A stretch of DNA of 64,000 nt, from the IMG/VR virus record IMGVR_UViG_3300003876_000001, positions 62,001 to 126,000 of that record. The stretch is one strand, 5' to 3'. A program made the position numbers and the translations under genes. The stretch comes from a virus. How positions within the stretch are numbered: position 1 is the first letter of the stretch; each line of letters opens with the position of its first letter. The notes under the pieces are model-generated. The model was not told where the DNA came from, ran no database searches, and saw only the letters and a list, made by a program, of their open reading frames with translations. Below are positions 1 through 64,000 of the stretch, piece by piece.

Positions 1-1
1 T

Positions 2-1399
2 TACAAAAATCAATCTGGCGTTATTACTAGTCATATCCTAAATATATTTCCAAATATTATCATTGACTCAAACTATAAAAGAAAATCTATTGAGTATAAA
101 ACAGGTAAATTTTGGTATGATAATTATTTTACAATAAATTATATTCCAATAAAAAAAGTAAAAAAATGTTCATATTGTGATTGGATGACTAAGGACATAT
201 ATAATAAATCTGGTGCATATGAAAAGCATTTAATTAATATTCACAATATAAATCTTAAAACACATTTAAAAAATTATCCTGAAGATCGAGATTTTATTAA
301 AAAAGAAATTTATAATATCTTAATTACTTGTAAAATTTGTAATGAAGAATTTAAATCAATAACTAATACTCATTTAAAAGAAAAACACAATATAACACCT
401 GAAGAATATAAATTAAGATATGGATATTATCTTATTTCACCAAAAACAAGAAATAAATTAATTAAAACATATAATAAATATTTAAAATTTTACTCTGGAA
501 ATAAGAAATCAAAATTAGAAGAATTTATAAAAGAAAATGTTAATATAAAATTTATTGAGAATAATAGAAAAATTTTAAATGGTAAAGAAATTGATTTAAT
601 TGATGAAAAAAATAAAATTGGTATTGAAATTAATGGTAATATTTTCCATACTGAATTATTTGGTGGTAAAGATAAAAATTATCATTTAAATAAAACTGAG
701 TTGGCTTTAAAAGAGGGTTATGATTTAATACATATTTTTAGTGATGAATTATTAAATAACCCAACCCTAATTATAAATAAAATTAATCATATTCTTAATT
801 TAAATGAATCCACAAAAATTCATGCAAGAAAATGTATTATTTCTGAAAATATTGCGAAAAATGATAAAAGTATATTCTTAAATGAAAATCATATACAAGG
901 TAATGATAAATCAAAAATTTCAATAGTTGCCCATTATAATGATGAAATTGTTGGAATTATGACATTTGATAATAAAAGATATATGAATAAATCAAATAAT
1001 CATAATAACACAGTATATGAACTAGCAAGATTTACAATTAAAAATGAATATGTTATAACAGGTATTGCCTCTAGATTATTATCATATTTTATTAAAACAT
1101 ATGAACCAACCAAAATTATATCATTTGCAGATAGAAGGTGGACACCAAATTCAAATAATAATTTATATTCTAAATTAGGGTTTGAATTAACTAAAACATT
1201 AAAACCAGATTATTGGTATTTTAACCCTAAATACTCTAGAGATAAAAGATTTCATAAATTTGGTTTTGGTAAAAATAGTATTAAGAAAAAATTTCCAAGT
1301 CACTATAACGAAAATAAAACTGAGTGGGAAATGATGCAAGAATTGGGATTTGATAGAATTTGGGATTGTGGTAAATTTAAATATGAGTTAAATTTTTAA
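2..1399 (+). CDS. EDxHD/Vsr-like homing endonuclease with Mom-like C-terminus (5' end outside window)
   Basis: The reading frame is open from the first complete codon of the window, so the true start lies upstream and the ATG at 185 is internal. A C2H2-like finger straddles that ATG (CSYC about 12 nt before it, then HLINIH). The nuclease core follows, around residues 115-190 counted from the ATG: NNRKILNGKEIDLI, then a hydrophobic strand with IEINGNIFH and an IHIFSDE strand. This matches the Vsr-like EDxHD fold of phage homing endonucleases. The last 180 residues (HIQGND...SFADRRW...GFELTKT) resemble a Mom/GNAT-type acyltransferase fold. It is the first of three relatives in this window; the others are at 13907-15679 and 25934-27655. 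The family role, site-specific DNA cleavage for gene spread, is inferred from fold and context. Confidence 0.75.
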   Translation, partial: YKNQSGVITSHILNIFPNIIIDSNYKRKSIEYKTGKFWYDNYFTINYIPIKKVKKCSYCDWMTKDIYNKSGAYEKHLINIHNINLKTHLKNYPEDRDFIKKEIYNILITCKICNEEFKSITNTHLKEKHNITPEEYKLRYGYYLISPKTRNKLIKTYNKYLKFYSGNKKSKLEEFIKENVNIKFIENNRKILNGKEIDLIDEKNKIGIEINGNIFHTELFGGKDKNYHLNKTELALKEGYDLIHIFSDELLNNPTLIINKINHILNLNESTKIHARKCIISENIAKNDKSIFLNENHIQGNDKSKISIVAHYNDEIVGIMTFDNKRYMNKSNNHNNTVYELARFTIKNEYVITGIASRLLSYFIKTYEPTKIISFADRRWTPNSNNNLYSKLGFELTKTLKPDYWYFNPKYSRDKRFHKFGFGKNSIKKKFPSHYNENKTEWEMMQELGFDRIWDCGKFKYELNF

Positions 1400-1405
1400 A
1401 TTGAT

Positions 1406-1415
1406 AGTATTTATG
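1406..1415 (+). promoter_or_regulatory. Late-type promoter motif AGTATTTATG
   Basis: The motif ends 17 nt before the ATG of the exported protein at 1433. It is one of about 18 copies of GTATTTAT[A/G] placed just upstream of gene starts on either strand. Confidence 0.5.
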
Positions 1416-1432
1416 GTTAGAATATAAATATT

Positions 1433-1903
1433 ATGTATAAATTCATATTAATAATTATCCTTTTTATATTTACTTCTTTTGGTTTGAGTACTAAAAATTT
1501 ACATAGTGAAATATTATTAAATTTTGAATTATTAAATCAAGGTTATGTTTATAGAACATTAGGTACATATGCTTTGCAAATGGCAGATGGTTCATTAATT
1601 AGTGTTGAAGCATATATATGGAAAAGAGAAAATAATAGTGGAATATATAAACAATTTAAATATGAATATGTATTAACTGCTGTTAGTAAATCCGTACATA
1701 ATAGACAAACAACTAAAACATGGCTATATAATACTAGAGTATTTTTAGATAATAATGAATTAACATATAATCAATATCCCAATGGTGTGACTGTTTATGT
1801 TAACACATCACCAACAGCCATTTATAATTGGTATACTAGTGCAGAAAATATTGGTGTCTTTTATTTAAAATGGGAATCTTCAGCTTACGAACCAAGAATT
1901 TAA
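1433..1903 (+). CDS. Hypothetical exported or membrane-anchored protein
   Basis: 156 residues. The N-terminus (about 3-20) is a strongly hydrophobic segment after a single lysine, reading as a signal peptide or membrane anchor. The remainder is polar and rich in Tyr, Thr and Asn, suggesting a small beta-rich extracytoplasmic domain. There is no lipobox cysteine. It has its own GTATTTATG motif 17 nt upstream, so it is probably expressed late. A role in lysis or the envelope is possible, but I do not recognise the family. Confidence 0.7.
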   Translation: MYKFILIIILFIFTSFGLSTKNLHSEILLNFELLNQGYVYRTLGTYALQMADGSLISVEAYIWKRENNSGIYKQFKYEYVLTAVSKSVHNRQTTKTWLYNTRVFLDNNELTYNQYPNGVTVYVNTSPTAIYNWYTSAENIGVFYLKWESSAYEPRI

Positions 1904-1908
1904 CTAAA

Positions 1909-2220
1909 ATGTCAAAAAAACTAAACGAACAAACAAAAATAGAAGTAGGATTTAAACATGTAATTAGTTTCCTTCTAGGGATATTAAGTATTATGTATGG
2001 GTTTTATTCTATATTCATTGTACCCAAATTGTATGATCATGAAACTAAAATGGTTAAAATTGAAGAAAAAATTTCAACAGGATTAGATGATATGAATAGT
2101 AATCTTCAAGAATTATATATGGGTATTGGTACTCTTAATGGAAATATTGAAGGTATTAACAATAGATTTAGAGATTTAAATAATATCAGAACCGATGAAG
2201 GTGGTGGTTTTAGTAATTAA
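1909..2220 (+). CDS. Small single-pass membrane protein with coiled coil
   Basis: I chose the ATG at 1909 (MSKKLNEQTK) because an in-frame ATG at 1870 lies inside the upstream gene. The 103-residue product has one transmembrane segment at about 18-38 and then a heptad-like polar region (KMVKIEEKISTGLDDMNSNL) typical of a coiled coil. It follows the exported protein within 5 nt and ends convergently, overlapping the gene at 2217-2525 by 4 nt. Size and topology would fit a holin-like or spanin-like lysis factor, but nothing specific supports that. Confidence 0.65.
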   Translation: MSKKLNEQTKIEVGFKHVISFLLGILSIMYGFYSIFIVPKLYDHETKMVKIEEKISTGLDDMNSNLQELYMGIGTLNGNIEGINNRFRDLNNIRTDEGGGFSN

Positions 2221-2525
2221 TCTTCATCCTCATTCAATAAATCAAATTCAATAACTTCAGTATCTTTTAATGTATTGTCCCAATATATTTCAATATCTTT
2301 TAATTTAAGATATTTTAAATAAAAATCATTTATAATATCATCTATTGGTGTTTTTTCATCAATTTGGAATGTTTCAGAAAATTCTTCTCTAATTTCCATA
2401 GATTTTAATTTTTTCTGAATTATTAATGTTAACCTATCCAAATGAATATCAATCATTAATCTTACATTAGGTTCTACTACCTCACCATTAGGTAATTTTT
2501 CAAGTATACTTAGTTTTTTCTTCAT
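2217..2525 (-). CDS. Hypothetical acidic protein
   Basis: 102 residues, mostly helical and charged, with no recognised domain. It starts 2 nt after the stop of the helicase gene and is probably the last gene of the same minus-strand operon. Confidence 0.6.
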   Translation of the reverse strand: MKKKLSILEKLPNGEVVEPNVRLMIDIHLDRLTLIIQKKLKSMEIREEFSETFQIDEKTPIDDIINDFYLKYLKLKDIEIYWDNTLKDTEVIEFDLLNEDED

Positions 2526-2527
2526 AA

Positions 2528-4948
2528 TTATTCTTCTTCTATATCAAAACTACCACCCTCTTCTTCATCAGTCCATTCATAATCAAATACTAGTTCGTGT
2601 TTTGCTCTTGTTATTGCAACATATTTTAAATTCATTTCTTGTTGGTATTGCCATGCTTTTTTTGTTGGTAGAGGCATTTTATCTGGTCTTGCTATAAATA
2701 CTCGACTTGCTTCTAATCCTTTTGATTTATGTACAGTGCTTAAAACAATACCAAATAAATCATCACTAAATATCATTTTAATTTTATCTTTTAAGTCTGC
2801 AATATCCGTAGATAGTTTAGCCATAAAATCTAACGTCATAACATTATCTTGTAAAGCAACATATCTACTATCATCACTATAATTAAGAATACCTCTTTTT
2901 CTTAAAGCTGCTTCATATTTTTTTAATTCATTTGTATAAAATGCCATTAATTGTGATAGTGTTTTATGACCTTGTACCATTTCAATTAATGATATTCCCA
3001 TATCACTTCCTTTAATAACAGCTTTCTTACCATCTAATAAATAATGAAAAAATAGTTTTATTAATGGAGTAGTAGTTCTACACAATACAAAATCACCATC
3101 TTCAGGCTCGTCTAAGACACTACCCTCTCTTACGATGCCATCTATCGCATTAGGTAACGCTTGTAGCGTAGGCACTATCTTTTGTGCTTCTATAACAATA
3201 TTCTTAGCACATCTAAATGTAGTAGTGAGTGGTAATATTTTTGTATTAGGAAATTTAAGAAACCAATCATATGATTTATCAGATACACCAGAAAATCCGT
3301 AAATACTATTATGTGTTAAAATACCATCAGCAACATATAATTCATATTTTTTTATTTTTAATGAATATACATAATCAGAGTAATGTACATATTCTAAAGA
3401 ATCAATAGATTTATATGTTGGTTTAACTATTTTAGATGGATAACCTTTTCCATGTGTTCTAATTGCTGTATTATTTACATCATAATGGATCATTTCCATA
3501 TCATTAGGAAGAATATTCACTGCATATAATTCAAACATATGATTTTTACTAAAATATTGATGTTTATTTTTTTCCCAAAAGGGATAATCAATGCTTTTAT
3601 TAAAATTTTTTAATAATAAAAAAATGTTACTATGTAATTCATTTAGGTCTATTCTATTATAAAATTTATCAATATATTTTTGATTAATATTACCCTTTTG
3701 ATCTCTATAATTAAAAATTAATTGTGGTATTTTATATTTTAATGAATAATATTGTTCATCACTGTATGCTTCAAATTTATTATTATATGTATTTAATATC
3801 CAAAAAGAATCGGCAGATTCTTGTCTTGCTCTGAATGATCCAAAATCATTTTTTCCGTTCCATAGTTTAACAATACCAATTCTATACTTATCATCCTTTT
3901 TCATTAAATATAAAATATGTTTATTTAATGATTCTTTTTTAAATCTAACCATAGTTTTATGGTTTTCAGTATATGATGAAATTTTATTATTTGAACTAAT
4001 TTTTATTAAGTTTTCATATATTTTTCTTTTAGAAACTTCTTCAACCATTGGTGCTCTTTCTTTTAACCAATCACTCATTTTGTTTTTATATCTTCCAACA
4101 AACCGACCCTTTTCTTTTCTATTATATGAAACAACAAAATCACCCTTCTTAATGTCCTCAATATTTTTTTCACTACCATCGTGCATCAATATTTTACTAC
4201 CTTTAGGTTGACATTGATTAACGTCCCCAACCGCAATTAATCTACCAGTAGTCTTTTTAGATATTCTATCTTTCTTTAAAATTTTCTTTAATATATATTG
4301 TTGTGCACGATTTAAATCTTGAATTTCATCAACCATTACATTATCATATTGATACATCCAAATTTTATTATCAATTGCAGGTAAAAATACCATATCTGTA
4401 AAATCAAATGTTTTACGATCATTAAGTATTTCTTCTAAAACAGAAAATACTCTTTTATGATCTCTAGGTTCATCTAATTCTATATCATATTTAGTTGAAA
4501 GATGTGGTAAATATTTTTTATCTAGTGTTATTGTTAATCTACATAGATTAACAAACTTTTTTATTCTACCTAAATATATACCAATATCTTCTTTATTATG
4601 TAGTTCACTACTAAGATTCCATTTTTTTGATTTTTTATTAACAATATCATCTACTTTAAATTCATCAAATTTAATAGAATCCCCATATACATTTTTAATT
4701 GCTTGCATACCCAATCCATGAAATGTATAACAAAATACATCATCTGGTAATCTTTGTTTCAATTCCATTTGAATATGTTTATTGAATGCAAGATATATTT
4801 TTTTAGAATCTTTGGGTAATAATTTAGACCCTTCAACAACAGTAGTTGTTTTACCACAACCTGCAAGAGCACCAATTAATAGGTTTTCTTTTCTGTTTTT
4901 AATGAAGTGAAATATTTTTTCTTGTTCTTTTGTAGGTTTAAATCCCAT
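2528..4948 (-). CDS. UvrD/Dda-like superfamily 1 DNA helicase, intein-containing
   Basis: 806-residue precursor. Helicase motifs in order: Walker A GALAGCGKTTT (about 26-36), TFHGLG motif Ia (75-80), Walker B MVDEIQD (205-211), GDVNQ (241-245), then after the intein SIYGFSG (548-554), a TVHKSKGLEA motif (738-747) and YVAITRAKHEL (776-786). Removing residues 246-547 restores the classical GDxNQSIYGF motif III, so the mature helicase is about 504 residues. It resembles small phage SF1 helicases such as T4 Dda, which unwind DNA at replication and recombination forks. The start codon overlaps the stop of the upstream gene (TAATG), indicating translational coupling. Confidence 0.9.
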   Translation of the reverse strand: MGFKPTKEQEKIFHFIKNRKENLLIGALAGCGKTTTVVEGSKLLPKDSKKIYLAFNKHIQMELKQRLPDDVFCYTFHGLGMQAIKNVYGDSIKFDEFKVDDIVNKKSKKWNLSSELHNKEDIGIYLGRIKKFVNLCRLTITLDKKYLPHLSTKYDIELDEPRDHKRVFSVLEEILNDRKTFDFTDMVFLPAIDNKIWMYQYDNVMVDEIQDLNRAQQYILKKILKKDRISKKTTGRLIAVGDVNQCQPKGSKILMHDGSEKNIEDIKKGDFVVSYNRKEKGRFVGRYKNKMSDWLKERAPMVEEVSKRKIYENLIKISSNNKISSYTENHKTMVRFKKESLNKHILYLMKKDDKYRIGIVKLWNGKNDFGSFRARQESADSFWILNTYNNKFEAYSDEQYYSLKYKIPQLIFNYRDQKGNINQKYIDKFYNRIDLNELHSNIFLLLKNFNKSIDYPFWEKNKHQYFSKNHMFELYAVNILPNDMEMIHYDVNNTAIRTHGKGYPSKIVKPTYKSIDSLEYVHYSDYVYSLKIKKYELYVADGILTHNSIYGFSGVSDKSYDWFLKFPNTKILPLTTTFRCAKNIVIEAQKIVPTLQALPNAIDGIVREGSVLDEPEDGDFVLCRTTTPLIKLFFHYLLDGKKAVIKGSDMGISLIEMVQGHKTLSQLMAFYTNELKKYEAALRKRGILNYSDDSRYVALQDNVMTLDFMAKLSTDIADLKDKIKMIFSDDLFGIVLSTVHKSKGLEASRVFIARPDKMPLPTKKAWQYQQEMNLKYVAITRAKHELVFDYEWTDEEEGGSFDIEEE
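3308..4213 (-). mobile_element. Intein (Cys1, Ser+1) inside the helicase
   Basis: 302 residues from Cys246 to Asn547 of the precursor. It begins CQPKGSKILMHDGSEKNIED with a block-A GD...V pattern, contains a block-B TENH (327-330), and ends with block F/G VYSLKIKKYELYVADGILTHN before Ser548. Cys1, the TxxH histidine, the penultimate His, the terminal Asn and Ser+1 are all present, so it should be splicing competent. I see no LAGLIDADG motif in the 200-residue insert between the splicing halves; that insert is unassigned. Confidence 0.9.
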
Positions 4949-5244
4949 TATTTGTCTTCTGTGTCTGTATTTAACATATCATCAAGATCACTCATAGCAT
5001 TCATTTGACCTTTTAATATATCAGCCATTTTATCTGAAATACCGCTAACCATATCACCTGCTATTGCTAAATCTTTTAAAAAATCTTCAGGAAGTTCCTC
5101 TTTATTTTTCATTAACTCAAATAACATGTATTTAGTTAATTCTAAACATGCAAATCTATGTGATACTTCTAACTTAGGATCATCTATGTGGATATAAGGT
5201 CTACCATCATCATTTAATTTAATTTCATATTCAAAATTCTTCAT
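4948..5244 (-). CDS. Hypothetical protein upstream of the helicase
   Basis: 98 residues with an acidic, helix-prone C-terminus (MNAMSDLDDMLNTDTEDK). First gene of the minus-strand helicase operon; its stop overlaps the helicase start by one base. No family recognised. Confidence 0.65.
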   Translation of the reverse strand: MKNFEYEIKLNDDGRPYIHIDDPKLEVSHRFACLELTKYMLFELMKNKEELPEDFLKDLAIAGDMVSGISDKMADILKGQMNAMSDLDDMLNTDTEDK

Positions 5245-5260
5245 AAAGTAATTTCTTTAA

Positions 5261-5270
5261 GTATTTATAA
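5261..5270 (+). promoter_or_regulatory. Late-type promoter motif GTATTTATAA
   Basis: Lies in the divergent spacer between the helicase operon and the neck-protein operon, 25 nt before the ATG at 5296. Confidence 0.5.
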
Positions 5271-5295
5271 TTATAATTCACAAATATATTACATT

Positions 5296-6411
5296 ATGGC
5301 TACAATATCAACAGTTTCAAGAAATAAATTATTAAGACAAGTTAAACATGAGTTAGGATATCCTCTTAGAAAGTTTGAATTAACTGATCCTATGATGGAT
5401 ACTTATCTTGAAATGGCTATTGAAGATTATTCCGCTTATGTTAATGAGTGGTTAATTGAACAACAATGGGTTGGTTTACAGGGATTAGAAATAGATGGTG
5501 GTGATTTTTTTAATGCATTTACTACAAAATCTAATGACTTTATGCAATCTTTTACATATGCATATTCTAAACAAGTTGGTTTAGGTACTAATGCACCTAC
5601 AGGTAACAAATGGGAACTAAAAAGAGATTTTATTACTACATCAGCCAATACACAACATTATATTATTCCAGCAAATAGGGAAGTTAATGAAGTATTATGG
5701 GAAACATCACCATCAATTAATCAAGGGTTAGTTGATCCATTTGCTTTAGGTAATTTTCAAGCAGGTGGTATGGGTTGGTCTTATATGGGTCGTCCAGCAA
5801 TGTATGTTCAACCAACATATTCATTATTAATGGCATCACAAGATAGAAGAACAAAAGAGAGAATAATGCAATCTGAATTAACCTTTAGAATTACTGGTTT
5901 AGAAGATGGTAGAAAATTATTACATCTATATCCAATTCCGGGTAGTAGAGAAGAAATACGTGATAGATGGGGTAAGCATTATGCTGGTCGTAAAGTTTGG
6001 TATTTCTATTATGATACTGAAGGAAATAGAGAAGAGTGTTTGAAGGATAATAAAGACGTTGTTAAGTTACCTTCTGATGCACCTATTGATGAATTGAGTT
6101 ACGATGAAGTAAATTCTGTTGCTCGTCAGCAAATAAGAGATTTATTAATTTCTAGAACCAAAATAAATGTTGGTGGTGTGAGAGGATTCTTCTCTGGTGA
6201 AGTTGGTGCTACTGAAAAACAATTAACAATGGATTATCGCCATTTAATTGATGAAGGTCAAGAATTGAAAACAGCTACAAAAGATAAAATTTTTGAAACA
6301 TTAAATAAAATATCACTCGTTCAATTAACGACAGATAGAGCAACAATCGCTGAAAATATAAATAGAGAAAGAGGTTATCAACCACCTAAATTTCCAATAA
6401 TGACATATTAA
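5296..6411 (+). CDS. Putative neck / head-completion protein (T4 gp13-like)
   Basis: 371 residues. The first 60 residues (LRQVKHELGYPLRKFELTD, then MDTYLEMAIEDYSAYVNEWL) form a helical segment like those of connector proteins that bind below the portal. The rest is a mixed beta domain with many aromatics. It is followed by a 68-residue protein and then a gp14-like protein, reproducing the T4 neck gene order. The gp13 assignment is by order and general resemblance, not by a diagnostic motif. Confidence 0.45.
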   Translation: MATISTVSRNKLLRQVKHELGYPLRKFELTDPMMDTYLEMAIEDYSAYVNEWLIEQQWVGLQGLEIDGGDFFNAFTTKSNDFMQSFTYAYSKQVGLGTNAPTGNKWELKRDFITTSANTQHYIIPANREVNEVLWETSPSINQGLVDPFALGNFQAGGMGWSYMGRPAMYVQPTYSLLMASQDRRTKERIMQSELTFRITGLEDGRKLLHLYPIPGSREEIRDRWGKHYAGRKVWYFYYDTEGNREECLKDNKDVVKLPSDAPIDELSYDEVNSVARQQIRDLLISRTKINVGGVRGFFSGEVGATEKQLTMDYRHLIDEGQELKTATKDKIFETLNKISLVQLTTDRATIAENINRERGYQPPKFPIMTY

Positions 6412-6617
6412 TGAAAGTTTTTATACATAAACATACTGGTGAATATGGTCACTATTTAGGTAAAGGTGAATTTGCAACAGCATCACATCCACAAGTATTT
6501 CCAGATACAATGAATGAAGAAGCATTTAGAAAATATATAAAATCACAAGAAGGTTGTGAGTTATCTATGGATAATTTTGAAATTAAGAATATTGAAATTG
6601 TAGTATTTGATAGTTAA
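6411..6617 (+). CDS. Small hypothetical protein between neck genes
   Basis: 68 residues, starting within the stop of the upstream gene (TAATG overlap). Translationally coupled and probably a virion or assembly accessory factor. No domain recognised. Confidence 0.6.
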   Translation: MKVFIHKHTGEYGHYLGKGEFATASHPQVFPDTMNEEAFRKYIKSQEGCELSMDNFEIKNIEIVVFDS

Positions 6618-6618
6618 A

Positions 6619-7173
6619 ATGGCTAAGAAGAAAGAAAAACATATTGATTTAGAAAACCAACGTTATGGTTTATTTATGGATGATGAATCATTTGACCTTG
6701 ATGTTATGTATGGTGAACATTATTTGGATGTTGATGTGAATTATTTTGTATTAATTCATAAAATAAATATTATTGAAACCAAAACACATGATCTTTATGG
6801 ACAATCTAAAGCTAAAGATAAAAAATATTTACCACCTGTTAAAATTAATGTAATGATTAATATTGCTGAAAAGGATGGTGAATATTATGCTGGTGGTGAA
6901 GGTGGAATATCACGTGATGATACTGGTGAACTTAGAGTTAGTGTATATCTTAATGAATTAAAAAGAAAGAAACTTGATATTGATCGTGGTGATATTATGG
7001 AATTTAATCAATCTGGTGAAAAACCACGTTATTATGAAGTAGAATCTGCTCAAAATGTAGTTGACTCTACACAACAAACAATTGCTGGTTTTAAACCTTA
7101 CTGGAAGCAGATCATAGGTGTTCCAGTGAGATTGGATACTATTCCATTTTTACAAGGAGATTCATTAAAATAG
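6619..7173 (+). CDS. Putative neck protein (T4 gp14-like)
   Basis: I chose the ATG at 6619 (MAKKKEKHID); an in-frame TTG at 6607 overlaps the previous gene. 184 residues, beta-rich, with a VDVNYFVLIHKINIIETKTHDLYG region resembling the T4 gp14 neck family. It lies directly after the gp13-like gene, where gp14 is expected. It would seal the filled head and provide the tail-docking surface. Moderate confidence from context plus pattern. Confidence 0.5.
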   Translation: MAKKKEKHIDLENQRYGLFMDDESFDLDVMYGEHYLDVDVNYFVLIHKINIIETKTHDLYGQSKAKDKKYLPPVKINVMINIAEKDGEYYAGGEGGISRDDTGELRVSVYLNELKRKKLDIDRGDIMEFNQSGEKPRYYEVESAQNVVDSTQQTIAGFKPYWKQIIGVPVRLDTIPFLQGDSLK

Positions 7174-7176
7174 TGA

Positions 7177-7986
7177 TTAATTTACATATTGATATTTTTT
7201 AAATTGTATTGTATTTGATTTTAATCTATAAAACAATAGTGGTTTTGATATGTTTAAATCTTTAGCTGCAATTGATATACTATCGTAAATAATTCCATTA
7301 ATTATTATTTTTTTAGTATGTGCATATTTAATTCCAGCACATTTACGACAATTAATTGCTTTATATGTTATTTTATTCCCACAAACACAATAATTTATTT
7401 TCTTCTCTTTATTAATTTTTGGTTTATACCAATAACACCCATATTTATTATTAATAAATTCACCTTCCTTTGGTTTATTTTCATAATAATAATTTTTATA
7501 TTTCCAATTTTTTATTTTATATGAAATTGTTTTAATATCAACATTAAATTCGTTTGCAGCATCTTTAAGTGTCTTATATTTATTATTATCAATAATAAAT
7601 GGTTTACTACCCCTACCTTTACTTGCTTCACTAATTTTTTTTCTTATTTCTATTTCATTAGGGTGTGTAGATAAATCAAAAGAATTTCCCTTTGCAATTT
7701 TTGACATATTAAATGAATTTTTCCAATTTTTAATATTATCTAAATGTTTTTGTTCGGTTTTTAATAAATTTTCAGTTAGACAATCTTCTAAAAGATAATA
7801 TTTAAAATTAGATTTACCGTGTTTATTATATGAATTTTGTAAATAAAGTGAATGATGTTTATTTCTTTTTAATAATTCAAAATGTTTTTTAATTCTTTTA
7901 TGAATATTTTTGGAAGACCCTATATATTTTTTATTATTAATAATATTTTCAATAACATATATTCCAGAACATTTTAGATTCTTCAT
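7177..7986 (-). CDS. GIY-YIG homing endonuclease with NUMOD repeats
   Basis: 269 residues. The GIY-YIG nuclease is at about 7-95 (SGIYVIENI...KKYIGSSKNIHKRIKKH, with the catalytic Arg/His region following). NUMOD3 (RKKISEASKGRG) is near 115-125 and a NUMOD1-type helix-turn-helix (YKTLKDAANEFNVDIKTISY) near 137-156, followed by a small CxC...CRKC zinc finger and a second NUMOD1-like HTH. Typical free-standing phage homing endonuclease, sitting between the neck genes and the metabolic block. A GTATTTATG motif lies 11 nt upstream. Confidence 0.92.
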   Translation of the reverse strand: MKNLKCSGIYVIENIINNKKYIGSSKNIHKRIKKHFELLKRNKHHSLYLQNSYNKHGKSNFKYYLLEDCLTENLLKTEQKHLDNIKNWKNSFNMSKIAKGNSFDLSTHPNEIEIRKKISEASKGRGSKPFIIDNNKYKTLKDAANEFNVDIKTISYKIKNWKYKNYYYENKPKEGEFINNKYGCYWYKPKINKEKKINYCVCGNKITYKAINCRKCAGIKYAHTKKIIINGIIYDSISIAAKDLNISKPLLFYRLKSNTIQFKKYQYVN

Positions 7987-7996
7987 ATTTCTTTAA

Positions 7997-8006
7997 CATA
8001 AATACT
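7997..8006 (-). promoter_or_regulatory. Late-type promoter motif AGTATTTATG
   Basis: On the minus strand, 10 nt upstream of the ATG of the GIY-YIG endonuclease gene. Confidence 0.45.
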
Positions 8007-8063
8007 GTGAAAATTTAAAATGGAATAAATTTAACACTTTACTTGTTAAACAAATAATTCGTC

Positions 8064-8287
8064 TTATACAAATATTGGTGTTTTCTTACCCACATATGCT
8101 CCAACAACATTGAAATAATAATATTCAATTGCTTCTTCTTCAGACATACCAAAATCAGTATTTAATATTTCAATACATTAAGTGAATATACCACCTTTTC
8201 ATCATATATACTAATAATTGCTTCATCAAAACCGTCTGCAAATAACCATTCACCTTCCATATCGGCTAGAATGTCTCTTTTATTCAT
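8064..8287 (-). pseudogene. Small conserved phage protein, interrupted by a -1 frameshift
   Basis: The start (TAATG overlap with the upstream gene) gives MNKRDILADMEGEWLFADGFDEAIISIYDEKVVYSLN. The frame then ends within a few codons, while the -1 frame continues as CIEILNTDFGMSEEEAIEYYYFNVVGAYVGKKTPIFV and stops at 8064. Together the two halves read as one small protein of a type common in large phages (DGFDEAI...EEEAIE...GAYVGKKTPIF). The junction is at CTTAATGTATTG, not a homopolymer. A small deletion (one base, or four) explains it; a sequencing error is the alternative. Confidence 0.6.
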
Positions 8288-8826
8288 TATGCTAGTTTTT
8301 TAGTATTTAATAATTCTTTAAGGAAGTAAGTTTTATAATCTATACCAATATCCTTAATATATTCATCGATTTGTTTTTCAACACTCCAATTAAAATATTC
8401 GGCTTCATGTTCCCATTTTTTTGTCCATTCTCTAAAATCAGGATAATCTTCTCTATTGAAGACTCTTTCGTCTACAACTAAACAAACTGCTGTTAATGCA
8501 TTATTTAAATCTGGTTCATTAAATCTAGAATATTTAATTTTTGGTGAAATAACACCATGTTTGGTTGTTTCATTATATTCAATTATTGAAAGAAAATCTC
8601 TATCAAGAGTGCCACGTGGTATTTCTTCAGAATCTAAATTTGAATTTGTTGTACCACCATTTAATATAATCCAAGTTTTCCAGTTTTCAATAAAATCTAT
8701 ATATTCTTCATCATTACCATGTATATGTGCATATTCTAATGCTGCATGTCCTGCTTGGATCGATTTTTGTATGTCTGAAATATTATACGGAACTAAAAAG
8801 TACATCCTTTTTTCTAAATTTTTCAT
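8287..8826 (-). CDS. Pth2-like phage protein (peptidyl-tRNA hydrolase fold?)
   Basis: 179 residues. The N-terminus (RMYFLVPYNISDIQKSIQAGHAALEYA) matches the general pattern of the Pth2 fold: a first strand followed by an [AQ]-GHA helix. Pth2 releases peptides from tRNA. The remainder (FREPDLN-like NEPDLNNALTAVCLVVDE) is also Pth2-like in layout, but the C-terminal 70 residues are unfamiliar. ATG overlaps the stop of the hydroxylase gene (ATGA), so the two are co-translated. Function uncertain. Confidence 0.5.
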   Translation of the reverse strand: MKNLEKRMYFLVPYNISDIQKSIQAGHAALEYAHIHGNDEEYIDFIENWKTWIILNGGTTNSNLDSEEIPRGTLDRDFLSIIEYNETTKHGVISPKIKYSRFNEPDLNNALTAVCLVVDERVFNREDYPDFREWTKKWEHEAEYFNWSVEKQIDEYIKDIGIDYKTYFLKELLNTKKLA

Positions 8827-9545
8827 AAGTTTACATTTATTTTAATTAAAAATTTTGTATTCTTTTCAATATAAGCGTAGAATTCTTGGTAGTCGTCTTT
8901 TTCAAATTGTTCTTTCAATAGTCCTATATTATATCTTATTTTCTCTGAAGAACTACTTAATGCTTTAATTGATTCATGATATGATGATAAGATGCCTGCA
9001 CCATAAATTTTATATCTATGATTCATTTTTACAAGACCAAACTCAATTGTATACCAATATAGTCTAGACATGTGGTTTCTTAAATGTTTATATTTTTTAT
9101 ATCTAAAAATTTTCTTTGATGCTTCACCTATTTTTTTCAAAAAATGTGTGTAGTTTTTATTTAAAAGAAATGGTACGTGACCAAATAAATCATGAAACAT
9201 ATCAGGTTCTTCAATATAATCCAATGAATCAATTGATCTAATCCAAACAGTAACAGGGAATTTACTTAGTCTAAGATATTCAAAAAATTTATCATCTGGA
9301 ACTATACCATTTACAGGTATTAACTGAAAATCACTATCTAATTCTTTTAAACGTTGGTTGATTTCTTCAATATTTGGTATTGTATTATCTAATTTTAATC
9401 TACCAAGTCCATTCCAAAACTCCATAACAGCCATATCGTTTTCTTTTAGATTAGCAACTTGCTTTTCAAAAAGTAATTTCCACACTTTCTTATCTGATGC
9501 AGTATATTTACTATAAACTTGTTTTGTTTCTACTTGACTAAACAT
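8823..9545 (-). CDS. phhA: Phenylalanine 4-hydroxylase (pterin-dependent aromatic amino acid hydroxylase)
   Basis: 240 residues, close to the compact bacterial catalytic-domain enzymes. The signature blocks of the family are all present: FPVTVWIRSIDSLDYIEEPD, the iron site FHDLFGHVPFL with His118 and His123, RLYWYTIEFGL carrying the third iron ligand Glu168, and YGAGILSSYHES. The family converts Phe to Tyr using O2 and tetrahydropterin. No regulatory ACT domain is present, as in bacterial forms. It sits in an operon with a small membrane protein upstream and a Pth2-like protein downstream, overlapping each by a few bases. Identification is firm; the benefit to the phage is unknown. The usual active-site residues I can place look intact. 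Confidence 0.93.
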   Translation of the reverse strand: MFSQVETKQVYSKYTASDKKVWKLLFEKQVANLKENDMAVMEFWNGLGRLKLDNTIPNIEEINQRLKELDSDFQLIPVNGIVPDDKFFEYLRLSKFPVTVWIRSIDSLDYIEEPDMFHDLFGHVPFLLNKNYTHFLKKIGEASKKIFRYKKYKHLRNHMSRLYWYTIEFGLVKMNHRYKIYGAGILSSYHESIKALSSSSEKIRYNIGLLKEQFEKDDYQEFYAYIEKNTKFLIKINVNL

Positions 9546-9777
9546 TGATTTTCTTTTTAATTTTTTCTAATTCATTTACTATAATTGGATGTTGTTTTTC
9601 ATCAGTTATTCCAATTTCTTCACCATAGTCAACATACATATCGATACTAAATTTAATCATATCCTTCTCTTTATTAGAAAGATATGTTGCTTTTTTTATT
9701 ACCATTACCAATGCTATTGATAATAATAAGATAACTAAAGCAAGAATTATAATTAATATCCATGCAAATATACTCAT
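9538..9777 (-). CDS. Small membrane protein
   Basis: 79 residues with a long N-terminal transmembrane segment (about 4-28, almost entirely I/L/V/A) and a charged cytoplasmic tail. Starts inside the stop of the 35-residue gene upstream (TAATG) and overlaps the hydroxylase start by 8 nt. No family recognised. Confidence 0.65.
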   Translation of the reverse strand: MSIFAWILIIILALVILLLSIALVMVIKKATYLSNKEKDMIKFSIDMYVDYGEEIGITDEKQHPIIVNELEKIKKKINV

Positions 9778-9884
9778 TAATTTTTATATTTGAATTTAAA
9801 TCCTTTGTGATAATTTTGTTTTCCTTTTGCAACTCTTACAACAGCAGCATCATTTAATTTATATTCTTTTAATTCTCTACTCAT
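9777..9884 (-). CDS. Very small basic protein (35 aa)
   Basis: ATG at 9884 gives a 35-residue Lys-rich peptide ending with a TAATG overlap onto the next gene. The coupling and the coding-like composition support it being real. Function unknown. Confidence 0.5.
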   Translation of the reverse strand: MSRELKEYKLNDAAVVRVAKGKQNYHKGFKFKYKN

Positions 9885-10017
9885 AAATTTTATTCCATTC
9901 ATCAATAACACTACCATTAATATCTAATCTTAATATTATTTTTAATGTTGGCTGACCTAATCTATTTTTTATTAGTGGTGCTAAAGGTGCTGATAATTGA
10001 AAACTCTTAATTTTAAA
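9877..10017 (-). pseudogene. Open fragment without a normal start codon
   Basis: A 46-codon frame (ending ...PTLKIILRLDINGSVIDEWNKIYE) fills the gap between the SLOG gene and the 35-aa gene. It overlaps the 3' end of the former and ends across the start of the latter. There is no ATG, GTG or TTG. Its protein-like composition and neat placement suggest the tail of a gene whose start was lost, or one that uses a rare start or a frameshift from the SLOG gene. Confidence 0.3.
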
Positions 10018-10337
10018 TTATATTTTATTGATAAATCAATCATATGTTTACTTCCTTTACTTTTTCCATCCCAAAAAACAATAGCAGAATCTCCATATTT
10101 AGCCATTTCATCATTACGTATATATCCAGCAGATTTTCCAAATTTACCCCAATCAGGTTTAAAATATTTTATTTTAAATTCATTTTCAATAGCATATTGT
10201 TCACCTAATTTATCAGCACCATATGCAGTTCCACAAACGATTTCAATATCATTTGAATTTTGAAGAATATAATCACAATATTTTTTTAGTGTGTCATAAT
10301 CATCATATTTTCTTCCACCTGCAATAATTACTTTCAT
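9981..10337 (-). CDS. SLOG-family protein (YspA / DUF2493-like)
   Basis: 118 residues. Starts with the SLOG signature MKVIIAGGRKYDD, followed by IVCGTAYGADKLGEQYA, the Rossmann-like nucleotide or nucleotide-sugar binding loop (GTxxGAD), then RNDEMAKYGDSAIVFWDGKSKGSKHMID. SLOG proteins bind nucleotides or NAD-like ligands; their role in phages is unsettled. Starts in an ATGA overlap with the cytidylyltransferase gene. Confidence 0.8.
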   Translation of the reverse strand: MKVIIAGGRKYDDYDTLKKYCDYILQNSNDIEIVCGTAYGADKLGEQYAIENEFKIKYFKPDWGKFGKSAGYIRNDEMAKYGDSAIVFWDGKSKGSKHMIDLSIKYNLKLRVFNYQHL

Positions 10338-10756
10338 TTGTGAAATTTTTCTTTACAATGTTCTCCTAATATTTTATTAATAATTCCAGTTGTTGATCTA
10401 CCAGTTTTAAGATTAAAATACATTATATTATTGACATGTTCAGCACCAATTACTTCCTTATCTTTATATTCTTCACCAACTACCATCATATTAATATAAT
10501 TATGTTTAATTAAAAATTTTAATTCTTCATTTGAATTAAAATAAACAACATGGTCAACGCATTCTAATGCTTCGATAATTACTCTTCTATCACTTAAAGG
10601 TATTATTGGTCTATATTTACCTTTAGATTTTCTTACTCTTTCGTCAGTATCTAACCCAACTATTAAATGGTCACCCATACTTTTAGCATATTCAAGTAAT
10701 TCAATATGACCTGAATGTAAAATATCAAAACAACCGTTTACCCAAACTTTTTTCAT
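10334..10756 (-). CDS. Nucleotidyltransferase, RfaE2/HldE C-domain-like
   Basis: 140 residues with the cytidylyltransferase signature: GCFDILHSGHIELLEYAK (HxGH, about 15-18 of the active-site loop), GLDTDERVRKSKGKYRPI, and GRSTTGIINKI near the C-terminus corresponding to the ISTTxxI motif. In bacteria this domain forms ADP-heptose from heptose-1-phosphate when fused to a kinase in HldE; related enzymes activate glycerol-3-phosphate. The matching kinase domain is encoded separately at 60418-61197. The adjacent cupin fits a nucleotide-sugar context. Confidence 0.8.
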   Translation of the reverse strand: MKKVWVNGCFDILHSGHIELLEYAKSMGDHLIVGLDTDERVRKSKGKYRPIIPLSDRRVIIEALECVDHVVYFNSNEELKFLIKHNYINMMVVGEEYKDKEVIGAEHVNNIMYFNLKTGRSTTGIINKILGEHCKEKFHK

Positions 10757-10771
10757 GATTTTTTTATAAAT

Positions 10772-11956
10772 TTAATCGCCCTTTTCTATTCTTATTGAAT
10801 CTTCTAGAAAATCTTTTGTGGATACTTCCATAAGTATTGAATTTGTCAATGCCTGAACTTGATGTTCTGTTGATGGTAGTATTTCTATTTTATCTCCTTT
10901 AGATAATTTTAAATATTCATAATGTTCATTTGTATTTATAACACATTCAAATTTACCCCACATACATACCCATAATTCTTTTTTTAGCAGATGTTTATGC
11001 CAACTAAACTTTTTACCATTAAAGAATATTAAATATTTCAAACAATATTCGTTATGATTAACAATATGTATTTCTAAACCCCAACCCTTTTTAACTATTT
11101 TTGAGTTAGATTGTAATCCAATAAATACTTGTAACCAAAACCCCCTATTGTGATTAGTTATATTATGGCATTTTTTACATAATGTAATTAAATTATCATC
11201 TTCACAATTTTTTTTATCATAATCGATATGGTGTATTTCCAAATTTTTCTCTGATGAACATAATTGACATTTATGACCATCTCTATCTTTAATTCTATTT
11301 TTCAATTTATTATTGAAAACTCTAGGGTATTTATAGTTGTTATCATTATTTTCAATGAATTCTTTATTGTTTCCATTATTTCGTGAACACGCTAACGAAC
11401 AAAATACTCTTTTTTGTCCTTTATGTAGGTTTCTTCTTGTATATTCAAAAGATTCATTACATCTTTTGCAAACATTAGTTTCTTTATTTTCAATCCAAGA
11501 AGGATTGTTTTCATTAAGTCTCTTTTCACTCATATATTCACTTAAACATTCTCTTGAGCAAACAATCCTTTCACCATAATGTGAAAATTCTTTATTGCAA
11601 ATCAAACAATTTGTAATGTTTAAATTTTTTGATCTTTTTATACCACTAATTTGACATTTTTTTGAGCAAAAAATTCTATTCTTTTCGTGCTTAGGTACTT
11701 TAAATTCTTTCTGACATTTTTTACATGTTATTGTATATGAATTTTCAATCTTTATGTTATCATAATTTTTATTGATATCTATATTAAAACTGTTTTTATT
11801 TGCACAACTTCTACATAAATCTTTACCTTGTTTTAGATTTGAGTTGATTCTAGAATCCCACCTTCTTTCATAAAGAAGATTACAATCATCACATTTAAAT
11901 TGTAATATTTTTTTACTACTTTTTGTTGTAGGAATTTCTTGGTTTTTTACTATCAT
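10772..11956 (-). CDS. HNH homing endonuclease fused in frame to a cupin
   Basis: 394 residues in two unrelated parts. Residues 1-285 carry four or five CxxC...C-x-C zinc fingers and a classic HNH nuclease (RDGHKCQLCS, then LEIHHIDYDKKN at about 239-250, LCKKCHNITNH at 259-269). Residues about 286-394 form a cupin (KKGWGLEIHIVN, FSWHKHLLKKELWV with His320/His322/Glu327, and a later His365) of the type found next to sugar-nucleotide genes in phages. The endonuclease seems to have landed at or just before the cupin start and captured it. Whether the fusion is functional is unknown. Starts in an ATGA overlap with the thyA remnant. Confidence 0.85.
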   Translation of the reverse strand: MIVKNQEIPTTKSSKKILQFKCDDCNLLYERRWDSRINSNLKQGKDLCRSCANKNSFNIDINKNYDNIKIENSYTITCKKCQKEFKVPKHEKNRIFCSKKCQISGIKRSKNLNITNCLICNKEFSHYGERIVCSRECLSEYMSEKRLNENNPSWIENKETNVCKRCNESFEYTRRNLHKGQKRVFCSLACSRNNGNNKEFIENNDNNYKYPRVFNNKLKNRIKDRDGHKCQLCSSEKNLEIHHIDYDKKNCEDDNLITLCKKCHNITNHNRGFWLQVFIGLQSNSKIVKKGWGLEIHIVNHNEYCLKYLIFFNGKKFSWHKHLLKKELWVCMWGKFECVINTNEHYEYLKLSKGDKIEILPSTEHQVQALTNSILMEVSTKDFLEDSIRIEKGD

Positions 11957-12136
11957 GTTAATAATGGTGCTTTAATAAATCCTTGTGGATTATAATTGAT
12001 AATTTCAATATCGCCAGCAGTAATTTCATCAATATTATTAATTGATTTTACCAATTCTACTATCACCAACTTTCATTGGATTTTCAATTAATCGTTTGGT
12101 TATTTCGTAATATTGTACTTGATATGGTCTACTCAT
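11953..12136 (-). pseudogene. thyA: Thymidylate synthase remnant with most of the middle deleted
   Basis: ATG at 12136 gives MSRPYQVQYYEITKRLIENPMKVGDSR, like a ThyA N-terminus up to the DRTG loop. The +1 frame then continues LVKSINNIDEITAGDIEIINYNPQGFIKAPLLT, matching the ThyA C-terminus (IEIxxYxPxxxIKAP). About 200 residues, including the catalytic cysteine, are missing and the two ends are out of frame. The nearby dUTPase indicates that dTMP synthesis genes once sat together here. The start and stop both overlap neighbours, so the operon spacing survived the deletion. Confidence 0.6.
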
Positions 12137-12327
12137 ATTTCTTCTTTAAAAAAAATATTATTCTTTTCTTCTTTACCGTACCAATCGTTTCTTATTTGTG
12201 TTGTTTTATTAAAAACCATTAAACAATCTGTAAGATATTCTGCAAGGATGTAATCTGGTGTATTGGAGTCATTCTCCATAGAATGTTTATTAATTAAAAC
12301 TTCTAATTCTTTCTTAAAATCTTCCAT
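12133..12327 (-). CDS. Small hypothetical protein
   Basis: 64 residues, acidic and helical; its stop overlaps the start of the thyA remnant (ATGA) and its start overlaps the upstream gene's stop. No domain recognised. Confidence 0.55.
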   Translation of the reverse strand: MEDFKKELEVLINKHSMENDSNTPDYILAEYLTDCLMVFNKTTQIRNDWYGKEEKNNIFFKEEI

Positions 12328-12509
12328 TATACTACTCTTTCTTTTAAAACATTTATTTCACCAGAAATTCTAGTCTTATCCTTATCATTAAGTTCAACCA
12401 TTTTACCTGTTGATTTCTTATTTACCTTTTCAGGTTTTTTACCTGATTTTAGTTGTGCTTCTAATCTTGTTAGTGCACTTTGTCTTCTTTCGTGTCTTCC
12501 TGCTTTCAT
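12327..12509 (-). CDS. Small basic hypothetical protein
   Basis: 60 residues, highly charged (MKAGRHERRQSALTRLEAQL, then Lys-rich). Probably nucleic-acid associated by composition only. Part of the dUTPase operon. Confidence 0.55.
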   Translation of the reverse strand: MKAGRHERRQSALTRLEAQLKSGKKPEKVNKKSTGKMVELNDKDKTRISGEINVLKERVV

Positions 12510-12521
12510 AATTTTAATTAT

Positions 12522-12650
12522 TTAGTATGCATCTTTATATGTACAAATTTTACATTCATAGTGATCTTTATGACTATCATGCTCACAAATATCTTGAAAC
12601 GCTTTTATAAATATGTTAATCTTATATACTTTTTCAATTTCTGAATTCAT
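12522..12650 (-). CDS. Small cysteine/histidine protein (42 aa)
   Basis: I chose the ATG at 12650, just after the dUTPase stop; an ORF start at 12704 would overlap dUTPase by 50 nt. The C-terminal half CEHDSHKDHYECKIC could bind one zinc ion. No family recognised. Confidence 0.5.
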   Translation of the reverse strand: MNSEIEKVYKINIFIKAFQDICEHDSHKDHYECKICTYKDAY

Positions 12651-12654
12651 AATT

Positions 12655-13209
12655 TTATTTTTTATCTGTTGAACCATAACCACCTGTTCCTCTATCTGAA
12701 TCAACTAATTCATCTGTTTCTATAAATAAAACATCTGGTAATTTAAATATTATTATTTGACCTATTCTATCACCTATTTCATATTGTTCATATATTCTAT
12801 TCATTTCAGGAATATTTTTAATTGTAATACCCTGCACCATATATTTATCAATATAATCTGAAACAGATATATCGTCTGGTATTGTGTTAATATCGATTTT
12901 AAATCTTTGTCCTTCATGATTTAATTCCCAAAATCTGAAAGATATTTCCCCTAGATACCCACTATCAATTACTCCAACAGAATTCTTTAACATTAAATCT
13001 TTTTTTGTTACAGAACTTCTAGGAAATATAAGACCAACATAACCTTCAGGTATATGCATTGCAATACCAGTACCATATTGAATATATTTATCTGTATATT
13101 TTATTGATGTACATGTTAAATCAAAACCACCATCTGGTTTATGTGCTTTTGTTGGTTCAATAGCATCTTTATGTAATTTTTTAAATTCTATTCTTGTTGC
13201 AGATATCAT
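12655..13209 (-). CDS. dut: dUTPase
   Basis: 184 residues with the five trimeric dUTPase motifs: PDGGFDLTC (motif 1), PRSSV (2), GVIDSGYLGEI (3, with the uracil-pocket residues), RIGQIII (4) and the C-terminal RGTGGYGST (5). It hydrolyses dUTP to dUMP and pyrophosphate, keeping uracil out of DNA and supplying dUMP. A 40-residue insertion between motifs 3 and 4 makes it longer than the usual 150. Stop/start overlap with the upstream gene. Confidence 0.93.
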   Translation of the reverse strand: MISATRIEFKKLHKDAIEPTKAHKPDGGFDLTCTSIKYTDKYIQYGTGIAMHIPEGYVGLIFPRSSVTKKDLMLKNSVGVIDSGYLGEISFRFWELNHEGQRFKIDINTIPDDISVSDYIDKYMVQGITIKNIPEMNRIYEQYEIGDRIGQIIIFKLPDVLFIETDELVDSDRGTGGYGSTDKK

Positions 13210-13493
13210 TATTTATTGAATTCTATTTTAATCTTATTAATTATTTCCATTGCCTTATCAATTTGATCTTGGTCAATATCATCTCTTCCTTCAATTGCTT
13301 TATTAAAATTAACAATTAAATCATCAGTATATTTATTTGTATTTTTAATTTGTTTTAATGCAAACCTAGCTTGATTTCCCAAGTCTTTATTAACCATTTC
13401 TGGATAATTCATTTCATTTCCGTAAAAATCTAATGTTATTTCTAATAATTTTATTTGACTTAATAAATCTTCTACTTCTGGTTTTCTTTCCAT
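13209..13493 (-). CDS. Hypothetical helical protein
   Basis: 94 residues, all-helical and charged. Overlaps the KTSC gene upstream by 22 nt and the dUTPase start downstream. No domain recognised. Confidence 0.55.
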   Translation of the reverse strand: MERKPEVEDLLSQIKLLEITLDFYGNEMNYPEMVNKDLGNQARFALKQIKNTNKYTDDLIVNFNKAIEGRDDIDQDQIDKAMEIINKIKIEFNK

Positions 13494-13801
13494 TCGTTTA
13501 ATATATCTTTCGCTGCTGTTATTTCTGATTCAAACAGTTTAAATTCTTTTCTAAATGGATGATCACCACCTTTTATTTCTTTTACAAAAAATTTACCTTG
13601 TGAATCCGATGATTCGAATTGATCATATTTTTCTTGATCAACACCACCATACGAATAGACACCACCTCTATTAAATGAAATATATAGAGTTTCTGTTTTT
13701 GGGAAATATGTACTCATTAGGATATTTGATGAATCAAAAATACATTCTATATATCCCGTAGTTCCATCTTCTTCTGTGTGTGTTTTCGTTTGTACTATCA
13801 T
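13472..13801 (-). CDS. KTSC-domain protein
   Basis: 109 residues. The pattern STYFPKTETLYISFNRGGVYSYGGVDQEKYDQFESSDSQGKFFVKEIKG fits the KTSC domain (strand, Y-x-Y, then S-x-GxFFxxxIK), a small beta domain of unknown function common in phages. First gene of the minus-strand metabolic block. A TATATTTG -7-like element (13808-13815, minus strand) lies just upstream. Confidence 0.7.
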   Translation of the reverse strand: MIVQTKTHTEEDGTTGYIECIFDSSNILMSTYFPKTETLYISFNRGGVYSYGGVDQEKYDQFESSDSQGKFFVKEIKGGDHPFRKEFKLFESEITAAKDILNEWKENQK

Positions 13802-13807
13802 ATTTTA

Positions 13808-13815
13808 CAAATATA
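13808..13815 (-). promoter_or_regulatory. Host-type -7 element TATATTTG
   Basis: Matches the Bacteroidetes TAnnTTTG consensus on the minus strand, immediately upstream of the KTSC gene at 13801. A matching copy sits at 15824-15831 in the duplicated promoter block. Confidence 0.4.
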
Positions 13816-13833
13816 ATATAAAAAAACATAAAA

Positions 13834-13864
13834 GTAAAGAGTATTTATAAAAAAGAATTAATAT
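13834..13864. repeat. 31-bp direct repeat, copy 1 (promoter block)
   Basis: Identical to 15862-15892 over 31 bp. It contains a GTATTTATAA late-type motif (13841-13850) pointing right. Copy 2 leads into the gene at 15891. Copy 1 leads only into a 14-codon frame at 13866-13910, so it looks like a promoter cut off from its gene. The flanking spacers are also similar (ACAAATATA and AAAAAACA stretches). The repeats bracket the RHH/endonuclease cassette. Confidence 0.85.
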
Positions 13865-13906
13865 TATGATTGGTTGTATCATATACCCATGTGGAATGAA
13901 TAAAGC

Positions 13907-15679
13907 TTAAAAATAAAGACTATATTTTAAATTTCCAGAATCATATATTTTAAAATAGTTCCTTTGAATCATTATTTCTTCTGCTGTTTTATTGGGGTTA
14001 TAGCCCTCTGAAACTAATTTATCTTTTCTAAAGTTAAACCTATAAAATCTATTTAACCCCTTAACATACCAAAAATTAGGTTTGGTAATAGTTTCTAAAT
14101 TAAAACCCAATTTTTTGTACATTTTACCATCAAAATATCTTCTATCTGCATATGATATTACTTCTTCTGGTTTATAATTATTAATAAAATATTTAAATAA
14201 TTTACTTGCACCACCAATGACTGAAGTATTTAGTTTATTACAAAATCTATACATTTCATATTCACCTTCTTTTGATTTAGATTTCATTATAACCCTTTTT
14301 TTACCAAAAGTCATTAAACTAACTAATTCATTTTCATGAAATAAACCAATTCTAATGCTTGAATTTACATTACCTTGTATATGATTATTATTAAGAAATT
14401 CTCTACTTTCTTTAGAAGTTATTTCTTTTAATTCCGTTTTCCTACCAAATATTTTATTTCCTATTAATCCTAATTTAGCCTTAATTATACTTTTAACAAT
14501 GTCAGATTTATATATCCATTCGTCTTCGAAGATATGAAGTAACTGTATTCCCTTTTCTTCACATAATTCAGTTTTATCTAAATGATAATTATTAGGTAAA
14601 AACTTATCTGAATGATAATAAAGACCATTAAATTCAATTGCTAAGTTAAAATCAGGAAGATAAATATCTAATTCTTTACCATTAAGGATTTCTCTATCAT
14701 TTTCAATAATATTTAATTTTAAATCGTTTTTCAACCAATCCTTAATTTCATTTTCTTTAATTGATGATTGTTCGGAAATTGGGTTACAGATCGTACAAAT
14801 ATTTTTTACACCATATTTTATTCTATTATATAAATTATATTTATTAATTTCAAATCCATCTAAATGATTATTACAATTGTTTTTAATTTGAAAAGAATTA
14901 TCTTTTAGTGTTATTATATCTTTTTCACTAATGTTTAGTTTATTTTTCCATATTAATTTTTTATTTAATTCTAATTTTTCTTTTAAATAGATTTTATTTT
15001 TTTCTGAAGAAACATAATATTCAACACCATATTTTTTTAAATTTGTTTCTCTTATTTTTTCTTTTATTTCTTTATTTTGGAAGGGGTGTTCAACACCATA
15101 TTTTTTTAATGAAGTTTCTTTTTTCTTTTCTTGGATTATTTTTGAATTGGATAGATTTTTTACTCCGTATTTATTATAAATCGTATTTCTTTGTTTTTCT
15201 TTTATTTTTTTAGATTGAAGAGGATGTTCCACCCCATATTTTTTTAAAAAGGTGTTTTTTCTCTTTTTTTTAGTTTCTTCATTTTGTGATATATTTTCTA
15301 CACCATATTTATTTAAATTATTTTTTATTTGTTTTTGATATTCTTTTTTGTTTTTTAAACGATGTGTAGTACCATAATTTTTGATGGACGTTATTATTTT
15401 CATTTCTTTTGTTTCGTTAGAACAAGCACTACATTTAGTGGAACAATATTTACCATATCCTCTATTGTATGATAAATATTTAACATTTTTACTATTACAT
15501 TCTTTACATTTTACTTGGGTGATGATATTATTATAATAATTAAATATTTTATTTGACCATCTTATTGAATTAGGAAAATTCACATTAAATTCATTTATCA
15601 TATTTATGAATTTAATTTCATTTTTTCTTAATAAAAAAACGTAACTTAATATTTGATGTATTTTATATTTATTCTTCAT
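13907..15679 (-). CDS. EDxHD/Vsr-like homing endonuclease with YGV repeats and Mom-like C-terminus
   Basis: 590 residues. Zinc finger CKECNSKN...[10 protein letters not shown] near 57-86. It is followed by about six degenerate 24-residue repeats built on [21 protein letters not shown] (about 97-225), probably DNA-contacting helices. After [15 protein letters not shown] comes the nuclease core: [52 protein letters not shown]. The C-terminus (HIQGNVNSS...VSLMTFG...SYADRRY...[14 protein letters not shown]) is GNAT/Mom-like. Close relative of 25934-27655. Its start overlaps the RHH gene's stop, so expression is coupled to a likely repressor. Confidence 0.88.
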
Positions 15680-15803
15680 TCATATCTCTTTTTATTATTA
15701 ATCTTAATCTTTTAGATAATGAATATCCATTTTTATTACAAAATTCTCTATATTTTTTTCTTAAATTTTCATCGATTCTGATTGTTATTTTCTTTTCTTT
15801 CAT
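15669..15803 (-). CDS. Ribbon-helix-helix (Arc/CopG-like) regulator
   Basis: 44 residues from the ATG at 15803 ([20 protein letters not shown]). An in-frame ATG at 15857 would overlap both promoter elements and encode a spurious hydrophobic leader, so I reject it. The pattern [33 protein letters not shown] is a textbook RHH fold: strand then two helices. RHH proteins bind DNA as dimers and usually repress their own operon. Its stop overlaps the endonuclease start, suggesting control of the endonuclease. Confidence 0.8.
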
Positions 15804-15827
15804 AAGTGCTGTATTTTGCCGTACAAA

Positions 15828-15837
15828 TATAAATACT
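15828..15837 (-). promoter_or_regulatory. Late-type motif AGTATTTATA overlapping a host-like -7 element
   Basis: Minus strand, 24 nt upstream of the RHH start. A TAnnTTTG element (TATATTTG, 15824-15831) overlaps it, so the cassette may be read by both host and phage holoenzymes. Confidence 0.45.
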
Positions 15838-15861
15838 AAGATAATAATAAAAAACAATAAT

Positions 15862-15892
15862 GTAAAGAGTATTTATAAAAAAGAATTAATAT
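15862..15892. repeat. 31-bp direct repeat, copy 2 (active promoter)
   Basis: Identical to 13834-13864; includes GTATTTATAA (15869-15878) and the first two bases of the gene at 15891. This is probably the original promoter of the tail-terminator gene. Confidence 0.85.
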
Positions 15893-16655
15893 GGGATTAC
15901 CTAAGAAAAGCAAATTTGATATAAATTTAGAACCACCTAAAGTAGGTTCAGAATATCTCAAATATGGATTTGATAGAATTGAGCAGTTAATGCGTGATAC
16001 AGATACTAATACCAATTTCCTTCCTAGAACAATTGAATTTCATAATATAGATCAATCAATTAATGATTATGTTGATAATGGTGAATTAAAATTGATTATT
16101 GATGGTAAAAATGTACCTGTATTTTATCTTGAAAATGAAAGATGGGGTGAATTTTCTAAAACATGGAAATTTATGGACGGTGATAAAAACATTCCAACTC
16201 CATATATTACAGTTAGAAGAACAAATAAAGAAGCAGGTACTAGATTAGGTACACAATGGAGAATACCACAAGGTAAAACATTTATGTATTTAGATGTTCC
16301 CATTTTAGATGAAGGTCAAATAATTAATTTAAGATTTAAAATACCTGAACCAACGAATATTGATTTTACATATGAAGTAAGATTATTCACTAAATTTCGT
16401 GTAGATGTAAACAGTTTTGATGAAACCATATTTCCTAATTTTGCATCAAGACAAGGGTATATATTCCCTAAAGGACATCCAATGCCTGTACATTTAGAAT
16501 CAGTAGAAGAAGCTAATACAATTGAAAATATCGATGGTGATAGATTTTATGTATCTAAATATGTTTTAAAGGTTTTGGGTTATATTCAAAAAGAGGAAGA
16601 ATTTGAGATAACTAAAACGTCAAGACTACCAAGATTTGGTATAAATTTAATGTAA
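15891..16655 (+). CDS. Putative tail terminator / sheath stabiliser (T4 gp15-like)
   Basis: 254 residues. The segment IDFTYEVRLFTKFRVDVNSFDETIFPNF, followed by a basic turn and YVSKYVLKVLGYI, matches the layout of T4 gp15, which caps the tail tube and sheath before head joining (gp15 is 272 residues). Late-type motif 12 nt upstream. It overlaps the downstream gene by one base. Assigned from pattern and tail-gene context. Confidence 0.5.
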   Translation: MGLPKKSKFDINLEPPKVGSEYLKYGFDRIEQLMRDTDTNTNFLPRTIEFHNIDQSINDYVDNGELKLIIDGKNVPVFYLENERWGEFSKTWKFMDGDKNIPTPYITVRRTNKEAGTRLGTQWRIPQGKTFMYLDVPILDEGQIINLRFKIPEPTNIDFTYEVRLFTKFRVDVNSFDETIFPNFASRQGYIFPKGHPMPVHLESVEEANTIENIDGDRFYVSKYVLKVLGYIQKEEEFEITKTSRLPRFGINLM

Positions 16656-17359
16656 TGAGAAAAACTTACGAAGAACATATTGCTAGAATAAAAAAATTAT
16701 CTCTCATTACTGAAGATGAATTTATCGATCCAAATAAAGACAATCCTAATACAGGTGACAGTCCATTAGATGATGCTGTTGAATCCCCTGAATTTGCTCA
16801 TAGAATAGAATCTTTAATTAAAGATTTGGTAGATGATGTTGATGTTGATGATATAAATAGATTAGGTAATATTGTAGGTGATAGAGATGGTGTATTAACT
16901 GTTCAAGGTGAACCTGTTGATGTTAATGAATCTGGACTTGCACTTGTTGGCGGTACTTTAATTGCAGCACCTAAGATTATGAGTATGATCGGTAAAGGTG
17001 TTCGTCAATTAGGTATTAAGACAAAATCAGAATGGATTAGAAGTGCTGGTGAAGCTGCCTATGAAGCAAGTCATAAATTAGAACATGCATATCAAAATGT
17101 AATTATAAATGGTTTAAGAAAACTACCTAAATATGGTAAAGTTGAAGATGCACAACTTAGAAAAATTGCTAGTGGTATTATATTAGGTCTTACCGTTGCT
17201 GCTGGTATAGCATCATTAAGTGGATTTGCTAGTGCTGCAAAAGCAGGTAATATTGGATTATCAGCAATTGAAGGTGGACTTAGTGGTGTAAAAGGTGCTG
17301 AAGTAGCTACTGCTGCAAGAACAATGCTACCTAACATTCTAAACGGTTTATTTAAGTAG
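16655..17359 (+). CDS. Structural protein with hydrophobic Gly/Ala-rich segments
   Basis: 234 residues. Acidic N-terminal 95 residues, then hydrophobic segments GLALVGGTLIAAPKIMSMIG (about 90-109) and ASGIILGLTVAAGIASLSGFASAAKAG (about 172-198). Could insert into or perforate a membrane, or be a tail component. Overlaps the upstream gp15-like gene (TAATG). No family recognised. Confidence 0.6.
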   Translation: MRKTYEEHIARIKKLSLITEDEFIDPNKDNPNTGDSPLDDAVESPEFAHRIESLIKDLVDDVDVDDINRLGNIVGDRDGVLTVQGEPVDVNESGLALVGGTLIAAPKIMSMIGKGVRQLGIKTKSEWIRSAGEAAYEASHKLEHAYQNVIINGLRKLPKYGKVEDAQLRKIASGIILGLTVAAGIASLSGFASAAKAGNIGLSAIEGGLSGVKGAEVATAARTMLPNILNGLFK

Positions 17360-18131
17360 TAACTTCAGTATATGTACCATCATTGTTAAATTGTTTACCA
17401 TCAGGAAATACTGGTGCTTCATTATCAAACGAATCTAAACTTTCATTAATTTTATTAGCATAATCAGCGTTTTCAAATTCATTGTATCTCATTGCATTGG
17501 TTTCTAAGGTATATGTTTTATCATCTAAAAATAGTGTACCATCGTAATATATTTTATCTTCAGTAGTATTAATAGCTTTATTTCTATTATAAAATATTTG
17601 TAATTTACCTGTTTTAGCATTATAAAACAATAATTTAATAACAAATTTGATTTCACCACCATTTAAATTTTCATTTATATACCATTCAGGTATGTAAAAA
17701 TTTGAATCTTCATTCCCTTCTTTTAAAAGAAAAGTAGTTGAAATATGCTCGATTTCATATCCGTTATGATATGAATTATGTAATAATGTTTGATTTTCAC
17801 CTACAATAGTATCATAAACTTGTAATATGTAAAAACTATTTGTAACCACATCGTTACTATTATTAATTTCATCAGGAGTAAATCCTGCATATTCTAAGCT
17901 ATTACCAAGACCTATGCCATTATAAAAGTATGGAGTAATACTTCTATTAGTTGTTGATTTATATTTAAACGTTTCACCATCAGTAATAGGATTAATAGAT
18001 AAACCAGTTTCTCTTTCTATATAATCATTAATAGATTGTTGAAGACCACCTAAATTATTGGTGGAATCTAGAGGTATTTTTATTTTAATATCTCTACCCG
18101 TAAATCTAGTCTTTTCTTTTATTAATTGCAT
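17352..18131 (-). CDS. Hypothetical, probably virion-associated
   Basis: 259 residues, beta-rich, Asn/Tyr/Thr-rich. Begins LIKEKTRFTGRDIKIKIPLD and overlaps the upstream 393-residue gene by 10 nt. The pair, together with the 696-residue gene at 20468, resembles a tail-fibre or baseplate accessory set by composition only. Confidence 0.5.
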   Translation of the reverse strand: MQLIKEKTRFTGRDIKIKIPLDSTNNLGGLQQSINDYIERETGLSINPITDGETFKYKSTTNRSITPYFYNGIGLGNSLEYAGFTPDEINNSNDVVTNSFYILQVYDTIVGENQTLLHNSYHNGYEIEHISTTFLLKEGNEDSNFYIPEWYINENLNGGEIKFVIKLLFYNAKTGKLQIFYNRNKAINTTEDKIYYDGTLFLDDKTYTLETNAMRYNEFENADYANKINESLDSFDNEAPVFPDGKQFNNDGTYTEVTT

Positions 18132-19303
18132 ATTTCTCCTATATTATCTAATGAACTATTAGGTTCAGCATTGATTAAATTATTTTGATCAAATAATATT
18201 TGATTAAATACGTTTGATGTATTAAAATCACTTAAATCTGGTTGCATTTTAAATATTATATTTGAAAATACATAATGTCTTTGATTTATAAAAGGAAAAT
18301 TAACACCTATTTCTTCAATTGGATCAAAAAATCCATTAGGTAATAATTTTCTCCATATAAAATTACCATCATTATCAATTTGAGTTGCAAATGGTGGTAT
18401 TGTACTAGTCACTTCATAGGATGTACTACCAGTGTTTCCTCTTGTTATATTAGATTCAAGAAATTTTAATGTAATTGGTATAAATGGTTTATATTTATAT
18501 TTTAAAATTTTATTTCCTGATGTTGGTGTATCCTTATATGTTGTATTAATATAATGTTCCATTGTTTGTGGTTCATTATTATATATAAAATCAGTTTGTT
18601 CATATTGTAATTTATTGTAATTAATTACATCCCCAACAATTATATCACCAACATTTAAAGATATTGGTGTAAAATTTTGTGTGATTGTTCCACCAGTAGA
18701 ATTATAATTTTTTCTCTCCATTGTTTCTAAAACACCATTACCGTTTTGTTGTGGTTGGTATTCAATATATAATGCTAATTCTGTAATTGGAAAGTTTAAT
18801 CCATCGTATTGATCAGCAATATCAATATCTAAATTAATAACATATGTATATTGTTGTTCACTATAAATATTTTTTGCAAATCCAGAATTAAATATTTCTA
18901 CATTATTTATGTTTGCAATAATTTCATAGTTTTTTATATATCTTTCATTTGTAATTAATTCAGTAAATTCTATTGATGGTTTAACTAAATATATATTTAA
19001 ATCGCTATATATATTTTTTGTATCAGCAGATAATGGTATTAAACTAAAAAAATCACTTAACAATGTATAATCTTTAGGTAATCCATTTAATATTGAAAGG
19101 TATTCAAATTCGCCATGAAGCCTATATTTTTTAGATTCTTGTCTTTCTGTATCAAATACTTGAGTAACATCTAATACGTTTTGTATATCATATTCAAAAT
19201 TAAGGTCATTATTTGATTGTAATGGAAATTTAATTGTTGTATTCACATTTACACTATCAATATAACTATCCTCTCCTAATTGTATTTTTTCCTTTATATC
19301 CAT
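18122..19303 (-). CDS. Hypothetical large beta-rich protein, probably virion-associated
   Basis: 393 residues from the ATG at 19303 (MDIKEKIQLG). An ATG three codons earlier (19312) lies within the GTATTTATG promoter motif, so I prefer 19303. Sequence is rich in Asn, Tyr, Ile and Thr with no recognisable domain, typical of adhesin or fibre proteins. Confidence 0.5.
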   Translation of the reverse strand: MDIKEKIQLGEDSYIDSVNVNTTIKFPLQSNNDLNFEYDIQNVLDVTQVFDTERQESKKYRLHGEFEYLSILNGLPKDYTLLSDFFSLIPLSADTKNIYSDLNIYLVKPSIEFTELITNERYIKNYEIIANINNVEIFNSGFAKNIYSEQQYTYVINLDIDIADQYDGLNFPITELALYIEYQPQQNGNGVLETMERKNYNSTGGTITQNFTPISLNVGDIIVGDVINYNKLQYEQTDFIYNNEPQTMEHYINTTYKDTPTSGNKILKYKYKPFIPITLKFLESNITRGNTGSTSYEVTSTIPPFATQIDNDGNFIWRKLLPNGFFDPIEEIGVNFPFINQRHYVFSNIIFKMQPDLSDFNTSNVFNQILFDQNNLINAEPNSSLDNIGEICN

Positions 19304-19309
19304 TCTAAT

Positions 19310-19319
19310 CATAAATACG
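19310..19319 (-). promoter_or_regulatory. Late-type promoter motif CGTATTTATG
   Basis: Minus strand, ending 6 nt before the ATG at 19303; contains an out-of-place upstream ATG. Confidence 0.4.
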
Positions 19320-19331
19320 ATTATAAAAAAA

Positions 19332-19360
19332 TGTAACCTTTATTTATTTTATTACGTATA
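19332..19360 (+). promoter_or_regulatory. Bipartite promoter TGTAACCTTT-N13-CGTATA
   Basis: TGTAACCTTT at 19332-19341 and CGTATA at 19355-19360, 29 nt before the first lipoprotein. The same two blocks recur before the second lipoprotein and before the HTH regulator gene. Confidence 0.5.
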
Positions 19361-19389
19361 TGTTAATATAAAATATAAAAATAAAAAAA

Positions 19390-19803
19390 ATGAAAAATTT
19401 AATGTCGATTTTCGCAGTAGTACTAGCACTAGGTGTTATGTCATGCGACCCAAATGAAAATTCTATTACACCTGATAATTCATTAGAGGAATATATTGAA
19501 ACTTACACACAGACAAGTTCAATGTGTTGTACTGATGAAACATCACCAATAAACCCACCATTCGATACTGGTAATGATTTTGATCAATCTTGGAAACATT
19601 TTGTTTTTATTCTTAATGCAGATGGAACTGCATTTGCCGTAAATCCAAAATACACTGGTAGTCATAATCCACAACTAGCAACTTGGGATTTAAGGGGTAA
19701 AAATATTCTGATAAAATATTATGGGACTGTTTATAATCTAAATGTTACGTCATTAACAGATAGTGGATTAGTTGCTACATATAGTGATAATCTTAATATA
19801 TAG
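19390..19803 (+). CDS. Phage lipoprotein 1
   Basis: 137 residues. Signal peptide MKNLMSIFAVVLALGVMSC with a lipobox (GVMS-C) at residues 16-19, followed by DPNE. Asp at +2 is common in Bacteroidetes lipoproteins. The mature part (SSMCCTDET..., about 110 residues) is beta-rich, ending GLVATYSDNLNI. It ends at a strong terminator. Its first 69 bp are identical to those of the next gene although the mature domains differ. Likely exposed on the infected cell, for example in superinfection exclusion (inference). Confidence 0.8.
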   Translation: MKNLMSIFAVVLALGVMSCDPNENSITPDNSLEEYIETYTQTSSMCCTDETSPINPPFDTGNDFDQSWKHFVFILNADGTAFAVNPKYTGSHNPQLATWDLRGKNILIKYYGTVYNLNVTSLTDSGLVATYSDNLNI

Positions 19804-19819
19804 TAGATGAAATTTAATT

Positions 19820-19851
19820 AAAAACCCATAGTATATACTATGGGTTTTTTT
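19820..19851 (+). terminator. Rho-independent terminator
   Basis: 30-bp perfect palindrome (AAAACCCATAGTA arm) followed by a T run, 17 nt after the lipoprotein 1 stop. Confidence 0.85.
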
Positions 19852-19903
19852 ATACCCATTATCAATAAAAAGGTTACAATTATAAAAAAAAATATTAAAA
19901 ATT

Positions 19904-19932
19904 TGTAACCTTTATAAGAATTTTTCCGTATA
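19904..19932 (+). promoter_or_regulatory. Bipartite promoter TGTAACCTTT-N13-CGTATA
   Basis: TGTAACCTTT at 19904-19913, CGTATA at 19927-19932, 23 nt before lipoprotein 2. An inverted copy of the first block (AAAGGTTACAA) lies at 19870-19880, making a divergent dyad. Confidence 0.5.
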
Positions 19933-19955
19933 ACAAAATAAAACTATTAAAAATT

Positions 19956-20435
19956 ATGAAAAAAATGAAAAATTTAATGTCGATTTTCGCAGTAGTACTA
20001 GCACTAGGTGTTATGTCATGCGACCCAAATGAAGTTACACCAGATAATCCTAGTAATGGTATTACATTAGCAGATTTTGATGGTGTTTGGTTGAGTGAGT
20101 CTGTTACATATCAAAATGAAACCTATGATAGAAATTCTGTTTGTGGTAATTTAAGTCATCTTACTTGGCAATTAACAGATTTCAACATTAAATCAGCAGA
20201 TAATTTAATTATATTTACTGATGTATGTCGAAATAATTTTGAAAGAAATTGGGTTGTTACATTTGATCCTGAAACATTAATAATAAAATACACTATTCAA
20301 AATAGTACTGATAATATTCAATGGCAAATTACTGAATATGATTTAACTCAAAAAACAGCGACTATTAGATTAATTCATGATAGTATAACCATTAATAATG
20401 TCACAATTGGTATTTACTATCACGTTGTGAAATAA
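19956..20435 (+). CDS. Phage lipoprotein 2
   Basis: 159 residues, starting MKKMKNLMS (an alternative start at 19965 matches lipoprotein 1 exactly). Same lipobox GVMS-C then DPNE. The mature domain (LADFDGVWLSESVTYQNE...ITEYDLTQKTATIRL) has the strand pattern of a lipocalin-like domain. Own promoter and terminator. Likely outer-membrane or periplasmic surface protein of the infected cell. Confidence 0.8.
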   Translation: MKKMKNLMSIFAVVLALGVMSCDPNEVTPDNPSNGITLADFDGVWLSESVTYQNETYDRNSVCGNLSHLTWQLTDFNIKSADNLIIFTDVCRNNFERNWVVTFDPETLIIKYTIQNSTDNIQWQITEYDLTQKTATIRLIHDSITINNVTIGIYYHVVK

Positions 20436-20437
20436 TA

Positions 20438-20471
20438 AAAAAAACCCATCGAATTCGATGGGTTTTTTTAT
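20438..20471. terminator. Bidirectional terminator
   Basis: 32-bp perfect palindrome centred on GAATTC with A and T tracts on both sides, serving the convergent lipoprotein 2 and 696-residue genes. It overlaps the stop of the latter. Confidence 0.85.
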
Positions 20472-22558
20472 ACCAATCCTAAGTCTGCTAAAAATTGTGT
20501 ACAATTTGATCCATTTAATCCTTTATAGAAATATATATCAGTGTCTTGTGTACCTGTTGTACTACCATCTATTTTACCACTACCCATTGTTTTATCACTA
20601 CTACCTGCAATAGGAACGAGACTCAAACCATTTTTATAATCACTACCAATCAGAGGATCTAGTAATGTTGATTTTTTAAATCCTTTTGATGATATGTTGT
20701 TAAATAATAATATATCTTCCTTCGGTACTTCAATTATATCTGTAAAGTGTAAATCAATTCTAGGAAACCATTGTGTATTTAAAACATTTGCCGCAATTGG
20801 TTGGTTGTTAGAATCAATAAAATGATAACCATGATTACTAGCATGTTGAAAATTTGGATTTGATTTCATATCTTGATATGCTGAAACATCACCTTGAAAT
20901 CTACCATTTTGAACAAAATATATAGTAAAATTCATCCAATTACCACCAAATTGAGTACCATCAGATTTGTTTGATGGAAATTCTTTAGTACTACTTAATA
21001 TATCAGCAGTATCTTGAACCCATAAAATACCAACATTCCAATGACTTTCTGTTGAAGTCATTATATTATTTAAATCCCAAGCAGTACCATTATTAACAAA
21101 ACCATTAACTTGATTTAATGCACTATTTTGTGAACTACTGCTCGAATTAAATGTTGTACCATGAAATCTTGCAACACTATATATTTTATTCAAATTAAAT
21201 GTATGATGTTGTTTTCTCCAAGCATTAATTATTGGTTCATCATCTGTTGAACTAAGAGTATTACCAAGTGTTGTTGATGATTGTGGAAATTTATATTTAT
21301 ATCTTAAAGGTCTAACTGCTCGATTATTACCAGATGTTAGTTCACCACTAAATCCCATTGGTAGTGTTTCTGAACTAATTTCTAATGTTAAAAATCCTTT
21401 AAATTCTGTAAACACTCCTGATGGGTTATCATCATCAACTGGAACTAGTTCACCTTCTTCATTTGTAACTACTTTATTTCTATTACATGGAATAATATAA
21501 ACAAAATCACCTTCATTAATAAATTTTGCATATTGAGTATCACTTAATTTAATCATTCTTTCTTCTAATGGATCAAGTGTAGAATTTGCAATATCTGCAT
21601 CACTAACATTTGCAGGATAATAAAATATTTGTTCAGTTACTTCTGCTGCTCTATTAGTTGCCATAAATTTTTCTAAATTATGTTCTCTATAAAGTTCTCT
21701 AACTGTCTTATTACTACCACCTTCTTCGGCAATCCACATTTCATCATCACCATTAGTAAATCCACTACCAAACATAGTAAATGTTGAAACTAATTCTGCA
21801 CGTATTCTAAAATCTTGTCTTGTTATGCCAATATCAAATATTTCATTATCACCACAAAAAGGTATAACATCCACACTAATTTCTTGTGTTTCAATATTTG
21901 GTAAATCATCTAAATCAGTACTTGGTTTAATTTTAGTTCCATTGTCAGTAAATAAATTAGGTGAATAACCTAGATTAGTTACCATTGTAGCAGGTGTCAT
22001 TGAAAATTGTCCAATGTCCGTAATGTCGACTGACATATGAACTGTTTGTGTACCTACTGGAACTCCAAACAACATATAATCACCAGATTCATTAGTTACA
22101 GTACTAAACTTATAGTATTTATCATATACTTCTAACCAACTATCATTTGTTACCACTTCTTCTTTTGTTGGAAATGTCCCAAATGGTTGTTTTGGTCTTA
22201 CAGTACCATCTGTTTGTATTTGCGCTACACGTGGTAATAAATTATATCTTTTACCTGTTGTATTTTTATCACGTGGATTTTCATATGGATATATCGCCCT
22301 TATTTCTGCATTTTGTTTATCATCTTCACTAATAGGTATAAATATTGAAATCTTAGCATTAGGTATTCCAACAGAACCATTAGCATTAACTCTACCAACA
22401 ATAATACCATAATCACAATTAAATGCTTCATAAATATCCTTTTGATCTATTTTTAATGATAAAATTTCAAAAGTATCTACATCTTGTTCAAGTTTCAATT
22501 TAATGGACTTATCTGCATTTGTACCTATGTCGGTTTTTATTCTATATGATTTGTTCAT
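20468..22558 (-). CDS. Large virion protein with carboxypeptidase-regulatory-like domain
   Basis: 696 residues. Residues 45-75 (YGIIVGRVNANGSVGIPNAKISIFIPI) and 150-180 (TNESGDYMLFGVPVGTQTVHMSVDI) together form the beta-sandwich pattern GxV...G.pl.gA.V.i...T..G.Y.f..lp.G, as in carboxypeptidase D regulatory-like domains. The remainder is long, Asn/Thr/Ser-rich and beta-rich. Probably a baseplate or tail-surface protein, perhaps glycan binding. I do not recognise a named family. Confidence 0.55.
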   Translation of the reverse strand: MNKSYRIKTDIGTNADKSIKLKLEQDVDTFEILSLKIDQKDIYEAFNCDYGIIVGRVNANGSVGIPNAKISIFIPISEDDKQNAEIRAIYPYENPRDKNTTGKRYNLLPRVAQIQTDGTVRPKQPFGTFPTKEEVVTNDSWLEVYDKYYKFSTVTNESGDYMLFGVPVGTQTVHMSVDITDIGQFSMTPATMVTNLGYSPNLFTDNGTKIKPSTDLDDLPNIETQEISVDVIPFCGDNEIFDIGITRQDFRIRAELVSTFTMFGSGFTNGDDEMWIAEEGGSNKTVRELYREHNLEKFMATNRAAEVTEQIFYYPANVSDADIANSTLDPLEERMIKLSDTQYAKFINEGDFVYIIPCNRNKVVTNEEGELVPVDDDNPSGVFTEFKGFLTLEISSETLPMGFSGELTSGNNRAVRPLRYKYKFPQSSTTLGNTLSSTDDEPIINAWRKQHHTFNLNKIYSVARFHGTTFNSSSSSQNSALNQVNGFVNNGTAWDLNNIMTSTESHWNVGILWVQDTADILSSTKEFPSNKSDGTQFGGNWMNFTIYFVQNGRFQGDVSAYQDMKSNPNFQHASNHGYHFIDSNNQPIAANVLNTQWFPRIDLHFTDIIEVPKEDILLFNNISSKGFKKSTLLDPLIGSDYKNGLSLVPIAGSSDKTMGSGKIDGSTTGTQDTDIYFYKGLNGSNCTQFLADLGLV

Positions 22559-22580
22559 AATATAACAATTTTAGAGTTTT

Positions 22581-22590
22581 TTATAAATAG
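22581..22590 (-). promoter_or_regulatory. Late-type promoter motif variant CTATTTATAA
   Basis: Minus strand, 22 nt before the 696-residue gene; one mismatch to the consensus (C for G). Confidence 0.35.
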
Positions 22591-22626
22591 TTCTGTTATA
22601 AATTCTTGATTTTCATAAATAAAAAA

Positions 22627-22636
22627 GTATTTATAA
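22627..22636 (+). promoter_or_regulatory. Late-type promoter motif GTATTTATAA
   Basis: 69 nt before the sheath ATG. The leader between them contains a short hairpin (ATAGT-ATA-ACTAT near 22644-22656). Confidence 0.5.
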
Positions 22637-22705
22637 AAAAACATAGTATAACTATTGTGTTAGAATGCAAAAATAATAAAAATAAAAGAATAAAACAAGA
22701 TTAAT

Positions 22706-25459
22706 ATGGCTGAATTTGTATTTACCTCACCCGGTTATAAATTTCGTGAAAGAGACTTATCTTTCGTTACTAGAAATGTTGGTGTAACAACATTGGGAAT
22801 CGTAGGTGAAACTGTTAAAGGACCTGCTTTTGAACCAGTATTCGTACAGGACAAAGGACAATTTAGAACTCGTTTTGGTGAACAAAACACTGAAAAATTT
22901 CCAAGTGGGAATTTAGAATTAAGATATCAATTACCCTATGCAGTTAATGCATATCTAAATGAATCAAACCAAGCATGGGTAACAAGAGTACTTGGTTTAT
23001 CGGGATATGATGCAGGTACTGCATGGGCAATTACATTAAGTGCAGGTGTTGATGAAGCAACAATAGGAGAAGTATCTACCGCAGCACCTGTTAGTGTACC
23101 TTTCAGTAATGGAAGCTATTTAGGTGTAGGTTTAAATGCTATTGGACAAACTGGTTCAACTTTTACTGGATTTACTAAATCTGGTTCAGCTTTTACTGGT
23201 GTAAGACATGATTTTGTAGTAACATCATATACAGGAACTTCATTAAGTGGTACTGTTGATGATACATTGGTAACTTTTAGTGCAACATCTCAAACTGAAT
23301 TAGAAAATATGGTACTTGCAGTAGTTCGTTCAAGAGGTAGTGTAACGGATAATGATGATGCAGTACCTACAACAAGATTTGATACTGACACATTAACAAT
23401 GATTGCAAATGAAACTAATACAGGTATTGGTAATATGTTTGGGAATTTTGAATTAAGTGCATTCAAAGCACCTGATGCATTTGATACTGATCCATCAACA
23501 GAAACTTTTGTAGTATCATTAGATCCTAATTCAGCAGAATTCTTACCAAGTGTAATTGGTAGCGAACCTAAAGGTAAAAATGGTAAAATTTGGTGTGAAA
23601 GAGTTTATCCAGATTTAACAAGATTATTAGATGCTAATGGTAGTGGTTATGGTTTAAATACAATAATGATTGATGCAGATGCATCAATATTTACAGATTA
23701 TCAAGAGCAATTTCAAACACCTGAAACCCCTTGGGTTGTATCACAATTAAAAGGTAATGATGTTGATCAATTATTTAAATTCATATCAATATCTGATGGT
23801 GATAATGCAAATAAAGAAATTAAAATATCAATAACTAATATTGATCCAATTTCAAAAGAATTTAATATTATAGTTCGTGACTTTAATGATACAGATGCAA
23901 ATCCTATTGTATTAGAATCGTTTTCACGTTGTGTAATGAGAAAAGGTGAAACTAATTTTATTGGTAATAGAATTGGTACTGCTAATGGTGAATATGTTCT
24001 TCAAAGTGAATATATTATGTTAGAGATTAATGAAAATGCTGAACCAGATGCTTTCCCTGCTGGTTTTGAGGGTTATATTCAAAATGATTGGGCAGCTTCT
24101 GCTACAACAGCTTCTGCCGAAGGTATTGCACCATCAATACTTTATAAAACATTTTATTTACCAGACGAAAGATTAAATAGAGTATCATTAGGTATTTCTG
24201 AAACTGCTTATTCAGCAGATAATTTTATTAATACAATAGGTATAGATCAAAATCATTTTAATTACAGAGGTAAAGGTACTCCTGCTAAATCTAAAGGTTT
24301 CCATATGGATTCTGGTGCTACAGGTATTTTCTATGATGGTAATACATTAATAGGAGAATTTGAAGTTGGTGCTGGTAGATTTAGAACTTCAGGTGATATT
24401 CAAGATGGTGATGTTTATGGTGAAGTAAATTCACGTAAATTTACATTAGTTCCTGCTGGTGGTTTTGATGGTTGGGATGAACATCGTGGATCAAGAACTT
24501 TTGGTGATAATTATAGAAAAGGTGGAATATTTGATGGTGTTGAAGATGGTGTTACACCACATAATGATTTCCAAGCATGGGAAACTGCAATATTAACATT
24601 TGCAAACCCTGAAGAAGTTACAATTAACATATTTGCAACACCGGGAATTAATTTTGGTGATAATACTGTAATTGTTCAAGATACTATTGAAATAATGGAA
24701 ACACAAAGAACTGATACATTATATATTATTGATTCTCCTGATATTGATATTGCTATCGAAGTAGGTGAAAGAGCAGATAATCTTGCAGCAACAGAGATTG
24801 TTGATTTACTAGAAAATACTGCAATTGATACAAGTTATGCTTGTACATATTTCCCTTGGATTCAAATTCCAGATACACAAAATAACGTTAACATTTGGTT
24901 ACCACCTACTGGTGAGGTACTTAAAGCAATGGCATTTACTGATAATGTTAAATTCCCTTGGTATGCACCTGCTGGTTTACAAAGAGGTGTGACTGATGCA
25001 AGAAGATCAAAATATAGAATGTCTCAAGATTCTAGAGATACACTTTATGCTGGTAGAATTAATCCAATGGCTGATTTTTCAGATGTTGGAACTGCAATAT
25101 TTGGTCAAAAGACTCTTCAATTTAAAGAAAGTGCACTTGATAGAATTAATGTAAGAAGATTATTACTTCAAATTAAAGTTCTTATTGCTAACATAGCAAG
25201 TAAGTTATTATTTGAACAAAATGATCAAGCAACAGTAGATGAATTCTTATCTAAAGCTAATCCAGTATTGGATTCTATTAGAAGAGAAAGAGGTCTTACT
25301 GAATTTAGAATTAAGATGGATGATTCAAATAACTCTCCTGAAAGTAGAGATAGAAACGAATTATTTGGTGAAATATTCTTGAAGCCTACCAAGTCTCTTG
25401 AATTCATCGGTATTACGTTCACTATTACTCCTGAAGGTGCATCGTTTGATGATTTATAA
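22706..25459 (+). CDS. Tail sheath protein (T4 gp18-like)
   Basis: 917 residues. N-terminal VTTLGIVGETVKGPAFEPVFVQD plus FRTRFG is the hallmark of contractile sheath subunits. The C-terminal 200 residues carry FPWYAPAGLQRG, INPMADF, the INVRRLLLQIKVLIANIASKLLFEQND helix and the closing FIGITFTITPEG, the conserved core that wraps the tube. T4 gp18 is 659 residues, so the central variable region (about 100-650) is enlarged and probably forms extra outward-facing domains. The small gene at 25537, an endonuclease and the tube gene follow. Confidence 0.95.
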   Translation: MAEFVFTSPGYKFRERDLSFVTRNVGVTTLGIVGETVKGPAFEPVFVQDKGQFRTRFGEQNTEKFPSGNLELRYQLPYAVNAYLNESNQAWVTRVLGLSGYDAGTAWAITLSAGVDEATIGEVSTAAPVSVPFSNGSYLGVGLNAIGQTGSTFTGFTKSGSAFTGVRHDFVVTSYTGTSLSGTVDDTLVTFSATSQTELENMVLAVVRSRGSVTDNDDAVPTTRFDTDTLTMIANETNTGIGNMFGNFELSAFKAPDAFDTDPSTETFVVSLDPNSAEFLPSVIGSEPKGKNGKIWCERVYPDLTRLLDANGSGYGLNTIMIDADASIFTDYQEQFQTPETPWVVSQLKGNDVDQLFKFISISDGDNANKEIKISITNIDPISKEFNIIVRDFNDTDANPIVLESFSRCVMRKGETNFIGNRIGTANGEYVLQSEYIMLEINENAEPDAFPAGFEGYIQNDWAASATTASAEGIAPSILYKTFYLPDERLNRVSLGISETAYSADNFINTIGIDQNHFNYRGKGTPAKSKGFHMDSGATGIFYDGNTLIGEFEVGAGRFRTSGDIQDGDVYGEVNSRKFTLVPAGGFDGWDEHRGSRTFGDNYRKGGIFDGVEDGVTPHNDFQAWETAILTFANPEEVTINIFATPGINFGDNTVIVQDTIEIMETQRTDTLYIIDSPDIDIAIEVGERADNLAATEIVDLLENTAIDTSYACTYFPWIQIPDTQNNVNIWLPPTGEVLKAMAFTDNVKFPWYAPAGLQRGVTDARRSKYRMSQDSRDTLYAGRINPMADFSDVGTAIFGQKTLQFKESALDRINVRRLLLQIKVLIANIASKLLFEQNDQATVDEFLSKANPVLDSIRRERGLTEFRIKMDDSNNSPESRDRNELFGEIFLKPTKSLEFIGITFTITPEGASFDDL

Positions 25460-25465
25460 TTAATA

Positions 25466-25509
25466 AACATAATCTAAAGTGGTCTAATTAGACCACTTTA
25501 GATTATGTT
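25466..25509. terminator. 44-bp perfect palindrome after the sheath gene
   Basis: Two 22-nt arms meeting at TAATTA with no mismatch (arms start AACATAATCTAAAGTGGTC). It starts 7 nt after the sheath stop and lacks a clear T tract. It can form a very stable hairpin and may stabilise the sheath mRNA 3' end or terminate transcription. It sits directly before the next late-type motif. Confidence 0.7.
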
Positions 25510-25510
25510 C

Positions 25511-25520
25511 AGTATTTATG
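25511..25520 (+). promoter_or_regulatory. Late-type promoter motif AGTATTTATG
   Basis: Immediately after the palindrome, 16 nt before the ATG at 25537. Confidence 0.5.
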
Positions 25521-25536
25521 AAAAAATATAATTCTT

Positions 25537-25950
25537 ATGAAAAAGGACGATATGATTAAACATTTAATTGAAAATGGTGAATTTACTAAAAAGGAATTAA
25601 ATAAAATGAAGGTTGAACAAGTTCAAGAATTATTTGATGAAAGATTTTCTATCGAGTATGAGGATGATGATTTTTCCGAAGATTTAGAAATTACTGTTAA
25701 TGTAGTTGAAGAAGATATAAAAATATTAGAAGATAATCATGGTATTGATGCTGAAGCAGAATTAATTAAAATATTAGAACAAGAAATAGAAAAAACAAAA
25801 GAAGAAGTTATTAATGAAGAAATTGTAGTTGATATTACTAAATTAAGTCCAATGGAACAACGTGCATATCGTAGAACAGGTATATTACCACAAATAACAA
25901 TTAATAGATATACTAGATTTGATGATGAAACTCCTAAGATGAATAATTAA
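25537..25950 (+). CDS. Hypothetical protein between sheath and tube genes
   Basis: 137 residues, very acidic and helical, ending with the distinctive LSPMEQRAYRRTGILPQ segment. Expressed from its own late-type motif. The 3' end overlaps the convergent endonuclease by 17 nt. A tail-assembly role is inferred from position only. Confidence 0.6.
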   Translation: MKKDDMIKHLIENGEFTKKELNKMKVEQVQELFDERFSIEYEDDDFSEDLEITVNVVEEDIKILEDNHGIDAEAELIKILEQEIEKTKEEVINEEIVVDITKLSPMEQRAYRRTGILPQITINRYTRFDDETPKMNN

Positions 25951-27655
25951 ATTTTAGATTTCCACAATCATAAATCCATAAATAACCAATTTCAGACATA
26001 ATTTCATTTGCTGTTTTAGTTTTATTATATCCTTTTTTTATTAAAATATTTTTATTATATTTAAATCTATATTCTCTATTTAAACTATTTTGTTTAAAAT
26101 ACCAAAAATTTGGTTTTGTTGAATGAATAAAATTAAATTTTAATTTCTCATATAAATTACCATCAAAATATCTCCTATCGGCATATGAAATTATTTGTTT
26201 TGGTTTATAATTATTTAAAAAATATTTAAATAATTTACTTGCTCCACCTATTATACTTGTATTTAATTTATTACAAAACCTATACATTTCATATTCACCT
26301 TCTTTAGACTTACCACCCATCATTTTTCTTAATTTTCCAAAGGTCATTAAACTAACTAATTTTTCATTATAAAACAAACCTAATCTAATGCTTGCATTAA
26401 CATTACCTTGTATGTGATTTTTATTAAGAAATTCTTTTGATTCTTTAGAAGTTATTTCTTTAATAATACATTTTCTACCAAATATTTTATTTTCAATTAA
26501 TCCTAATTTAGCTTTAATTATGGATTTAACAATATCAGATTTATAAACCCATTCATCCTCAAAGATATGTAGTAGTTGAATTCCCTTTGCATTTGCTAAT
26601 TCTGTTTTATTTAAGTGATAATTTTTATCTTTAAATAAATCTGAATGCCAATATAATCCATTAAATTCAATTGCTAAATTAAAATTTGGAAGAAATATAT
26701 CAATTTCTTTACCATTAAGAATTTTTCTATCATTTTCAATGATATTAAGTTTTAAATCTGATATTAACCAATCTTTAATTTCCTTTTCTTTTATTGATGA
26801 TTGTTCAGAGATAGGATTACATATTGTACATGTGTTTCTTACTCCATATTTTACTCTATGATAAAATAATGACTTATCAATTAAATATTCATCATGTTCA
26901 GTACATTGATTTTTTATTAAGTATTGACTACTACTTTTATTAACAATATTATCAACACCAAAATTTAATTTATTTTTTAATACGAATTTATTTAGTTTAC
27001 TATCTAATAATTTATTTTTAATACTTTCAACCTTCATCACACTATCAACACCATATTTTTTTAAATTAGTATGTCTTAGTTTTTCTTTAACAGATTTTAA
27101 TTTACTTGGATTATCAACACCATATCTTTTTAAATTATTACTTTTAATTCTATTCTTAATTTCATCAGATTGTATTGGGTGTTTTGTTTTATATCTTTCT
27201 AGGTTTGTTTTTTCTATTTTATTCTTAATTTCATCAGATTGAAAACAGTGTTCAACACCATATTTTTTTAGATTATTACTTTTAATTTTATTCTTAATTT
27301 CATCAGATTGACTAATATACTCAACACCATATTTTTCTTTTACAGTATTTTTAATATTATTTAATCTTTTTTCACCCTTCCCCCCACATTGTAAATTACA
27401 ATATTTTCTATATCCTTCGGTAAAAACACCTCTCCATTTAATTTCACTACCACATGTTAGACATTTTGGGATTTTTTTTATGTTATATAAATAATTATAT
27501 AATTTTTGATTAAATAACATCTTAGAATGATTTAATTGATAATTTTCAATATTATTATATAATTTAGAAAATTTTTTTTCTACGTGTTTTTCTCTAGTTT
27601 TATATCCAGATTTATTATTAGTTGTAAAATATTGTTTAAATTTTTCAATAATCAT
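25934..27655 (-). CDS. EDxHD/Vsr-like homing endonuclease with YGV repeats and Mom-like C-terminus
   Basis: 573 residues, closely related to the gene at 13907-15679. Zinc finger CLTCGSEIK...YCNLQCGGKG near 63-90; five or six repeats of the [19 protein letters not shown] type (about 100-215). The nuclease core has [43 protein letters not shown] and LLHIFEDEW. The C-terminal domain again has [14 protein letters not shown] and KPNFWYF. It separates the sheath and tube genes on the opposite strand, so it probably does not disturb late transcription. Confidence 0.88.
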   Translation of the reverse strand: MIIEKFKQYFTTNNKSGYKTREKHVEKKFSKLYNNIENYQLNHSKMLFNQKLYNYLYNIKKIPKCLTCGSEIKWRGVFTEGYRKYCNLQCGGKGEKRLNNIKNTVKEKYGVEYISQSDEIKNKIKSNNLKKYGVEHCFQSDEIKNKIEKTNLERYKTKHPIQSDEIKNRIKSNNLKRYGVDNPSKLKSVKEKLRHTNLKKYGVDSVMKVESIKNKLLDSKLNKFVLKNKLNFGVDNIVNKSSSQYLIKNQCTEHDEYLIDKSLFYHRVKYGVRNTCTICNPISEQSSIKEKEIKDWLISDLKLNIIENDRKILNGKEIDIFLPNFNLAIEFNGLYWHSDLFKDKNYHLNKTELANAKGIQLLHIFEDEWVYKSDIVKSIIKAKLGLIENKIFGRKCIIKEITSKESKEFLNKNHIQGNVNASIRLGLFYNEKLVSLMTFGKLRKMMGGKSKEGEYEMYRFCNKLNTSIIGGASKLFKYFLNNYKPKQIISYADRRYFDGNLYEKLKFNFIHSTKPNFWYFKQNSLNREYRFKYNKNILIKKGYNKTKTANEIMSEIGYLWIYDCGNLKFNYSS

Positions 27656-27675
27656 ATTTTTTTTTTATTTGTAAA

Positions 27676-27684
27676 GTATTTATC
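27676..27684 (+). promoter_or_regulatory. Late-type promoter motif GTATTTATC
   Basis: 38 nt before the tube gene. Confidence 0.45.
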
Positions 27685-27706
27685 AACAAAGATAATAACA
27701 ATTAAA

Positions 27707-27716
27707 TATAAATACT
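27707..27716 (-). promoter_or_regulatory. Late-type promoter motif AGTATTTATA (divergent)
   Basis: Minus strand, about 51 nt before the endonuclease start at 27655, interleaved with the tube promoter. Confidence 0.4.
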
Positions 27717-27722
27717 AGAGAA

Positions 27723-28211
27723 ATGGCAGAAATGTTAAGAGGAATTCCGTTTGATTTTGAACCTAAAAGAGAAAATAGATTCTTTGCGGAGTTTTCAAGC
27801 GAATTAGGAATAGAAGTATGGAAAGTACAAACTTTCAAAAGACCAACATTAAATATAAATTCTGTGGAAATACCATACCTTAATGAATTCAATTACGTTG
27901 CTGGTAAATATAAGTGGGGAACATTAGATATAACATTTATTGATACGATAGGTCCTTCGACCTCAAATCAATTAATGGAATGGGTAAGACTACACGCAGA
28001 ATCACTTACTGGTCGTATGGGTTACGCAGCTGGATATAAGAAAAATATTAACTTAAAGGCACTTGATCCAACAGGTGTAGAAGTTGAAAAATGGTTTATA
28101 GAGCAAGCACAAATTGTAGATGTTGACTTTGGTACAAATGATCATAGTTCGGATGAATTACAGAAAATTACTGTAACAATCCAACCTTGGAGATGTATTT
28201 TAAATTACTAA
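27723..28211 (+). CDS. Tail tube protein (T4 gp19-like)
   Basis: 162 residues, essentially the length of T4 gp19 (163). Sequence features of the tube fold: FDFEPKRENRFFAEF, WKVQTFKRPTLNINSVEIPYLN, YKWGTLDITFIDTIGPSTSNQLMEWV and a C-terminal ITVTIQPWRCIL strand. Stacks as hexameric rings inside the sheath. Own late-type motif; ends at a terminator. Confidence 0.92.
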   Translation: MAEMLRGIPFDFEPKRENRFFAEFSSELGIEVWKVQTFKRPTLNINSVEIPYLNEFNYVAGKYKWGTLDITFIDTIGPSTSNQLMEWVRLHAESLTGRMGYAAGYKKNINLKALDPTGVEVEKWFIEQAQIVDVDFGTNDHSSDELQKITVTIQPWRCILNY

Positions 28212-28250
28212 AAATTCGCTTTAGGACTTGGTTATGTTATAACTAGACTA

Positions 28251-28279
28251 AAAAAAGGGACTTATTGTTCCTTTTTTTT
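28251..28279. terminator. Terminator between tube gene and nuclease gene
   Basis: Stem AAAAAAGGGA / TTCCTTTTTT (one G-T pair) with loop CTTATTG and a T8 run; A and T tracts on both sides suit the convergent genes. Confidence 0.75.
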
Positions 28280-29078
28280 ATATACTTAATTTCATACGAT
28301 GATCTCTAAGCATATCATCAGCTAAGTTTGTAAAATTTTTACATTTTTTTACTTCAAAGTTTTCATTCTTATGTGAGAACCAAACAATATGTGAATCACC
28401 TAATTGAATATTAATATTTTTCTCAATAATATATTTATATGTTGAAAGTTGAAGTGAATAAATATCTATTTCAGTATTATTAACCAAATATAGTGGATAT
28501 TCTAAAAATCTAATATTATTTTCATCTTCATTAAATGCATTATCGGCAGAATTAGTTTTCCAGTCCCAAATTTCAAACTTCTTAGATTTACGATTATAAA
28601 ATAACATATCAACCATACCAGCAATCATGAATTCTTCATCATAAACAACTAATTCAGTTTTAATTGGTATTAATATATTTTTAACAGTACTATAGAAATT
28701 ATCAACAAGTTTTTTTGTTTTAAGATATTCTTCTTCAACAGGATCATATCCAAACTTTTTTTCAATCATATCTTTAGGATATGGGAAAATTTTATTTAAG
28801 AATAAATTTTCAATATAGTCGTGGATAGCAGAACCCTTAGTTGTTGCCCTTTCATTAATAAATCTCCAACCATATTTAACATCATTAGGGTGAACATTAA
28901 ATTGTTTACCTTTTATTCTAGACCATTTTTCTTCTTCAAACCCTTCTTCATAGGAATTAATTAATGTAGTTACAGAAGTAAACTGCTTATCATCTAAAAA
29001 ATATTTATGTGGTTCATCATGATATTTGATGTCATTAAATTTATAGAATAGTTCTTGTGGTATATTTGGTATAACCAT
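28278..29078 (-). CDS. RecB/Cas4-like PD-(D/E)XK nuclease
   Basis: 266 residues. Motifs in order: GSAIHDYIENL (motif I helix, about 83-93), IAGMVDMLFYN with the catalytic Asp, FEIWDWKTN (D-W-K, the ExK/DxK site) and YSLQLSTYKYIIE (the QxxxY motif). This is the exonuclease fold of RecB, AddB, Cas4 and many phage recombination exonucleases. The ATG lies within a GTATTTATG motif (29076-29084), with no other in-frame ATG nearby. Likely a DNA-processing enzyme. Confidence 0.85.
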   Translation of the reverse strand: MVIPNIPQELFYKFNDIKYHDEPHKYFLDDKQFTSVTTLINSYEEGFEEEKWSRIKGKQFNVHPNDVKYGWRFINERATTKGSAIHDYIENLFLNKIFPYPKDMIEKKFGYDPVEEEYLKTKKLVDNFYSTVKNILIPIKTELVVYDEEFMIAGMVDMLFYNRKSKKFEIWDWKTNSADNAFNEDENNIRFLEYPLYLVNNTEIDIYSLQLSTYKYIIEKNINIQLGDSHIVWFSHKNENFEVKKCKNFTNLADDMLRDHRMKLSI

Positions 29079-29084
29079 AAATAC
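29076..29084 (-). promoter_or_regulatory. Late-type motif GTATTTATG overlapping a start codon
   Basis: The final ATG of the motif is the only plausible start of the RecB-like nuclease gene. If the motif is a -10 element, the transcript would start after this ATG, so either the motif is inactive here or the gene is read from upstream. Confidence 0.3.
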
Positions 29085-29102
29085 AATAATACTATTAATT
29101 AT

Positions 29103-29486
29103 TTAAATTTTCAAGGTTTTTAGTTTAATTAGGATATTTGTTGTTAATATAGAATCATTATTATATGATAATTCACTCATTTCCATATTTTCAATTTTAC
29201 CTTCAAATTTTAATGTTTCTGATGATTTACCTGTTGGGTCTACTAAATCAATTGCATATTTCACTTCTGTATTAATTTCAATATTGTTAAATATTGTAGG
29301 TTTTCCAACAATTTCCATTATTTCCATTGTATGAAAATCTTTTGTTATTTTAAGTTTTTGTACTTGTATTACATCTATATTAATTCCTTCGGTAAAAGTA
29401 ACTAAAAATCTATTATTTTTTAGTGGTTCATTTAATTTATAACTATATTTTTTTGTAGTAATTGAGTAAAGTCTATTTTCTCTAGG
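29103..29486 (-). CDS. Tube-fold-like domain lacking its own start; likely -1 frameshift extension of the hub gene
   Basis: The first ATG in this frame is at 29327 (74 residues), but the frame is open back to a TGA at 29487-29489. The upstream part reads as protein: LNEPLKNNRFLVTFTEGINIDVIQVQKLKI, with the NRFxVxF...VxQVQK pattern seen in the tube protein (ENRFFAEF...VWKVQTFKRP). There is no ATG, GTG or TTG before 29327. The upstream spike/hub gene reaches A AAA AAT at 29447-29454, where a -1 slip enters this frame. Either it is made as a frameshift fusion, or it starts at 29327 as a truncated domain. Confidence 0.5.
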   Translation of the reverse strand, partial: PRENRLYSITTKKYSYKLNEPLKNNRFLVTFTEGINIDVIQVQKLKITKDFHTMEIMEIVGKPTIFNNIEINTEVKYAIDLVDPTGKSSETLKFEGKIENMEMSELSYNNDSILTTNILIKLKTLKI

Positions 29487-30319
29487 TCAATAACTATTCC
29501 TGATTTGTCAACTGGTAGACTAGCGTATGGATGTATATGTTGAATTATTGCTTTACGTAGTATTTCTAGCGCATCCACAATAACATCTCCACGACCTAAT
29601 GGATGTGCCTCAGAAAATATTTTATTCCTGTCAGCAGCATCTAATTCGACTCCTTTAAATTTAGGAATACCATCGTGAGATATTAAGGCAATTCTATCTG
29701 CCATTACAACATTAGAACTCACAGTTTCACTATTACCAGTAGAAATATCAAAACTAAGTCTTATTGATGCTGGATTTAATTTATTTAATTTAAGATTATT
29801 TTCTAATTCGTGTTTACCTGCTCTAAGTTCAATATCTCTTTCACGTAAAATAATGTCAGTATTATCTCTACCTAATAAAGCAACGTCAGCTAATTCTGGA
29901 TAAATACCAGTTGCTTCTGGAACATTTGAAGGTGCTATTTCTGGTGTAGATACTGCTTGATGTGTTGTCGATAATGCCGTATAAATATTATCAAAATTAA
30001 TTTTTTGTGGTTGTGATATTACGCTACCAACCCAATATCTACCTCTTTGTGGATATTGTAAATCTTCTAAAATAATTCTTACAACTTCTCCAACTTTAGG
30101 ATATACGTGTAAAAATTTAGGAATTAATGGGTAACAATCAACTAGATTTTTATTGGTTATTTGATTATCAAGATCATGAATACGTACTTTAATTCTACCA
30201 CCATCAGTTGTATCTACAATAGATATAACTTCACCCCAATAAACACTTTTTATTTTTGCTTCTTGGTTTGTTTGTTTTTTATATGTGTTAGTTTGTTGTA
30301 TGTGTTTCTTTTCGTACAT
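29432..30319 (-). CDS. Baseplate hub/spike protein with gp5-type OB fold
   Basis: 295 residues. Residues 25-110 (YWGEVISIVDTTDGGRIKVRIHDLDN, then LVDCYPLIPKFLHVYPKVGEVVRIIL and RYWVGSVIS) match the OB-fold of T4 gp5 and VgrG-type spikes. No lysozyme domain is evident. The C-terminal third includes HPLGRGDVIVDALEILRKAIIQHIHPYASLP, which recurs in phage spike proteins. Ends at LLQKNIVIN; the last codons include the A7 run discussed under 29103-29486. Confidence 0.75.
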   Translation of the reverse strand: MYEKKHIQQTNTYKKQTNQEAKIKSVYWGEVISIVDTTDGGRIKVRIHDLDNQITNKNLVDCYPLIPKFLHVYPKVGEVVRIILEDLQYPQRGRYWVGSVISQPQKINFDNIYTALSTTHQAVSTPEIAPSNVPEATGIYPELADVALLGRDNTDIILRERDIELRAGKHELENNLKLNKLNPASIRLSFDISTGNSETVSSNVVMADRIALISHDGIPKFKGVELDAADRNKIFSEAHPLGRGDVIVDALEILRKAIIQHIHPYASLPVDKSGIVIDLEKIDFTQLLQKNIVIN

Positions 30320-30320
30320 T

Positions 30321-30533
30321 TTATTCTTGTTTTGACATTAAAACACCCATTATTTCAACATATTTATCTTCTAAATTTTTCATTATTATTAATTTAGAAT
30401 TTATAGTTTTCTTTAGATCATCAACTTGGTCTAGTGATTTATATATTTCATCTCTAACCATTTGATGATTTTCATTTATCTTATTTACTAATATATTCAA
30501 CTCTATTGGGGTCATTTCATTTAAATCCTTCAT
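30321..30533 (-). CDS. Small coiled-coil protein
   Basis: 70 residues, heptad-rich and helical. Located between two baseplate-type genes with TAATG coupling upstream; probably a baseplate assembly factor. Confidence 0.55.
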   Translation of the reverse strand: MKDLNEMTPIELNILVNKINENHQMVRDEIYKSLDQVDDLKKTINSKLIIMKNLEDKYVEIMGVLMSKQE

Positions 30534-30940
30534 TATTGTATTACTCCATATCCTTTTGTTAATGTTATTGTTGAACCTACTACTGTAACAGGTCCTGCCA
30601 CCGAAGCACCTGCTGCTGTTAATGAAGTACCGGGTGGTATTACAACTGTAATCAAACTTTCATTTTGAAATGCTTTAATTATTTCTTCAACTCTAATTCT
30701 TTCCATTATTTCATCAGGTGCAACACCACCAGAAGGTAATGCACCAACAGGTAACCCTGCTTCACTTTTTCTTGTTATTATTCTTGAAGCTATTGCTGTT
30801 GGAGATAATCCAGATCTTCTTGGTGCACCAATCAATATTAATGGTGAGGGTATATTAGTAGGAGCACCAATAGTTTGTATTTGTAATATTCTATTGAATC
30901 CACCAATAATTGAATCTAAATTGCCGAAATCTGTTGCCAT
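30533..30940 (-). CDS. Hypothetical baseplate-region protein
   Basis: 135 residues, Pro/Gly/Ala-rich with a repeat-like beta C-terminus (VVIPPGTSLTAAGASVAGPV, then TLTKGYGVIQ). By position and composition it could be part of the spike or hub, but no motif proves it. Confidence 0.5.
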   Translation of the reverse strand: MATDFGNLDSIIGGFNRILQIQTIGAPTNIPSPLILIGAPRRSGLSPTAIASRIITRKSEAGLPVGALPSGGVAPDEIMERIRVEEIIKAFQNESLITVVIPPGTSLTAAGASVAGPVTVVGSTITLTKGYGVIQ

Positions 30941-30941
30941 A

Positions 30942-31112
30942 TTATTTTTTTAATTCTTCTACACTAACCCATTTCCATCCTAGAAAAAGTTGTGTACATA
31001 TTCTTCTAAACCAATTAGGTTTAAATCCAACAGCTAATTGAGTCATATTCTCAATATCATTACCTATTAAATATACTCCTACGATTTTGTTTATTTTTTG
31101 ATCTGTTATCAT
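30942..31112 (-). CDS. Small hypothetical protein (56 aa)
   Basis: Starts MITDQKINKIVGVYLIGNDI and ends WKWVSVEELKK. It fills the gap between the 135- and 435-residue genes within the same operon. Basic and aromatic; function unknown. Confidence 0.55.
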   Translation of the reverse strand: MITDQKINKIVGVYLIGNDIENMTQLAVGFKPNWFRRICTQLFLGWKWVSVEELKK

Positions 31113-31121
31113 AATTTTATT

Positions 31122-32429
31122 TTATATAAATCCTATTAAACTTCTTAGTATTTGTAAATACTGATTAATTTTTTCCTTTAATATTAATTTACTTACTGGA
31201 ATAATTAAATTTAACATTTCATTTTTTATTAATTCGAATAAAAATTCATTTATTGTTGCTTTTGCTTGTTTAGCTAAACAATCTGCAAGTTTTCTTCTTT
31301 TAACTAAATCATCAATTGGGTCACCAATATCTGGTACTCCATTATTTTTAAATGCTGATGTCATTGCAAATAATGCTCTTATTTGTGGTGGTGATATTAC
31401 AGAACCTACTAACGTACTAACAATAGCATTAATTAAACGTTTTAAAAATCCATCTTTTATTGTCTCACCATCTTCCTTTGCTTGTGATTCATCTTCAGGA
31501 TCAAAACCACTTTCAACAAGTTCTAAATATGCATTACCTACGGTAAGGGGATCTGTACTACCTGTTGTAATACTAATCATATTTTCTAATGAATCTAATG
31601 TAACAATATTAATTAAAACACCACAACCAACATCAACATCTTGAATTCCTTCTAATCTTTTTTGAGCATCTTGTTCAATTTTACGAAGTTCATCATCAGA
31701 TATTTCAATCGATTCTGCTTCATTAATTAATTTGTTTATACTCTTATCTAACTTTCCTTCTAATATTAATTGATTTTGAGTTTTATTTTGATTAGTATCT
31801 ATTGTACCAAATATTTGATTTGTTATTTTAGATGTAAATTCTTTTTCATTAATAATTGTAAGACCATCTATATAATCATTAGTAAAATCTCCAATTGTTT
31901 GAGATGAATTAGTAGGTTTATATCTAAACTCATTTGATGTTGCATTAAAATTTATTTTCGTATTATTAAATGTTACATCAGTACCAGCATTTACTTGTGC
32001 ACTACGTGATTTCACATCAAAATCATTAGGATTATTATTATATAATAAACTACCTGTTTGTGATGATGGATCGGTTTTTAATTTTTCGTAAGTATCAATA
32101 TCCCCTGCTGGTACGGCAATACCACTAGTATTAAATGATGATGGTAATGTTTGATCTGAATTAAACTCAATTGTTTGATTTTTTAATTCATCTTTTAATT
32201 TCGGTTCAACATTTCTAATGAATGTTGTCATTAATTCACCAACAGTACTTTTTAATTTTTCACTACCTACCATTACAACTAATAGATCTAATAAAAAAGG
32301 TACAATTTCTTTTGAATTATTTATTGATGATATAGAATCTTTTGGATTTGGTACATTTTGATTATCCTTAACCGATGTTAATGCACCAATTTGGCTAAAT
32401 ACGTTTCTTTTATTATCAATAATCCCCAT
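31122..32429 (-). CDS. Hypothetical baseplate-region structural protein
   Basis: 435 residues. Helical N-terminus with a hydrophobic stretch VPFLLDLLVVMVG, a polar middle (100-200), an acidic helical region, and a hydrophobic helical C-terminus (LNLIIPVSKLILKEKINQYL). Sits between the spike genes and the sigma-factor operon. No family recognised. Confidence 0.5.
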   Translation of the reverse strand: MGIIDNKRNVFSQIGALTSVKDNQNVPNPKDSISSINNSKEIVPFLLDLLVVMVGSEKLKSTVGELMTTFIRNVEPKLKDELKNQTIEFNSDQTLPSSFNTSGIAVPAGDIDTYEKLKTDPSSQTGSLLYNNNPNDFDVKSRSAQVNAGTDVTFNNTKINFNATSNEFRYKPTNSSQTIGDFTNDYIDGLTIINEKEFTSKITNQIFGTIDTNQNKTQNQLILEGKLDKSINKLINEAESIEISDDELRKIEQDAQKRLEGIQDVDVGCGVLINIVTLDSLENMISITTGSTDPLTVGNAYLELVESGFDPEDESQAKEDGETIKDGFLKRLINAIVSTLVGSVISPPQIRALFAMTSAFKNNGVPDIGDPIDDLVKRRKLADCLAKQAKATINEFLFELIKNEMLNLIIPVSKLILKEKINQYLQILRSLIGFI

Positions 32430-32435
32430 CCCATT

Positions 32436-32798
32436 TTAATCTTTCTTTTTTTCTAATTCTTTCATTGCATCTTGAGCAGCTTTAATAATTGCTTCTCTAT
32501 CAGTATTACCAGATTCTGGTGTATTTTCACCATTTTTACCATCAACAAATACAATTTCTTTAAGATATTTTAAAATCATAATTCTTTGATCTTGGTTTTT
32601 TGCCATAGCACCTATTAATTTAACGATACTATCGCCCATTGCAGCAATTTCACCACCTTCTTTAATTTTAGCTTCCCATTTTCTGAATAATACATCAATT
32701 TTTGATTTTAAAGTAAATGAATCATCATACAGTTCTTGCATGTATTGATTCACACCATCTTCAGTAAATTTTAACTTGGTTCTTTTCTTTCTTGGCAT
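32436..32798 (-). CDS. Hypothetical helical protein
   Basis: 120 residues, basic N-terminus, all-helical (SFTLKSKIDVLFRKWEAKI and IVKLIGAMAKNQDQRIMILKYL), acidic tail. A late-type motif lies 14 nt upstream. Size and composition could suit a small terminase subunit or scaffold factor; not diagnostic. Confidence 0.5.
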   Translation of the reverse strand: MPRKKRTKLKFTEDGVNQYMQELYDDSFTLKSKIDVLFRKWEAKIKEGGEIAAMGDSIVKLIGAMAKNQDQRIMILKYLKEIVFVDGKNGENTPESGNTDREAIIKAAQDAMKELEKKKD

Positions 32799-32812
32799 AA
32801 TACAATATTTAA

Positions 32813-32822
32813 TATAAATACT
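32813..32822 (-). promoter_or_regulatory. Late-type promoter motif AGTATTTATA
   Basis: Minus strand, 14 nt before the ATG at 32798 and directly downstream of the sigma-factor gene. Confidence 0.5.
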
Positions 32823-32842
32823 GAGTATAACAAAACTTTATA

Positions 32843-33604
32843 CTATTCGTCTTCATAGAAAGTTTTCTTTTCTAAATAATATATCTCTTTAAATGGCTTC
32901 ATTGATATTCTAATTTCTTTAGTGTTGAGCCTTGTTTGTTCTTTTAGGAGTTGTAAAATTTTATTCTTCTGATATTTATTTGTTATTTTTTTAGTAACTT
33001 TACCATCAGGAGTATCTTCCATGAATAAGATATGCCAATTGGATAATACATCAATAATTGCTTCACCAACAATAATTTCATTTTTCTTTAAAGAAGCATC
33101 GGTATCTATTCTTTCTCTCATACTTTTAATTATTTGTTTCATTAATATTTCAAGATCATTATAATACCCATCTATTTCATATAGATACTCATCTCTACCC
33201 ATTACATCAGATGAATAATCTTCCCACGATAATAAAGTTAATTTTTCCTTATTACTTTTTTTACTATGATCTTTATAAAAATTTCTTACAATTGTTTGAC
33301 AATAACTAAAAGCTTTTACTTTCTTTCCTGCCTTATTAATTTTATTTGGATTAAATTTAACCATTTGAACAATTAAGTGTGATAAAGCATCTGCTTCTAC
33401 TTCATGAATATCATAATTTCCAATATGTATTGGATACCTACGGAGTATTGATTCAGTCATTTTTCTGAATGGCTCTCTTAAAATATCATTATATATTTTA
33501 TGTCTTATATCAGAACTATTAGCATTAATATAATCTACCACTGCTTGTTCTTCACGTTCTGCAAAGTATAGTGTTCCAACTTTTAATTTTCTTTTTGTTG
33601 TCAT
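32843..33604 (-). CDS. Late-transcription sigma factor (T4 gp55-like)
   Basis: 253 residues. The segment EADALSHLIVQMVKFNPNKINKAGKKVKAFSYCQTIVRNFYKDHSKKSNKEK corresponds to the sigma region-2 core of T4 gp55 (ADGIEASI...NFDE...AYITQACFNAFVQRIKKE). Like gp55 it lacks a full set of sigma domains, though it is longer (T4: 185 residues), with extra N- and C-terminal helices. It should direct host RNA polymerase to phage late promoters, probably the GTATTTAT element seen throughout the window. Confidence 0.75.
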   Translation of the reverse strand: MTTKRKLKVGTLYFAEREEQAVVDYINANSSDIRHKIYNDILREPFRKMTESILRRYPIHIGNYDIHEVEADALSHLIVQMVKFNPNKINKAGKKVKAFSYCQTIVRNFYKDHSKKSNKEKLTLLSWEDYSSDVMGRDEYLYEIDGYYNDLEILMKQIIKSMRERIDTDASLKKNEIIVGEAIIDVLSNWHILFMEDTPDGKVTKKITNKYQKNKILQLLKEQTRLNTKEIRISMKPFKEIYYLEKKTFYEDE

Positions 33605-33628
33605 ATATCATAAATTATCAATTTAGAG

Positions 33629-34441
33629 TTATTTTTCGTTTGCTTTTAGCAATGACATATCTATAATTCTATCACTTATAAAATTAGATTCTTTTTTTGC
33701 AGTATCAAACCAAAATTTTCTTTCATTTATTGATAATGTAGTACTATAAGTATCAAATAAACTACCTTCTCTAGTTGCAAAGTGTTTTAGTCCTATTTTA
33801 GGAATAATATAAATATTACCACCATTATTAAGAACTCTTAATAGATATTCATATGTAAATGTTAATATTATATTTGATTTTAACCCACCAACAGCTTTAA
33901 AGTCTTCAGTATTGAAAATTCCACCACTAAATTTGAAGTCAGTATATTGATTAAGTGCGTTTACATTTAGATAACCCATTTCACCATTTTCACCAACAAA
34001 TTGTTTAGACCAAACAGTTTCATTAGTTATTTTAAGAATTTCTTCCTTATTATTAGTTTCAACTATTATGGGTAGAAATAATTCAATATTATCAACACTA
34101 GAAATATGATCTAAAGCATTTTTATAATATGTTGTACTTAATTCATCATCAAATTCTAGTATAGTGAACCAATCGGTTTCAACATTTTCAACACCATAAT
34201 TTATTTGACTTTGAAAATCAGTTTTATCTTCGTTTTTAAGTAAAACTAAATTAACCTCTGTTTCATATTTATCAACAAATTTATTAATTTCTTTTTCAAT
34301 TTTAGCAGCAAATACTAATAATGTTACTGGTCTTTCTTTTCCAATTTTATCTTGCTTAGAAATACTATCAAGAGCATTAGTAAGTAATTTTTCAATTTCT
34401 TCACTATATTCGTGAACAGGTATTATTGTTGTTATATTCAT
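33629..34441 (-). CDS. GT-A type glycosyltransferase-like protein
   Basis: 270 residues starting MNITTIIPVHEYSEEIEKLL, the first strand and nucleotide loop of family-2-like transferases. FTILEFDDELS supplies the acidic DxD-type motif (as DDE). FSGGIFNTEDFKAVGGL and the YEYLLRVLNNGG segment match acceptor-side features. Forms a minus-strand glycosylation group with the GT-B gene at 34465. Confidence 0.75.
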   Translation of the reverse strand: MNITTIIPVHEYSEEIEKLLTNALDSISKQDKIGKERPVTLLVFAAKIEKEINKFVDKYETEVNLVLLKNEDKTDFQSQINYGVENVETDWFTILEFDDELSTTYYKNALDHISSVDNIELFLPIIVETNNKEEILKITNETVWSKQFVGENGEMGYLNVNALNQYTDFKFSGGIFNTEDFKAVGGLKSNIILTFTYEYLLRVLNNGGNIYIIPKIGLKHFATREGSLFDTYSTTLSINERKFWFDTAKKESNFISDRIIDMSLLKANEK

Positions 34442-34464
34442 TTTCTTTATATTTTTAATTTAAA

Positions 34465-35634
34465 TTATTTTTTAATTTCTTCATCAGTTGATGTAGTAAC
34501 TTCTTGTGCTTTATTATAATCATCAACAACTTTTTGAAGTAAATCAATACGTGTTTGAAAAATATCACTATAAATTTTTTCTAATCTCTTAGTTGCTTTT
34601 TCAACAGTATATTTATTTGCAATTGTTGACATTGTTTCATATACTTTATCATCAATAGTATCATCTAAAAATTTAGTTACTAAATCTCCAATTAATATTG
34701 GGAGAGAATATATATCTCTAGTCCAAACACCAGAATTTTCAATAAATTCACCATCATCATCTAATAAATATTCTGGTGTAATGTCTGGTACTAATGCAAT
34801 TGGTATTGATCCTGCTTTCATTGCTTCAAGTGGTAGTGTACCGAATGTTGAAATTCTATCAACCCAAACAGTTGCAAAATTTTTCTTTAGTCTTTCAGCA
34901 TAATCAATTCTTCTTAATGGTGAAGGTGGTTTTGAGTCTGTAATCATAGAATCAAAAGTTATCCAACCAAATTGTGGATTTCTTGAATAAAATAATTTTA
35001 CAATTTTAGATATTTCATTAGGATTTCTACCAACAATAGAAATTACTGGTCTTTTTATCACATTTTTAGTGTTATTAAAATAATCTGGAATTGCTGGTGC
35101 TGAAACATTTATATTAAAATTAGCATTACGATAAAATTCATTTATTAAATTAACAACTTCATCTGTTGTTGTAATAACTTCAGTAATACCAAATGATGTC
35201 CAATCTGTTGCAGGAAGTAAACTATTTAACTTATAATCTAACGATTGTAATAAACCTACTCTAATACATGGTAAATTTTTAGTTTGTTCCATAACATTTG
35301 AAAATATTTCAGGTATTATAACCATATCTTGTGTTCCAACAGTTAATTTTGCTTTTTCCATTGGTTCATGTGTAATGTTAGTTAATTCTGGTTCTATCCA
35401 GCTAGGAATTTCATAATCAACAACATCTGTTAACATCGTTACATTATACCCCAAATTTTTTAATGTTTTAGCATGAAAATAAATTTCATATACTGATGCA
35501 GCTGGATTTGTTCCTTTTGCAACAAACATTAATATTCTTGATTCCTTATTTTTTAATTTATTAAGTGCTACTTCTACTTTATTAATTTTTGAAATTTCAG
35601 CATTTTGAATTTCTTCTTCTCTTTTATTTACCAT
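34465..35634 (-). CDS. GT-B type glycosyltransferase (GT4-like)
   Basis: 389 residues. Two Rossmann-like halves: the N-terminal ILMFVAKGTNPAASVYEIYFHAKTLKNLGYNVTMLTD and C-terminal ISIVGRNPNEISKIVKLFY, with the E-x7-E-like FGTLPLEAMKAGSIPIAL at about 270-288, typical of GT4. The charged C-terminal helix is an extension. Probably transfers a sugar to a phage or host glycan. Confidence 0.78.
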   Translation of the reverse strand: MVNKREEEIQNAEISKINKVEVALNKLKNKESRILMFVAKGTNPAASVYEIYFHAKTLKNLGYNVTMLTDVVDYEIPSWIEPELTNITHEPMEKAKLTVGTQDMVIIPEIFSNVMEQTKNLPCIRVGLLQSLDYKLNSLLPATDWTSFGITEVITTTDEVVNLINEFYRNANFNINVSAPAIPDYFNNTKNVIKRPVISIVGRNPNEISKIVKLFYSRNPQFGWITFDSMITDSKPPSPLRRIDYAERLKKNFATVWVDRISTFGTLPLEAMKAGSIPIALVPDITPEYLLDDDGEFIENSGVWTRDIYSLPILIGDLVTKFLDDTIDDKVYETMSTIANKYTVEKATKRLEKIYSDIFQTRIDLLQKVVDDYNKAQEVTTSTDEEIKK

Positions 35635-35656
35635 TATTTTATATTTTTAATTTATA

Positions 35657-36369
35657 TTATTCTTCTGTATTTTTAAATCCAATAAATTCTTGGAAATCTC
35701 TACACGATTTTTTTATTTTTATTTTTTTAGTTTCTTCGTCAAATTCATTTTCAATTAAATCAATAATTTGTAAAACATCAAAATCAGCTTCTAATCCATC
35801 ATTATAAGGTCTTGTTATTTTAACAACTTTTTTTTCTATAGGTCTATTAAGTAGTTCAGGATCAGTTGTTAATAGAATATCAACAGAATCCCAAATCTCT
35901 TTATTGGTTTCAACAAAATGGTATTGACCTATTCTAGGCATTAATTTAGAAAGAAAAAATAATGTTGGTGGAATTGTAAACCAATTTTCTTTTGATACTA
36001 TTTTAATATCAAATTGATCTTTATATGTTTTATAAAACAATTCTAAATGTTTATCTAGACCATTATATGTTGGTGATGCTGAACCATGTATTTCAAAATT
36101 AAAATCTTCATACATAAATCTTTTATATTTTTCATCAGCAGTAACCGTTTTAGTTTCAGATTTAAATGCCATACTATCAACAGGTGCTTCACCTGTTTTT
36201 TCATCAATAGTATAATCTATTGGTGAAATATCATCAGGTAAATCTTCATTTAAAAATTTAGTTGTTTCTTCACCATCTTCCCATACATAATCATTTCTTA
36301 AATCAAATTTATATGGGTCATCTGATGATTTAATACTTCATTAATATCTATTCCTATTACTTTTTTCAT
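35657..36369 (-). pseudogene. HAD/nucleotidase-like or glycosylation-associated protein with frameshift
   Basis: ATG at 36369 gives MKKVIGIDINEVL. The frame then closes, while the -1 frame continues KSSDDPYKFDLRNDYVWEDGEE through a 171-residue open stretch whose first ATG is at 36172. The combined product has the GIDxNEV start of a small phosphatase-like family and FEIHGSASPTYNGLDKHLE, WFTIPPTLFFLSKL and DSVDILLTTDPELL, all in one frame. It appears to be a single gene with a short deletion near 36340, where about 20 residues of the expected N-terminal domain also seem absent. Located directly upstream of the GT-B gene. Confidence 0.55.
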
Positions 36370-36370
36370 T

Positions 36371-36720
36371 TTATTTTTTTATTGTTGGTATTAATATTAT
36401 TCTATCTTTTACTGTTGTAATTAGCATATCATTTATGTCATTTATTCCATCTTTAATGTAAAGAGGATCAATAGATAAATATAAATCACCTTCTTCGTCA
36501 TTTAACATTGTTTTTAAATTATTTAATGTCATTGGTGATTCTAAATCAGGTTGTATAATTACACCATTAAAATCTTCATAATATTTACATTTGTTTCAAA
36601 TATTTCAGATAATCTACTAACATTTTGTTCGATTTCTTCTCTTAATTCTGGATTATTATCTAATTTATCATTAATCCTATCTATAAATTTATGAAAATCT
36701 TCATCATTAAAATCACTCAT
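36371..36720 (-). pseudogene. Small hypothetical protein interrupted by a -1 frameshift
   Basis: ATG at 36720 gives a 50-residue acidic helical start (MSDFNDEDFHKFIDRINDKL), closing near 36570. The -1 frame continues CKYYEDFNGVIIQPDLESPMTLNNLKTMLNDEEGDLYLSIDPLYIK and ends at 36371, 2 nt before the next ATG. The junction is ACAAATGTAAAT, similar in sequence to the break at 8064-8287. Function unknown. Confidence 0.5.
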
Positions 36721-37021
36721 TTGTTTTATTATTTAATTCTTCAATTTGATTATTTAATTTTTCATGAAGTTCACTCATTAGTCTTTCATGCTTTTTTATT
36801 AAATTACTATCAGTTATATATTTAGGATTAATACAATCTACCCTACTTTCACCATAAATCGGGATAGCAATAATTTCACTATTTTCACTTACAGAATTTG
36901 AAGATATTTTATTCATAACTCTTTCCATAAATTCTTCAACAGCATCAATCTCAACATCAGCAATTGATATATAATATACTAATATTAGTTTATTTTGATT
37001 TTCTTCTGATTTTTTCATCAT
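36713..37021 (-). CDS. Conserved phage protein of unknown function
   Basis: 102 residues. ILVYYISIADVEIDAVEEFMERV followed by IIAIPIYGESRVDCINPKYITD resembles a small family near phoH in T4-like phages. Its start overlaps the end of phoH by about 30 nt and its end overlaps the next start (ATGAGTGA). Confidence 0.6.
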   Translation of the reverse strand: MMKKSEENQNKLILVYYISIADVEIDAVEEFMERVMNKISSNSVSENSEIIAIPIYGESRVDCINPKYITDSNLIKKHERLMSELHEKLNNQIEELNNKTNE

Positions 37022-38831
37022 TATGTTCTTTAAATTTATCTTCGATTTTATTTATTATTGGATTTCTAATATTTACATCTTTATCATTCATACTAATACA
37101 TCCAATTTCTTCAACATTTTTAAACATATTTAATAAAATATCTAACGAACTTTCATCTTTATTTCTTAAATCAATTTGATTAGAATCACCTAATAAAATC
37201 ATTTTACTATCTTCACCTATTCTAGTCATTAAAGTACGCATATTACCTATTGAAATATTTTGTACTTCATCAGCTATAATAATAGCATTATCAATTGATG
37301 CACCACGTGCATATGCTAAAGGAAATGGGCGAATAAAATCATTTTCCATTAATGATTTAATTTTTGTATCTGGTAATAATTTTTCAACATTTAATACAAA
37401 ACTCCAAATGAATGGTTCAATTTTTTCATTTAAATCACCTTTTAAGAATCCAATTTCTTCACCCTTTAATGTTGTTACTGATTTAACAAGATAAATTTTT
37501 AAAAATTTATTATTTTCTGCTCTTAACAAACCCAATGCTAAAGCAAGTGAAATAAAAGTATTGTGTGTTATAATAAAATTATTTGTAATATATAAATTAT
37601 CATTAGCTTCAACACTTATACATTTCATTTCCTTTTTACCAATAAATTCAATATTTTTTATATATCTAACAGGGAAATATTTTGTTTTATTTTTAAATAA
37701 ACCTTTTTTCCTATTTAATTTAAATGGAATTATTTTATTTGGTAACCTAAATGACATACTATATGAAATTCTTCCTAATTTAATTTCATTTTTATATTTA
37801 TATTTTTTTACCTTTTCTTTAATTGGGTTTATTACCCCACCTAAAGATTCTATAATAAATTTTAAATTTAAAATTAATTCTTTAGATGTACTAGTAAATG
37901 ATAATGTTCCACTTTTTTTATCTACAGTACCATCTGAATCCATTAGTCCTTGTAATAATTCAATTCTATCATTTATTGATGAATATAAATAATTATTCGG
38001 TATAAATTTATTTTCAGATTTAATACCATTTAACTTTAATTCATTAATATATTTTCTATATGAATATTTTTTGTTTGATATTTTATTTAAAATAGAATAA
38101 TCATATTTAGATGATTTTATTTTTTTTATAAAATAATCATTTGGTAATCTAGAATCACATTCATTAATTATTTGTTTATCAGAACTACTAATTCTAATTG
38201 TCGTTGTTAGTGAACCATCACCTAATAATACCCCTAATAAATATGGATCAACTAATAATTTTTTTTTCTTAAACTCAATTGCATCAACAATAGGAATTGA
38301 ATATTTCAATTTATTTGATTTATTCTTATAGTTAATGTTTATTTCAGACAATGTTTTTATTGTACCACGACTATTTTTTAAATAATTTCTTTCATAATCA
38401 TTATATGTTAACCATAAATGTTCATCACAACATTCAACTTTTGACCCATCTGAAAATGTAACCAAATATGCTTCCCTTTTTCCTTGATAAAAAACACCAT
38501 TAACTTTAGTTAATTTTCCGTTTTTACCAAATATTTTATCACCAATATTTATATTTCCCATTCTAACATAACCATTTTCAGTTAAAATAAGACTATCTAA
38601 TGGTTGTGCTTTACCAGTACCAGCAGGTCCTGAACAGATGGTTATCTCATTTCTCAATATAGATTTAATTAGGTCTTTTTGACTAACATTTTTAGCCGAT
38701 ATATTAACATCCCTGTTTAAAGCAGACCTAATTCTTTTCTTTTCATCATTAATCCTTGTCGTATTTTCGTCCCGTTCAATTGATTCTGGATCAATTGAAT
38801 TTTTTCTTTTGTTTCCTCTTTTTACTGCCAT
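36990..38831 (-). CDS. phoH: PhoH-family P-loop ATPase, intein-containing
   Basis: 613-residue precursor. N-terminal helical 60 residues, Walker A SGPAGTGK (67-74), interrupted at once by the intein. The second half has TFISLALALGLL, VTTLKGEEIGFLKGDLNEKIEPF, YARGASIDNAIIIADEVQN (Walker B) and LLGDSNQID, all PhoH signatures. The mature protein is about 263 residues, an ATPase thought to act on RNA. The promoter region shares an operator with the HTH regulator at 42689. The 3' end overlaps the following gene. Confidence 0.9.
   Translation of the reverse strand: MAVKRGNKRKNSIDPESIERDENTTRINDEKKRIRSALNRDVNISAKNVSQKDLIKSILRNEITICSGPAGTGKAQPLDSLILTENGYVRMGNINIGDKIFGKNGKLTKVNGVFYQGKREAYLVTFSDGSKVECCDEHLWLTYNDYERNYLKNSRGTIKTLSEININYKNKSNKLKYSIPIVDAIEFKKKKLLVDPYLLGVLLGDGSLTTTIRISSSDKQIINECDSRLPNDYFIKKIKSSKYDYSILNKISNKKYSYRKYINELKLNGIKSENKFIPNNYLYSSINDRIELLQGLMDSDGTVDKKSGTLSFTSTSKELILNLKFIIESLGGVINPIKEKVKKYKYKNEIKLGRISYSMSFRLPNKIIPFKLNRKKGLFKNKTKYFPVRYIKNIEFIGKKEMKCISVEANDNLYITNNFIITHNTFISLALALGLLRAENNKFLKIYLVKSVTTLKGEEIGFLKGDLNEKIEPFIWSFVLNVEKLLPDTKIKSLMENDFIRPFPLAYARGASIDNAIIIADEVQNISIGNMRTLMTRIGEDSKMILLGDSNQIDLRNKDESSLDILLNMFKNVEEIGCISMNDKDVNIRNPIINKIEDKFKEHNDEKIRRKSK
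37560..38609 (-). mobile_element. LAGLIDADG intein (Ala1, Thr+1) in the PhoH Walker A motif
   Basis: 350 residues from Ala75 to Asn424. Starts AQPLDSLILTENGYVRMGNI, with block B FSDGSKVECCDEHLW and terminal LYITNNFIITHN before Thr425. It contains the two LAGLIDADG helices LLGVLLGDGSL (about 198-208) and LLQGLMDSDGTV (292-303), so it should encode an active homing endonuclease. Ala replaces the usual Cys/Ser at position 1; Ala1 inteins splice by direct attack of the +1 nucleophile, here Thr. Confidence 0.92.
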
Positions 38832-38845
38832 ATATTAATTTATAT

Positions 38846-38861
38846 TGTCAAATTTTTGACA
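38846..38861. promoter_or_regulatory. Operator-like palindrome TGTCAAATTTTTGACA upstream of phoH
   Basis: Symmetric TGTCAAA/TTTGACA, 14 nt before the phoH ATG and downstream of a CGTATA element (38873-38878, minus strand). Same 16-bp type as the site before the HTH regulator at 43129 and the repeats inside that gene. Confidence 0.6.
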
Positions 38862-38917
38862 TTGTACTATATTATACGAATGAAAAAAGAAAATCTTGAA
38901 TTAAATTTTATTATGTA

Positions 38918-38926
38918 CTATTTATT
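38918..38926 (+). promoter_or_regulatory. Late-type motif variant CTATTTATT
   Basis: 35 nt before the chaperone gene; two mismatches to GTATTTATA, weak. Confidence 0.25.
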
Positions 38927-38961
38927 TGTAGAACTAATAAATTTTTATAAAATATTATAAA

Positions 38962-39933
38962 ATGGCAACAGAAAAAAAAACAGAAAAAGAATTAGAAGGA
39001 ATAGCAATGAAAAACGCTATGGAAGAATATTATAAATCAAAAGGAATTGAACCACCAAAAGATAATTCTATACCAACAGTAGATGATCCATCAGTTATAC
39101 CAACACCACAAATACCTGAACCAATTAATATACCTGCACAAACATTAAATTATAATGCAGATAATTTACAAAATCAAATTCAAACTGAAAATGATCCTGA
39201 TTTATTGATGTCATATGAAGTTGTTTCATTACCATCAAAAGGTTTATTTTATCCAGATGGATTAAAAGAAGTTCAAATTGAATATCTTACTTCAAGAGAT
39301 GAAGACCTTTTAACCACACCATCATTCATTGATGATGGTTCGGTATTAGATAAGTTATTAGCTAGAAAAATTGTAGATAAAAATATTAATCCTAAAAATT
39401 TATTAAGTGGTGATAGAAGTGCACTTATTTTATTTTTAAGAACATCATCATATGGTAATATATATAAGGTTTCTGTTCCTGATCCTAGAAACGGAAATAG
39501 TTTTGAAGAAGATGTGGATTTATTAACATTAAAATATAAAGAAGTTAATGAAAAACCTAATGCTGCTGGTGAGTTTGTAGTTGAAATACCTATGAGAAAG
39601 AAAAAAGTTAGTGTAAAACTTTTAACTTCAGGTGCTGAAGATATTATATTTAAACAAGCAGAAGCACGTAGAGAAGCATATCAAGAAGAAGTATCAGAAT
39701 TTAATACTATGAGATTAAAAGCATCTATTATGGAAATTAATGGTAATAGAGATAGATCATATATTGAACGTTTTGTTGATGTTATGCCAGCCTTAGATGC
39801 ATTTACTATAAGAAGAAAATTATTAGATGTATCTCCTGAAGTTGAAATGAAATATATGTTTACAGCACCAGACGGTTATAAATTCGAAGCACCGTTAAGT
39901 ATGGGTATTGATTTTTTTTTCCCAAGTCACTAG
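38962..39933 (+). CDS. Tail assembly chaperone / T4_baseplate-family protein (gpG-like)
   Basis: 323 residues. The conserved SLPSKGLFYPDGLKEVQIEYLTSRDEDLL block (about 90-118) is typical of the T4 baseplate family that includes gp26, and IERFVDVMPALDAFTIRRKLLDVSPEV is its C-terminal helix. It lies directly upstream of the tape measure, the position of gpG-type tail assembly chaperones. Residues 1-85 are a proline-rich linker. It ends in a T9 run, where a -1 slip continues into 39951-40133. Confidence 0.75.
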   Translation: MATEKKTEKELEGIAMKNAMEEYYKSKGIEPPKDNSIPTVDDPSVIPTPQIPEPINIPAQTLNYNADNLQNQIQTENDPDLLMSYEVVSLPSKGLFYPDGLKEVQIEYLTSRDEDLLTTPSFIDDGSVLDKLLARKIVDKNINPKNLLSGDRSALILFLRTSSYGNIYKVSVPDPRNGNSFEEDVDLLTLKYKEVNEKPNAAGEFVVEIPMRKKKVSVKLLTSGAEDIIFKQAEARREAYQEEVSEFNTMRLKASIMEINGNRDRSYIERFVDVMPALDAFTIRRKLLDVSPEVEMKYMFTAPDGYKFEAPLSMGIDFFFPSH

Positions 39934-40133
39934 CAGGTGAATATAAAAAGATGATAATGGAAGAGATTTATCTCCTTACAAAACATGCAAAATTTAATGC
40001 TGAATATGTTGAAGGGATTCCTGTATATAAAAGAAGATTTTATCTTAATCTTTTAAAGGAAGAACTTGAGAGTACTAAAAAAGCTCATGAAAAAGCAAAT
40101 GCAAAAGCAAGTCAACAAGCCAGAAGAAAGTAA
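39912..40133 (+). CDS. -1 frameshift extension of the chaperone (gpT-like part)
   Basis: The 0 frame reads GAT TTT TTT TTC CCA AGT CAC TAG. Slipping -1 on T TTT TTC within the T9 run (39912-39920) gives ...FPKSLAGEYKKMIMEEIYLLTKHAKFNAEYVEGIPVYKRRFYLNLLKEEL and stops at 40133. An independent start would need the ATG at 39951 (60 residues), but the SLAGEYKK residues before it are clearly coding in the same frame. A slippery site before the tape measure is the classic G/GT arrangement. The C-terminus is basic and helical. Confidence 0.7.
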   Translation, partial: FFFPKSLAGEYKKMIMEEIYLLTKHAKFNAEYVEGIPVYKRRFYLNLLKEELESTKKAHEKANAKASQQARRK

Positions 40134-40145
40134 TTATATTTAAAT

Positions 40146-40155
40146 GTATTTATAA
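40146..40155 (+). promoter_or_regulatory. Late-type promoter motif GTATTTATAA
   Basis: 22 nt before the tape measure ATG. Confidence 0.45.
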
Positions 40156-40177
40156 TTAGTAAAATTATTCTGAAAAA

Positions 40178-42685
40178 ATGGCAAAAAAAATATCGGCTAA
40201 ACAATTAAAAGAAGAAACAGAAGCAGCTAATGCTATTGCTAATGAAAATATTCGTTTACTTGAAAGGGAATTATCAAAATTAGATAATATCTATAACCTA
40301 AGAAGAAAACAAGCAGTAGAGGAAGAAATTATTAATCAAAAAAGAAATAAACAAGCTAATATTGATGAAACCATAACTAAACATCTATCTAATCAAGATA
40401 AAATTAGTAAATATTTACTAAAAAAATATAAAAATCAATCCGATGCTCAAGATAAAATATTATCAAAATCAGAAAAAACATTAGATACACAAAAATTACT
40501 CCTTAAAACAGTTAGTTCATTAGGCACTGCAATTAGTAAAAATGCTGGTATTATGAAAACATTTTTAATGGATGCTGATGCAAGTATTAAAAATCTTAAT
40601 CTTGAAATGGGATTATCTGGTGATCGTTCAGCAATGATGCGAAATAATTTAGAAGATTCTTCCATGTTTGCTGCTCGTATGGGTATTGATATGAAAGGTC
40701 TTACTCAAATGGTTAGTACATATGCTGATGAAACAGGTAGAGTTAGACAATTTAATCAAGAAAATTTAGAATCAATGACTTTAATAGCTAAAGGTACTTC
40801 TTTAGGTATTGAAGGTGCTGCTCGTATGGCTGGTCAATATGAAATGATGGGTTTCAATGCTACTGATACTGCTGGTGAAGTACAAAGAATTGTTGATACT
40901 ACTGAAAGAATGGGTGTTAATACTGGTAAAGTATTAAAAGCTGTTAATTCGAACTTCAAAAAACTTCAAAAATATTCATTTAGAAATGGTGTAAAATCTA
41001 TGGCTGATATGGCTATTTATGCTGAAAAATTTAAAATAGATATGAATTCTGTTTTTGAACCTATGGAAAAGGGTAGAAGATTAGATTCAGTAATTGAAAT
41101 GAGTGCACAATTACAAGTACTTGGTGGTAAATTTGCTAGTTTAGCAGATCCTATGTCTATGCTTTTTGAATCTAGAAATGATCCTGAAGCATATATGAAA
41201 CGTATTAACGAAATGACACAAGGTATGGTTACGTTGAATAAGACTGCTGATGGATTTGATTTTGCATTAGCTTCTCCTATGGCTAAAGATCAGCTTTCAC
41301 AAGCAGCTAAAGCACTTGGTATGACTACTGAAGAACTTACTAAACAAGCATTTAGAATGAGAGAAATTCAACAAACTCGTTCACAAATGAATTCTAAAGG
41401 ATTTACTAAAGACGAAAAAGATATTATTGAGGGTCTTGCTAAATTTGATAAAACTACAGGTAGAATGTTTGTTGAAATAGGTGGTATTGCTACTGATGTA
41501 TCAAATATTGGTTCTGATCAATTAAGTGGTTTAAAAGAACAAAGTGCTAGTTTAAAACAACGTGCATTAGATTCTCAAACATTTGATGATGCAATGAAAA
41601 ATACTATAATGGAATTAAAATCAACATTACTTCCTATGCTTAATGGTATTAATTCAGTATTAGAATTTATAAGACCTATTGTTACAAATATATCGGAATG
41701 GTTTGGTGATTTATCTAAAACAAATAAAGATATACTTTCAGGTGCTGGTGCAATTGGTGCTGTTTTAATGATGGCATCTCCAATGATCAGAATATTAAAA
41801 GGTATATTACCAAGTATTGGTGGTCTGATTGGTGGTGCTGGTAAAGGTATTGCACGTACTGCAACTAAAGGTGTTGGTGGTCTTGCTAAAGGTGCTAGTG
41901 GTGCTGCAAGAGGTGGTGGAATGGCTGCTTTAGGTAAAGGTGCTGGTGTTGGTGTTGCTGCTGTTGGTATGGGTACTGGTATAATGATTGCAGCTAAAGG
42001 TGTTGCTGCTTTAGCAGATTCCATGTCTAAATTAAGTGTAGAACAATTAGAAAGTTTCGAAAGAGTTGCACTAGGATTAGCTATTGCTGTTCCACTTATG
42101 GCTGCTGGTATGTTAATATTCGGTAAAGCAGCAGAAGTATCAGCAATTGGTATAGGAATTCTGACATTAGCTGTATTAGGTATTGGAGCAGGTATTGGTA
42201 TTGCTGCTGCTGGTATTGGATATATGGGAGAAGGTTTAGCAATGTTAAGTGGTGCAGATTTATCTGGAATTGGTGGTGATTTAGCAGCTATTGGTGCTGC
42301 AACTTTATTATTTGCAAACCCTATTACAATGTTAGGTGTTGCTGGTATGGCAGCTTCAGTAATGGCAATAGCTTCAAGTTCTAATGGTATGAAAATTGTA
42401 GGTGATGCATTTACAAGTATTGGAGCTGTTATGAGTGGATCGGTAGGACAGCTTGCAGATGTTAAAAATACAATACAATCTATTGCATCAACAGATGTAA
42501 GTAGTAATAGTGGAATTGGTCAATTAGTTAATATGTTATCTAAACCGCTTAAAGTTCAATTCAGTGAACAAGAAGTAGCACTTGTGGCTAATATTGATGT
42601 TAATGTTGGTGATAGTTCATTCTACACAAATATTGCTAAGAAAGTACCTGCACAATTGGTACATGTACAAGGTGGTAGTGTTTAA
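40178..42685 (+). CDS. Tape measure protein
   Basis: 835 residues. Charged coiled-coil N-terminus (1-110), a repeating helical middle, then several long Gly/Ala-rich hydrophobic segments (about 520-740, for example GIGILTLAVLGIGAGIGIAA), the pattern of tape measure proteins that line the tube and are ejected first. Follows the frameshifted chaperone. At about 1.5 angstrom per residue it would span roughly 120 nm of tail (estimate). Confidence 0.8.
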   Translation: MAKKISAKQLKEETEAANAIANENIRLLERELSKLDNIYNLRRKQAVEEEIINQKRNKQANIDETITKHLSNQDKISKYLLKKYKNQSDAQDKILSKSEKTLDTQKLLLKTVSSLGTAISKNAGIMKTFLMDADASIKNLNLEMGLSGDRSAMMRNNLEDSSMFAARMGIDMKGLTQMVSTYADETGRVRQFNQENLESMTLIAKGTSLGIEGAARMAGQYEMMGFNATDTAGEVQRIVDTTERMGVNTGKVLKAVNSNFKKLQKYSFRNGVKSMADMAIYAEKFKIDMNSVFEPMEKGRRLDSVIEMSAQLQVLGGKFASLADPMSMLFESRNDPEAYMKRINEMTQGMVTLNKTADGFDFALASPMAKDQLSQAAKALGMTTEELTKQAFRMREIQQTRSQMNSKGFTKDEKDIIEGLAKFDKTTGRMFVEIGGIATDVSNIGSDQLSGLKEQSASLKQRALDSQTFDDAMKNTIMELKSTLLPMLNGINSVLEFIRPIVTNISEWFGDLSKTNKDILSGAGAIGAVLMMASPMIRILKGILPSIGGLIGGAGKGIARTATKGVGGLAKGASGAARGGGMAALGKGAGVGVAAVGMGTGIMIAAKGVAALADSMSKLSVEQLESFERVALGLAIAVPLMAAGMLIFGKAAEVSAIGIGILTLAVLGIGAGIGIAAAGIGYMGEGLAMLSGADLSGIGGDLAAIGAATLLFANPITMLGVAGMAASVMAIASSSNGMKIVGDAFTSIGAVMSGSVGQLADVKNTIQSIASTDVSSNSGIGQLVNMLSKPLKVQFSEQEVALVANIDVNVGDSSFYTNIAKKVPAQLVHVQGGSV

Positions 42686-42688
42686 TAT

Positions 42689-43129
42689 TTAATATTTATT
42701 TTTTAATTCTTCAATTCTTTTATAATCACTAATAGTTGTATCACTTTCAGGCTTATTTAAAAGATTATTTAATTCTATTTTTTCATTTTCTTCTATTGTC
42801 ACACTTGGGACAATATACTTATCTAATGTCACAGTTGGGACAATAGGATTATCTACTTGATTATCAGTACTTTCACCACTTTTTAATGTCACAGTTGGGA
42901 CAATAGAAGTATCTATTGACAAACTTGGGACAATAGATTCACGATTATCACGTTCTAGGATAGGAAAATGAATATCTTTAATAAATGGGATTCCATCTAT
43001 TTTAACATTATCTACTAAATCATCATCAACATAACGATATATCTTTCTTTTAACTATACTATATTTTTTAGCATATGTTGATAATTTTAGATATTCATTT
43101 GGGTTAATTTTTTTAATTAACTTCCTCAT
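42689..43129 (-). CDS. Small HTH (MerR/HTH_17-type) DNA-binding protein with internal operator repeats
   Basis: 146 residues from the ATG at 43129 (MRKLIKKINPNEYLKLSTYA). An earlier in-frame TTG at 43156 lies inside the operator and is unlikely. Residues 11-55 (EYLKLSTYAKKYSIVKRKIYRYVDDD, then VKIDGIPFI) form a helix-turn-helix with a DNA-reading wing. The C-terminal half is a linker of 10-residue repeats (IVPSLSI, IVPTVTL, IVPTVTL, IVPSVTI). The DNA coding for these repeats carries four 16-bp operator-like sites at 30-bp spacing. Likely autoregulated, or a replication/partition initiator. Lies between the tape measure and the baseplate genes. Confidence 0.65.
   Translation of the reverse strand: MRKLIKKINPNEYLKLSTYAKKYSIVKRKIYRYVDDDLVDNVKIDGIPFIKDIHFPILERDNRESIVPSLSIDTSIVPTVTLKSGESTDNQVDNPIVPTVTLDKYIVPSVTIEENEKIELNNLLNKPESDTTISDYKRIEELKNKY
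42797..42932. repeat. Four operator-like repeats inside the HTH gene
   Basis: 16-bp sites at 42797 (TGTCACACTTGGGACA), 42827 and 42887 (TGTCACAGTTGGGACA) and 42917 (TGACAAACTTGGGACA). Start-to-start distances are 30, 60 and 30 bp, as if one unit at 42857 has decayed. All lie on the same helical face, about three turns apart. They match the site at 43151-43166 in the promoter. Confidence 0.75.
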
Positions 43130-43150
43130 ATTCAATATTTTTTGTATATT

Positions 43151-43200
43151 TGTCAAACTTGTGACAATAGAATATACGTATATAAATAAAAAAGGTTACA
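43151..43200 (-). promoter_or_regulatory. Bipartite promoter plus operator of the HTH gene
   Basis: On the minus strand: TGTAACCTTT (43191-43200), 12-nt spacer, CGTATA (43173-43178), then the operator-like 16-mer at 43151-43166 (TGTCAAACTTGTGACA on the + strand) over the expected start point, and the ATG at 43129. The layout suits a repressor that blocks its own transcription. Confidence 0.6.
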
Positions 43201-43233
43201 TAAATATTTATTTTCATTTTTTATTAAAAAGAC

Positions 43234-43264
43234 TTGACTTTATCAAATAAAAACGGTAAATTTG
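43234..43264 (+). promoter_or_regulatory. Host-type promoter TTG-N20-TAAATTTG
   Basis: TTG at 43234-43236, 20 nt, then TAAATTTG at 43257-43264. Both spacing and -7 fit the Bacteroidetes housekeeping consensus TTTG-N19/21-TAnnTTTG. It points into the non-coding stretch 43271-43385. Confidence 0.55.
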
Positions 43265-43270
43265 CAAAAC

Positions 43271-43385
43271 TTTGCTTTTAGAACTTAATAACAAGAAACA
43301 AAAAGAGAAATAACACAAAACAAAAACAACAAATATTTAAAAGCATTTCGAAATTATACAGGGCAACCCTTTTGCTTTTATTTTT
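43271..43385 (+). ncRNA. Candidate small RNA
   Basis: About 115 nt between a host-like promoter and a terminator-like structure: AGGG-CAA-CCCT (43360-43370) nested in TAAAAGCA/TGCTTTTA (43338-43345 with 43373-43380), followed by TTTTT at 43381. There is no open frame of note in this 390-bp spacer. The rest of the spacer (43386-43534) holds nothing I recognise. Confidence 0.4.
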
Positions 43386-43534
43386 AGGTCTATGGTTATA
43401 TGGATAAGATTTAGATTATTTAATAATTTCTATTATATACAACTCAACTAGATTTTAGAAAAAAAATATATAGTATTTAGCGATAGTACATAGTAATTCA
43501 ATGTAAATCTAATAAATTCTAATTTCAAATACAA

Positions 43535-43544
43535 GTATTTATAA
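43535..43544 (+). promoter_or_regulatory. Late-type promoter motif GTATTTATAA
   Basis: 16 nt before the ATG of the 1025-residue baseplate protein. Confidence 0.5.
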
Positions 43545-43560
43545 TAAATATTTTATATTA

Positions 43561-46500
43561 ATGTCAAGATTAGAAGATAATAGTGTTCAAACCAGAGAGT
43601 TTTTAGAAACAAGAAATTTATATACTCCTAATGATCCATATAATGTTAGTGGTACTGAAACTATTAATGTAATTGGAAATATAGCTAATGTTATAAATCC
43701 TTTTGGTACTACTGTTACAACTATCGTAGGTAGATTAGCTGAAGGTCAAACACCATTAACAGCAATAGGTTTAAAAATGCTTGCAATACAATTAGGTTAT
43801 ACTGCTGCATCTAATGCTGCTGCTGAATATCTTCCAGCAATAAAGTTTGAAAATTTATTTGATGGTAATCCTGATACTAAATTTATAATGAAAAAGGAAG
43901 ATTTTCAAATAACAAGAAGAGAAACCCAAGGTAATGTAGGAAAAATATTAGAAGAAGTTAGTGGTAATTATCCATTAAAAGGAAATCCATTTACTAAAGA
44001 AACAAATAATCTTGATTTTATTAGAAATTCAGGAAAAGGACAACTTCAATTATTTTATAAAGAATTAAGCAAAAATCTATACCAACCTTCATCAAGACCA
44101 TTTGTAGATTTATCAAATGCAGAAGGATTTAATTATGGAATGAATGTTGATGTTCAATTTAATAATAAATATTTCTTAGGTAGAGATGAAGTATTCAATC
44201 CATATAATCAATATAAAACAACTGCTGATATAACAGCACTTAACAATAAACTTTATCAAGAAAGAATAACATTCATAAACCAAAATCAAGATAGTTCTGG
44301 TTATTTAGAATATGGTGCATCACAAATATTCATTGATGGAATGGGTAATGCTGAATTAGATAGTAATAATATTGATATTGGTTTAAATGGTCAAATTATT
44401 AGTACAGGAATATATTCACTAGATGGTGATGATTATGGTTTAGTTGATGATCCTAAACAACAATTAGTTTGGGGTCGTGATACTGATAATACATCATATA
44501 AGGACGAAGTAGGTGGTTTTGATAATCCTGTTGATGGTATACAACCAAGTGATAATGGTGGTGTTGAAAGTAAATTAGATAGATTTGGTAATATTAGTGA
44601 GATTGATAAATTTAATATAAAAAATGGTGGATTATTAAGCTATACTAGAGAATTATTAAACTCTAAAGGTAAAAATAGTAGTTTTGATTTAACGAGAAAG
44701 AAATTTATTGATAATGATGAACAATTACATTTTAACGGTTCACCATTGAGAGTTAGATTAGATGGTGAAATAGATAAAAACCGTCAACATACTGTTCTTG
44801 ACCCATATAATACGTTTGTTAAAGCAATAAGATTTAATGGAAATAAAATTTATAATGGTAATGAAAATTCAGTAGTTTATAAAAATGTTATACCTAAAAT
44901 ACATCCAATTATTGATGGTAATGATATTAATAATAGGAATATGATGTTTTCTATTGAAAATTTAGCATTTGAAGTATATCCAGATGAAACAATGAATTAT
45001 GGTTTAGTTCAAGATGAAAAAGGTACTGAACTACCATTATGTGAAGTTGGTAAATTTGGTGGTCGTCTTATGTGGTTTCCACCATATGATATAAGTGTAA
45101 CTGAAAATGTTGTAGTTAATCATGAAAGTACAAATTTTATTGGTAGAGGTGAACCAATTTATACATATAATAATACTGAAAGAATTGCAAACTTATCTTT
45201 TAAATTATTAATTGATTATCCACCACAAATAAAAGGGATGAGTCATGTAGAGGCTAATAGATTTTTTGCTTTTGGTGGTGAAGCACCACTTCAAGGTAGT
45301 AATTTAGGTGATAAAATTAGAAAAAAAGAGAAATTAATTGAGGAAAGAGAAAGTATTCAACCTAAAATAAAACAAGCTAGACCTGATTTTATTGAATTAA
45401 CAAATAATTTTTTCTTTATTAATGATGAACCTAAAATTGGTGGTGAATCAACATCAATTGGAGATCATATCAGTAGATATTATGAAATAGATAAAAATCA
45501 TGATATTGCTGCACATACAAGTGATGTCGATGGTGCAAATTTTGGATTGAATGAATCATTTATTCAAGATATTGAAGAAAATATTACCAAATATCTTGTT
45601 GATGAAAAAGTTAGGGAATATACTGAATTACGTATTAATGGATCTGCATCAGTTTTATTTCTTGGTAATGATGATGATTATAATGTAAGATTAAGTAGAA
45701 GAAGAATTAATGCTGTTGTAGCATTTATTGATGAAAAATTTAAAACACTTACAGGTCAATCATTAGAACAAGCAGGTATAAAGGTAGTAATACCAAAAAC
45801 CCCTATTGGTGAAGTTGGTGGTACTGCAACTGATGAAATAAGTGAAATAGCTAGTCAACCTGCTAAAGAAGCTAGAAGAGCATTTGTAACGTTTGGACAA
45901 AATAATGTAACAATTAATAAAGAAGTTCCAATAACAACAACAGATCAAGAAAATATAGATTCATTAAATGAAGAAATTCAAGTTTTAGAAACAAATATTT
46001 CAACTCAAAAAGCAAAAAATAATGCTAATTGTACATATAATACATATACAATCGAAGATGGTGTTTTAAAAGGATTTGAATCAAGTCAAAAGAATAAATA
46101 TAAACCAATTTTTCATTCTCAAACACCAGAAGATTTTCATAGAAGATTAACATTTTTACATCAATGTACACGTCAAGGTAATGCAATACGAAAACAAAGA
46201 GGTAAAAATAATACATTTAGTGCTAGTAATTCAGTATTTGGTAGACAACCAGTTCAAATATTAAGAATTGGAGATATGTTCCATACTAAAGTTGTTATTG
46301 ATAATTTACAAATAGATTATACTGATGCTCCTTGGGATATGAATCCTGAAGGTATGGGTATGCAATTTATGATAGCTGATATAAAATTACAATTAAAACT
46401 TGTTGGTGGTCAATCACTTCAAACACCAATTAATGCACTACAAAATGCGGTATCATTTAATTACTATGCTAATTCAACATTTTATAATACGGGTATTTAT

Positions 46501-46638
46501 GAAAGAGCAAGTGAAATGGAAAAAGCACAAATGACTGAACTTTTTGGTAGTAAAGATGTTGATGGTAATGAAGTGAGAGAAGTAAGAAATAATACACAAG
46601 AAATAGCTAGAAAAGTTAAACAACCAACATCAGCATAA
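43561..46638 (+). CDS. Large baseplate protein with OmpA-like domain
   Basis: 1025 residues. A baseplate-type core around 480-560 (GRLMWFPPYDISVTENVVVNHES, IYTYNNTERIANLSFKLLIDYPP) is followed by an OmpA-like segment at about 640-790: ELRINGSASVLF, YNVRLSRRRINAVVAFIDEKF, then EARRAFVTFGQN. OmpA-family domains bind peptidoglycan. The C-terminal part (HRRLTFLHQCTRQGNA, VFGRQPVQILRIGDMFHTKVVIDNLQIDYTDAPWDMNPEG) returns to a tail/hub-type fold. It is followed with overlap by the gp53-like wedge gene. Confidence 0.65.
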   Translation: MSRLEDNSVQTREFLETRNLYTPNDPYNVSGTETINVIGNIANVINPFGTTVTTIVGRLAEGQTPLTAIGLKMLAIQLGYTAASNAAAEYLPAIKFENLFDGNPDTKFIMKKEDFQITRRETQGNVGKILEEVSGNYPLKGNPFTKETNNLDFIRNSGKGQLQLFYKELSKNLYQPSSRPFVDLSNAEGFNYGMNVDVQFNNKYFLGRDEVFNPYNQYKTTADITALNNKLYQERITFINQNQDSSGYLEYGASQIFIDGMGNAELDSNNIDIGLNGQIISTGIYSLDGDDYGLVDDPKQQLVWGRDTDNTSYKDEVGGFDNPVDGIQPSDNGGVESKLDRFGNISEIDKFNIKNGGLLSYTRELLNSKGKNSSFDLTRKKFIDNDEQLHFNGSPLRVRLDGEIDKNRQHTVLDPYNTFVKAIRFNGNKIYNGNENSVVYKNVIPKIHPIIDGNDINNRNMMFSIENLAFEVYPDETMNYGLVQDEKGTELPLCEVGKFGGRLMWFPPYDISVTENVVVNHESTNFIGRGEPIYTYNNTERIANLSFKLLIDYPPQIKGMSHVEANRFFAFGGEAPLQGSNLGDKIRKKEKLIEERESIQPKIKQARPDFIELTNNFFFINDEPKIGGESTSIGDHISRYYEIDKNHDIAAHTSDVDGANFGLNESFIQDIEENITKYLVDEKVREYTELRINGSASVLFLGNDDDYNVRLSRRRINAVVAFIDEKFKTLTGQSLEQAGIKVVIPKTPIGEVGGTATDEISEIASQPAKEARRAFVTFGQNNVTINKEVPITTTDQENIDSLNEEIQVLETNISTQKAKNNANCTYNTYTIEDGVLKGFESSQKNKYKPIFHSQTPEDFHRRLTFLHQCTRQGNAIRKQRGKNNTFSASNSVFGRQPVQILRIGDMFHTKVVIDNLQIDYTDAPWDMNPEGMGMQFMIADIKLQLKLVGGQSLQTPINALQNAVSFNYYANSTFYNTGIYERASEMEKAQMTELFGSKDVDGNEVREVRNNTQEIARKVKQPTSA

Positions 46639-46949
46639 TGAGAATAGATTATAATAGATATGAAATTTTTAAAAATCAGAATGGTACAACTGATCAATTA
46701 CCATATGTAACATTACCTGCAAATAGTTCTGATAAATATGAAACTTGGAAAGCAGGTTTTAGTAGATTAGATAAAGTTGCTAAAAGATATTATGGTAATG
46801 AATTTTTTGATTTTTTGATTCTATGGGGAAATCCACAATATATATCTGAGTTTGATATTGAAGATGGTGATCTTATTAGAATACCCTTTCCTCTTGAAAA
46901 AGTTAAAACAGATTACGAAACTGAATTAAAAAAAATAAGAGATAGATAA
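46638..46949 (+). CDS. Baseplate wedge protein (T4 gp53-like, LysM-like)
   Basis: 103 residues. SRLDKVAKRYYGNEFFDFLILWGNPQYISEFDIEDGDLIRIPFPLEKV matches the gp53 / LysM-like fold: short helix, WxNP-type turn, and an IxxGDxIRIP strand. gp53 joins wedges in the T4 baseplate. Starts in an overlap with the previous stop (TAATG), consistent with co-assembly. Confidence 0.75.
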   Translation: MRIDYNRYEIFKNQNGTTDQLPYVTLPANSSDKYETWKAGFSRLDKVAKRYYGNEFFDFLILWGNPQYISEFDIEDGDLIRIPFPLEKVKTDYETELKKIRDR

Positions 46950-46975
46950 TACTTTACTTTTTGAATTTTATTTAC

Positions 46976-46983
46976 TACATTTG
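46976..46983 (+). promoter_or_regulatory. Host-type -7 element TACATTTG before the glycan cluster
   Basis: TAnnTTTG match 19 nt before the ATG at 47003; the -33 box is unclear. It could drive early or middle expression of the glycan cluster by host sigma. Confidence 0.4.
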
Positions 46984-47002
46984 TATATTATAGCAAATAC
47001 AT

Positions 47003-47209
47003 ATGAAAAAAAGGATAATAGTAGTCTTTAGTTCACATCTAACTACATATGAAAACGATATGTTTATACAATATATTAATGATACATGTGAAATACCTCA
47101 TATCGTACATGCTTTTGTTAATCATAATCAGTATTTGCTTCATGATATTTATAATAAAACCATTTCTCTATCTTCTAGTGAAGATGCGATAACTAATTAT
47201 ATTTTATGA
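47003..47209 (+). CDS. Truncated glycosyltransferase paralogue
   Basis: 68 residues beginning MKKRIIVVFSSHLTTYENDMFIQYINDTCEIPHIVHAFVNHNQY. This parallels the first 55 residues of the next gene (MKKNLSVIFSSHYSEEDNNKFISHLKNTAGIPIHVECIVNMNEF) and stops with TGA, overlapping the next start. Likely the remnant of a tandem duplication; a catalytic centre is lacking. Confidence 0.6.
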   Translation: MKKRIIVVFSSHLTTYENDMFIQYINDTCEIPHIVHAFVNHNQYLLHDIYNKTISLSSSEDAITNYIL

Positions 47210-47913
47210 AAAAAAATTTATCAGTAATTTTTAGTAGTCATTATTCTGAAGAAGATAATAATAAATTTATATCTCATTTAAAAAATACTGCTGGTATACC
47301 TATTCATGTAGAATGTATTGTAAATATGAATGAATTTTCACTATCTGAAGCATATAATATGGGATGGAAAACTTTAGATAAATTAGGTCTTGGTAAGGAT
47401 ATAATTGTATTTCTACATAATGATATATTAATTAGAACAAAAGATTGGAGCAAAAAAATAGTAAATATATTTAATAAAAATGATTATGATATTATTGGTT
47501 TGGCAGGTAGTACGGAATTGCCTAAACATGGATGTTGGTGGTTAACCGAAGACGGTAAAGAAATGAACAGAAAAAAAATGTATGGTAGAGTTTATCATAA
47601 TAATGGAATTAGAATTTTTGAGAGTATTTATAGTAGAGAAATAAAAAATATTAAAGAAGTTGTTGTTGTTGATGGTGTTTTTATTTGTGTTAATGGTGAA
47701 ACTATTATAAATAGATTTGATGAAAGATTTAAAGGGTTTCACTATTACGATCTAGGAATGATATTTCCAAACTATTTAGATGGATGTAATATTGGTGTTA
47801 TAGATAAAATCTCAATAATTCATAATTCTATTGGTCAAACAAACATTGAATGGGATAATAATAAAAAAATCTTTAGTGAATTATATAAAGATGAATTACC
47901 AAGGGAAATTTAA
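47206..47913 (+). CDS. Glycosyltransferase (GT2-like)
   Basis: 235 residues. SVIFSSHYSEEDNNKFI start, DIIVFLHNDILI as the acidic DxD-type motif, IIGLAGSTELPKHGCWW, and VVVVDGVFICVNGETI before FDERFKGFHYYDLGM, the acceptor-side pattern of GT2 transferases with a HxD-like HYYD. First intact enzyme of the glycan cluster. Confidence 0.75.
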   Translation: MKKNLSVIFSSHYSEEDNNKFISHLKNTAGIPIHVECIVNMNEFSLSEAYNMGWKTLDKLGLGKDIIVFLHNDILIRTKDWSKKIVNIFNKNDYDIIGLAGSTELPKHGCWWLTEDGKEMNRKKMYGRVYHNNGIRIFESIYSREIKNIKEVVVVDGVFICVNGETIINRFDERFKGFHYYDLGMIFPNYLDGCNIGVIDKISIIHNSIGQTNIEWDNNKKIFSELYKDELPREI

Positions 47914-48961
47914 AAGAAAAAATAAAAAATGGAATATTGAGAATATTAAAATAGAAGCATTAAAATTTAATTCGAAGACCGAATGGGCAATAAAATCGAA
48001 TAGTTCATATAAAGCATCTAAAAAATTAAATTGTTTTGAAGACTCTATTAAACATATGGAGATTTTAGGTTCTAGGTTTAAAAGATTTATTTATGTATTT
48101 GAATTTTTAGATAAATCAATATATGTTGGTTTAACATATGATCTTAGTAGAAGGAAAAATGAACATTTAACATCTAAAAAAAGTACTGTATATAAATATA
48201 TAAAAAAAACTGAATTAGTACCAATTTTTATTCAAAAAACTAAATTATTAGATAAAAAACTTGCTTCAATTGTTGTGGGTGATATTCTAGAACACTATAA
48301 TAAGAAAGGTTGGAATATTTTAAATAAAAATAAATGTGGTGCTTTGGGTTGTGGTATTATCTTTTGGACGAAAAAAAAATGTGTTGAAGCTGGATTATTA
48401 TGTAATACAAAATCAGAATTTAAAATAAAATTTGGTGGTGCATATAATTCCGCAAAAAGAAATGGATGGTTAAAAGAATGTTATAATCATATGCCAAAAA
48501 ATAGTCATTTAAAATGGACAAAAGAAAAATGTTTAATTGAGGCAAAAAAATATAAAACAAAAACTGAATTTATAAAAAATAATAGAACAGCATATAATAG
48601 TACATTAAATAATGGGTGGTTAAAAGAATGTTGTAAACATATGAAAAAACAAAAAATAAAATGGACAAAAGAAAAATGTTTAATTGAGGCAAAAAAATAT
48701 AAAACAAAAAGTGAATTTAAAAAAAATAGTTCTAATGCCTATCAAGCAGCACATAGAAATAATTGGTATATTGATATTACCAAACATATGATTCTTTTAA
48801 AAAAACCAAATAATTATTGGACATTGGAGAATTGTTTAATTGAAGTAAAAAAATATAAATCATATAATGATTTTAAAAAAAATCAACTTGGTGCACATGA
48901 TGCAATAACAAAAAATAAATGGTACAATGAATTTAAAAATATAAATCGGAATTACCGATAA
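47891..48961 (+). CDS. GIY-YIG homing endonuclease with tandem W-x-KE repeats
   Basis: 357 residues from the ATG at 47891 (MNYQGKFKRKNKKW); it overlaps the 3' end of the glycosyltransferase by 23 nt. The GIY-YIG domain is FIYVFEFLDKSIYVGLTYDLSRRKNEHL (about 70-97). Four tandem repeats follow, of the form W-T-K-E-K-C-x-I-E-A-K-K-Y-K...EF.KN...AY....N.W. A pseudogene fragment of the same repeat is at 61876-62178. Probably inserted between cluster genes. Confidence 0.85.
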   Translation: MNYQGKFKRKNKKWNIENIKIEALKFNSKTEWAIKSNSSYKASKKLNCFEDSIKHMEILGSRFKRFIYVFEFLDKSIYVGLTYDLSRRKNEHLTSKKSTVYKYIKKTELVPIFIQKTKLLDKKLASIVVGDILEHYNKKGWNILNKNKCGALGCGIIFWTKKKCVEAGLLCNTKSEFKIKFGGAYNSAKRNGWLKECYNHMPKNSHLKWTKEKCLIEAKKYKTKTEFIKNNRTAYNSTLNNGWLKECCKHMKKQKIKWTKEKCLIEAKKYKTKSEFKKNSSNAYQAAHRNNWYIDITKHMILLKKPNNYWTLENCLIEVKKYKSYNDFKKNQLGAHDAITKNKWYNEFKNINRNYR

Positions 48962-48965
48962 AAGT

Positions 48966-49033
48966 AGAATTATTCAATATATATTAAATAAAATTAGTGG
49001 AAATTGTTATATTGGAAGTTCAAAAAAATATAA
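48966..49033 (+). pseudogene. GIY-YIG endonuclease N-terminal relic
   Basis: Frame ILNKISGNCYIGSSKKYK ending in TAA, resembling the GxxYIGSS motif. No start codon. Confidence 0.5.
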
Positions 49034-49043
49034 ATAAATAGAT

Positions 49044-49124
49044 ATGAGTATTGGTAAAAAATATAAAGTATCACTATTAACCATATCAAGAATAATTAGA
49101 AATATAAGTTGGACACATATATGA
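49044..49124 (+). pseudogene. Homing endonuclease C-terminal HTH relic
   Basis: 26-residue frame MSIGKKYKVSLLTISRIIRNISWTHI, typical of the terminal HTH of intron endonucleases (GKKYGV...TISRI...W.HI). Together with the relic at 48966 this looks like one endonuclease with its middle lost. It overlaps the next gene start. Confidence 0.5.
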
Positions 49125-49768
49125 TAAACATAGAAAAATATGATGATGGATATCCAGTATCAGTAATAATACCACATAAAGTAACACCAATAAGAGACAA
49201 ATTCTTTAAAGATTTTTGTTACCCATCAATAGAAGGAATGCTACCAAATGAAATTATTATAAATACTGATGATGGTGGTGCACCTAAAAAACGTAATGAC
49301 GGATTTAAAAAATCTACACAAAAATATGTTTTATTTAGTGATAATGATATTATATTTCCATCTAGTTTTTTAGAAAAAGCAATTGATGTTTTAGAAAAAA
49401 ATCCAGATAAAGGATATGCATATGGAGGATATTTTGGTATAGTACAAGATAAAATTAATCACCCAATAAAAACGAATTTTAGAATATCAACAAGACCATT
49501 TGATGGTAGAGTATTAAAAAGAGAAAATTATATATCAACAATGTCATTAATAAGAAGTGATATTTTTCCTATGTTTGATGAATCATTAAAAAGATTACAA
49601 GATTGGGATATTTGGTTGACATTATTGAAACAAGGAATAGAGGGTATTGCAGTACAAGATATTGAATTCTTTGCATATTATCTAGATGAAGGAATAACAT
49701 CAAACACTAATAATGAAAGAGAAAATTTACTAAAAATAATTAATAAACATAAATTAGGGTCATGGTAG
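49121..49768 (+). CDS. Glycosyltransferase family 2-like
   Basis: 215 residues from the ATG at 49121 (an in-frame TTG at 49109 is less likely). PVSVIIPHKVTPIRDKFF, NTDDGGAPKKRNDGFKKST and FSDNDIIFPSSFLEKA provide the nucleotide and DxD motifs; LQDWDIWLTLLKQG is the catalytic ED-type segment. Starts at the relic's stop. Confidence 0.78.
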   Translation: MINIEKYDDGYPVSVIIPHKVTPIRDKFFKDFCYPSIEGMLPNEIIINTDDGGAPKKRNDGFKKSTQKYVLFSDNDIIFPSSFLEKAIDVLEKNPDKGYAYGGYFGIVQDKINHPIKTNFRISTRPFDGRVLKRENYISTMSLIRSDIFPMFDESLKRLQDWDIWLTLLKQGIEGIAVQDIEFFAYYLDEGITSNTNNERENLLKIINKHKLGSW

Positions 49769-49777
49769 TATTTATAA
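49768..49777 (+). promoter_or_regulatory. Late-type promoter motif GTATTTATAA
   Basis: Overlaps the stop of the upstream transferase, 16 nt before the ATG at 49794; an internal late entry point into the glycan cluster. Confidence 0.45.
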
Positions 49778-49793
49778 AAAAAATATAAAAGAA

Positions 49794-50780
49794 ATGGCTA
49801 AAAATAGAACAATAAAAAATATTATAAAAAAAAGGATTGTTATTAATAATAATAGAGAAAGTCGTATTAATAATAAATTAATATCAAAAAAACAACCAAA
49901 ATTAATTAGTACACCAAAACCAAAACAGAGTTATATAAAAATTGATGCTTCTCAAACAAAAGGAAAAGAAAGAATAGAAATAAAAAAAGGATTAACTAAA
50001 CATGAGCAAAGAGGGCTTATTAGAAGAGGTGTTTATGATGATATTTTTGATGTTGATTATTTAAAAGAATTAAATATAAAATATGATGTTGTAATTTTAA
50101 TATCATCATTTAATAGATATGCCAAAGTTAAAAGATTAATTAGTCAATTATATACACAAGACAGTAAATATAAATTTAAAATAGTATTATTGAATGACGG
50201 TTCAACGTATTATAAATATAAAACAATAAAAGATTATTTTCCTAAATTAGAATATATTGAAAATGTTAAAAATGGTGGGAAATATAGATATTGGAAAACA
50301 ATTAATGAATTATTTAAAGTTAGTTCAGAAAATAAATCCCATGCAATATTACAAATTGATGATGATTATATTTTATGTGAAAATTATTTAGATATTTTAC
50401 TAGATAAATTTTTTGAATTGAAAGAAATAAATAATAGATATGTTGGAATTTCATATCATATTACACATAATTCAAATCAATTAGCATGGGGTTTTAAACA
50501 TTGGGTTGATGGTGGAACTCTTTTTGATTATAAATTTATAGAAAAAATAAAATTTAATATTGATGAAATATCAGAAAGTAGATGGAAAAATGATAAAGAA
50601 TTAAGTTCAGGTGTTTGGAGACAAGTAAGTCAAAAAATTCATCAAATGAAATTATTAGTACATAAAACCGAATTCTCATTAGTTAAACATAATGGAAATG
50701 AAGATTCTAAAATGAATAAATTACAAAGAGATAAACAACCAATACATACATGGAGATTTATTGATGATAAAAACAAATAA
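49794..50780 (+). CDS. Glycosyltransferase family 2-like with basic N-terminal extension
   Basis: 328 residues. The first 75 residues are very Lys/Arg/Asn-rich and include GLTKHEQRGLIRRG. Residues 95-330 are a GT-A domain: VVILISSFNRYAKVKRLISQLY, VLLNDGSTYYK, ILQIDDDYILCENYLD (DxD-type) and a C-terminal acceptor region. The extension may anchor it on nucleic acid or virion. Confidence 0.75.
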   Translation: MAKNRTIKNIIKKRIVINNNRESRINNKLISKKQPKLISTPKPKQSYIKIDASQTKGKERIEIKKGLTKHEQRGLIRRGVYDDIFDVDYLKELNIKYDVVILISSFNRYAKVKRLISQLYTQDSKYKFKIVLLNDGSTYYKYKTIKDYFPKLEYIENVKNGGKYRYWKTINELFKVSSENKSHAILQIDDDYILCENYLDILLDKFFELKEINNRYVGISYHITHNSNQLAWGFKHWVDGGTLFDYKFIEKIKFNIDEISESRWKNDKELSSGVWRQVSQKIHQMKLLVHKTEFSLVKHNGNEDSKMNKLQRDKQPIHTWRFIDDKNK

Positions 50781-50782
50781 AT

Positions 50783-51520
50783 ATGGAAGAAATATCAGTT
50801 ATATTAAACGTATATAAAAGACCACATAGTTTAGATAAACAAATTGAGGCTGTTTTAAATCAAACAGTTAAAATTAAACCAGAAAATATTCATGTTTGGT
50901 TTAATAAATCAGATATTCGACAAAATTTACCAATAAATAAAAACGTAAAAACATATGTGACTAATTGGAATAGTAAATTCCATGGAAGATTTACAATTCC
51001 ATTATTAATAAGAACACCCTATATTGCAATGTTTGATGATGATACTATTCCGGGTAATAAATGGTTTGAAAATTGTTTAACTACGATGAAAAAACATAAT
51101 GGTATATTAGGGTCTAGTGGTGTTATAATTAATAGTAAAGCGTATAGACCACACTCTAAGGCTGGGTGGACAGGAACACATAGTGATGGGACAATGAGAG
51201 TTGATTTAGTTGGTCATGGGTGGTTTTTTAAACAAGAATGGGCAAAATATATGTGGTATGAAAAACCAGTATCATGGGATAATGGTGAAGATATTATGTT
51301 TTCATATTTAGCACAAAAATATGGTGGAATAAATACATTTGTACCACCACATCCTGAAAGTGATAGAGAAATGTGGGGTAATCTCCCAGAAAGAGATGGT
51401 GGGTTAGGAAATGATAATGTTGCATCATTTAAGATAAATGCAGATCATTATGGATTAAGAGATTTGGTTTGTTCTAAATGTATTGATAAAGGTTGGAATA
51501 CTGTACATAAAATAAAATGA
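50783..51520 (+). CDS. Glycosyltransferase (exostosin/GT64-like pattern)
   Basis: 245 residues. ISVILNVYKRPHSLDKQIEAVLNQTV, YIAMFDDDTIPGNKWFENCLTTM (DDD motif), VGHGWFFKQEWAKYMWYEK and WDNGEDIMFSYLAQKYGG, the EDxxFS-type catalytic segment. Its stop is TGA, overlapping the next start. Confidence 0.78.
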   Translation: MEEISVILNVYKRPHSLDKQIEAVLNQTVKIKPENIHVWFNKSDIRQNLPINKNVKTYVTNWNSKFHGRFTIPLLIRTPYIAMFDDDTIPGNKWFENCLTTMKKHNGILGSSGVIINSKAYRPHSKAGWTGTHSDGTMRVDLVGHGWFFKQEWAKYMWYEKPVSWDNGEDIMFSYLAQKYGGINTFVPPHPESDREMWGNLPERDGGLGNDNVASFKINADHYGLRDLVCSKCIDKGWNTVHKIK

Positions 51521-52278
51521 GTAAAATATTTAAAGAACATTTTTTTATGTTATTTGATAAATTTAAAAGGGGTGAAAATTTTGCCTTTAGTAGATTTTCA
51601 GATGGTGAATTACGTATAATGCAAAATAAAGAACTTATTCTTGCTAATGATTATTTTAAAATAGGTAATAAAAAAACAGCAGGATTTTATCATCCAGAGG
51701 ATTATAAACATTTTGATCCAAATAAACACCAATTTTATAGACAAGAATTAATGGATGCTTATCAACATCTTCAAAATAACTATTATGTGGGATTATCTTG
51801 TCGTTGTTGTGTTGGTCAAGCAGATTTTGATGAAATGGTTGATTGGTATGATGGTAATCCAAATAGTGATTTATTAACATGGTCTAATTTATGGGTTAAT
51901 GGTAATTTCCCATTATTTAAAGAATATATGATTCCAGAATTTTCAAATAAGAAAATTGTTTACGTTCTAAATGAAATTGGACATATTGATGGACTACCAT
52001 TTAAGGTTGAAAAAGATTTTAGAGTTGGTAAAAATTGTATTATTAATGATTATGAATTAATTGAACATATGGACAATTGGATTAGTGAAAATTTAATTGA
52101 AAATCATGTATTTTTATTTTCGGCATCATCACTAAGTAATTTTTTAATACATCATTTATATAAGAAATACCCAAATAATACATATATAGATGTTGGTACT
52201 ACAATGAATGATTATTTAGGTATGAAAGGTATAAGGGGGTATTTAAAAGGAGGAAATAGAAAAATTTGTATATGGTAA
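51517..52278 (+). CDS. GT-D fold glycosyltransferase (DUF1792-like)
   Basis: 253 residues with FAFSRFSDGELRIMQNKE near the N-terminus, the RF-DGE signature of the GT-D fold, and later LFSASSLSNFLIHHLYKKYPNNTYIDVGTTMNDYLG, the C-terminal nucleotide-sugar segment of the family. Overlaps both neighbours. Confidence 0.78.
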   Translation: MSKIFKEHFFMLFDKFKRGENFAFSRFSDGELRIMQNKELILANDYFKIGNKKTAGFYHPEDYKHFDPNKHQFYRQELMDAYQHLQNNYYVGLSCRCCVGQADFDEMVDWYDGNPNSDLLTWSNLWVNGNFPLFKEYMIPEFSNKKIVYVLNEIGHIDGLPFKVEKDFRVGKNCIINDYELIEHMDNWISENLIENHVFLFSASSLSNFLIHHLYKKYPNNTYIDVGTTMNDYLGMKGIRGYLKGGNRKICIW

Positions 52279-53318
52279 AGTTAGTAAAGAACGAGAAAAG
52301 GTATTGGGAATTTATTAGAAAACTAAGATCTAATGATCAAGTTCAAGATGGGTTTATTGAAAATGTTCAAATTACATCAAAACAACAGGAAAAGTATATG
52401 GAAAAGCATAATGACGAATATTGGATTTGTTTGGTTAATGATATTCCAGTAGGTTTTGTTGGTTCTGTTGATAATGATATTAGGGTTTGTACACATCCTG
52501 ATCACCAAAAGAAAGGATATGGTAAATTAATGATTAACGAACTAATGAGATTAGCCCCAACATCTTTTGCTAAAGTTAAACATGATAATGAGTCTAGTAA
52601 TAAACTTTTTATTTCATGTGGGTTTAAGTTTGTAATGGAAGATTCAAAATTCAAATATTATAAAAAAGAATTTGTAGAATATAAAACAAATTTACATAAT
52701 CCATTTAAAATTGTTGAAATGTTTGAAGAAGAAGTTGCTAAATATACTGGTGCACCTTATGCGGTAGCTATTGATAGTTGTACTAATGCAATATTTCTTT
52801 CTTTAATGTATATGAAAGAACTAGAAGATTATGATAATGAATATGTTATTATTCCAAATAAAACATATTTATCAGTACCAATGTCTGCAATTCATGCTGG
52901 TTATGATGTAAAATTTAGAAATTATGAATGGTCTGGTATGTATTCATTAGAACCTTTACCTGTAATTGATGCTGCTAAAAGATTTACATCTAATATGTAT
53001 ATGAAAGGTAAATTTATATGTTTGTCATTTCATATAAAAAAAACACTACCAATGGGTAAGGGTGGTATGATATTAACCGACAACCCTGAAGCTGTTGAAT
53101 GGTTTAAGAAAGCAAGATATGAAGGAAGATCAGCAATTGGTTATAAAGATGATAATATAAAAACACTTGGTTGGAATATGTATATGACACCACAAGAAGC
53201 AGCACATGGTCTTGCATTAATGCAAAATTATCCACAAAATGTTGCTGATTTAGGTGAAAACGGTGGATATAAAGATTTAAAAACTAATGATGTATTTAAT
53301 AAATTTAAACAAATATGA
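52272..53318 (+). CDS. GNAT acetyltransferase fused to short DegT/DnrJ aminotransferase-like domain
   Basis: 348 residues from the ATG at 52272 (the preceding in-frame TTG is unlikely). Residues 1-135 are a GNAT domain with the acetyl-CoA loop (VCTHPDHQKKGYGKLMINELM). Residues about 140-348 are DegT-like: EVAKYTGAPYAVAIDSCTNAIFLSL, IPNKTYLSVP, SFHIKKTLPMGKGGMILTD with the PLP lysine position conserved, and GWNMYMTPQEAAHGL. The usual 130-residue C-terminal small domain is absent. It may make and acetylate an amino sugar. Confidence 0.8.
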   Translation: MVKLVKNEKRYWEFIRKLRSNDQVQDGFIENVQITSKQQEKYMEKHNDEYWICLVNDIPVGFVGSVDNDIRVCTHPDHQKKGYGKLMINELMRLAPTSFAKVKHDNESSNKLFISCGFKFVMEDSKFKYYKKEFVEYKTNLHNPFKIVEMFEEEVAKYTGAPYAVAIDSCTNAIFLSLMYMKELEDYDNEYVIIPNKTYLSVPMSAIHAGYDVKFRNYEWSGMYSLEPLPVIDAAKRFTSNMYMKGKFICLSFHIKKTLPMGKGGMILTDNPEAVEWFKKARYEGRSAIGYKDDNIKTLGWNMYMTPQEAAHGLALMQNYPQNVADLGENGGYKDLKTNDVFNKFKQI

Positions 53319-53953
53319 TAGAATTTAACGACCCTACAAATTGGTTAACAACAAGAATAAATGGTGTAAAAAAGGCATATTATGTGCCTGATGAATTTAA
53401 TGGTTTTGGTGTTGCAGTAGATGTTGGTGCAAATGTTGGTGGGTTTCCAATTGTTAATCATAATAAATTTGAAAAAATATATTGTTTTGAACCAGCAGAA
53501 TATACATATAATGAATGCTTAAAAAATATTGAAATGTTTGATAATGTTAAACTTTATAAATATGCTGTTTCAAATAAATCTGGTGATAAAATTAAATTAA
53601 AAGCATATAAAGCATCTAATTATTCAGGAAATGCATCTACATATGATGATGATAGATGGGATGATAATAACTATGAAATGGTTGAAACAATTACTATTGA
53701 AGATATTTATGAAATAATTGGAACTAAAGAAATTGATTACTTGAAGGTTGATTGTGAGGGGAGTGAATATAATCTATTAATGAATAAGGATTTATCTAAA
53801 ATTAAATATATATCAGTAGAAATTCATATTCAATTAAAAGAAAAATTATCAAAATTAATTGATTATTTAAAAAAATATTTTGATGTATTAATCGATTTAA
53901 ATGATGGTATAACAATGCATAAAGAAATGACATTTAAAAATAAAAAAATATAA
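53315..53953 (+). CDS. FkbM-family methyltransferase
   Basis: 212 residues. AVDVGANVGGFPIVNH is the SAM-binding loop, IYCFEPAEYTYNECLKNI the second motif, and IDYLKVDCEGSEYNLL the FkbM hallmark (DxEGxE). FkbM enzymes often O-methylate sugars. Overlaps both neighbours by a few bases. Confidence 0.88.
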   Translation: MIEFNDPTNWLTTRINGVKKAYYVPDEFNGFGVAVDVGANVGGFPIVNHNKFEKIYCFEPAEYTYNECLKNIEMFDNVKLYKYAVSNKSGDKIKLKAYKASNYSGNASTYDDDRWDDNNYEMVETITIEDIYEIIGTKEIDYLKVDCEGSEYNLLMNKDLSKIKYISVEIHIQLKEKLSKLIDYLKKYFDVLIDLNDGITMHKEMTFKNKKI

Positions 53954-54372
53954 TGGAAAAAATATATTCAAAAGTAGATCCAAAATTACTTCTTCATATT
54001 ATAAGAAGATTAGATGATATAAAAAAACAAGAAACTAGAGTTGAATTAGTACCTGAAGATAATTTTATTCAGTGTTCTTCACTAAAAATGAAAAAAGGTA
54101 AGAAATTTAAACCACATAAACATATTAAGAAGAAAAGAACATATGAAAATCAAATTGCACAAGAATCTTGGGTGATTATTAATGGTAGTGTTAAATGTAC
54201 TTTTTATGATATTAATGATAATGTTATTGCAACACCAACACTTAAAGTTGGGGATGCTTCATTTACATTGTATGGTGGTCATACATATGAAATATTGGAA
54301 GATAATACCATAGTATATGAATATAAGACAGGTCCTTATGAGGGTCAAGAATTAGATAAAAGGTTTATATAA
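53953..54372 (+). CDS. Cupin (WbuC/FdtA-like pattern)
   Basis: 139 residues. KGKKFKPHKHIKKKRTYENQIAQESWVIINGSVKCTFYD has the first cupin motif (HxH...E); the second is VGDASFTLYGGHTYEILED. Small cupins of this kind isomerise or epimerise nucleotide-linked keto sugars, or act on lipid-linked glycans. Located among sugar-modifying genes. Confidence 0.78.
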   Translation: MEKIYSKVDPKLLLHIIRRLDDIKKQETRVELVPEDNFIQCSSLKMKKGKKFKPHKHIKKKRTYENQIAQESWVIINGSVKCTFYDINDNVIATPTLKVGDASFTLYGGHTYEILEDNTIVYEYKTGPYEGQELDKRFI

Positions 54373-54929
54373 TGGAAGAAATTAAATTACATTTAGGTTG
54401 TGGTTGGAGAAATTTTGGTAAAGATTGGATTCATGTTGATAATGGTGATTATAATCATTTAGATTATAATTGTAATGTCTCATTATTACCCTTTAATAAT
54501 AATTTTGCTGATATAATTTATGCATCACATGTGATTGGATATTTTGATAGAGATGAAATTATTGATGTATTTAAAGAATGGTATAGAGTATTAAAACCAA
54601 ACGGTGTGTTAAGAATTGCAACACCTGATATTGAATCAATATCTAACCTATATAATAATAAAAATTATCAAATAGAAAATTTTTTAGGTCCTATTTTCGG
54701 CAAAATGAAAATGGGTAATAATATAATTTATCATAAAACAATATATGATTTTGATTCATTAAAAAATATATTAAATGGTATTAATTTTAAAAATGTTAAG
54801 AAATATGATTGGAGAAATACAGACCATTCACAATTTGATGATCATTCACAATCGTATTTACCACATATGAATAAAAAAAATGGACAACTAATAAGTTTAA
54901 ATATTGAATGTAACAAATATGAAAATTAA
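54372..54929 (+). CDS. SAM-dependent methyltransferase (class I)
   Basis: 185 residues. KLHLGCGWRNFGKDWIHVDNG is the SAM loop; LPFNNNFADIIYASHVIGYFDRDE, then EWYRVLKPNGVLRIATPDIESI are typical of sugar or small-molecule methyltransferases in glycan clusters. Overlaps neighbours; the C-terminus overlaps the next start by 11 nt. Confidence 0.85.
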   Translation: MEEIKLHLGCGWRNFGKDWIHVDNGDYNHLDYNCNVSLLPFNNNFADIIYASHVIGYFDRDEIIDVFKEWYRVLKPNGVLRIATPDIESISNLYNNKNYQIENFLGPIFGKMKMGNNIIYHKTIYDFDSLKNILNGINFKNVKKYDWRNTDHSQFDDHSQSYLPHMNKKNGQLISLNIECNKYEN

Positions 54930-55452
54930 ACAAGGTAAAGATATATTTATACATTCAAATGTTGAATTTAAAAGACCAGAATTAATTGAACTGGGTAATC
55001 ATATTGCAATTGATTATGGTTTTTATTGTACAACTGGAATGAAAACAGGTGATTATATCCATATTGCACCACATGTGACATCTATTGGCGGTATTGATGG
55101 AATGTTAACATTAAAAGGATTTAATAATATTATGGCTGGTGCTAGAATTGTATGTGGTTCAGATAGGTTTGATGATTCTGGTTTATTTGGTGCTTTAATA
55201 CCTAAAGAACTGGTTGGTAGTCAAATAATAAAACCAATCATAATGAAAGAATTTTCAAATGTTGGTTCAAATGCAATTATATTACCGGGTACAATACTAA
55301 GAAAAGGTGTTTTAGTTACAGCAGGAAGTTTAATATATGGTGATACTGAAGAATGGGGTATATATAAGGGTAATCCTGCAAAGTTGATAAAAAAGATTGA
55401 TGGTAATAAAATAATTGAAAATGCGAAAAAATTGGGATATGTGTATACATAA
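54919..55452 (+). CDS. Hexapeptide-repeat acyltransferase (left-handed beta helix)
   Basis: 177 residues from the ATG at 54919 (MKIKQGKDIFIHSNVEF). Repeats of [LIV]-G-x-x-x-x such as IELGNHIAI, YIHIAPHVTSIGG and NVGSNAIILPGTILRKGVLVTAGSLI end with WGIYKGNPAKLIKK, the classic end of WbbJ-type O-acetyltransferases. Acetylates a sugar hydroxyl or amine. Confidence 0.85.
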   Translation: MKIKQGKDIFIHSNVEFKRPELIELGNHIAIDYGFYCTTGMKTGDYIHIAPHVTSIGGIDGMLTLKGFNNIMAGARIVCGSDRFDDSGLFGALIPKELVGSQIIKPIIMKEFSNVGSNAIILPGTILRKGVLVTAGSLIYGDTEEWGIYKGNPAKLIKKIDGNKIIENAKKLGYVYT

Positions 55453-56119
55453 ACCATATAATAAATATAATTATAAAATTGATGGTTGTTTTGTAGACCC
55501 AGAAGAAAGGTTTGCATTTATTCATATATATAAAAACGCATCAATTTCATTTAGAAATGCATTAAATATGCGTGGTAGATATTTTAAATATATTGATGTT
55601 AAAGATAAAGGATTAGTTACTGTTTGTATATTAAGAAATCCAATTGATAGAGTAATTTCAATGTATCTTTATTTATTAAGACTTGAAGATAATGGATATC
55701 CAAATCAACATCCAATAGAAGAAACAAAAAAATCTTGTTTTTATAAGAATCAAGATGATGTTATTGAAAGTTTTAAATATTTTTTGAATGCTATTAGTGA
55801 TAATAATTATTATGATGCTGTTACATATCCACAAATTAAATTTATAGAAGATAGAGGTTTAAATATTAATGATATTGACGAAATAATGTTAGAGAAGAAT
55901 TTATCATGGGAATATAAAGAATTTAAAGAGAAATATAAGATTAAAAATGATTTAGATTTCCCAAACGATAATGTTGGTAATGAGGAAAAGAAAAAATTAA
56001 TTTCAAATTATATTAAAACAAATTTTAATATTAAAATGAAAATAATGAATATGTATAGAGAAGATATTCAAATGTATAATACAATTGCTTTAGAAAGAAA
56101 TGTAAACATATTAATATGA
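55439..56119 (+). CDS. Sulfotransferase-like protein
   Basis: 226 residues; ATG at 55439 (MCIHKPYNKYN) chosen over upstream TTG/ATG options that overlap more. FAFIHIYKNASISFRNAL resembles the 5'-phosphosulfate loop (KNAGTS-type) and VCILRNPIDRVISMYLYLL the 3'-phosphate motif (RxPxxRxxSxY) of PAPS-dependent sulfotransferases. A sulfated glycan is implied if active. Confidence 0.75.
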   Translation: MCIHKPYNKYNYKIDGCFVDPEERFAFIHIYKNASISFRNALNMRGRYFKYIDVKDKGLVTVCILRNPIDRVISMYLYLLRLEDNGYPNQHPIEETKKSCFYKNQDDVIESFKYFLNAISDNNYYDAVTYPQIKFIEDRGLNINDIDEIMLEKNLSWEYKEFKEKYKIKNDLDFPNDNVGNEEKKKLISNYIKTNFNIKMKIMNMYREDIQMYNTIALERNVNILI

Positions 56120-56979
56120 AAACATATATTGCATGTAATATAGCACAAGATGGAATGGGTGCTAGAGTTCAAAGAATTTTCAATGTTTGTGCGTTTGCAT
56201 ATTATTTAAATGAAGAATATTCTAAAGATATTGAATACTTAAATGTTCCACTATCATATGAAGGGTTTGGTGTTAATTTTCTTGCTGGTGAAAAAACAAG
56301 ATCAAAAAATTATAGTACATGGAATAGAGAAGGGTATATTAAGAGTGCTAATGAATGGGATAAAACATTAAATTATGTGGGTGTTGATGTTAATAATATA
56401 ATTTTAAATGATTTTACTATTGTTAAAGGTGATATGACCCAAGTAGTTAGAGAAATAAAAAATAATGAACATAAAAATAAAATATATTTAATATCAACAT
56501 TACATAAACATTTAGATAGAAAAGATTTAAGTATTGAAATAATGAAAAAATATAGAAGTAAGATATTTTCATTATTTCAATTTAAACATGAAATGTCAAA
56601 CGAAATAATCATACATATTAGAAGATCAGACATTGTAAAATATCAAAATAGAATATTAAACGATGATTATTATTTAAATATATTAGATACATTAACAAAA
56701 AATGGAAATGAAAACATAATAATAACCACACAAAGATTGAATTTTAATCCAAAACCATATAATAAATATAAAATAATATATGATGATGAAATTAGTTCAA
56801 ATGAAATGTTTATTAGAATGATAAATGCTAAATTATTAGTATTATCTATAAGTTCTTTTAGTTATGCATCTGCACTATTATGTAATGGTATTGTAGTTTA
56901 TCCTAAAATGAGACATATTAAAATGAATGATTGGATATTAAAAAATGAAATAAAAAATATAAAGAATGGAAAAATATGA
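56116..56979 (+). CDS. Fucosyltransferase-like (GT11-type pattern)
   Basis: 287 residues. Starts MKTYIACNIAQDGMGARVQRIFNVCAFAYYL, a GxGNxLxQ-like opening, and carries IIIHIRRSDIVKYQNRILNDDYYLNIL, the HxRRxD motif of alpha-1,2-fucosyltransferases. The C-terminal LLVLSISSFSYASALL is the matching acceptor helix. It overlaps the next gene by 14 nt. Its neighbour gmd makes the GDP-deoxyhexose precursor. Confidence 0.75.
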   Translation: MKTYIACNIAQDGMGARVQRIFNVCAFAYYLNEEYSKDIEYLNVPLSYEGFGVNFLAGEKTRSKNYSTWNREGYIKSANEWDKTLNYVGVDVNNIILNDFTIVKGDMTQVVREIKNNEHKNKIYLISTLHKHLDRKDLSIEIMKKYRSKIFSLFQFKHEMSNEIIIHIRRSDIVKYQNRILNDDYYLNILDTLTKNGNENIIITTQRLNFNPKPYNKYKIIYDDEISSNEMFIRMINAKLLVLSISSFSYASALLCNGIVVYPKMRHIKMNDWILKNEIKNIKNGKI

Positions 56980-57697
56980 TAGTTATCCTTTAGGTCAAAT
57001 ACCCAAACATTTACAACGTCCAGAACTTGACATAATAAAAGAAATGGGTTATTATTGGAACGACCCAAGAGAAGTGATTGACATGTTTGAACAAAAAGTT
57101 GCTGAATTTGCAGGTGCAAAATATGGTATTTTAACTGATTGTTGTACAAATGGTATGTTTTTATCATTAAAATATCTAATGAATATTGGTGAAATAATGG
57201 TTGAATGGAATATTCATCCTAAAATAACCATACCTAATAGAACATATGTTTCATTACCTATGTTAATTAATCAAGTAGGATTAGATTATGAGTTTAAAGA
57301 TTATGAATGGAGTGGAATTTATCGATTAAATCCTACTAGAGTATATGATGGTGCAGTACGTTGGACTAAAGACATGTATGTTGGAAATAATGCATTACAG
57401 GTTGTATCTTTTCAAATAAAGAAAAGAATACCAATTGGTAAGGGTGGTATTATTTTAACTGATGATAAGGAAGCAGCAAAGATGTTAAAATTAATGAGTT
57501 ATGATGGTAGAGATCTGACAGTATCATATAATGATTGTAATCATATAAAAACAAAGGGATATCATATGTATATGACACCTGAAGATGCAGCAAGAGGAAT
57601 AATATTAATGGATAGTGTACCTGAAGAAAATGAAGATAGTGGAAATAGTACGATGTATCCAGATATTGAAGAAATGATAAAAAATATAAGAATATAG
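56966..57697 (+). CDS. Short DegT/DnrJ aminotransferase-like protein
   Basis: 243 residues. EQKVAEFAGAKYGILTDCCTNGMFLSL, IPNRTYVSLP, DYEWSGIYRLNP, VVSFQIKKRIPIGKGGIILTD (conserved PLP Lys) and GYHMYMTPEDAARGI follow the DegT order. Like the fusion at 52272 it ends after the AAxG segment and lacks the small C-terminal domain (families are usually about 370 residues). The usual GEGG is GKGG in both. Possible GDP-4-keto-sugar aminotransferase given gmd next door (inference). Confidence 0.8.
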   Translation: MEKYDSYPLGQIPKHLQRPELDIIKEMGYYWNDPREVIDMFEQKVAEFAGAKYGILTDCCTNGMFLSLKYLMNIGEIMVEWNIHPKITIPNRTYVSLPMLINQVGLDYEFKDYEWSGIYRLNPTRVYDGAVRWTKDMYVGNNALQVVSFQIKKRIPIGKGGIILTDDKEAAKMLKLMSYDGRDLTVSYNDCNHIKTKGYHMYMTPEDAARGIILMDSVPEENEDSGNSTMYPDIEEMIKNIRI

Positions 57698-57714
57698 TAA
57701 AATAAATATAAAAT

Positions 57715-58707
57715 ATGAAAAAAGCGTTTATAACAGGAATTAGTGGTCAAGATGGTAGTTATCTTAGTGAATATTTATTATCACTAGGATATGAAGTACA
57801 TGGAATGATTAGAAGAAACTCTGTTGCTGAAAACCAACAATATAGGATTGAAGGTTTAAGAAGTAATAAAAATATGTACGTACATTATGGTGATTTATTA
57901 GATCAAACATCAATAGAACGTCTATTAACCGAAATAATGCCCGATGAAATATATAATTTAGGTGCTCAGTCACACGTTAGAATTAGTTTTGATATACCAC
58001 AATTTACAGTACAAACAAATGCGTTGGGTGTTGTTAATATATTAGAAGCGTATAAAAGACTTTGCCCTGATGCTAAATTTTATCAAGCAAGTTCATCTGA
58101 AATGTTTGGTTTAACTGTTGAGAATGATAAGTTTCAAAGAGAAACTACATTAATGAATCCAGTATCTCCTTATGGTTGTGCTAAAGTATTCTCATATAAT
58201 ATGGTTCGTCATTATAGACGTGCTTATAATTTACACGCAACCAACGGAATATTATTTAATCATGAATCACCAAGAAGAGGAAGTAATTTTGTTACAAATA
58301 AAGTAGTTAAAATTGCATGTATGATTAAATTAGGAAAGGCAGATAAACTAGAATTAGGGAATATTGATTCTTATAGAGATTGGGGGCATTCAAAAGATTA
58401 TGTTCGTGCAATGCATAAAGTAATTAATCATGATATTGCAGACGATTTTGTTATATCAACAATGGAAACACATTCAGTTCGTGAAATGTGTGATGTTGTT
58501 TTTAGTTATTTAGATATGAATTATAAAGATTATGTAGTACAAAACCCTAAATTTATTAGACCAGAAGAGTTACCATATCTAAAGGGTGATTCAACAAAAG
58601 CAAGAAATGTTTTAGGTTGGAAACCAGAATATTCATTTGAGATAATGATGCATGAAATGGTTGATCATTGGATGGATGAATTACAGGGTATTAAATCGAA
58701 TAGATAA
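57715..58707 (+). CDS. gmd: GDP-mannose 4,6-dehydratase
   Basis: 330 residues. FITGISGQDGSYLSEYLLSLGYEVHG is the NADP Rossmann loop; NLGAQSHVRISFD, SSSEMFG and PVSPYGCAK carry the Ser/Tyr/Lys catalytic triad (YxxxK); LFNHESPRRGSNFVTNKV is the GMD signature. Converts GDP-mannose to GDP-4-keto-6-deoxymannose, precursor of GDP-fucose, rhamnose and perosamine. It is full length compared with bacterial GMD (about 350). Confidence 0.92.
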   Translation: MKKAFITGISGQDGSYLSEYLLSLGYEVHGMIRRNSVAENQQYRIEGLRSNKNMYVHYGDLLDQTSIERLLTEIMPDEIYNLGAQSHVRISFDIPQFTVQTNALGVVNILEAYKRLCPDAKFYQASSSEMFGLTVENDKFQRETTLMNPVSPYGCAKVFSYNMVRHYRRAYNLHATNGILFNHESPRRGSNFVTNKVVKIACMIKLGKADKLELGNIDSYRDWGHSKDYVRAMHKVINHDIADDFVISTMETHSVREMCDVVFSYLDMNYKDYVVQNPKFIRPEELPYLKGDSTKARNVLGWKPEYSFEIMMHEMVDHWMDELQGIKSNR

Positions 58708-59408
58708 TGAAAATAATAATACCTACATGTGATAAATATCGTAATATATTAGAAGCTAATAAATATACAATGGATAAATTTGGCGGTTCAAATTTAGACA
58801 TTACTATTTTAGGATATAAAAAACCTGAATTTGATATGGGTAATTGGAAGTTTTTTTGTTTGGGTAATGATAATGGTGCAGATAATTTCACTAATGATAT
58901 ATATAATTTTTTTAAAGATTTTAAAGATGAATATTTTATATATGGTAATGATGATATTGTTGCAGTTGATGAATTAAATATTGAAATGATAAATGAATTT
59001 AAAAAATTAATGGATAATGATGACAAAGTAGTAAAAATCTGTTTAACATCTGCTGCACCAAGTGTATATGGTAATGATATTTATAAAAATGGGAATGATT
59101 ATAATTTTATTAAATTACCTAATAATGGGGAATATAGATTATCGTTACATTATGGTGTATGGAGAACATCATATTTTATGAAATATTTTGAATTAGGAAT
59201 TTCTCCTTGGGAATGGGAATTAAGAGATGTTGCAAAAAATGATGGTGCTATCATATTAGGTACTGATAAAAAACATGTTTTAGATTTTGGGCATATACTT
59301 AGAAGGGGTGGTATGATAACGGAAACATGGTATAAATCATTATATACCAATAAACAATTAAATGATGATGATATTCAATATGTAAAAAAAATAATTGAAA
59401 ACTTATGA
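58707..59408 (+). CDS. Glycosyltransferase-like, GT-A fold probable
   Basis: 233 residues. MKIIIPTCDKYRNILEANKYTM start; YFIYGNDDIVAVDEL provides a DD-type motif; YRLSLHYGVWRTSYFMKYF and SPWEWELRD are acceptor/catalytic-like. No firm family. Confidence 0.6.
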   Translation: MKIIIPTCDKYRNILEANKYTMDKFGGSNLDITILGYKKPEFDMGNWKFFCLGNDNGADNFTNDIYNFFKDFKDEYFIYGNDDIVAVDELNIEMINEFKKLMDNDDKVVKICLTSAAPSVYGNDIYKNGNDYNFIKLPNNGEYRLSLHYGVWRTSYFMKYFELGISPWEWELRDVAKNDGAIILGTDKKHVLDFGHILRRGGMITETWYKSLYTNKQLNDDDIQYVKKIIENL

Positions 59409-60421
59409 TACTATTAACATTTGGAACAAGACCAGAATATTTGAAAATTAAACCTTTAATTAAAGAGTTTATAAAAAATAATATTGATTATAAAATACTA
59501 TTTACTGGTCAACATTTAAATATTGCTGATTTTAAATCAGATTATGTAATATCAATTAAAGATGGTGAAAATCGTTTAGATTCAATAGTTAGTTCAATAA
59601 TGAATGAATTAACATCTATAATTAGATTAGAACCAACATTAAAATATGTTTTAGTACAAGGCGATACGACATCAGTATTAGCCGTTGCATTGTCTGCATT
59701 TCATCATCAAATAAAAGTAATTCATCTTGAAGCTGGATTAAGAACATTTGATAAGAAAAACCCATATCCAGAAGAAACAAATAGACGTATAGTGTCATCA
59801 ATTGCTGATATACATTTATGTCCAACAGATTTATCTAAAACGTACTTAGAAAGAGAAAAAACAGAAGGTGATATATATGTTGTGGGAAATACAGGATTAG
59901 ATAATCTATTACCTTGGAAAGAAAAATTAAAAACATTTACAGGTAGCAACGATATTTTAATTACACTCCATAGAAGAGAAAATCATCATTGGATGAAAGA
60001 GTGGTTTTTATTAATAAATGAAATAGCAAAAAAACATAATTATCTTAATTTTATATTTCCAATGCATCCAAACCCAAAAGTTCAAATAAATAAAGTATTC
60101 ATTGATGCACCAAACATTAAAATAATTGAACCATTAGATCATGATGAACTATTAGATGTTTTAGTAAATTCAAGATTAGTTATAACTGATTCAGGTGGGA
60201 TACAAGAAGAATGTAGCTTTTTAAATAAAATTTGTTTAACTTGCAGAAAAGTAACGGAAAGACCCGAAGCAATAGGATATTCTACAAGAATGGTTAAATC
60301 ACCATTAGAATTACCAGATATATTTGAAAAATATATAAACAATTCAATTATTAAATATGAATCACCATTTGGTGATGGACATGCTTCAGAAAAGATAGTA
60401 AAAATACTAAAAGAATTATGA
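59405..60421 (+). CDS. wecB: UDP-N-acetylglucosamine 2-epimerase
   Basis: 338 residues. ILLTFGTRPEYLKIKPLIKEF is the family opening; VQGDTTSVLAVALSAFHHQIKVIHLEAGLRTFD, the PEETNRR loop, LHRRENHHW and VITDSGGIQEECSFLNKICLTCR are the standard WecB motifs. Makes UDP-ManNAc from UDP-GlcNAc. The GTRPE and HxEAGLR residues used in catalysis are present. Confidence 0.92.
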   Translation: MILLTFGTRPEYLKIKPLIKEFIKNNIDYKILFTGQHLNIADFKSDYVISIKDGENRLDSIVSSIMNELTSIIRLEPTLKYVLVQGDTTSVLAVALSAFHHQIKVIHLEAGLRTFDKKNPYPEETNRRIVSSIADIHLCPTDLSKTYLEREKTEGDIYVVGNTGLDNLLPWKEKLKTFTGSNDILITLHRRENHHWMKEWFLLINEIAKKHNYLNFIFPMHPNPKVQINKVFIDAPNIKIIEPLDHDELLDVLVNSRLVITDSGGIQEECSFLNKICLTCRKVTERPEAIGYSTRMVKSPLELPDIFEKYINNSIIKYESPFGDGHASEKIVKILKEL

Positions 60422-61197
60422 AAAAAGTATTAGTAATAGGAGATAGTTGTTTGGATGTATTCCAATATGGAAAATGTAATAGAATAAGTCCTGAAGCACC
60501 AGTACCAATATTTGAACCAACAAATACGGAAAGTAATGTAGGTATGGCTGAAAATGTATTAAATAATTTATTAGCATTGAATGTTCATGTTGATATTATT
60601 ACAAACGATTCAGATAAACCTACAAAAGTAAGATATGTTGATGAAGTATCAAATCAAATGCTTTTACGTATAGATACTGAAGATAAAGTTAAACCATTAA
60701 AAAGTTTTTGGGGTAAATTAAAACTAACGCATTGGGATGGTGTTGTTATCTCTGACTATAATAAAGGGTTTTTAGATGAAGAAATTATATTTAAAATAGT
60801 TACATATTGTAAGGGACATAAAATACCAACATTTCTAGATACTAAGAAAAAAATAGGTAGTTGGGCAAATGATATTAATTTCATTAAAATTAATGAAAAA
60901 GAATATTTGGAAAATGAAGATGAGTTATATGGGTTTAAAAATCATCTTATAACAACACTAGGAAAAGAGGGTGCTAAACATTATGATAAGACATTAGGAA
61001 CAACTATAATACACCCAATTAAAAACAAATCAGAAGTTCGAGATTTATCAGGAGCTGGTGATACATTTTTAGCTAGTTTTGTTGCGGATTATCTAGAAAA
61101 TAACGATATTGCATCTGCAATTAATTTTGCAAACAGATGTGCATCATATGTTGTTACACAAAAGGGGGTTGTTGTTGTAGATAATGATAAAATTTAA
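60418..61197 (+). CDS. PfkB-type sugar kinase, HldE N-domain (RfaE1)-like
   Basis: 259 residues. VLVIGDSCLDVFQYGKCNRISPEAPVPIFEPTN with the RxSPEAPVP signature of heptose-7-phosphate kinase, NVGMAENVLNNL and LSGAGDTFLASFVADYLE, the catalytic GAGD. Makes heptose-1,7-bisphosphate in bacteria. The C-terminal cytidylyltransferase of bacterial HldE is absent here; a matching one is encoded at 10334-10756. Shorter than the bacterial kinase domain (about 310). Confidence 0.85.
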   Translation: MKKVLVIGDSCLDVFQYGKCNRISPEAPVPIFEPTNTESNVGMAENVLNNLLALNVHVDIITNDSDKPTKVRYVDEVSNQMLLRIDTEDKVKPLKSFWGKLKLTHWDGVVISDYNKGFLDEEIIFKIVTYCKGHKIPTFLDTKKKIGSWANDINFIKINEKEYLENEDELYGFKNHLITTLGKEGAKHYDKTLGTTIIHPIKNKSEVRDLSGAGDTFLASFVADYLENNDIASAINFANRCASYVVTQKGVVVVDNDKI

Positions 61198-61841
61198 TGT
61201 TCAAAATAGGTAATATTATATATGAAGATGAATTAGTTAATCATACTAAGGTTGATTATATTAATTATATTGATATGAAAAATGGTGGTAATGATTTAAA
61301 TATACCAACAGATATACCAATATTGTTTGTAGGGTGGAATCAGTTTAAAGTAACACTCAATGATTTCCATGATAAAATATCAATTCTAAATAAAGAAATC
61401 AAATCAAATCAATTATATTGGGAATTTTCTTTCAATGAAAATAAAGCACAACATGTAGGTGGAATAGAAATGTTTGTTAGAAATGCACCGTATTATTATT
61501 TTAGAGGTAAATATACATATAAAAATATTGATCCCATATTTGATAAAATATCTAATTTAGAAAATTTTAAAAATATACTACCTAATGAAAAATTTAATAC
61601 ATTTCAATATAAGGATGAAATGATTTACATATTAGATAATAATAATAATATATTTGGTATTGATTTAAAAATGTATGAATATTTTAATTTTAATCTAGAT
61701 AAATTAACATCTATTCTTATTGATAGAAGTATTACAACAAAACACGATATAGATGGTTCTATCTATCAAAAACAATATAAAATTTTTCCTTTTTTCGAAG
61801 AATTAAAAAGATACCTAGTAGTTTTAATGTTAAAACCTTAG
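61197..61841 (+). CDS. Hypothetical protein at the end of the glycan cluster
   Basis: 214 residues with alternating aromatic and charged residues; overlaps the kinase stop (TAATG). No known domain. VGWNQFKV and GGIEMFVRNAPYYYFRGKYTYKNI are possible conserved cores. Co-transcribed with the cluster. Confidence 0.55.
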   Translation: MFKIGNIIYEDELVNHTKVDYINYIDMKNGGNDLNIPTDIPILFVGWNQFKVTLNDFHDKISILNKEIKSNQLYWEFSFNENKAQHVGGIEMFVRNAPYYYFRGKYTYKNIDPIFDKISNLENFKNILPNEKFNTFQYKDEMIYILDNNNNIFGIDLKMYEYFNFNLDKLTSILIDRSITTKHDIDGSIYQKQYKIFPFFEELKRYLVVLMLKP

Positions 61842-61875
61842 TTTTTTAGTTTAAGTCTATAATAACATAAAAAAA

Positions 61876-62178
61876 TGGACGTATGAAAATAGTAAATTAG
61901 AAGCACTAAAATATGAATTTTTACATGAATTTAGAAAAAATTCTGAAAGAGTATATAAAGTTTGTAATAAAAATAAATGAATAAAATTAAATAGAAGAAA
62001 AACAGGTGGAATTGGGAGTTGTTCTACTGTATTGGATTTTAATAGAATGAATAAATTGATTAGAAAATATGATTGTTTGGATGAATTTAAAAATGATGAC
62101 ATTGAACTATATAACATTGCAAAAAGAAGTGGTTGAGTTAATTGTTTATTTGTTTGTGAAGATTTAATGAATTTGTAA
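61876..62178 (+). pseudogene. Relic of a W-x-KE repeat endonuclease with TGA at Trp positions
   Basis: Frame WTYENSKLEALKYEF...RKNSERVYKVCNKNK-TGA-IKLN...DIELYNIAKRSG-TGA-VNCLFVCEDLMNL. Aligned to the repeats of the gene at 47891 (WTKEKCLIEAKKYK...EFIKNN...N.W), both TGA codons (61978-61980, 62134-62136) fall exactly on conserved Trp. There is no start codon. TGG to TGA decay of a defunct gene is the simplest reading. It occupies most of the 375-bp gap between the glycan cluster and the next promoter. Confidence 0.65.
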
Positions 62179-62188
62179 GTATTTATAT
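62179..62188 (+). promoter_or_regulatory. Late-type promoter motif GTATTTATAT
   Basis: 28 nt before the 59-residue gene at 62217; opens the last structural block. Confidence 0.5.
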
Positions 62189-62216
62189 AAAATAACTTTA
62201 TTTTAAAAAAAAAATA

Positions 62217-62396
62217 ATGAAAGATAATAATGAAAAAGTATTAAATGATTTTCTTGGTACTGAAGAAGAGGTTGTTGATGAAAAGATTAAGAACGAAAAA
62301 AAAATAATCCTAGATGAACGTGAGGGATTGATTGAGAGAATTGATCGTACATTTGTAGATAGTAAAGGTCGTCAATTATTAAGAGAGCAATACTAA
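62217..62396 (+). CDS. Small acidic protein (59 aa), possible prohead core factor
   Basis: MKDNNEKVLNDFLGTEEEVVDEKIKN..., acidic then basic, ending RQLLREQY. Expressed from a late-type motif and followed by two acidic head-type proteins. T4 has small acidic core proteins at the matching place, but there is no specific similarity. Confidence 0.6.
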   Translation: MKDNNEKVLNDFLGTEEEVVDEKIKNEKKIILDEREGLIERIDRTFVDSKGRQLLREQY

Positions 62397-62408
62397 AACT
62401 TTTAAAAT

Positions 62409-63119
62409 ATGGCAATAGAGAAAAAGAAATCTATGAACGAAACCGTTGATAGAATGAAATACTTGTTCAAATATACGTTGAATGAGGCTAGTTATACCCT
62501 TATTGATGGAATAGAGGAAGATGATAGTATTCCAGAAGAAATCTGGACAGAACCATCATCGGTATCACCTGTATCTCCTAACAATTCTAATGTTATGGAA
62601 GATGAAGAACCACAAATGGATAACGAAGGATTGCCTGTTGAAGAACCTGTACCTGCTGAAGGTGAATTTCCAAAAGAAGAAATGGGAGTTGAAGACCCTA
62701 TGGCTATGGATGGTGAAATGAGTATGGAAGAACCAATACCAGAAGAACCAGCACCACCATCAGCAGATGAAATACAAAATAATATATTAAAGTCAAGCAT
62801 ATCTGCAATGCAGAAAATGAATGATGAATTAAATAGTTTAGAATCAACATTAGGTATGTTGAATTCAAAGATTGATGGATTAAACAAAGAAGTTGAAGAA
62901 GTTAGAGAACCAACTAATGTTGAAAAATTAATGTCAAAAAAGGAAGATTCACATCCCTTTTATTATAATTTAAATGATATGTGGGATGGTAATTCATTTC
63001 AAGCAAGAAGACAAGTTGAAAATAGTGAAGGTATGAAACAAACTGATGATGGTTCATTTGTTGCTGATTTTGATACACTACCTAAATACACAGATCAAGA
63101 AGTAACTGACAGTTTTTAA
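62409..63119 (+). CDS. Acidic proline-rich virion or scaffold protein
   Basis: 236 residues. Basic N-terminus (MAIEKKKSMNETVDRMKYLF), an extremely acidic Glu/Pro/Met-rich stretch (60-125), a coiled coil (MQKMNDELNSLESTLGMLNSKI, about 135-160) and a C-terminal FYYNLNDMWDGN. The layout is typical of head scaffold or core proteins; I do not recognise the family. Confidence 0.55.
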   Translation: MAIEKKKSMNETVDRMKYLFKYTLNEASYTLIDGIEEDDSIPEEIWTEPSSVSPVSPNNSNVMEDEEPQMDNEGLPVEEPVPAEGEFPKEEMGVEDPMAMDGEMSMEEPIPEEPAPPSADEIQNNILKSSISAMQKMNDELNSLESTLGMLNSKIDGLNKEVEEVREPTNVEKLMSKKEDSHPFYYNLNDMWDGNSFQARRQVENSEGMKQTDDGSFVADFDTLPKYTDQEVTDSF

Positions 63120-63121
63120 TT

Positions 63122-64000
63122 ATGAGAGTACATAAAAAAATAGGCACTAAAGAAAAACTTTTTGAAATGTTCGAAAACGTTAATAAGATTAAATTAAATG
63201 AGGAAATCCACAATACTTCGATTGATGATTTAAAACAATATGATAGACTTGAAGATTCTGAAGGAAATCAATTTTCAATACAAAGTTTTGAAGATGGTCA
63301 TGTTAATGTAAGGGGTGATAGGGGAGGTAAATTTATTGCAAATAATGAGTTAAAGTATTATAAAAAAAGACCATCAATAGGTAAATTTGATACAAATGAA
63401 TCATTTGATTCTCCAAAGGAAAAAGATAAAAAATATTTAGATAAGACTGTTGGTGATGAAAGTTCACAAGTTTCTAAATATGATGATGGTATACGTTATC
63501 CAGTAGAAGATAGGTTAAAAGTTAAAGACCCATCATTAGAAAAACTTAAAGGTGATGATGCTCCAATTAAAGAAGCGTTTGATGAAGATGATCAAGATGT
63601 TGTAGATAAAAATTCTGAAGAAACACAATTAGATGTAAATCCTGATGAAGAACCAGTAGATAATGATGATGGTGAAAGTGCTGAAGAAAAACCAGCGTGG
63701 GATGAAAATTTTGGTGATGAACCAGAACCTGATGATATGGAAATGGATACACTCCCACCAGATGAAGCAGCAGAAGATGCACCAGAATTAGGTGGTGAAA
63801 TTGAAAATGGTGGTGTTGAACAAATGACAAATACTATGGAAGAACCACATGTTGATCAAATCGAAGGTGGTTTAGCAGATGATGCACAACCTAGTGATTT
63901 TTGTCCTGTTCAAATTGCTAAAGGTATTCAAGTAGAAATGGAACATACGGATGATCCTCACAAAGCATTAGAAATTGCAATGGATCATTTAACCGAAATT
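63122..64000 (+). CDS. Acidic virion protein, C-terminus like DUF5661 (3' end outside window)
   Basis: 293 codons to the window edge with no stop. The N-terminus KKIGTKEKLFEMFENVNKIKL is helical; positions 63580-63860 encode a very acidic Asp/Glu/Pro linker; the end reads IAKGIQVEMEHTDDPHKALEIAMDHLTEI, matching the DUF5661-type motif (GxEVExEHT...ALEIAxDHLxE). Same architecture as its neighbour, so probably also a head or scaffold protein. Confidence 0.65.
   Translation, partial: MRVHKKIGTKEKLFEMFENVNKIKLNEEIHNTSIDDLKQYDRLEDSEGNQFSIQSFEDGHVNVRGDRGGKFIANNELKYYKKRPSIGKFDTNESFDSPKEKDKKYLDKTVGDESSQVSKYDDGIRYPVEDRLKVKDPSLEKLKGDDAPIKEAFDEDDQDVVDKNSEETQLDVNPDEEPVDNDDGESAEEKPAWDENFGDEPEPDDMEMDTLPPDEAAEDAPELGGEIENGGVEQMTNTMEEPHVDQIEGGLADDAQPSDFCPVQIAKGIQVEMEHTDDPHKALEIAMDHLTEI

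Follow-up and report, generated by a model that had tools for sequence, protein, structure and literature searches.

A gene for a probable DNA-binding regulator that holds several copies of a palindromic site in its own coding sequence, with a further copy at its promoter, raises the question of whether these repeats act as operators of an autoregulatory circuit, form the iterons of a replication or partition locus, or are simply the coding sequence of a repetitive peptide. The initial annotation of the region had offered the first two of these readings. In the following, the regulator, its promoter, the repeats and the wider distribution of the site are examined in turn, and the readings are weighed where the evidence bears on them.

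Genomic setting of the regulator gene

The stretch of DNA analyzed here, referred to as the window, comprises 64,000 nt and is part of a virus record of 138,979 bases (G000). A second record of 325,854 bases (IMGVR_UViG_3300003877_000001, hereafter G001) represents the same phage, with 100% identity over the compared stretches. Relative to G000, G001 contains approximately 119 extra bases in two pieces at about 36326-36580 of the window, reflecting a variant or an assembly difference. T4-like structural genes, i.e. those for a sheath, a baseplate hub-like protein and a baseplate wedge, mark a tailed jumbo phage, and its host is probably a member of the Bacteroidota, as suggested by lipoprotein-like signal peptides (LGVMSCDP).

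Among the records searched, the regulator gene was found in these two only, representing one phage. It stands alone on the minus strand, flanked by genes for proteins of 835 and 1025 aa, neither of which matched a family in the family search; the 835-aa neighbor is tape-measure-like, judged from its size and position only. Elsewhere in the window, a LAGLIDADG intein interrupts the phoH gene (36990-38831), and inspection by eye revealed a long run of glycosyltransferase-, sugar-nucleotide- and aminotransferase-looking genes at about 49-62 kb as well as tandem repeats of 69-147 bp within homing-endonuclease-looking genes (48461-48791, 15020-15336 and 27114-27361).

The predicted regulator protein

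The gene (42689..43129, minus strand, ATG start) encodes a probable HTH regulator of 146 aa. The ATG at 43129 is the likely start, rather than an alternative TTG at 43156 that falls within the promoter palindrome described below. An HTH_17-like region is predicted at about residues 10-60, followed by a disordered linker (about 64-111) bearing four IVP(S/T)(L/V)(S/T) units and by a helical hairpin (112-145). Over residues 14-52, the regulator can be aligned with a protein of 54 aa from LR756500.1 (37% identity in the aligned region), a weak database match (E 0.9; one record of the phage collection), and the latter protein passes the Pfam cut-off for HTH_17 (28.2 versus 27). This family (PF12728) is presumably excisionase/MerR-like. 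The regulator shares HTH residues with this HTH_17 protein but differs in reaching no Pfam model (0 families at E<=10 for both the whole protein and residues 1-60) and in adding the repeat linker and the C-terminal hairpin.

Other searches gave no family match in NCBIfam and a single PHROGs family at E 0.36; two matches from a sequence search of the PDB (E 0.11 and 0.66) were judged to be chance. In an AlphaFold2 single-sequence model, block means of the C-terminal hairpin were 90-94 pLDDT, while the linker was mostly below 50, as was most of the HTH, which was not confidently folded. With this low-confidence model, Foldseek returned no match at E<=0.001 among viral structures. The HTH is graded as probable because the match to the relative is weak and the model does not resolve this domain.

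A predicted phage-type promoter with a palindrome at its putative start site

Promoter motif types include the Bacteroidota TTTG/TAnnTTTG and sigma-70 motifs. Neither was clearly enriched upstream of 73 gene regions, and a motif derived by k-mer enrichment in the 73 upstream regions was therefore used. This motif is bipartite, GTAACCTTT-N12/13-CGTA. With the ending CGTA[TA][AT] it occurred 11 times in G000 (10 intergenic, 1 within a called ORF) and in none of 10 Markov-2 genomes. The 325,854-bp G001 contained 25 copies (reversed control, 0), the spacer being 13 in 18 cases and 12 in 7. Two of seven related records held 2 copies each, and five held none. Within the window, GTAACCTTT-N12/13-CGTAT(A/T) is found at 43200-43173 on the minus strand and at 19332 and 19904 on the plus strand. 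From its position and recurrence, we infer that the motif is a phage-specific promoter.

The copy belonging to the regulator gene, TGTAACCTTT-N12-CGTATA (43173..43200, minus strand), ranked 1 by a PWM built from the other 10 G000 copies. An exact TGTCA-N6-TGACA palindrome, TGTCAAACTTGTGACA (43151..43166), lies between CGTATA and the regulator ATG, separated by 6 nt from the former and by 21 nt from the latter. This putative operator is located where a start-site operator would lie. By eye, no such palindrome was seen in the 24 nt after each of the other ten G000 motif copies.

Two further sequence elements were noted during the promoter analysis. Ten of the 25 G001 motif copies have an AGG-N-CCT palindrome in the spacer (e.g. 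TTTAGGATATCCTAAA); these copies lie at about 137-233 kb of G001:C1, and the spacer palindrome is a possible operator for a different regulator. The second element, AGTATTTA, has 52 copies in G000, 25 of them intergenic (window positions 43534, 22626, 15868, 5260, 1406 and others), often at a distance of 20-36 nt from a downstream start codon, in several cases that of a structural gene. It is likely a late promoter element.

An array of altered palindromes within the gene

The second half of the regulator gene contains four in-frame, imperfect palindromes. In the order of transcription these are TGACAAACTTGGGACA (42917..42932, encoding IVPSLS), TGTCACAGTTGGGACA (42887..42902, IVPTVT), again TGTCACAGTTGGGACA (42827..42842, IVPTVT) and TGTCACACTTGGGACA (42797..42812, IVPSVT), with 17, 15, 15 and 17 of 19 bases, respectively, matching the promoter copy. 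Each has one altered half-site (TGTCC), and the site at 42917 also has TGACA; sites altered in this way may bind weakly. The initial annotation had described a single 16-bp pattern at the promoter and at all four in-gene positions, spaced 30, 60 and 30 bp, encoding IVPTVT-type peptides and lying on one helical face. The spacings are right, the peptides are of the type described, and the pattern is present at 43151, 42797, 42827 and 42887, but the site at 42917 departs from it by one mismatch. The common helical face is not borne out, since at 10.5 bp per turn separations of 30, 60 and 120 bp are 51, 103 and 154 degrees off, respectively.

An array of this kind could be a plain coding repeat, i.e. 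a 10-residue peptide repeat that arose by tandem duplication and whose likeness to an operator is incidental or fossil. Disordered linkers often carry such peptide repeats, and the 30-bp period, together with an unrecognisable unit at 42857, fits a ten-codon tandem duplication followed by decay. However, the likeness of the array to the promoter copy goes beyond what was obtained in 5000 synonymous recodings of the gene. The native sequence has four positions matching the promoter copy at 15 or more of 19 bases; 4498 recodings had none, 493 had 1 and 9 had 2, and 3 or 4 were never reached. Furthermore, the cores keep rare codons. Valine is encoded by GTC in all four cores, which hold every one of the 4 GTC codons among the 12 valine codons of the gene, yet among ORFs of at least 200 aa in the window GTC accounts for only 6 of 781 valine codons, and in the 143 other called genes of the record for 46 of 2073. 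Because tandem copies share descent, the rare GTC in four cores does not represent four independent events.

The pattern of variation points in the same direction. Fifteen of the 18 core columns are invariant, and the three variable ones, which fall on the first or second position of a codon, all change the residue; in the linker between the cores, 4 of 12 columns are invariant and 8 vary. Core variation that is only residue-changing is the opposite of the outcome of peptide-only selection, under which synonymous drift would occur and residues would be kept. The array therefore looks conserved as DNA rather than as peptide, and a plain coding repeat is an unlikely explanation. With a palindrome 6 nt after the gene's own promoter and in-gene copies that look DNA-constrained, the earlier proposal that the regulator gene carries its own putative operator array is supported.

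Frequency of the site relative to chance

Mismatch-tolerant forms of the site are not clearly above chance over 64 kb. The 16-bp pattern with up to 2 mismatches gave 15 matches versus 8.25 +/- 3.44 expected, a count reached by 6 of 100 shuffles, and TGTCA-N6-TGACA with up to 1 mismatch gave 5 versus 2.88, with as many in 21 of 100 shuffles (6 such sites were found in 139 kb). Above chance are the exact palindrome, the exact looser pattern, the clustering of the sites and the in-gene likeness to the promoter copy. The 138,979 bases of G000 contain the exact palindrome 3 times, compared with an average of 0.05 and never more than 1 in 40 Markov-2 simulations, and the exact looser pattern occurs 5 times in the same record (reversed pattern, 0). 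In the 326-kb G001 the exact palindrome was likewise found 3 times, with 1 occurrence of the reversed-pattern control. Among 60 permutations of the half-site, TGTCA has the most N6 palindromes; when all 720 combinations of half-site and gap were considered, one had 4 copies and one other also had 3. One more weak match to the looser pattern, at 949 of the window, lies within another gene and outside the regulator system.

In a self-match survey of 73 genes, restricted to upstream words containing 4 or more G or C, the regulator gene had 4 in-gene matches to its upstream region, the best at 17/19. A count of 4 by itself does not set the regulator apart, since one other gene also had 4, at 15/19 and with an A-rich word.

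Other palindromes, possible targets and alternative readers

By a mechanical ORF pick about 85% of G000 is coding, and none of the three exact palindromes falls within coding sequence when the ATG at 43129 is taken as the start of the regulator. The second, TGTCAAATTTTTGACA (38846..38861), is an exact match to the initial annotation's own pattern that had been overlooked there. It lies between phoH, whose ATG follows after 14 nt on the minus strand, and a T4_baseplate-like gene, which follows after about 100 nt on the plus strand. On the minus strand CGTATA is present 11 nt upstream of it, with a poor GTAACC box (rank 127). On the plus strand it overlaps TTGTCA-17-TATATT, which carries little weight because the scan found 37 such sites versus 58.7 in shuffles. 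The third palindrome, at G000:12034 and outside the window, is 60 nt before a vWA-like gene, so named for a sub-threshold vWA-TerF-like match (20.4 versus 29.4 bits). By eye, TTGACA followed by TATATT after 17 nt was seen at this palindrome, and a PWM scan detected no phage-type promoter motif in the upstream region of the vWA-like gene. The placement of these two palindromes is suggestive of phoH and the vWA-like gene as targets of the regulator.

The palindromes could also be real sites read by some other protein, e.g. a host CRP/FNR-like protein or another phage repressor, or they could act as RNA hairpins tuning mRNA stability. TGTCA-N6-TGACA corresponds in size to CRP/FNR-type sites, and the RNA of the array folds more favorably than its shuffled versions (z -4.1; equalled by 0 of 200), a score that does not discriminate between the readings because palindromic repeats fold well anyway. 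Set against another reader is the clustering of the sites within and beside a probable HTH gene, which points to that gene's protein. As for an RNA hairpin, if TTGACA-17-TATATT is the vWA promoter, the palindrome there would be at the -35 box and would not be transcribed. Taken in either form, this explanation appears rather improbable.

Relatives of the phage and of the regulator

Eleven loci encode the 1025-aa neighbor, one being this phage and ten having 34-39% identity; four of the ten (L014-L017) do not differ in identity or range and may represent a single phage. The regulator protein had no match in 9 of 9 related-phage records (several of them fragments and some near-duplicates, with the record of L016 left out), and the exact palindrome, present in G001, was found in none of the 7 related-phage records searched (again including several fragments and some near-duplicates). 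These absences are not firm because several records are fragments. In one relative (L011, 8985-9467) the slot corresponding to the regulator gene holds an HNH endonuclease, which suggests that the slot accepts mobile genes.

Broader searches recovered the same phage only, both with the regulator protein against viral contigs and with a tight pattern for the array, and the plasmid collection gave no relative of the regulator. The protein has no clear relative in the collections searched. A number of candidates were rejected. A looser array pattern returned three loci, namely the same phage and palindrome arrays in L027 and L028 that were judged unrelated, and a pattern scan of genome contigs returned 15 loci, none judged related, consisting mostly of intergenic palindromes and, in L042, a CPNCD peptide. 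Searches with the regulator gave one match at E 0.48 in two genomes and three at E 0.001-0.005 in 395 genomes of one phylum, all three with internal stops and judged spurious. In the L027 locus (6842-7025, IMGVR_UViG_3300021387_000131), six copies of the palindrome TGTCCCAAnnGGGACA separate the 3' end of a 761-aa gene, primase/helicase-looking by eye, from the start of a 135-aa ORF; these palindromes are a possible iteron array in another phage.

A possible replication or partition locus

According to the iteron reading, the protein would be a lambda O-like initiator or a centromere-binding protein and the array an origin or centromere. In-gene direct repeats of one site are indeed present, and cumulative GC skew across the window reaches its lowest point near 38-40 kb. 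However, the change in skew coincides with a change in gene strand, and wherever a segment contains plus or minus genes, their coding-strand skew was positive. The skew check proposed with the initial annotation therefore returned a signal that follows gene orientation, with no replication-linked change. No helicase or loader is among the recognised genes near the regulator, which are those for PhoH, a T4_baseplate-like protein and a baseplate wedge. Furthermore, the two other exact palindromes sit between unrelated genes, the array copies drift in helical phase, and neither the protein nor the exact palindrome was recovered from the related-phage records searched, several of them fragments, where a search for the same iterons had been recommended. 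A replication or partition function is thus not supported and is considered highly improbable.

Proposed mode of control and comparison with known systems

The reading we prefer, with a probability of roughly 55%, is that the gene encodes an autorepressor of the jumbo phage, in which the start-site palindrome would be joined by the in-gene array acting as an elongation roadblock or a protein sink. The regulator would bind through its HTH_17-like N-terminal domain, probably as a dimer joined by the C-terminal helical hairpin, to putative half-sites resembling TTGTC(A/C)CAA that together form the TGTCA-N6-TGACA palindrome. With the protein at 43151-43166, the start site of the regulator's phage-type promoter would be covered. 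Once the protein accumulates, the four altered in-gene copies would also become bound, and the bound array would stall RNA polymerase on the gene or soak up excess protein, adding a further level of negative feedback. With the palindrome also present beside phoH and the vWA-like gene, both would be co-regulated targets. The in-gene copies would be tolerated because they encode a disordered linker. From the sequence features described above we infer binding of the protein to these sites, dimerisation, promoter function, repression, and roadblock or titration. A tentative and somewhat doubtful proposal is that the linker is a coding buffer for four DNA-binding sites, serving as protein linker and as repeated roadblock or sink together with repression at the start site.

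In the open-access text on operators inside their own gene, C.Kpn2I was the closest case found, and other printed cases are possible. This controller protein of a restriction-modification system has a site within its own coding region and, when occupying it, stalls RNA polymerase there (PMC6237814). The case is described there as unique among known C-proteins, and the mode is predicted to be possibly widespread among C.Kpn2I-like proteins (PMC6237814). The two systems are alike in combining an HTH regulator with a site in its own gene, both the HTH and the sites being putative in the phage, and C.Kpn2I also represses another promoter (PMC6237814). They differ in that C.Kpn2I is XRE/C-protein-related, whereas the phage regulator is HTH_17-like and has no XRE/C-protein match in Pfam or NCBIfam. 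In the relatives of C.Kpn2I, the motif, single or duplicated, is found at the beginning of the ORF or close to it (PMC6237814), whereas in the jumbo phage four sites occupy the second half of the regulator gene and one the promoter.

A looser parallel comes from repressors of the mycobacteriophage L5 type, for which the use of one site both as an operator at promoters and as an elongation block elsewhere is described (PMC9283540, PMC6550527). The stoperators of L5 are given there as asymmetric 13-mers, bound by monomers, numbering more than twenty and located in short intergenic spaces (PMC9283540, PMC6550527), in contrast to the near-palindromic, few and clustered sites in the phage regulator gene. 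An L5-like genome-wide set of sites oriented with transcription was not observed, with 3 exact sites in 326 kb. The locus resembles lambda O and ori-lambda, the comparison drawn in the initial annotation, in having four repeats inside the gene of the binding protein (PMC3985674), binding being presumed for the phage regulator, and differs in having no recognised replication neighbors and in having extra sites between unrelated genes.

Few autoregulators with binding sites inside their own genes have been characterized. If the autorepressor reading is true, the four-site array, with a codon choice that suggests constraint at the DNA level, would clearly exemplify how a coding sequence can be molded into a regulatory element. 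The regulator circuit would represent a directly testable feedback system and a way into the control of genes in this jumbo-phage lineage, for which the bipartite promoter motif may serve as an anchor.
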